Virus record (IMG/VR): IMGVR_UViG_3300044765_000027
Coordinates: 1-22,564 of that record
Strand: one strand, 5' to 3'
DNA: 22,564 nucleotides
DNA from: a virus
The notes under the pieces were generated by a model, which was not told where the DNA came from, did not search any database, and worked only from the letters and a program-made list of their open reading frames with translations. The position numbers and the translations under genes are program-made. Positions 1 through 22,564 of the stretch are shown here, piece after piece (within the stretch, counting starts at the first letter, position 1; every line of letters begins with the position of its first letter).

Positions 1-10
1 GTTTCGTCAT
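1..10 (-). CDS. Start of a further gene cut by the left edge
   Basis: ATG at 10 overlaps the preceding stop as ATGA and reads MTK before the window ends. Only three codons are visible, so nothing can be said of its product; it would be the next cistron of the same operon. Confidence 0.35.
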
Positions 11-333
11 CCATGCCAATGCCCCAGTGCGAATTCGAGCAGCGTTAGAACCACCATCGTCCCGCCGAACCACGCGGCCAGCTTCGTCGGAATGGAGTTG
101 TGCGCGTCTTCCGCGCGCTTATCGAACCGGTCACTCACGTCCTTGCGCAGGTCGGCTATATCGTCCTTTGTCGCGACGCGCCCGACCGTTTCCCGAAGGA
201 TCACGATCTGCTCATCCAGTTTGGAGATATGGCGTTCCTGGCGCGCAATATCGTCGTCGTGACCATCGACGCGCGCCCGTACCTCAGCGATAGCCTCTGC
301 GTTTTCTCGGATAGCCGCTTCGATGTGTTCCAT
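7..333 (-). CDS. Coiled-coil protein with C-terminal membrane segment
   Basis: 108 residues. Residues 1-75 are helical with heptad-like spacing of hydrophobics (EAIAEVRARVDGHDDDIARQ, ISKLDEQIVILRETVGRV, DIADLRKDVSDRFDKR); residues about 84-104 (KLAAWFGGTMVVLTLLEFAL) are one membrane span. This tail-anchored shape is shared by XhlA-type hemolysin/holin-associated proteins and some lysis accessories, but no motif fixes the family. It follows the tail genes, where lysis genes are common. The stop at 7 overlaps a new ATG (ATGA). The ribosome site is a distant GGGGG. Confidence 0.6.
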   Translation of the reverse strand: MEHIEAAIRENAEAIAEVRARVDGHDDDIARQERHISKLDEQIVILRETVGRVATKDDIADLRKDVSDRFDKRAEDAHNSIPTKLAAWFGGTMVVLTLLEFALGHWHG

Positions 334-350
334 GATTTTTAATACCCCCG

Positions 351-839
351 TTAGTTCGATGGATAAATCGTGAAGTTATATGTCGCTCCGGCATTCGCGA
401 ATATTCCGATTCCGCCAGCACCACCTCCGGAAGGGCCGCCCCATTGACCGTTTCCGACAAATGAAAGCTTGAGCGATCTGCCAAGAGAGGTATTAGTGAC
501 TAATATTTTTCCGGTCCAACTTGGATGAAGATCGGTACTAAATACAGCCAGATTTTGAGATATGGTGGATTCCTGAAGGGTGGAAATGTAGCCCCCGATT
601 GGACTGAAAAACGGGGTCCCGGTGAAGTTGACGCGGTAATCAAACGTACCGAATTGCTGGACCGTTCCGTTTGCATTCACGTGCCCGCTTTGACCGAGCA
701 AGTCGCTGAAGCTTGCCGGTAGATTTGGCTTGCTCGCGAGCGCCAGCACCATTGGATCGTTCATCGATAACGGAAGCGATCGGCCAAGTTCCGTTGCTAC
801 CTGTGACATGGAGAGCGGAAACGATGCGGGCAGCGTCAC
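351..839 (-). CDS. Tail-tip or second fibre protein, low-GC C-terminal half
   Basis: 162 residues from GTG 839, overlapping the fibre stop as GTGA and with GGAG 7 bases upstream; an ATG at 1025 would lie inside the fibre gene. The first 50 residues (LPASFPLSMSQVATELGRSL ... PLSMNDPMVLALA ... PASFSDLLGQSG) carry the LPLSMNQ.ATELG / ISFSDLLG pattern found in phage tail proteins after fibres. The last part is beta-rich with a Gly-rich loop (GGPSGGGAGGIGIF) and ends in a hydrophobic strand. The 481-600 stretch is about 42% GC, far below neighbours, which suggests a module swap. Role as receptor-contact tip is inference. Confidence 0.65.
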   Translation of the reverse strand: MTLPASFPLSMSQVATELGRSLPLSMNDPMVLALASKPNLPASFSDLLGQSGHVNANGTVQQFGTFDYRVNFTGTPFFSPIGGYISTLQESTISQNLAVFSTDLHPSWTGKILVTNTSLGRSLKLSFVGNGQWGGPSGGGAGGIGIFANAGATYNFTIYPSN

Positions 840-1792
840 GGCGTTTCTCCGCGCTCGTCGAGCAGCCGCAGCACGAGGGGAATGAGTTCGAGAACCGTGA
901 CGAGCGCGGCATGACCGTAGGCAACCGACAAAGTGCCGTCTTCCGCCTCGTGCACCGCTTCCGGGAATACCTCGCGCATCGATTGCGCGCCCACCCCGGC
1001 GCTGCGCGGACCGCCGTTCACCCATGCGAAAGTGCCATGCAGGACGCCGGCCATGCGCTCGATGAAGTCGCGCGCCATCGGCCGCCAGTCTTCTTTGAGG
1101 CGCTCGTCGGACGTACCGGTGATATTAGAGCCGCTGAGCACTCCGGATGCGGTCACATTCCCATTGCTTGCAACCGTGAGGACGTAATTCGGTGCCGACG
1201 TTGTCCCCTCGTCCGGTACGTTCAAGAAATAGAGCGTGCCTCCGGAATTGCCAATCCCAAAATTGCTGTTGCCAACGCCCCCGGCGAATTCTATCGCGTT
1301 GATCGGTGCGAGGCGGAGCGCCCTTCCCCATGACACGCTAGTCCAGTTCTGGCCACCGGAAAGTTGCAGGAGACCGGAATAGGAGCCCGGCATCGAAGAG
1401 AACGCGGGATTGAGAATCCCCACATCGACCTCGGACAACCCGCTATCGAGCGCGCCCGAATCGAGCGCTAGCGTGATAGTGGTGAGGGACGTATAGGCGC
1501 TCGCCGTGATCGTGCCATACACTGTGCCAGCGGTAACGGACGCGCGCACGCGGCGGCCGACAGGATAGCGAGCCGTGAGATTGCCGGGGACCGTGAGCTG
1601 CGTGCCGTTGACGTAGGTCGGCGTGTCGCCGAATTTCAGCCACTCTCGGTCGCCCATGAGGTCCGCCGCGACATCGGCCATCATCTGGCGCGCGGAATCG
1701 TTCACGGTGCTTGGGGCCTGGCCTTCGGCCCAGTTGATGTTCGTTGCGGCCGTGGCATTATTCGCCGCTGTTGGGGACCATTGCCAGAGCAT
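836..1792 (-). CDS. Tail fibre with C-terminal Peptidase_S74 chaperone
   Basis: 318 residues. The N-terminus (WSPTAANNATAATNINWAEG ... STVNDSARQMMADVAADL) is the common tail-fibre base module that attaches to the tail. The middle is a beta-rich, Gly/Ser/Thr shaft. Residues 228-318 are an S74 intramolecular chaperone: SDERLKEDW with the Ser228/Lys233 pair, FAWVNGG, AGVGAQSMREVFPEAV, LSVAYGHAALV and a helical tail (LELIPLVLRLLDE). The domain helps trimerise the fibre and is normally removed by self-cleavage. ATG 1792 has AGGTG 7 bases upstream. Its stop overlaps the next gene as GTGA. Probable receptor-binding protein. Confidence 0.85.
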   Translation of the reverse strand: MLWQWSPTAANNATAATNINWAEGQAPSTVNDSARQMMADVAADLMGDREWLKFGDTPTYVNGTQLTVPGNLTARYPVGRRVRASVTAGTVYGTITASAYTSLTTITLALDSGALDSGLSEVDVGILNPAFSSMPGSYSGLLQLSGGQNWTSVSWGRALRLAPINAIEFAGGVGNSNFGIGNSGGTLYFLNVPDEGTTSAPNYVLTVASNGNVTASGVLSGSNITGTSDERLKEDWRPMARDFIERMAGVLHGTFAWVNGGPRSAGVGAQSMREVFPEAVHEAEDGTLSVAYGHAALVTVLELIPLVLRLLDERGETP

Positions 1793-1809
1793 GCTATTTC
1801 ACCTATAAA
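1781..1809 (+). promoter_or_regulatory. Candidate sigma70-like promoter on the plus strand
   Basis: TTGCCA at 1781-1786 and TATAAA at 1804-1809 are separated by exactly 17 bases. A start near 1816 would give a leader with the 1814-1834 stem-loop, then GGAG and an ATG at 1846. The TATAAA coincides with the A-rich side of a minus-strand terminator, so chance is a real alternative. It points against the late operon. Confidence 0.35.
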
Positions 1810-1834
1810 AGAAAACCCCGCACTCGGCGGGGTT
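1806..1834 (-). terminator. Stem-loop terminator after the ejection gene
   Basis: On the minus strand AACCCCGC / GCGGGGTT (8 perfect pairs, loop CGAGT) is followed by TTCTTTTA. It stands 66 bases after the ejection-protein stop and just before the tail-fibre ribosome site (AGGTG). The same stem would form in a plus-strand transcript, where it would be a leader hairpin. Confidence 0.65.
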
Positions 1835-1845
1835 CGGAGAATTCA

Positions 1846-2070
1846 ATGCACGATGTGCTGGTGTTCGGGCTCGTGAAGCTCGCGATTGTTGCGGTCGTCT
1901 CATTTGTTGCCGGAATTATTGATGCCGCCAAGAAGCCCGTTTATGGCGGCTGGACGACCGTAATTAAGCAGCCCTTGCATCAGCGGGCCTGGAATCGCCT
2001 GCGCCGGCGCGGCAGCACGAGCATCGAGGAACGGCAGGATGTCGTTCGGGTTCATCAGAAGTCCCGTTAA
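1846..2070 (+). CDS. Candidate small membrane protein opposed to the late genes (74 aa)
   Basis: A GGAG lies 7 bases before ATG 1846. Residues 5-27 form one hydrophobic segment (VFGLVKLAIVAVVSFVAGII) followed by DAAKKPVYGGW, then a basic, Arg-rich tail. The first 18 codons lie in otherwise noncoding DNA and have high third-position GC, as real genes here do. From 1900 on, the frame is antisense to the end of the ejection-protein gene, where Arg-rich frames are expected by chance. A promoter-like sequence and leader hairpin precede it. It could instead be noncoding, or an antisense RNA. A single-pass holin-like or superinfection-exclusion-like protein would be plausible, without further proof. 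Confidence 0.3.
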   Translation: MHDVLVFGLVKLAIVAVVSFVAGIIDAAKKPVYGGWTTVIKQPLHQRAWNRLRRRGSTSIEERQDVVRVHQKSR

Positions 2071-3840
2071 ACGGCCCTGCAGGCGGTTTCCCACCATCTG
2101 CCCGATCTTGTTGCCGCCGCCGAGAATCCCTAGCCCCACCATCGGATGACCGAGTGCGGTGGCGCCGATCGCGCCGATCGCCTTCCCCACGTTGCCCGCG
2201 CCGCCGAAGGTCGGCCCGTACAGTTGCCGCGCTAGCCATCCCTGAGCCGCGAGGTTGTATGCGGTGTCACTGCCAGGCGAGCGGATGGAATTCGATACCG
2301 TCGCGCGCTGCAAGTCCTGGCCGATGCCCTGGAGCGTTTGCAAGGCGTTCGCGTCGATCCCATAGGGCGCGTTCTTCATGGCGCTCGTGAGTGCCGAGCG
2401 GAACGGCATCAGTTGAATCTCCGGAGCGCCGCCGGCATTCATCGCGCGCGTGCCGAGGCCGTTTGCGATGGCCTGCCCCGCTTCCATCGTGTTTATTGGC
2501 ACGCTTCCCTGCGCATACGCCGAGCGCGCCTGCTGCACGCCTGGGATGTAGCTTTGCGTCCAACTGTCAATCTTGCCGCGCAGTGCTGCCAGCGATGCGG
2601 CCTTGCTTGTCTCGCCGGATCGTTGTGCCGCGTCGATCATGTCACCCAGCGCGCGCGAGGTGTAATCGAGCGCAGAGCCGTTGATCGCCTTGGAATTCGG
2701 CGTCGGCCACACAGGAGCGACCCCCCGTCCAACCGCGGCGTCGAGCGATGCAAGTTGATTCGCGCGCTGCATCGCCTCCTGCATCTCGGGGATTTGCGCA
2801 TAGCGCATGAATGCGGGCCCGACGTTCGCCGTCGCCTGATGCGCGGCATCGTAGAGCGGCGTCGCGGCGGCGTCGCGAGCGGCCTGCGCGGCCTGTATAT
2901 CGGCCGGCGTGCCGGCGACGCCCATCAGCGCATTCCACCGCGCGTCGTTGTTGTCGATCGCGCGCTGCATCATCGCAGTCTTCATCGCCGGCATATTCGC
3001 GGCGGCCTTCTCGGTCTGCACCAGGACCGGCGTCTGCGCGACCTGCGCCGTCGTCGGCAAGCTGCCAGGCACGAACTGCTGCGCGCCGCGGATATTAGCC
3101 GCCGCCTGCGCTGCTTCCGCTTGATTCATTGCGCCGGCCAATCCCTCGCCGACGTACTTCGTAGGCTGCAAGACCGGCCGCACGGCGTTCCAAAGCCCCT
3201 GTCCTGCCGCTCGAGCGCCGGCCGACACGAGCGGTCCCGCACCCCCGAGCAGGCCGCCTACGGCGGTTTGCGTCGGATCGCCGCCGCTTAGAATTGCGCC
3301 GCCCGCCGCGCCTTGTGCGGCCCCGAGCCCAAGTTTTCCAGCGAGCGAGAGGCCGGCGTATTCCGGGCCGATCATCAGCGTCGGCGCTGTCCCCACCATC
3401 TGCCCGCCGATATTGCCGGCGCCCGCGGCGATCGGATGCGCGCCCGAGTACGGCGCGTACTGCGCGTTCAGGTTGGCGATGCCCTGCTGAGCGTCGTTCG
3501 TCAGCCACTGACCCGCTCTGCCAATCATGTTCATCGGCTGCTGACCGGTGATAACGCTCGTCAGGTTTGGCGATTCGCCGATCCCCCCCAGCGCTTGCAT
3601 GCCGCGCCCGAGCAACTGCTGCGCGCCTAGCACCGTCGAGCCGAAGCCGTGCCCCAGACCAGCGCCGAGAGACGCCAGCACGCCGGGTTGCGAGGCCGAC
3701 GCCTGCGGCGCGCGCAGCGCTGGCGGAATGGCCTGCGTCGTCGCGTCGCGTGCGAGCAGGGCATCGACCGTCTGCGGTGCCCCGCTCGAGACACCAGACG
3801 CAGCTGGTTGCGTCGCGAGGAAATCGTCGATCGCGCTCAT
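1900..3840 (-). CDS. Large internal/ejection protein
   Basis: 646 residues with no enzymatic motif recognised. Hydrophobic Gly/Ala-rich stretches occur at about 53-85, 134-206 (several segments) and 549-585, with a long Ala/Gln-rich helical middle (about 230-480). This pattern fits proteins carried in the head and injected to build a trans-envelope channel. It overlaps the transglycosylase gene as ATGA, so the two are made together. Its C-terminus (INGLLGGINNSGNK) is opposed by a possible plus-strand ORF. Exact role is inferred from position and composition. Confidence 0.7.
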   Translation of the reverse strand: MSAIDDFLATQPAASGVSSGAPQTVDALLARDATTQAIPPALRAPQASASQPGVLASLGAGLGHGFGSTVLGAQQLLGRGMQALGGIGESPNLTSVITGQQPMNMIGRAGQWLTNDAQQGIANLNAQYAPYSGAHPIAAGAGNIGGQMVGTAPTLMIGPEYAGLSLAGKLGLGAAQGAAGGAILSGGDPTQTAVGGLLGGAGPLVSAGARAAGQGLWNAVRPVLQPTKYVGEGLAGAMNQAEAAQAAANIRGAQQFVPGSLPTTAQVAQTPVLVQTEKAAANMPAMKTAMMQRAIDNNDARWNALMGVAGTPADIQAAQAARDAAATPLYDAAHQATANVGPAFMRYAQIPEMQEAMQRANQLASLDAAVGRGVAPVWPTPNSKAINGSALDYTSRALGDMIDAAQRSGETSKAASLAALRGKIDSWTQSYIPGVQQARSAYAQGSVPINTMEAGQAIANGLGTRAMNAGGAPEIQLMPFRSALTSAMKNAPYGIDANALQTLQGIGQDLQRATVSNSIRSPGSDTAYNLAAQGWLARQLYGPTFGGAGNVGKAIGAIGATALGHPMVGLGILGGGNKIGQMVGNRLQGRLTGLLMNPNDILPFLDARAAAPAQAIPGPLMQGLLNYGRPAAINGLLGGINNSGNK

Positions 3841-5747
3841 TTCAGTTGCCCCGTCTGCACCATCAGGTCGAGCGCGGCCTTCATCTGCGGATCGCGGATC
3901 GCCTGCTGGAGTGCTGCCGTGCGCTGCGGACCGACGGGCATGCTCATGTACTGACTTAGTTGCGGCATCATCGACGGCTTGATCGCGTTATCGAACGCCG
4001 CACTCTGTTGCGTATAAGCCTTTTCGTTGCCAGCCTGATAGACCGGGTTGAGCGTCTGTCGCTTCAGATGACGCCAGTCCAACTGGTTAAGCTGGTCGGT
4101 GAGACCGGAGATTTTCGCGTCCTGCGGCTTATCGAACGTGGGAACCGACTCATCGAGCGTCGCGCGCGAGTTGTCGGTGCCACCCGAGCCGAGCGCTTTA
4201 CCCTGTTGGCTTACGAAGTTCGCATGCGCCTTCTGATACTCGGCCGCATCCGAGTTGATGCGAGTCGCCATGTCCGCCGGCATGAATCTGGAAACCGTAT
4301 CGCCAAAGCCGCCGTTCTTGGCAATCGATATCATTTTCAGGAGGGCTTCACGCGATTGCTGGTAGTTGTCGTCGGACGAGGCTAGCTTTTCCTGTGCATC
4401 CCCCATCAGCTTTCCGGGGGCACCCTGTGACGCGTTTGCAGCCGTCACAGCACCAGGCGGAAGTTCAGGCGCAACGTTCGCGGTGCCGGAGCGCTGTTGC
4501 TGGCCCGCGAAGTTCTGCATCTGGGCATGCACTTGGCCGACATAACTCTGAGTCTCGGGAGGAAGGGCATTCCAGGGGCGCCCTGCCGCGATCCATTTGT
4601 CGGCATTCTGCGGCCCCCAGTTATATGCCACCGCCGCATCGGTGTCGTTGCCGTACCTCTTCTGCATCGCGCTCGCGTAGTCAGCTCCGACACGCTGGAG
4701 TTCTGCCGGCGAATTGTCGCGCGCGGGGGCCACCCCGAAGCCCGGATTCGTGGCTGTTGTCGGCAACGTCTGCATGCTCCCTACGGCACCCGATGCCGGA
4801 TTGACTGCTGCCGGATTGCCGCGGCTCTCGACCATGCGGATTGCGTTCTGGAATGGCGTGAAGCCTGGCACTCCACCGGGTGCGCCGCCGGTTAGCTGGT
4901 CCGAGAGCACGCCCTGATTGACGTACACCGGTTGCCCATTGGCATAGCCAGTCGTGTTGGTGCCATAGGCTTTGCCGATCGCGCCGGCCGCCGCGCTTCC
5001 TTTGACCGCTTCCGTTCCGCCAGGTACGGCCACTTGGGTCCATCCGGTGGGGCTGTTCGGGTCAGGCGTATTCATATAGCCCGCAGGTGCTTGCCCTGGC
5101 GTCCCGAACACTTGACCGCCGCGAATGTACGGCGCCCCGGGCCGTAGAGGGACGATCCCCTCCTTGTCTACGGCGCCTCGCAGCGCATCCATGTAACCCT
5201 GAGATCCTTGTCCGTATGCGGCCGATGCGTTTCGTTGGAGATCGGTCGGCATTTGCATGGCGAGCGTCGGGTCGTGCTCGACGGCCACGCGCATCAGGTC
5301 GCCGCCGCCCTGGATGCCCGCCATGTTCATCAGCATCCCCTGCTGGAAAAGCTGCTGCGGCGTGCGGCCATAGATGGACCCGGCCGCCAATGGCGCGCTG
5401 GGGGGGGCAGGAGCAGCGGCAGGCATGCTGCCCGGCACGCTCGAGCTAGGCCCAAAGAGCGAGGAAAAGGAAGCCGTCGGCGCACTCGGCTGCGCCTGAT
5501 CGGGCGATCCCATCAAGCCCTGCATCGCGCGCATTTGAAGCAGCCCGCGCTGCATCTGCAACGCATTGTTGAAGCCCTCGCCTAGACCTTGCAGACCCAT
5601 GCCGAGCGCGGGCCCCATGCCGATTGGCAGGCGGGAAGGTGCCGATGCTTGCAACAGTCCGCCAGCCATCCCAAGCAGCCCCGCCGTCTGAGGATTGGCG
5701 AACATGCCCATCAAGCCGCCTTGCGGCACGCCGTAGAGGTCAGACAT
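3837..5747 (-). CDS. Large virion protein with a lytic transglycosylase (SLT) domain
   Basis: 636 residues. The SLT domain spans about 297-410: the catalytic Glu is E307 in MVESRGN, followed by GAVGSMQTLPTTA (320-332) and AYNWGPQN (374-381). It would cleave peptidoglycan so DNA can cross the wall during entry. Residues 1-80 are Gly/Met/Leu-rich and hydrophobic; residues 200-295 are a Pro/Gly linker region; the C-terminal 200 residues are helical and Gln-rich. It overlaps both neighbours (8 bases and an ATGA). Size and place match podophage internal peptidoglycan-degrading core proteins. Confidence 0.88.
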   Translation of the reverse strand: MSDLYGVPQGGLMGMFANPQTAGLLGMAGGLLQASAPSRLPIGMGPALGMGLQGLGEGFNNALQMQRGLLQMRAMQGLMGSPDQAQPSAPTASFSSLFGPSSSVPGSMPAAAPAPPSAPLAAGSIYGRTPQQLFQQGMLMNMAGIQGGGDLMRVAVEHDPTLAMQMPTDLQRNASAAYGQGSQGYMDALRGAVDKEGIVPLRPGAPYIRGGQVFGTPGQAPAGYMNTPDPNSPTGWTQVAVPGGTEAVKGSAAAGAIGKAYGTNTTGYANGQPVYVNQGVLSDQLTGGAPGGVPGFTPFQNAIRMVESRGNPAAVNPASGAVGSMQTLPTTATNPGFGVAPARDNSPAELQRVGADYASAMQKRYGNDTDAAVAYNWGPQNADKWIAAGRPWNALPPETQSYVGQVHAQMQNFAGQQQRSGTANVAPELPPGAVTAANASQGAPGKLMGDAQEKLASSDDNYQQSREALLKMISIAKNGGFGDTVSRFMPADMATRINSDAAEYQKAHANFVSQQGKALGSGGTDNSRATLDESVPTFDKPQDAKISGLTDQLNQLDWRHLKRQTLNPVYQAGNEKAYTQQSAAFDNAIKPSMMPQLSQYMSMPVGPQRTAALQQAIRDPQMKAALDLMVQTGQLK

Positions 5748-6768
5748 ACGGATTCCCCATCATCGGGTTCAGGAATTGATTGACGTTCTGCCCTGGGAAA
5801 GCCTGCTGGCCGCCGAATTGCGTGTACGGCATCGGCTGCGAGACCTGAGGATTGTGCACAGCAGGATTGCCGAAGATCGGAGGCCTCTGCCCAGGCATGA
5901 CGACCTGATTTTGCTGTTGGTTCTGCTGCTGGTTTTGCTGTTGCATCCGCAAAGCCTGCTGCATCAATTGGGAGTAATTCAGCCCCGAACTCGGCATCGA
6001 GAACGGGTAGGTCATCTGCGAGCCGCCGAGCGCCCCGGCATAGGGGCTTGAGGCGCCTGCAATCGGCGCCGTAGTGCCTGGCAAAGCGCTGCCTCCCATT
6101 CCGGAGCCGACGCCGAATAGCGGGCTGCTCCCGGACATGCTGCTGGGCCCGAGCCCAGCGCCGATCCCGCTCATCAGGCTGTCCGTTGCTGCCGGCGTCG
6201 CGCCGGACAACATCGCAGCAATCGGCGACGCACCGGATACGGCGCCCGTCGTGCCGGCGCTGATCCCGAACAGGCCGGCGGGCGCGGCACCCTCGATCGG
6301 AGCGGCCATGCCGCCCATCATCGCGGCTCCGCCAAGGCCGCCTGCGCCGCCGCCGACCGCACCTAGGCCACCCGCACCCGCGGCCGCCTCGGGCGCCGCT
6401 CCAGCAGCCGCACCAGCAGCCGAGCCCGCGCCCGCGCCGCCAGCGCCCAATGCGGCACCGATGGCCGGGCCGGCAAACGATCCTGCGATCATCGGCGCGA
6501 CCTTATCGGCGACCGAGTTCACCCCCTGGAACGTGCCTAGCGCGCCCGCATAGCCCGGGTTGTTCCGGTACATGTCCTGCCACGCGCTCGACGTGAAATT
6601 GCCCGTTGGGCTGATGAGCGCGCCGCCGGGGCGGTTGTTGAACAGCCCACCGAAGAACGGGTCGTAGCCCGGCACGCCGAGCGCGGCGCCGGCCGCTTGC
6701 AGCGGATGGCTTGTAATCTCGCCGACGCTTGCCTTCAGGAAGTCGCCGATATCACCGAACAAGGACAT
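5740..6768 (-). CDS. Gly/Ala- and Gln-rich ejection-type protein
   Basis: 342 residues. A strong GGAGG lies 5 bases before ATG 6768. The start (SLFGDIGDFLKASVGEIT) is helical; residues about 90-150 are a long Gly/Ala run resembling membrane-inserting segments; residues 276-288 hold three (QQQN) units; the end is Pro/Gln/Asn-rich (NQFLNPMMGNPYV). No enzyme motif is visible. Position between the S74 protein and the transglycosylase suggests a DNA-ejection core component that forms a channel in the host envelope. Overlaps the next gene by 8 bases. Confidence 0.6.
   Translation of the reverse strand: MSLFGDIGDFLKASVGEITSHPLQAAGAALGVPGYDPFFGGLFNNRPGGALISPTGNFTSSAWQDMYRNNPGYAGALGTFQGVNSVADKVAPMIAGSFAGPAIGAALGAGGAGAGSAAGAAAGAAPEAAAGAGGLGAVGGGAGGLGGAAMMGGMAAPIEGAAPAGLFGISAGTTGAVSGASPIAAMLSGATPAATDSLMSGIGAGLGPSSMSGSSPLFGVGSGMGGSALPGTTAPIAGASSPYAGALGGSQMTYPFSMPSSGLNYSQLMQQALRMQQQNQQQNQQQNQVVMPGQRPPIFGNPAVHNPQVSQPMPYTQFGGQQAFPGQNVNQFLNPMMGNPYV
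5905..5943 (-). repeat. Short tandem repeat coding (QQQN) units
   Basis: Three 12-base units (39 bases in all) encode QQQNQQQNQQQNQ within the ejection-type protein. The synonymous codons differ between units (CAG/CAA, AAC/AAT mix), so this is a coding repeat rather than a recent exact duplication. It is a likely site of length change between relatives. Confidence 0.7.
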
Positions 6769-7987
6769 GCGCCCCTCCGATTGCGTCGTAATCGACCTTG
6801 TCGAATCCCGTTACGGGGTCCTGCGATACTGCGTGTGGCGCGATCCGGCGAACGTCGTCCGACATGACGCCGATGCGGCGCGCATCGTGTGGCGCGTCCC
6901 ATACATAGCGGTACAGGTAGAGCGGCAAGCCGTTCGCGAGGTGCTCGCCCGTCGCGGAGATATCGCGCTTCATCCGTCGATCCGAAAACGCGCTCATCGC
7001 GCCGCCGGCAGCCGCGCCTAGACCTGTGCCCCAGCCGGATCCATTGCTGAGTGCCGCGCCCAGCGCTGCACCCCCTAGCGCCCCGCCCATCGCACCGGCC
7101 ATCTGGTTCTGGTAGTAAGGCTGCGTCACGGCGCTCTGACCGCCGTACTGGCCTTGGATCAGGTTCGAGTAATTGTTGAGCAACTGCCACGGCGCGCTGA
7201 TGATCGACTGATTGAGCGCCTGTTGGTTGCCGCCCATGTTGTATAGGTTCGTCGCCGCGCCGTTCACCGAGTTGACGATGTTCGGCGCGTTGAATGCCCC
7301 CTGTAGCTGCTGCTGCGCCGCCGTGTTGTAGTTGCCCGAGAGGCCCTGCGCGCCGGTCAGCATGTTGCCCATGTTCTGCTGGTACATGCTGTTCACGAGC
7401 GATGCGTCGGTGTTGCCGAGTTGCGTCGCGAGATCCTGCTGATTCTGGCTTACGGCGTTCCCATAGGCACCCGATCCGTAGCGGCCTGCCGCTTCAAAGG
7501 CGCTCGCCGTCTGCGGCGCCGTGGCGTTCTGATACGAGCGTGTGATGGCGTTGTTCGCAGCGCTTAGCGCGGCCGACTCATACGGGTTGTTCAGCATCGA
7601 GCCGTTGGCGAACTGAGAGAACGCCGCGTTACCCGGGTTCGCGTTCAGATACGAGCCATTCAGGAGATTCGACGTGTAATTGCCGGCCGCGTTGTTCACG
7701 CCGGCCGCGTTGCCGAAGTTTGTCCCATTGGCGACGCCCTGCGTAATGCCCATCGCCTGGTTTTGCATCGGCGTGAAGCTGGCCACCGACGCCGACGGAT
7801 TTTGCCCATAGCTCTGATACGCCTTTGCGGCTTGGTCGAATAATCCTTGCAAATATGGTTGTTGGCCCGACCACGGATCTGCCTTCGTCGTCGTGGTCGT
7901 CGTGCCGCCGCCGCCCCCATTCGCCGGCACGACAGGCAGCGCGAGGCGCATCAAAGCGAGCTCGCGAGCATTGCGAATCTGTTTCAT
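6752..7987 (-). CDS. Internal virion protein with C-terminal Peptidase_S74 chaperone domain
   Basis: 411 residues. Residues 1-320 are Asn/Gln/Ala/Gly-rich and helical, with repeated NAA, QQ and YGG motifs, as in ejection proteins. Residues about 335-404 form an S74 (intramolecular chaperone) domain: FSDRRMKRDI with the Ser335/Lys340 pair used for autocleavage in known members, then GLPLYLYRYVWD, GVMSDDV, PHAV and VDYDAIG. Unlike fibre S74 domains, it ends eight residues later and lacks the helical tail. Overlaps the next gene by 17 bases. The chaperone may fold the preceding helical part and then be cut off; cleavage itself is inference. Confidence 0.75.
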   Translation of the reverse strand: MKQIRNARELALMRLALPVVPANGGGGGTTTTTTKADPWSGQQPYLQGLFDQAAKAYQSYGQNPSASVASFTPMQNQAMGITQGVANGTNFGNAAGVNNAAGNYTSNLLNGSYLNANPGNAAFSQFANGSMLNNPYESAALSAANNAITRSYQNATAPQTASAFEAAGRYGSGAYGNAVSQNQQDLATQLGNTDASLVNSMYQQNMGNMLTGAQGLSGNYNTAAQQQLQGAFNAPNIVNSVNGAATNLYNMGGNQQALNQSIISAPWQLLNNYSNLIQGQYGGQSAVTQPYYQNQMAGAMGGALGGAALGAALSNGSGWGTGLGAAAGGAMSAFSDRRMKRDISATGEHLANGLPLYLYRYVWDAPHDARRIGVMSDDVRRIAPHAVSQDPVTGFDKVDYDAIGGAHVLVR

Positions 7988-8388
7988 AGCGCCAGTTCCA
8001 AATAAACATGAGTCTTGTCGTAGCCGCGGCGAGAAAGGAGCCGCTCCCAGCCCGGTCTCGCCTGCAATTCCATTGCGTCGCAGCCGTTTTGCTTCGCCCA
8101 GCGCTCAATCGTGTCGATGCACGGCAATGCCCACTCGTCCATGTTTTCGCCGGTGACGATGCGCAGCGTGCACACGCGCTGCTTGGGATAAGTGGAGATC
8201 CGCGTAATGCCGACGGCGAAGGCAGTGGGCGTCTTCCAGATCCACAGCTGGTCGTCGCCTGCTAGCAGCCCCGCGCGAATGTCTTCGGCGTCGAACTTGC
8301 CGCGGCTCGTCGCGCACGCTCGCATGAGCCACGGACGCACCTCGGGCCAAACAGCGTCGATTTCGCTGCGTTGGATGCCGTAGAGCAT
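7984..8388 (-). CDS. GNAT-like phage protein upstream of ejection genes
   Basis: 134 residues from ATG 8388, just after the previous stop; a longer frame from 8487 would overlap the upstream gene by about 94 bases. The sequence LWIWKTPTAFAVGITRIS, then CTLRIVTGENMDEWALPCID, CDAMELQARPGWERLLSRRGY, follows the acetyltransferase-like fold of small phage proteins found before internal virion proteins, such as the position of T7 gp13. The GWERLLSRRGY end is typical. No acetyl-CoA site can be asserted. The stop overlaps the next start as ATGA. Role: probably virion morphogenesis or internal-core assembly. Confidence 0.65.
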   Translation of the reverse strand: MLYGIQRSEIDAVWPEVRPWLMRACATSRGKFDAEDIRAGLLAGDDQLWIWKTPTAFAVGITRISTYPKQRVCTLRIVTGENMDEWALPCIDTIERWAKQNGCDAMELQARPGWERLLSRRGYDKTHVYLELAL

Positions 8389-8393
8389 GGGGA

Positions 8394-8723
8394 TTACCCG
8401 ATTAGTAGAACGTTGAAGGTGCGATCGACCTGCGCGTTGTTCGCGTGATTGATCGTCGCGGTTCCGTTCGATGGAGGCGATACCCAAAGACCAGACAGCG
8501 CGGCCGCCGCGTCTGCGGTCGTCGGTTGAAAGCCAAAGAAGGTGTTCGCGCCGATGCGCTTATCGGTCACGGTCGTGGTTGCCGAATTCGCGGCAAGAGT
8601 CACTTGCAAGACGGCATTCAGCTTCCCGCCTATCGCGAGGTTCGCCGTCTGCGCGATCTTGCGGCGATGCTCGACCTCGTTGGTCATCGCCTGCGGTGCC
8701 GTCGGGTAACCTGTCGTGGTCAT
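8394..8723 (-). CDS. Small tail-associated structural protein (109 aa)
   Basis: The pattern PTTADAAAALSGLWVSPPSN, then ATINHANNAQVDRTFNVLLIG, recurs in phage minor structural proteins next to nozzle genes, usually with the ending HANN..DRTF. The N-terminal third is a short helix (NEVEHRRKIAQTANLAI), followed by strands. The ATG overlaps the nozzle stop as ATGA. I cannot name a specific function; a minor virion protein is likely. Confidence 0.65.
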   Translation of the reverse strand: MTTTGYPTAPQAMTNEVEHRRKIAQTANLAIGGKLNAVLQVTLAANSATTTVTDKRIGANTFFGFQPTTADAAAALSGLWVSPPSNGTATINHANNAQVDRTFNVLLIG

Positions 8724-10243
8724 CTGCGCCCCGATGCAGTGACGGCATAATCGGGAATCTCGACGCCCTGCAGGTGATTGAAGCTGCCCGAAGTTTGGAC
8801 ACGCGCCCGCAGATAGCGGCCGTCAACGCGCACCGGGCATTCCCCGCTGACGTTCATCGAACTGGCAGCCGAGAGCGTCATGGGATCAACTAGGCGGTTC
8901 CGTGATCCGATCTGCACCGTAGGCGAGCCACCATCGACCATAGGCCGAACAGACGACACGAAGGCGCGTTGCCCCGACGATTCGAAGGGCTCTAGTTCCA
9001 CGGTGTCGGCCGTGGCGTTGGCCGGCGCGCCGGTGAAATACGCGAGTTGATGGTTCGGCGTGAAAGCGCCCATAAGGACCTGGCCGCCGGTCCACACGCG
9101 CGAGTCCAACGAGAATGGAAGCGTATCGAGGTTGTATTGGCCGCCCGCGTACGTGTCGAGCGAGTCGAGCGAAAACCCCTGCGTAATAGCCCGGAAAATG
9201 TACTCAGCGCTGACCTGAGCGAAACCCCATTTGTTAAGCGCCCAATTGAACACAAGCAGCGAATCGGGAATGCCGCCAGAAGAAGAATTCGACGGATACA
9301 GCCACATCACCAGGCGATTGATCGGGTCCACGGCGCCGACCACATTCGCAAGGTACGTTTCGTTCACGCTGTTCCAAAACGTCTTGTCTACCCGATTCAC
9401 GCCAATCGGAATCGATGTCGAACCGTCGAACGAATAAAATCCATCCTCGCCCAGATAGTACGCATTCGCGCCAAGTTGCGCGATGCTCTTCGGCGCCGGA
9501 GTGCCGCGCGCGCCCTCTGCCGGGTAGAAGCCGAATACCGTCGGACTACCCTGGAACACTGCGCGCCAGATCGCGCGCTCGAAAAAGACCGCGCCGTCGG
9601 CATTGCCGAGGTTGCCCACTAGCCCCTGCATCCAGCCCTGATCGCCTGGAATGATCTGCGATCCCGCCAGCAATTGCGCTTCCGTCGTGCTCCCGGCGGT
9701 CGGCCATGTCGTCGGGTCATCGATCGCACACCACTGCAAGCGCTGCGGCTGCTCGCCGTTCGTGCCGTCGAACGTGCTGCCGACCATCACGAAGTCTTTC
9801 ATCGTCGCGATATAGCGGGCCTGCGGCGCCTGCGCGGACAGGTCGGCAAAGGCCGTGCTCGAGTTGAGCACGAACGATTGCAGGTTTTGGCCCTGCGCTG
9901 CGCCTATGACGCGCTGCCCGTACTGCGTGAAGTTCCAGCGCTCTCCGGTCGCCACCGAGTAGCCGCCGACCTTGCTCACGTTAGCGAACGCAGTGTTGCC
10001 AGGGGCAAGTTCCCACAGCTTCGACGCATCGCCAGAAAAGACGTAGTTGTTGCCGCCCGAGTCGATCGCGGTGATTGCGCCGAGGCACTGTGACCCAAGA
10101 CCTCCGCTACTGAACTGAGAAAGCGTCCCCACCGGCCCCCACGATTCGTTCGTGCGAGGGAAGAGATTGACGAGGTTTCCCGACGCGCCGGCCGAGTTGT
10201 TCGGCGGCAGGTCCGGCGCGTAATCGGCGATGGGGAGCTTCAT
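8720..10243 (-). CDS. Tail nozzle/hub protein, P22 gp10-like role
   Basis: 507 residues. The start MKLPIADYAPDLPPNN is followed by a long run of beta-strand repeats with beta-propeller-like blades, including YVFSGDASKLWEL, RVIGAAQGQNLQSFVL and FFERAIWRAVFQG. The C-terminus (CPVRVDGRYLRARVQTSGSF ... GVEIPDYAV) matches the ending of P22 gp10-type nozzle or stabilisation proteins in podophages. It should plug or extend the tail tube below the adaptor. It is coupled to both neighbours (TGATG before, ATGA after). Function is by family resemblance and position. Confidence 0.75.
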   Translation of the reverse strand: MKLPIADYAPDLPPNNSAGASGNLVNLFPRTNESWGPVGTLSQFSSGGLGSQCLGAITAIDSGGNNYVFSGDASKLWELAPGNTAFANVSKVGGYSVATGERWNFTQYGQRVIGAAQGQNLQSFVLNSSTAFADLSAQAPQARYIATMKDFVMVGSTFDGTNGEQPQRLQWCAIDDPTTWPTAGSTTEAQLLAGSQIIPGDQGWMQGLVGNLGNADGAVFFERAIWRAVFQGSPTVFGFYPAEGARGTPAPKSIAQLGANAYYLGEDGFYSFDGSTSIPIGVNRVDKTFWNSVNETYLANVVGAVDPINRLVMWLYPSNSSSGGIPDSLLVFNWALNKWGFAQVSAEYIFRAITQGFSLDSLDTYAGGQYNLDTLPFSLDSRVWTGGQVLMGAFTPNHQLAYFTGAPANATADTVELEPFESSGQRAFVSSVRPMVDGGSPTVQIGSRNRLVDPMTLSAASSMNVSGECPVRVDGRYLRARVQTSGSFNHLQGVEIPDYAVTASGRR

Positions 10244-10941
10244 CAGGTCGCCACCATTGCAAGCGCTGAGCCAGAGAGTTCCTCCGCACGATCGGAGGAG
10301 ACGTAGGATGCGAGTTGCTGGTTATACAGCGAGTCCCACAGTTGGAAAGCCTCTTCGTCCTTCACGAAACGAGCGACTGCCCGATTCGTCGCGGCGAGCA
10401 GCACTGTCGGAATGGCGCTCGTCATCCACGTCACCGTATTGGTTACGGTCAACTGCAGAGACTTTTTCCAGTAAATCCCGCTGATTGCGTAGGCTGAATC
10501 GGGAAACGGTCCGAAGATGAAATTCGAGCCCAGCCGAGAGATATAGGCGGGCGTGCCGCTCGCGCTCTGGTCCGGGTACTGCGTATAGATGAATTCGGGC
10601 GTGACGCGCTGCATCTCGTACGTCTGACCGCTAACCGAGACGAGGCCGATTTTAAGGCCGAGATAGCCGATCGGGAGCGGTGCCTGCCCAGCCGGAGCCG
10701 GCGACGCCCCAACCGTCGTGCTGAGTGACGCCTCCATGTCGCGCGTGCCGCGCCCCATGTTCGTCGCGATCACGTCACGATAAATGTCGGTTTCCGCAAG
10801 CTGGACAAAGTAATCGATGTAGCTCGCAATATCGGAGCGCGCGTACCAATCCTGCACCGCTTGCTTCAGCGATGGATAGTCGTAGACGCCAGCGACGCCC
10901 GCAGGATAAGCGGGGGTGATCGGTTGAACAAAGTTCGTCAT
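10243..10941 (-). CDS. Head-tail adaptor, SU10-type
   Basis: 232 residues. The layout fits SU10-like adaptor proteins: QAVQDWYARSDIASYIDYF, ETDIYRDV, a middle LPIGYLGLKIGLVSV ... TPEFIYTQYPD section, then the strand PAYISRLGSNFIFGPFPDSAY and a helix near the end (AVARFVKDEEAFQLWDSLYN). Such proteins form the ring under the portal. GGAGG is 7 bases before ATG 10941 and lies inside a perfect 10-base palindrome (10949-10958). The stop shares one base with the next start (TGATG). Matching an SU10-type capsid in the same cluster supports the call. Confidence 0.82.
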   Translation of the reverse strand: MTNFVQPITPAYPAGVAGVYDYPSLKQAVQDWYARSDIASYIDYFVQLAETDIYRDVIATNMGRGTRDMEASLSTTVGASPAPAGQAPLPIGYLGLKIGLVSVSGQTYEMQRVTPEFIYTQYPDQSASGTPAYISRLGSNFIFGPFPDSAYAISGIYWKKSLQLTVTNTVTWMTSAIPTVLLAATNRAVARFVKDEEAFQLWDSLYNQQLASYVSSDRAEELSGSALAMVAT

Positions 10942-10989
10942 GCCGTGACCTCCGGAGGCTGAGGCGGGGCGCCGAAAAAATTCGTCACC

Positions 10990-11232
10990 TCAAACGCCCC
11001 GGAGAAAAAGGAACGTGATGACCACCGGCGACCAATCCAGATCAGTGTTCTGATTAATCTGATCCACGACCGACACTACATCCTCATACCCACTGCAGAA
11101 GCCATCCGGAATAGTCTTGATTAGAATGTCGCCGACCTGAAGCCCGGGTATGCTCAAGGTGCCAGCCGACGTTTTTCCGGGAGATGTTGCCTTTACCAGG
11201 GTAGGCGTGACCGCTACGTAGGTGGTGCTCAT
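10990..11232 (-). CDS. Small hypothetical protein following the signal-peptide fibre (80 aa)
   Basis: Not recognised. A TTG at 11235 is also possible, but ATG 11232 has GAGGT 6 bases before it and is preferred. The sequence is beta-prone (TLVKATSPGKTSAGTLSI, GDILIKTIPDG, SPVVITFLFLRG) and has one Cys. It starts just after the upstream stop, so it is probably coupled. Its GC content is lower than the neighbouring adaptor gene. A role in fibre assembly is possible but unproven. Confidence 0.5.
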   Translation of the reverse strand: MSTTYVAVTPTLVKATSPGKTSAGTLSIPGLQVGDILIKTIPDGFCSGYEDVVSVVDQINQNTDLDWSPVVITFLFLRGV

Positions 11233-11235
11233 CAA

Positions 11236-12384
11236 TTACCTCACTCGTCGACAATCGATGCGGCCATATACGGCCGAAGTGGATGTAGAGAAAACGTTGT
11301 TTGAGACCAGATACACAGTCGTCGTCGATGCCAGAGATTCGCGTACTGTCGGAGTCGCAAAAGCTGGGTTGATTCCCGAGGTGCTCGGCGGGCTGTAATT
11401 GGAAAATTGCGAGCCAGTTGTCGCGCTGACCGTATTGATCGAAGCTGTCGATTGAGTAGTGACTGTTGTGCCGCCGTTATTGAAAATAACGTTTCCACGA
11501 CAGTCCCAATCGCCCGCCGTCAAACTGACACTAGTCACGTTGGCCGGAGTGTTGCTTGTCAGAGAGACAGGCGTGCTGCTGTTGGTCTGACAGCCGGTCG
11601 GCGTGCCGCCGTTGGTGACCTGGGCGCAGATGAACTCGCCATCCGAACCGGCGTTGGCGTTGTCATTCGTCGCGGTCCCGACGATGCCTGCCGTGCTCGA
11701 CGGTGTGATGGCCCCCGTGAACGTCAGCGGTCCAACCGTCGAACCGAATGCCGGATCGGCGTTTGTCGCCCCCACGAGAACCTGCCCTGTGGCGCCTACG
11801 CCTATCTGAGTGACCGCCGATGCCCCATTACCGACTTGCACTGCGTGCGCCGTGCGCGTCGCGAGCCCGCTGCCGCCTTGCGATACGGATAGCGGTGTCG
11901 TCAGTCCGGAGAGCGAAGTGATGTTCGCATTCGCGCCGCTCGTCGCGATCGACGAGTTGCATTGAAAGCCCGATCCGTTCGTCCACTGCAGCGCTTGCGC
12001 GGCACCGTTGCAGCCGGCGACGCTTACCGCCGCGACGTTGGCAGTTGAGCTCGTAGCGTTGCCCAGCAACGTATTCGCGCCGACTTGGGCGATGTTGCCG
12101 AGCGTGATTCCGTTCGTCAGACTTTGGAACGCATAGGCTCCCGCACCCGTACGAGTCAGGAAGCCGGTGCTCGCGAAGCCTGTAATGTTGTCGAGACACG
12201 TGCCGCTCGCTGCCGAACAGTTCGTGCCGCCCGATGCAACTGGCACTGGCAACGTGAACGTCGGCGCACCCGTTACAGACAGCGTGCCGCGCACTGTGAC
12301 GTTCTGAAACGTCGGGCTCGGATAGGTTTGGGCGAGCGCGATCAGCGGCAGCCAGAGTGCCGCAATGATGGTTCGTTTCAGCAT
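11236..12384 (-). CDS. Fibre-like protein with a Sec signal peptide and eight cysteines
   Basis: 382 residues. The N-terminus is a clear signal peptide: basic MLKR, a hydrophobic core and the site ALA|QT after residue 18. The rest is low-charge, Ser/Thr/Gly/Asn-rich, as in phage fibre shafts, with repeats such as LPVPVASGGTN, LSVSQGGSG and AVTQIGVGATGQVLVG. The C-terminal 115 residues (SLTSNTPANVTSVSLTAGDW ... VYGRIDCRRVR) resemble a recurring fibre tip domain. Cysteines at 56, 63, 125, 142, 253, 265, 295 and 378 could form disulfides outside the cytoplasm. It sits between a probable fibre anchor and an unknown gene, far from the other tail fibre. The C-terminal third is lower in GC than its surroundings. 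Whether it is a virion part or an exported product is open. Confidence 0.7.
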   Translation of the reverse strand: MLKRTIIAALWLPLIALAQTYPSPTFQNVTVRGTLSVTGAPTFTLPVPVASGGTNCSAASGTCLDNITGFASTGFLTRTGAGAYAFQSLTNGITLGNIAQVGANTLLGNATSSTANVAAVSVAGCNGAAQALQWTNGSGFQCNSSIATSGANANITSLSGLTTPLSVSQGGSGLATRTAHAVQVGNGASAVTQIGVGATGQVLVGATNADPAFGSTVGPLTFTGAITPSSTAGIVGTATNDNANAGSDGEFICAQVTNGGTPTGCQTNSSTPVSLTSNTPANVTSVSLTAGDWDCRGNVIFNNGGTTVTTQSTASINTVSATTGSQFSNYSPPSTSGINPAFATPTVRESLASTTTVYLVSNNVFSTSTSAVYGRIDCRRVR

Positions 12385-12385
12385 G

Positions 12386-12733
12386 TCAGGACACCGAGAT
12401 AACGCCGCCGTTGTTCCACGGCTGGCCGGCGGTCGAAGGGAGCGTCGTGGAAAGATCGGCTGGCAGCATATCGAGCAAGATCACGTCATTGATCGTCAGC
12501 GTCGTGATGTTCGTGCCGCTGATGACCTCTTGATAGTGATTGTTCGCCGCGTAGTACGAGTACTGCCCGTTCGCATCGGTCGTCAGGGGATTGGCCGTCA
12601 CCGTAACGCCGTTGTCCGAGTAGATGGTCGCAGCGCCGCCGCTGCCAGTCGCGCCAACGTTCACTTGCACCGACGCGCCTTGGATCGGTAGCCCCGTCGT
12701 CGCACTGGCGATCGTGTTCATTCGCTTCTGCAT
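12386..12733 (-). CDS. Appendage protein with carboxypeptidase-regulatory/transthyretin-like domain
   Basis: 115 residues from ATG 12733, 2 bases after the upstream stop. The centre reads VQVNVGATGSGGAATIYSDN, then NPLTTDANGQYSYYAANNHY, a pattern of phage fibre base domains in which the NP..TD.NG.Y.FYA element resembles a small transthyretin-like beta-sandwich. The C-terminus is a disordered linker (TTLPSTAGQPWNNGGVISVS). Such domains anchor or stack tail fibres or tailspikes; here it would be a separate adaptor polypeptide. The next gene begins after one intervening base. A better ribosome site is not visible. Confidence 0.6.
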   Translation of the reverse strand: MQKRMNTIASATTGLPIQGASVQVNVGATGSGGAATIYSDNGVTVTANPLTTDANGQYSYYAANNHYQEVISGTNITTLTINDVILLDMLPADLSTTLPSTAGQPWNNGGVISVS

Positions 12734-12735
12734 GG

Positions 12736-13089
12736 TCAGATCCGTCGATTCGTCGTGCGGAACGCTGCGTACTCGGGGCCTTTGAGGATCGACTTGACCA
12801 TCGGCCAGTGGTCCGGGTTCTGGTAATCCCAACCGTACCGAACCCGAATGTCGAGCATCACGACCTCCGGCACGCGCATGGTTTGGTGGAATTCGCCGAT
12901 GCGCGATGCGCTACACTCCGCGGCGCGCTGCTCATGATTGAGCTTGAGAACAGGTTCCACGTCCTGCGTGTAACGCAAGATGACCTTGTCATCCTCTTCG
13001 TGATACGTGACGCGCTTGCCGTCATCGGCTGGCGCGCCCCAGGGGCCATCAGCGAGAGGTTCCGAGACGGATGTTTCGAGTTCGTCCAT
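12736..13089 (-). CDS. Unknown phage protein (117 aa)
   Basis: Not recognised. It has an acidic start (DELETSVSEPLAD), a compact charged centre (RVTYHEEDDKVILRYTQDVEPVLKLN), a helix with two Cys-free turns, and a Trp/Tyr-rich C-terminal part (VRYGWDYQNPDHWPMVKSIL). GAGG sits 7 bases before the ATG. It links the head genes to the appendage genes and could be a minor head or connector protein. The mix of YTQDVEPVLKLNHEQR recurs in podophages, but its role is unknown to me. Confidence 0.55.
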   Translation of the reverse strand: MDELETSVSEPLADGPWGAPADDGKRVTYHEEDDKVILRYTQDVEPVLKLNHEQRAAECSASRIGEFHQTMRVPEVVMLDIRVRYGWDYQNPDHWPMVKSILKGPEYAAFRTTNRRI

Positions 13090-13098
13090 GGGATCGCC

Positions 13099-13407
13099 TC
13101 AGTGCGTGGCCGGGATGAGGTTGAGCGTGCCCGTTGCCGCGCCGTCCTGAATCACGGCGATCTTCTCGCCCGGCGCGATACGCAGCACGAACGGCGGATC
13201 GCTCGATTTGACGAGCATGTCCGTTGCCGTTGCAGTAGGGTTCGTGCCCACGGCGATATGGCAGTTGCCCGTCGCAGAGACGAGCACGGCCTGATAGCCG
13301 TCTGCGTTGGGATCGAAGGCCGTCGAGGCCACCGACGAGCCGCCGAGCGTGAGGTTCTGGCCGGCGCCGGAGATCGGACGCCAGATTGAGATGGGGGACC
13401 ATGCCAT
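13099..13407 (-). CDS. Small beta-rich phage structural protein (102 aa)
   Basis: Starts at ATG 13407 with GAGG 7 bases upstream. The sequence looks like a compact beta-sandwich: DGYQAVLVSATGNCHIAVG, then PFVLRIAPGEKIAVIQDG and TGTLNLIPA. I see no membrane segment or catalytic pattern. Small proteins ending in GEKIAVIQDG-like strands occur among phage head or tail accessory proteins, but I cannot name a family with certainty. Its stop overlaps the ribosome site of the next gene (TGAGG). Confidence 0.6.
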   Translation of the reverse strand: MAWSPISIWRPISGAGQNLTLGGSSVASTAFDPNADGYQAVLVSATGNCHIAVGTNPTATATDMLVKSSDPPFVLRIAPGEKIAVIQDGAATGTLNLIPATH

Positions 13408-13420
13408 TTCGCGGCCTCAA

Positions 13421-13447
13421 GAAAAAAGAGCGGCCCGAAAGCCGCTC
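13421..13447 (-). terminator. Stem-loop terminator with UUCG-like loop
   Basis: On the minus strand GAGCGGC / GCCGCTC (7 perfect pairs) closes a TTTCGG loop (or TTCG with one extra T-G pair) and is followed by six T then CTTGAGG. The GAGG is the ribosome site of the next gene, repeating the hairpin, T-run, ribosome-site order seen at 16294. Confidence 0.75.
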
Positions 13448-13472
13448 AAAAGCACCACACGAGGAGAAGACG

Positions 13473-14147
13473 TTATGCCGACAGGACCGAATGCCACTGG
13501 CCGGCGTTCGTGCAGTAGAACGTCGCGGCCTTGCCGGCCGCCACTGCGAATGCAGCGTTCGCGCCCAGCGCGTTGATCGCGTCGCCCGAAGCCGGGAACA
13601 CGTTCATCGAGTTCGTCGCCGTAGCATTCACGACCACAAGCCCTTGAATGCCCGCGACGGCAGACGGAAGAACAACGCTGTCGCCCGCGCTCGCAACCGT
13701 CGTCACACGGTTTAGCATGGCCGGCAAAGCCGTTGCGCTACCCTGTCCGCCGCCCGCGTGCGCGGTCAGCCCGCTGATCGAAGTCGTAGTCGGCAAGCCA
13801 CCGCTGTAGCCCTCACCGGTGCCGACGACGCTCCATGCGCCGGGGGCCGCTTCGACGGCCACGACAGCCGAGTTCGGCGCGATGGCAATCCCCGTTGCGC
13901 CAGCGACACCGTTGATCGTGTCGGCCGTGCCGGATGCCGGAACCGCCGCATACAGTTGAACCGGATTGGCCGTGTTGTTGATGAGAAAGACTCGGTCCGT
14001 GCCCGAGCCCACGAGCGGCAATGCAACGCCATCGCCCAGCATCGAGCCGGCGGCCGGTGCCGTCGATGTGCCGATGGTCGTAATATCTGCCGTGATTTGC
14101 GTAGCACCCGCCTGAGTGCGCGTGGTGCCTGCGGTAATGCCTGCCAT
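13473..14147 (-). CDS. Internally duplicated beta-rich protein, possible head decoration
   Basis: 224 residues from ATG 14147, with AGAGG 5 bases upstream; an earlier in-frame ATG at 14192 would lie inside the terminator. The sequence is Gly/Ala/Thr/Val-rich, with few charges and no membrane segment. It contains two related halves: residues about 38-108 and 155-222 share the order GD.V.LP, V(I/V)N.TA..., PASG, D.IN, a short strand, then W.SV. Position right after the capsid gene suggests a capsid-surface (decoration or head-fibre) role, but the family is not one I can name. One Cys only (C212). Confidence 0.65.
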   Translation of the reverse strand: MAGITAGTTRTQAGATQITADITTIGTSTAPAAGSMLGDGVALPLVGSGTDRVFLINNTANPVQLYAAVPASGTADTINGVAGATGIAIAPNSAVVAVEAAPGAWSVVGTGEGYSGGLPTTTSISGLTAHAGGGQGSATALPAMLNRVTTVASAGDSVVLPSAVAGIQGLVVVNATATNSMNVFPASGDAINALGANAAFAVAAGKAATFYCTNAGQWHSVLSA

Positions 14148-14160
14148 GTTCGCCTCTCTT

Positions 14161-14190
14161 GAAAAAGAAAGGGGCGACCGAAGCCGCCCC
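14161..14190 (-). terminator. UUCG stem-loop terminator after the capsid gene
   Basis: On the minus strand an 8-bp stem (GGGGCGGC / GTCGCCCC, one G-U pair) closes a TTCG loop and is followed by TTTCTTTTTC. It lies 25 bases after the capsid stop. It would let most transcripts end after the capsid gene and so lower the output of the following genes. Confidence 0.75.
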
Positions 14191-14214
14191 AAAGATCGCC
14201 GTCAGGAGAGACGG

Positions 14215-15195
14215 TCAGCCGTTCGTGTCGTAGATCGCCGCATGGGCGTGCTCGTTGCCCATCTGCAGCGTGTACTCGACGAGCAATTCCTTCTTGTCCG
14301 AATCGCCGGTCTTGGCGAGCGGGATCGTCTGGAAGGGGCGCAGGTATGCGACGCGCACATAGTTCGGGTTGATGAAGAAAATGTCGCCCGAGTGGGCAAG
14401 GAAGATATCGGGGATGAACTTCACATCACCGAAGTCGGATTCGTACACGTTCACGACCGTAGGAAGCTTCTTGTTGTCCACTTCCGTGAAACGAGTGCCC
14501 GGGCCGGTGAAAGCCGACACGTTCTGCTTGTTGACCGACGAGACGAGCGCGTATTCGGGCACCTCACCGGAGCTATTGAACGCCTTCTGGAGCGCCGACT
14601 TGACCATCGCTTCAGTGACGGCCACTGTCGCGCTGTTGTAGACGCGCGTGTTCGTGCCGTCCGTCCAGCCGTTTGATGCCACCGCCGGATTGGCGCCCGA
14701 CGGTGAGCCGCCCGTCTGAAACACGACGTTCTGCTGCAGCCATGCCGGCAAGCCTGCGAGCAAGCGGGCCGTCGTCGAGGAGCCGGCATTCTTGGCCTGG
14801 TTGTAGGTCAAGATGCCTTCCATGTCGCGCTTCAGTTCCTTCGACTTCTTGAGCAACTGGTAGCCCATCTTGTTCGATCCGCCGGCCGCCGTCACAGCCT
14901 GCGAGGTGCCCGAGATCTGGACGACCTTCGTCGAGATCTGCGTGTAGTTACCCATGCGCGCCGTGACCGCAAGATTCTGCGCGGTCGGATCGTCACCTTC
15001 GACGGCGGCATTGTTCAAGTTCTGCGCCGCCAGTTGGTCCGTATCCCATTCGTGATTGGTCTGCTTGGCCTGAGCCTTCTTGGCCATGTTCAAGAACGGG
15101 GTCTTGTAGGGATCGACGGTGTAGATTGCGTCGATCAGGTCTTCCCGAATGTTTTTCTGCGGGAAGGTCTGAAACGTATTTGCGGGAACGCTCAC
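14215..15195 (-). CDS. Major capsid protein, SU10 / DUF5309-type
   Basis: 326 residues. The start (ANTFQTFPQKNIREDLIDAI) with DPYKTPFLNMAKK, the HEWDTDQLAA element, and the DVKFIPDIFLA ... IFFINPNYVRVAYLRPF stretch are typical of the SU10 major-capsid family, which has the HK97 fold. It forms the head shell. It is preceded by scaffold and followed by a strong stem-loop terminator, as expected for a very highly expressed gene. The C-terminus (EYTLQMGNEHAHAAIYDTNG) matches the family ending. The fold is known from family, not from this sequence alone. Confidence 0.92.
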   Translation of the reverse strand: MSVPANTFQTFPQKNIREDLIDAIYTVDPYKTPFLNMAKKAQAKQTNHEWDTDQLAAQNLNNAAVEGDDPTAQNLAVTARMGNYTQISTKVVQISGTSQAVTAAGGSNKMGYQLLKKSKELKRDMEGILTYNQAKNAGSSTTARLLAGLPAWLQQNVVFQTGGSPSGANPAVASNGWTDGTNTRVYNSATVAVTEAMVKSALQKAFNSSGEVPEYALVSSVNKQNVSAFTGPGTRFTEVDNKKLPTVVNVYESDFGDVKFIPDIFLAHSGDIFFINPNYVRVAYLRPFQTIPLAKTGDSDKKELLVEYTLQMGNEHAHAAIYDTNG

Positions 15196-15210
15196 TTTGT
15201 TTCTCCGGGA

Positions 15211-16281
15211 TCAGTCCGTGAACAGCGAGAAGACTGCGGCTTGCGCGTCCTCGTCGTTCGGATTGCGGTTGAATCGGTCGATCGCAGCGGCACGCCGCGA
15301 TTCGTTCGGGTTGGCATTCGTCCGAGATCCCGGGGCGGCCTGCGGAGGCGCTTGCCGGACCTTCTTCAGTGCTTCGGGTTTCGCTGCTTGGAGAGCCCGA
15401 TACTGCGCCGCATCGCGCAAGACGCGCATATAGCGGTGGTCAGCGATCTGGCCTAGCTCGGCATCGTTAAACCCGAGACTGCGGGCGTACTGCCCAATTT
15501 GCTGCATGTCCTTTTGGTATGTCTCCGGCGTGCGCCATTCGGGGACCGCCTCGAGCATCTTTTGCTGCTCCTGAGCAAGCGCCGCCTGGCGCTCGGCCTG
15601 CCATTGCTGGCTGCTCTGTTGCGCTTGCTGCTGGAGTTGCTGCATGTAGCCCTGAATCTGAGACTGGCGATTCTGGTATTCCTGGCTCAGCGCGGCAAAC
15701 TCGGCCGGATTCTGCGTGCGCAGCGCATTCCAATCGACGCGCGCAAAGTCCTGATTGAGCATCTGCATCGCCACATTGGCCATTTGCTGATGCTGCTGGA
15801 TGATTTGCGCGTTCTGCGCGTGCCAATCGTTGCGCGCTTTCTCAAAGGCACTCCGATCATTCGAAAGCTCGACCGACTTGTTGTTGACGTGCCCCTGAAG
15901 CTGGTACGAGGCGATGATCTTCTCGAGCGGAACCTGCTCGGTCTTGCCGTCGATCACGGTCGTGATGTTCAGATTGCGCACCGACTGCGGATCGACCTTG
16001 AGCGACGTAAGAAGATCGTCCAGGCTCTGAAATTCCGGCTCCGATTCTTCTGTCTGGGTTTGCTGGCCGTCGGGATGATCTTCGGAGCCGGCCTCTCTTT
16101 GCTTGGCTTGAGCTTCGTTGCCCTGGTTCTGCGGCGCGATATCTCGGCGCTCTTCGTCCGTCGGTGGCACGCCGTTCGGATCGAATGCGCCCGAACTCCA
16201 CAACGATTGGAAATGGTCCTCGCCGCCGATTTCAGGGACCGCGGCGCCCGCACTTGGGGTAGTCGCTACAACGTCGCTCAT
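15211..16281 (-). CDS. Capsid scaffolding protein
   Basis: 356 residues, placed just before the major capsid gene. The first 85 residues are acidic and disordered in character (many Glu, Asp, Gln, Pro), the middle (about 145-260) is very Gln-rich and helical with coiled-coil spacing, and the C-terminus (about 295-345) is basic (KKVRQAPPQ, ESRRAAAIDRFNRNP). This matches phage scaffolds that template the prohead and bind the coat protein through a basic C-terminal element. A GAGG lies 7 bases before ATG 16281. A terminator stands just upstream and the capsid gene follows after the stop by 15 bases. Confidence 0.88.
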   Translation of the reverse strand: MSDVVATTPSAGAAVPEIGGEDHFQSLWSSGAFDPNGVPPTDEERRDIAPQNQGNEAQAKQREAGSEDHPDGQQTQTEESEPEFQSLDDLLTSLKVDPQSVRNLNITTVIDGKTEQVPLEKIIASYQLQGHVNNKSVELSNDRSAFEKARNDWHAQNAQIIQQHQQMANVAMQMLNQDFARVDWNALRTQNPAEFAALSQEYQNRQSQIQGYMQQLQQQAQQSSQQWQAERQAALAQEQQKMLEAVPEWRTPETYQKDMQQIGQYARSLGFNDAELGQIADHRYMRVLRDAAQYRALQAAKPEALKKVRQAPPQAAPGSRTNANPNESRRAAAIDRFNRNPNDEDAQAAVFSLFTD

Positions 16282-16293
16282 TTTCTGGCCTCA

Positions 16294-16320
16294 ATAAAAA
16301 AGGCCCGCCGAAGCGAGCCT
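16294..16320 (-). terminator. UUCG stem-loop terminator before the scaffold gene
   Basis: On the minus strand an 8-bp stem (AGGCTCGC / GCGGGCCT, one G-U pair) closes a TTCG tetraloop and runs straight into TTTTTATTG. This is a canonical intrinsic terminator. The scaffold ribosome site (TTGAGG) begins directly after the T-run. Confidence 0.75.
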
Positions 16321-16344
16321 GTTGTCGAAAGGTGGTGGTTTGCG

Positions 16345-16626
16345 TTACCCGAACATCCGGAAGCGCCACTTGCGCTCCTCGTCCTGCTGGATCTTGAATT
16401 CGGCAATCTCGCCGGTCTGCTTGACGTTCTCGAGGTACTTTTCGAGCGTGTCCCAAAGTTGAAGCATCAGAATCAGCCGCGTGTGCATCTTGTCATCGGC
16501 TAGCGGAACCGCCCGCATCTGCGCATGGATACCGTCGAGGATGGCCTTCTTCGCTTCGACGAAGATTGGAGCGTCCAGCACGTCGCGCGCTTGTCCGCCG
16601 CGTACGATTTCTTCTTCAGGCACCAC
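16345..16626 (-). CDS. Portal-adjacent small phage protein (93 aa)
   Basis: Starts at GTG 16626 with GAGG 6 bases before it, overlapping the portal gene by 11 bases. The sequence is almost wholly helical: LDAPIFVEAKKAILDGIHAQM, then a DDKMHTRLILMLQLWDTLEKYLENV helix and an acidic-basic tail (IQQDEERKWRF). Small helical proteins of this size commonly sit between portal and scaffold in such phages, but I cannot name the family. It is followed by a UUCG terminator-like hairpin, so it ends the packaging sub-operon. Confidence 0.65.
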   Translation of the reverse strand: MVPEEEIVRGGQARDVLDAPIFVEAKKAILDGIHAQMRAVPLADDKMHTRLILMLQLWDTLEKYLENVKQTGEIAEFKIQQDEERKWRFRMFG

Positions 16627-18760
16627 GCTGCACCTCGCTCACGTCGTGATTGACCATCTGCCCGGCATCGGCGCCCGGATCCTGTTTGAGTTGGCTCGCA
16701 ACGATCTGGCCGATGATCTTCACGACCGTCTGCCATTCCTGGCTGTTGATCTGCGCCATTTGCACTTGCTGGTCGTTGCGCGATTGCTCGGCCGCATGCA
16801 CGACCTCGGCCTGCGCTTGCTGGGCCTGCGCGCTAGCTTTGACCTGCTCGGCCTGCAGGCGCATTCGGGCAATCTGTTGATCCGACTGCGCTTTCATCTG
16901 CGCGGCAGCGATGCGAGGATCTTGAGGCTGTTGCGCGCGCTGCGCCTGCATCTGCTGATACTCGGGGGAGTCCGGGTCCATCGCGAACTCGGTCGGGTTC
17001 TCGAAGCCGAGCAGGTGCGTGACGCGCTTGAACGTGTTGAACGCTTGCTGCGGCCCTACGAGTCCGAATTGCGCCAGTTCGCGCTGCGCCTGCCCGAGCA
17101 GCACCACGTTCGCGCGCGCCTCTTCGCGGTTCCCAGAGCCGAGCCCGACGTTAGGCGTTACCTCGGTGCGCTCGCGCCATTCTGCCGGGTTCGCGTTGAG
17201 CCACTTGCCGTTCGTGAGCATCATCGTCACCGGCTGATCCTGATGACGCCGAAGCAGGTTATGGATCTTCTGGAACGTGTCGCGCACGCCCTCGGCCAGC
17301 AGACGGGCGACGAGCTCAACCTTGGCTGCGGCGGCCGACATTGCGGCAAGCTGACCGCCCTTAGTCACGTCCTGCAGCGCATCAGCATCCACCCCCATCG
17401 TGTCCTTGCCAATGCCGGTGCGCATCTCGCGCTGCAAGTCGCAGTATTCGAGCGCCGGCAATATCTGCTGCATGAGGTTCGACGGCTGCACGATCGGCAC
17501 GAGGTTGTCGCTCACCGGCCCATTCACACGCACAATGCCACCGGGCCGCGAAATCAATAGATCCTGGATGTTGACCGCGTTTTGGTTGACCGCCATCCGC
17601 GAGTTGTTCGACACATACAGATTGTCGAGCGCCTGGCGAAAGAGCGTCGTCTTGATGACCTGGAGGTCGTACAGCAGGTCGTAGTAGCTGATCCCGACGT
17701 GTCGATGCGGCATGCGAACGGGCGAGCAGTAGGTAAGACTGATCTCCTCGACCTCGTCGTTATCGAAGACCTTGTCGCCGGCCACCACCACGCGGCGCAG
17801 TTCGGCAATGCCGTCCTGGTCCCAATCGATGCGAATCCAAACGATGCGAAGCTCGACTTGCTGGCTCGCTGGGTCGCTCGGGTTCTCTTCCGATAGCTGA
17901 TCCGTCACCTCGTCGCGCGCCAGCGCAATAAGGTCGAGATATGTCGGCTGTGCGATCTCGATGCGGGATACGTCCTCTTTCGAGAATCCCATCTCGACCA
18001 CATCGGAGCGCAGCACAGTTCGCTTGCGCTCGACGAACGGGCACGAGTTGTCGAAGCCGCGGCGCGCCTGCGGAGACACAAGCACCTCCTCGGGCGGCAC
18101 ACACTCGACGCGCACCTGTTTTTTCTGCGTGATGCGCCGGATTTTGATGTCGAAGCACGTGTATTGCGTTGGCTGTCCGTTGACGACGATAAAGTCTTGC
18201 TTCTCCGACTGCTCCAGGATTTCAATCTCGTCGTCGGTGGCGAGCAGTTGAGTTACCTCGATCTCGGTGAGGCCCGTGTAGGTCTCAACCGTCGTGCACC
18301 GGCGCTTTTCCCACCACGAATCGATGTATCCGTTGCGCAGCAAAAGCGCGTCCTTGAAGAAGTCGTAGAGCACGAAAAAGCCGGGGTTCTTCTTCATGAA
18401 GACCCAATTGACGACCTCGGTTTCTTGGTCTGCCTGATCCTCGTCTCCGGGTGCCTCTGGATCGAACACGACCGGCTTGCCGGAGCCGACAAACATGCGC
18501 ATGAGCGTCGGCATGATCCACTCGACCGTATCGCGTAGCTCGGGCAGCACGATCTGAGAGCGGTCCTCGACCTCGTTGCCCAGCGGACGCGCGAAATAAG
18601 CGTTCAGCGCGTTGTAGCGATCGATTTCAAGCGTCGTCATCGTCTGGCCGGCGGGCTTGATGTTACCGCCAACGGACGGTCCGACCGATACGCTTGAGCC
18701 AAGAGCGGCCTTCTCGTACTGGCCGATAGCAGCCAGCAGTTCCTCGTCGCTCATCGGCAT
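16616..18760 (-). CDS. Portal protein, P22-like size
   Basis: 714 residues, close to P22 portal length (725) and much longer than HK97-type portals. The N-terminal region has the family-like run of YFARPLGNEVEDRS and DTVEWIMPTLMRMF (residues about 54-90) and FFKDALLLRNGYIDSWWEKR. The centre contains HRHVGISYYDLLYDLQ and a dodecamer-core-like helix. Residues about 597-690 are Gln/Ala-rich and helical (a long coiled coil), which would suit the extended C-terminal barrel of P22-type portals. It forms the ring at the head vertex through which DNA passes. The start ATG at 18760 has AAGGAG 8 bases upstream; the stop lies inside the next gene (11-base overlap). Confidence 0.9.
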   Translation of the reverse strand: MPMSDEELLAAIGQYEKAALGSSVSVGPSVGGNIKPAGQTMTTLEIDRYNALNAYFARPLGNEVEDRSQIVLPELRDTVEWIMPTLMRMFVGSGKPVVFDPEAPGDEDQADQETEVVNWVFMKKNPGFFVLYDFFKDALLLRNGYIDSWWEKRRCTTVETYTGLTEIEVTQLLATDDEIEILEQSEKQDFIVVNGQPTQYTCFDIKIRRITQKKQVRVECVPPEEVLVSPQARRGFDNSCPFVERKRTVLRSDVVEMGFSKEDVSRIEIAQPTYLDLIALARDEVTDQLSEENPSDPASQQVELRIVWIRIDWDQDGIAELRRVVVAGDKVFDNDEVEEISLTYCSPVRMPHRHVGISYYDLLYDLQVIKTTLFRQALDNLYVSNNSRMAVNQNAVNIQDLLISRPGGIVRVNGPVSDNLVPIVQPSNLMQQILPALEYCDLQREMRTGIGKDTMGVDADALQDVTKGGQLAAMSAAAAKVELVARLLAEGVRDTFQKIHNLLRRHQDQPVTMMLTNGKWLNANPAEWRERTEVTPNVGLGSGNREEARANVVLLGQAQRELAQFGLVGPQQAFNTFKRVTHLLGFENPTEFAMDPDSPEYQQMQAQRAQQPQDPRIAAAQMKAQSDQQIARMRLQAEQVKASAQAQQAQAEVVHAAEQSRNDQQVQMAQINSQEWQTVVKIIGQIVASQLKQDPGADAGQMVNHDVSEVQRGA

Positions 18761-18933
18761 TACGCGCTCTCCTTCGGCTTAGGGGCTGCCTTGCGTTGTG
18801 CTGCGCGCTCAAGCTCGGCGACACGTTCGTGAAGTTGCTGTAAGCCGGTTAGGTCCGTTTCCCGGATCACGCGCTTGAGTTGCTGAACCTCGTGCTCAAG
18901 CTCGGATATGCGTCTCTCGTGGGCGATGCTCAT
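18760..18933 (-). CDS. Short coiled-coil protein between terminase and portal (57 aa)
   Basis: An ORF too short for usual cut-offs but tightly framed: its ATG overlaps the terminase stop as ATGA and its stop overlaps the portal start as TAATG. It encodes MSIAHERRISELEHEVQQLK, then a second helical run (LQQLHERVAELERAAQRK) and a basic Ala/Pro/Lys tail. Leu/Ile/Val recur at heptad spacing, so a two-helix or dimeric coiled coil is likely. Its last codons carry the AAGGAG ribosome site used by the portal gene. No family recognised; a small packaging or portal accessory, or simply a coupling cistron, is possible. Confidence 0.7.
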   Translation of the reverse strand: MSIAHERRISELEHEVQQLKRVIRETDLTGLQQLHERVAELERAAQRKAAPKPKESA

Positions 18934-20240
18934 ACGACTCCAATCCGTGGGTATTCGATCGGCTTCATTTCGACCGGCTCTTCCCAGACGAGCATTCCTA
19001 GCCCGTATGCGTCACTGCCGTGGCTCGACCAGTCGTGCTCTGGGCCAAGTCCGATATCGCGCTCTTCGTCGCGCTTTTCGTGATACCAGCCGAGTGCCGC
19101 GCGGCCCGCTTCGGTCGTTTGCTCATGAAATCGAACTTGCGGAAACAGCACGCGCGCGCGCTCGATGCGCGCTGCAGCAGCGCCCTTTCCCTGGTTCGGC
19201 ACGACGGTGACCGCATAACCGGCCTTGCGCAGCGTCGATTCGTAGCTCACGTCGTAGACGCGGTCCTGCGTCGAACCGTCGTGTGGTAGCCAGAATTGCG
19301 CGCGATCGGGCGTATAGCCCTGCGTGCGACACCACGCGAGGTGTGCGTCAACCGGCTGCCCTACCGCCTCGTAGTAGTTGACAACACGAATCTCGCGACC
19401 GATGAATTGCATCGCCCAAATGGCGAATGCATCGGCTTTAGCTCCCGTTCCGCCGATGTCGCATACGAGGCGAATCGTCATCAGCGGATCAGCCGGGAAG
19501 AACCCAATACGCCCTTCGTCCCGGGCGCGCTGCAAATGCTTGGCGAAGTAAGCGCCGGCCAGCGCTGTGACGTAATCGCCCTCCCAGATATGCGCGTATT
19601 GCTCCGGACGCTCTTCAAGATCGCGCTGACGGTCGCGCTCGAGCTTCTGCGGAAACTTCGGGTTGTCGCGCCAATTGAGCACGACGACCTTCACGCGCGG
19701 ATCGGGGCTGTTGACCGGAAAGCGCTTCTCGACAGGCGCCGTCTTGCGCTTTGGGTTCCACGTCACCCATAGCTCGGCGTTCCAGCCGTCGCCTTCCTCG
19801 CGCAGCGTCGGGATCAGCGTTGTCCACGCCTCGTCTGTGACCGGCTCGGCCTCATCGACCCAGCACACGAGAATGCGGCCCTTGGATTTGATGCTGGCGA
19901 TGTTGCGATCGAGGCCAGCGAAAACGAACGCGATGCGCCCGTCGCGGCTCTTGATGTAGTTGTCGCCAATATCGTAGTAGGCGGCAAGAAACGGCTCGTC
20001 CTCGATCGCGCGCTTGCACTCCTCCAGCGACGAATCGGCCAGCGAGTTCATGTACTGGCGCCCGCACAGCAATATGCCGCTGATGCCCGACATGCCGTAG
20101 ATATATCCCTTGACCGCGACCATCTTGGCAAAGCTGCGCGTCTTGGCTGAGCCCCGGCCACCTTTGGCGCCCCGAACGTCAGCCTCGCCCTCGAAAACCG
20201 GAATCAGTTTCTCAGGCAGAGCGATCTGGGCGGTCAGCAT
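18930..20240 (-). CDS. terL: Terminase large subunit, PBSX/Terminase_3 type
   Basis: 436 residues, the usual length. The ATPase half shows Walker A GGRGSAKT at 27-34, Walker B ILVCWVDE at 123-130 with the catalytic Glu, and the coupling motif TWNP at 160-163. The nuclease half shows the expected metal-binding acids: D261 in VCDIGG, D270, D321 in PHDGST and D410 in HGSDAYG. It cuts concatemeric DNA and drives it into the prohead through the portal. The start overlaps the small subunit by 29 bases, and the stop overlaps the next small gene as ATGA. All key residues are present, so it looks intact. Confidence 0.95.
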   Translation of the reverse strand: MLTAQIALPEKLIPVFEGEADVRGAKGGRGSAKTRSFAKMVAVKGYIYGMSGISGILLCGRQYMNSLADSSLEECKRAIEDEPFLAAYYDIGDNYIKSRDGRIAFVFAGLDRNIASIKSKGRILVCWVDEAEPVTDEAWTTLIPTLREEGDGWNAELWVTWNPKRKTAPVEKRFPVNSPDPRVKVVVLNWRDNPKFPQKLERDRQRDLEERPEQYAHIWEGDYVTALAGAYFAKHLQRARDEGRIGFFPADPLMTIRLVCDIGGTGAKADAFAIWAMQFIGREIRVVNYYEAVGQPVDAHLAWCRTQGYTPDRAQFWLPHDGSTQDRVYDVSYESTLRKAGYAVTVVPNQGKGAAAARIERARVLFPQVRFHEQTTEAGRAALGWYHEKRDEERDIGLGPEHDWSSHGSDAYGLGMLVWEEPVEMKPIEYPRIGVV

Positions 20241-20565
20241 TCATGGCCACCAATTCAATCCGCTGCACCGTCTCGATCGGACCGCCGGCGGGGCCGCTGC
20301 TCTCGACGGGCTGGACGGGCTTGCCGTGGGCGCGCTCGATAATCGCCTGGGCTGCCGCGAGGCGGTTTCTCTCGTTCGATCCCTTGACCATGATCGACGC
20401 GATTACCTCAAGCGCCTCGGGCACTTTGGCCTTGCATGCCTCGATCAGGTCAATCTCTTCCGCCGTTTTCTTCGGACGGCCGCCGGGGTTTCCGGACTTG
20501 CCAGGCTCGAACCGCTTGCCTGGTCCGCGCGGCTTCTTCGCTGTAACTTCTCTGCTCTGAGACAT
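20212..20565 (-). CDS. Probable terminase small subunit (DUF5681-type N-terminus)
   Basis: 117 residues. Residues about 18-32 contain RFEPGKSGNPGGRPK, the signature of DUF5681 proteins that are often encoded just before phage large terminases. A helical section (EEIDLIEACKAKVPEALEVIASIM ... NRLAAAQAIIERAHGKP) follows and could oligomerise. The gene ends inside the large-terminase gene with a 29-base overlap, which supports a two-subunit packaging motor: this subunit would recognise viral DNA and the large one would cut and translocate it. The role is inferred from position and motif; the ribosome site (GAGCG) is weak. Confidence 0.7.
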   Translation of the reverse strand: MSQSREVTAKKPRGPGKRFEPGKSGNPGGRPKKTAEEIDLIEACKAKVPEALEVIASIMVKGSNERNRLAAAQAIIERAHGKPVQPVESSGPAGGPIETVQRIELVAMNADRPDRSA

Positions 20566-20581
20566 TTTTCGCTCAGCGAAT

Positions 20582-20881
20582 TTAGTCGTCCCGACCCAAT
20601 GCCTCGAACTCGGCGTGGCTCTGCGGATGCTGAACGCCTCGCTTGCGGTAGTTCTCGGCGGTGCGCTCCCCGCGCTCTGGCTTCTTTCCCATCACGCGGT
20701 CGGCCTTGGCGTCAATCTTGGCCTCTTGGCTCTTGGACATGCGCCCTGCATTCACCGCCTGACTCGCACGCGCCTTTGCGTTCCGGGCGTGGCTCGCATC
20801 GGGTACGGGGTAACTCCGATCGGGGCCAGCGAAATCCGATTTCGGAAGAGCGTTTCGTTTCGCTGCGTTCAGCTTCGCCAT
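20582..20881 (-). CDS. DUF6582-like small phage protein
   Basis: 99 residues. The first half carries LPKSDFAGPDRSYPV followed by DASHARNAKARASQAV, a pattern I associate with DUF6582-type small proteins (a Phe/Pro-Tyr-Pro strand, then an AHARNALARASQ helix). The second half is basic and helical (SQEAKIDAKADRVMGKKPERGERTAENYRKRG), which suggests nucleic-acid contact, though no known DNA-binding fold is evident. A GGAG lies 7 bases before the ATG. It is the first gene after the terminator and ends 16 bases before the probable small terminase, so it may be part of the packaging operon. Exact role unknown. Confidence 0.7.
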   Translation of the reverse strand: MAKLNAAKRNALPKSDFAGPDRSYPVPDASHARNAKARASQAVNAGRMSKSQEAKIDAKADRVMGKKPERGERTAENYRKRGVQHPQSHAEFEALGRDD

Positions 20882-20900
20882 TTCGGGGCTCCAAATGCAA

Positions 20901-20931
20901 AAGCCCCGCGCGGAGCAAACCGGCGGGGCTT
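20901..20931 (-). terminator. Stem-loop terminator closing the early/middle block (bidirectional in form)
   Basis: A perfect 9-base-pair GC-rich stem (AAGCCCCGC / GCGGGGCTT) with a 13-base loop is followed on the minus strand by TTTTGCATTT. On the plus strand it is followed by CGTTTT, so it could act both ways. A smaller hairpin (GGCGC / GCGCC, 20943-20959) stands just before it. It separates the resolvase/Tad2-like block from the packaging genes; if it stops transcription, late expression needs either a promoter in the short gap or antitermination. Confidence 0.6.
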
Positions 20932-20969
20932 CGTTTTCTCTGGGCGCACCTCGGGCGCCGAGAAGGAAT

Positions 20970-21158
20970 CTACTCTATTTCTCCGTCTTCTTCAATAATT
21001 TCTTTCGGGTATTCGTCGGCATCGGCGGCAACCTTCGAACGTTTTTGATGGGCCGCCGCATTCCAGGTTGAGCGCAAGATCGCCTCCTTATGTTGCATCG
21101 CGATGCGCTCGTCATCCGGCAAATCGCTCCATTTTTTCGGTCTTCGGCGTCGCCTCAT
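20970..21158 (-). CDS. Small basic/acidic hypothetical protein (62 aa)
   Basis: Not recognised. The start ATG at 21158 overlaps the upstream stop as ATGA, and GAGGT lies 6 bases before it, so the gene is the last of a coupled chain. The N-terminus is strongly basic (RRRRRPKKW), the middle has a DLPDDERIA turn and a helix, and the last 16 residues are acidic (EEDGEIE). A longer frame reaching 21542 is antisense-like, Arg-rich shadow sequence of the upstream gene and is not used. The gene is followed directly by two hairpins that end the transcript block. Confidence 0.55.
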   Translation of the reverse strand: MRRRRRPKKWSDLPDDERIAMQHKEAILRSTWNAAAHQKRSKVAADADEYPKEIIEEDGEIE

Positions 21159-21577
21159 CGCGATACCTCGATCAAATTGCGGTATTCGAGCATCGGGCGT
21201 AGGAGCGCCTTGGCCCTGGCGTACTCGTCGGCGAGCGACCCGGGCAGACGGATGGACGACCACACCTTTGCGCCGCTGAATCGATCGCGCATTTCGGTGT
21301 TGATGGCTATGCGTGCGCGCAGGTCGATCGACGCAACGCAGAAATTCACCGCCTCGGAGATCGCGTCGCGCGCACGATCCTCTGCGGCGTCGGCGAGCTC
21401 GACCGAATCGCGCCATCCTGATCGGTACTCGCCGAAGCCGGCGGCCGTATCGGCATAGCCTTTGACCGGCTCCGACTCGTGCGACCACCACCACCAATCC
21501 GCGAGCAAGTCGTCGATCTCGTCGTTTCCGCCCATGGTGCACCCCGTTTGCCTCGGCTCAAGCGTCGCCAGGTCCAT
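21155..21577 (-). CDS. Phage protein of unknown function, layout like Q-type late antiterminators
   Basis: 140 residues from ATG 21577, which overlaps the upstream stop as TGATG and has GAGGAG 9 bases ahead; an upstream in-frame ATG at 21664 would run deep into the preceding gene. Visible features are an aromatic N-terminal segment (LLADWWWWSHESEPVKGY), a central helical stretch with AEDRARDAISEAV and RARIAINTEMRDRF, and a C-terminal WSSIRLPG followed by a helix (DEYARAKALLRPMLEYRNL). Similar small proteins recur in betaproteobacterial and Pseudomonas phages between recombination genes and terminase. The order tryptophan-rich start, central helices, final helix, and the position just before the terminator and late genes, recall Q antiterminators, but no diagnostic motif proves this. 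Function therefore remains open. Confidence 0.65.
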   Translation of the reverse strand: MDLATLEPRQTGCTMGGNDEIDDLLADWWWWSHESEPVKGYADTAAGFGEYRSGWRDSVELADAAEDRARDAISEAVNFCVASIDLRARIAINTEMRDRFSGAKVWSSIRLPGSLADEYARAKALLRPMLEYRNLIEVSR

Positions 21578-21801
21578 CAACCCAAGCTCCTCATGAAGGC
21601 GCGATGCGCTGCGCTGTCGAATCCGGGGATCTCGTCTGGGCGCGCCCTTTCGACCAAATCCCATCCTTCGTTAGGTCCGACGATCATCGGATTGCTGATC
21701 TGGCGCTGACCGCCATATGCGTACTCGCCCTTCACCGCTGGCCGCTGCACCATCGCCGCCTCGGGGTTCTCGCGCGTGCGCGCGTCGATTTCGCTGCACA
21801 T
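21577..21801 (-). CDS. Small hypothetical phage protein (74 aa)
   Basis: I do not recognise the family. The protein is soluble, with no membrane segment, and ends in a helix-prone FDSAAHRAFMRSLG tail. Two ATG codons are close together, at 21807 and 21801. A strong GGAGG lies only 2 bases before the first but 8 bases before the second, so I take 21801 (start MCSEIDARTRENPEA). Its stop codon shares one base with the start of the next gene (TGATG), which implies translational coupling. The 78 bases upstream hold no gene, only a bulged GC-rich hairpin around 21859-21880 without a U-tract. Confidence 0.6.
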   Translation of the reverse strand: MCSEIDARTRENPEAAMVQRPAVKGEYAYGGQRQISNPMIVGPNEGWDLVERARPDEIPGFDSAAHRAFMRSLG

Positions 21802-21879
21802 GTCCATTTCCTCCGATTCGTTTGATGCCCAAGGGGTCTTACGCGCAACGTCCGCTGCCCCTCGCTACTGCGGCGGGGG

Positions 21880-22290
21880 TTATTCGATGACGCGCCAGTC
21901 GTCGGCGAGGCAATCCGTGACGCTCGGCACCCATGTGCTCACTCGCTCATCCACGGTCTTGAGCGCGAGATATGCGTTGTACGGAACCATCGAGCCTTCG
22001 CCGAAATGGGCCTTCGCTGCGTCCGTCTGAACCGGATATGAAGCGGCCGGAACGAGATAGACGAACTGGCCCTTGCCGTTCCACCCAGCCCGCGCGACGC
22101 GTGCGCCCTTCTTCATCGCCTCGATCGCCAGGCCGAACGTCATACCGTCGCTACGCCGGTAAGCCTCCTCGAAAACGTCCTTGGGCGACCAACTCGTATA
22201 GCCGTCGGCGTAGTGCACGGCGTAACCGTCCTTGCCCGCTTGCTGGTGTGGAAATGCATGAACGATCTTCGTGCCGATGTATTGGTCCAT
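21880..22290 (-). CDS. Tad2-like (DUF2829) protein with an extra N-terminal module
   Basis: 136 residues. Residues 50-136 match the DUF2829/Tad2 pattern: MTFGLAIEAMKKG (50-62), RAGWNGKGQFVY (67-78) and the C-terminal W120, D126, A129 and DDW (130-132). Tad2 from phage SPO1 is known to bind and sequester the gcADPR signal of Thoeris defence; that role here is inference from family. Residues 1-46 form a separate module (QYIGTKIV ... GYTSWSPKDVFEEAYR) that occurs in other phage proteins and whose function I do not know. I chose ATG 22290 because GAGGAAG sits 5 bases upstream; a longer in-frame start at 22323 would overlap the resolvase gene by 25 bases and lacks support. The cell location should be cytoplasm. 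It lies in the early/middle block between the resolvase and small unknown genes, a common place for accessory phage genes. Confidence 0.8.
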   Translation of the reverse strand: MDQYIGTKIVHAFPHQQAGKDGYAVHYADGYTSWSPKDVFEEAYRRSDGMTFGLAIEAMKKGARVARAGWNGKGQFVYLVPAASYPVQTDAAKAHFGEGSMVPYNAYLALKTVDERVSTWVPSVTDCLADDWRVIE

Positions 22291-22298
22291 CGTCTTCC

Positions 22299-22564
22299 TC
22301 AGGTCAAATTGCGCTGAGCCCATCTCGCGATGAGCAGGCTTTCAGCGCGGTTGTGGTGCTTCGCCAGTTTCAGCGGAGCGTCGGGGTACAGGTTGCGAGC
22401 CATTGCGAGGCATGCGCTCTTGTCGCTCGTGAGGCCATAGAAGCGTTTCCAGCGCTGCGGCGTGACATAGACCATGCTCAGGTCGCACAGGATGGCCACG
22501 GCCTCCAGAACGCCCCGCGTATGCGCCAGAGCGCCCATCGTCTGCACTGACGAGCCGCCGAGCA
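22299..22564 (-). CDS. RuvC-like Holliday-junction resolvase, C-terminal part (cut by window edge)
   Basis: The visible 87 residues resemble the C-terminal half of phage RuvC-family resolvases, which cut branched DNA before packaging. What is seen: a Gly/Ser-rich stretch followed by a helix (LAHTRGVLEAVAILCDL), the strand and turn VTPQRWKRFYGL with a following DK, and the family-typical ending KHHNRAESLLIARWA, where the Asp/Glu of RAE would be the last acidic active-site residue. The reading frame is open to the right edge, so the true start and the first catalytic Asp lie outside the window; a GTG at 22547 is internal, not the start. The stop overlaps the ribosome-binding site of the next gene, so the two are probably co-translated. 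Family assignment is from motif recall, not a search. Confidence 0.75.
   Translation of the reverse strand, partial: LGGSSVQTMGALAHTRGVLEAVAILCDLSMVYVTPQRWKRFYGLTSDKSACLAMARNLYPDAPLKLAKHHNRAESLLIARWAQRNLT

Follow-up and report, generated by a model that had tools for sequence, protein, structure and literature searches.

We found that a minus-strand gene of a phage contig (21880..22290) joins a Tad2-family domain, in which the ligand-loop residues are retained, to an N-terminal module of about 45 residues (the SWSP module). We consider it probable that the product is a sponge for an ADP-ribose-type signal made by TIR enzymes, most likely the His-ADPR of type II Thoeris, with the N-module playing a constant supporting role. 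The contig is an IMG/VR virus record (22.6 kb, 62% G+C), and the whole 22,564-nucleotide stretch analyzed here (the window) features terminase, SU10-type portal and major head protein genes on the same strand as the Tad2-like gene; a second IMG/VR contig (L002) carries an identical copy of the latter. The gene adjoins a RuvC-like Holliday junction resolvase (22299..22562, minus strand, truncated at the window end; phrog_1770, E 8.2e-16), which ends 8 bp upstream of its ATG. The first-pass annotation had spotted this neighbor and taken it as a hint of function; however, it recurs in some relatives only, and the adjacency says little about what the Tad2-like gene does. The 136-residue open frame likely starts at the ATG at 22290 and stops at 21880, given the Shine-Dalgarno-like GAGGA (22296..22300, minus strand) that overlaps the resolvase stop codon and the DNA conservation with related contigs that begins 24 bp upstream; starting instead from an in-frame ATG at 22323 would lengthen the protein by 11 residues. 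The surroundings of the gene showed no sigma-70-like promoter, and PADLOC returned no match.

The C-terminal part of the protein (residues 50-135; 21886..22143, minus strand) had been flagged as Tad2/DUF2829-like, and profile searches bear this out: it matches PF11195 over the full profile (1-73 of 73) with E 2.9e-25 and 89 bits (curated cut-off 25), and ModTad2 with E 7e-29. The AlphaFold2 model of the whole protein (mean pLDDT 90.8) is predicted to share the fold of SPO1 Tad2, and all 24 PDB structures that Foldseek matched to it below E 0.001 are Tad2. The landmarks by which the domain was initially recognized are likewise all in place, namely GWNGKG (residues 69-74; 22069..22086, minus strand), W120 and DDW (residues 130-132). 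The gcADPR pocket of Tad2 includes the beta1-beta2 loop, and the pocket segments of Tad2 comprise this loop, the beta3-beta4 loop, beta4, the beta4-alpha3 loop and alpha3 (PMC12043709). In the window protein, these segments correspond to GWNGKG, KTVDE, VSTW and VPSVTDCL, which are well kept in the sequence alignment with ModTad2; GWNGKG, KTVD, W120 and PSxxDxL are the same in both proteins, and the stretch WVPSVTDCL (residues 120-128; 21907..21933, minus strand) corresponds to the beta4-alpha3 ligand segment. Across the alignment of relatives, W70 of the ligand loop is found in 41/41 and G69 in 38/41. With family membership and ligand-loop residues both retained, a role in phage counter-defense, as initially suggested, would be the best reading of the gene.

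As to the ligand, the first-pass annotation pointed to gcADPR by way of Tad2. Its placement in the family that includes the SPO1-type fold stands, but the closest characterized relative is ModTad2, which binds His-ADPR, and not SPO1 Tad2, which binds gcADPR. ModTad2 (from a Myroides odoratus prophage; 9eib with His-ADPR, 8v3e apo) is the best PDB sequence match (9eib/8v3e) at 103 bits, with HgmTad2, SPO1 Tad2 and SptTad2 at 51-63 bits, and among solved structures the predicted fold is again closest to 9eib, which is titled "ModTad2 in complex with hisADPR" (E 6e-10; target TM 0.83). Identity over the domain is 49/87 (56%) to ModTad2, 47% to SPO1 Tad2 (over fewer aligned residues, 75), 45% to HgmTad2 and 43% to SptTad2. 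The window protein and ModTad2 also have in common the variable lobe VPxxxYxxQTDxxKxxFGE (residues 76-106; 21973..22065, minus strand), which differs in the other solved Tad2 proteins: 14 of its 31 positions are identical to ModTad2, against 7-8 in SPO1 Tad2, HgmTad2 and SptTad2. The lobe of the window protein has two more residues than that of ModTad2, a protein of 88-89 aa that lacks the SWSP module. A tree of 74 Tad2 domains places the query together with ModTad2 in a clade of 33 rows (support 98/86), to which SPO1 Tad2, HgmTad2 and SptTad2 do not belong; within it, ModTad2 sits on a long branch that joins other rows and is not the direct sister of the query. Since the alignment has just 90 columns and SPO1 Tad2, though outside this clade, has a long branch and an unsure exact place, assignment to the ModTad2 subgroup is probable rather than certain. 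MoTad2 binds His-ADPR and thereby inhibits type II Thoeris, whereas SPO1 Tad2 binds gcADPR and acts on type I (PMC13299392). Accordingly placed by its nearest relative, the window protein probably has the type II Thoeris signal His-ADPR as its ligand, but because ligands differ among Tad2 proteins, 56% identity to ModTad2 does not fix its specificity.

The N-module (residues 1-45; 22156..22290, minus strand) is of the SWSPKDVFEEAY / SWSPKDVFEEAYR type. From a 62-sequence alignment and a model with pLDDT 95.8, it is predicted to form a small beta-barrel of four strands and one helix. No match was found among the Pfam and NCBIfam families, no significant solved relative by PDB sequence profile and nothing in the PDB by Foldseek at E below 0.001 (best E 0.5). 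The weak Foldseek matches include many SH3/Tudor/KOW-like barrels (e.g., parts of Mfd and the UvrD Tudor domain), and those among BFVD structures are mainly unnamed phage proteins plus one DUF1653 protein; we therefore limit the fold prediction to a small beta-barrel. The module is represented in PHROGs families of unknown function and also occurs by itself in proteins of 73-78 aa (e.g., in Erwinia phage phiEaP8 and Pseudomonas phage HHBS14_1). Since ModTad2 and SPO1 Tad2 work without such a module, it is probably dispensable for ligand binding.

The fusion itself had been judged an uncommon architecture, a reading that the phage records rule out. A single family, phrog_872, spans both parts of the window protein (residues 8-136), and the query matches 400 of 50,697 phage records, 114 of which, including gp49 of Escherichia phage N4, match 80% or more of its length at a single site. 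These Tad2-like relatives are mostly annotated as unknown, but the copy of the fusion in Shigella phage Moonfish already bears the name "Thoeris anti-defense 2-like protein". N4 gp49 and phrog_872 have the same SWSP plus Tad2-like architecture with a divergent Tad2 lobe (~40% identity overall to the window protein). Acidovorax phage AP1 UIS65504.1 also has this architecture, with 63% identity across 90% of the protein's length, and differs in its longer N-module (~76 aa) and in adjoining a gp49_66 gene, with no annotated resolvase beside it.

The first-pass remark that the N-module is also seen in other phage proteins holds well. A scan with the module only retrieved 504 IMG/VR relatives, and the best 80 of these yielded 51 non-redundant full proteins, in which the module is fused to a Tad2-like domain (37), crAss001_48 (6), gp49_66 (4) or the Acb2/Tad1 hairpin (4). 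The Tad2-like fusion is thus the commonest context of the module, with the proviso that the scan profile was built from Tad2-fused proteins, which may inflate the 37/51 share. The Acb2/Tad1 hairpin is a sponge family distinct from Tad2. A clear fusion of it to the N-module is a 161 aa protein (L139:992-1474) that matches PF24729 at 52.8 bits (cut-off 27), and an enterobacterial-looking group (L113, 1007-1597, and relatives) carries a hairpin fragment scoring 26.4, just below that cut-off. The hairpin also follows the SWSP module in L122 and L138. Uncharacterized domains follow it in L110, L125, L145 and L174 (gp49_66; PF13876) and in L111, L112, L161, L163 and L180 (crAss001_48; PF21825). Triple fusions combine the module with Tad2 and crAss001_48 in either order (Tad2 first in L121, crAss001_48 first in L143), and in L174 the module and gp49_66 are succeeded by a continuing frame that starts like a Tad2 domain.

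Comparison of related contigs shows that the two parts of the protein have parted company. L003-L005 align to window positions 22314-22150 at ~97% DNA identity, a similarity restricted to the start region and the N-module: the module and the 24 bp leading up to its ATG are about 91-100% identical per 45-nt step, and identity then drops from residue 46 to reach 51% across residues 61-75. The Tad2 domain behind this near-identical module belongs to a different subclade of the tree, with GWNGKG replaced by APWGAAG and W120 by F. Conversely, in L012 the N-terminal region is of another, PGDYG-like kind, whereas the domain that follows is close to the query. With the module kept and the domain diverged in the former, and the domain kept and the module different in the latter, module and domain recombine in both directions, and phages seem to keep the front end constant while swapping the binding domains that follow it. 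Tad2-like domains after a PGDYG-family-like N-terminal region (...KGERYPCKPDIFKQTY; weak Pfam score) were observed in L012, L015 and L021. Pairwise identity across 41 relatives averages 0.59 for the N-module, 0.73 for the GWNGKG loop and 0.26 for the lobe; the front end and core are conserved and the lobe changes. Elsewhere in the window, 43 bp (21592-21550, inside the orf 21155-21664) are 100% identical to L003 and L004, between otherwise diverged contigs, which suggests a recent mosaic exchange.

We propose that, when a host TIR enzyme makes an ADP-ribose-type alarm molecule during infection, the C-terminal Tad2 domain would bind and hold it, most likely as His-ADPR, and the Thoeris effector would consequently stay inactive. 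If it assembles as Tad2 does, the protein may form a homotetramer with two ligand sites. The SWSP module would probably serve assembly, stability or localization and not ligand choice. The occurrence of this module in front of the Acb2/Tad1 hairpin, itself a sponge domain, fits a counter-defense role. To look for suitable hosts, relatives and Thoeris components were surveyed: a near-identity search found nothing beyond short terminase stretches (81-94 bp) shared with Sulfitobacter phages, and relatives of the Tad2-like gene lie in Burkholderia (60%) and Caballeronia (55%) contigs. In nine genomes with relatives, a ThsB_TIR search gave one weak broken match; in the family of the relative-bearing Burkholderia genome, ThsB_TIR was present in 11/200 genomes, and ThsA_Macro, the effector domain of type II, in 2/399. 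One genome of that family (G190; locus L197) has a type I-like Thoeris locus, in which a SIR2-SLOG ThsA-like protein adjoins ThsB_TIR proteins. Both Thoeris types are thus present but not common in one plausible host family, a distribution that neither supports nor refutes the ligand identity. The rarity of ThsA_Macro and the fact that ModTad2 acts without an N-module count against the His-ADPR sponge proposal.

An alternative that we regard as unlikely, yet the most serious of those considered, is that the protein, still a Tad2-family sponge, chiefly binds gcADPR (a cyclic ADP-ribose isomer) or a CBASS cyclic dinucleotide, like SPO1 Tad2, HgmTad2 and SptTad2. The fold is the same, and all solved Tad2 proteins have the core loops GWNGKG and W..S..D.L..DW. 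SPO1 Tad2 (Gp34.65; 8sme, 8smf, 8smg) departs from the window protein in its lobe, its position outside the supported clade and its lack of an N-module; HgmTad2/AcrIIA7 (8kbi-8kbm) and SptTad2 (8wjd) retain GWNGKG and the DW end. In favor of this alternative are also the type I-like pair in the Burkholderia family and a review that has Tad2 binding cyclic dinucleotides via an insertion between beta2 and beta5 (PMC12043709). However, the window protein has a ModTad2-like lobe without the long insertion of HgmTad2 and SptTad2, which also read WLASQTD where it has WVPSVTD, and SPO1 Tad2, HgmTad2 and SptTad2 all fall outside the supported clade.

Some relatives are recorded as "anti-CRISPR protein" (e.g., in Escherichia phages Huey and Louie), and HgmTad2, deposited as AcrIIA7, matches at ~60 bits; yet AcrIIA7 is not the nearest relative, which is ModTad2, the similarity at 45% identity is family-level only, and the AcrIIA7 structures 8kbj and 8kbk were solved with nucleotides, making an AcrIIA7-like activity (inhibition of type II-A Cas9) very improbable. 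Slightly less remote, though still improbable, is a housekeeping protein with an ADP-ribose- or nucleotide-binding domain, e.g., in nucleotide metabolism beside the resolvase: phages widely carry members of this family, most of them annotated as unknown, and the resolvase adjacency is repeated in some relatives, but the characterized proteins with a Tad2 domain are sponges, and the hypervariable lobe and the domain exchange look like an arms race. The Tad2-family sponge for a TIR-made signal, most likely His-ADPR, remains our preferred reading.

Taken singly, the gene is one more predicted His-ADPR-type sponge. Its module, undescribed and with no Pfam entry, connects Tad2 and Acb2/Tad1, both known sponge families, to two functionally uncharacterized phage domains. 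We tentatively raise the possibility that SWSP is a general adaptor before exchangeable signal-binding domains (Tad2 types, the Acb2/Tad1 hairpin, gp49_66 and crAss001_48); if so, gp49_66 and crAss001_48 would also be counter-defense domains, and the module would add a common function, such as oligomerization, localization or a second ligand site. Guilt by association via the SWSP module thus gives a testable list of candidate counter-defense genes, and the swap of ligand domains behind a near-identical module is a plausible route by which phages may change the alarm signal that they block.
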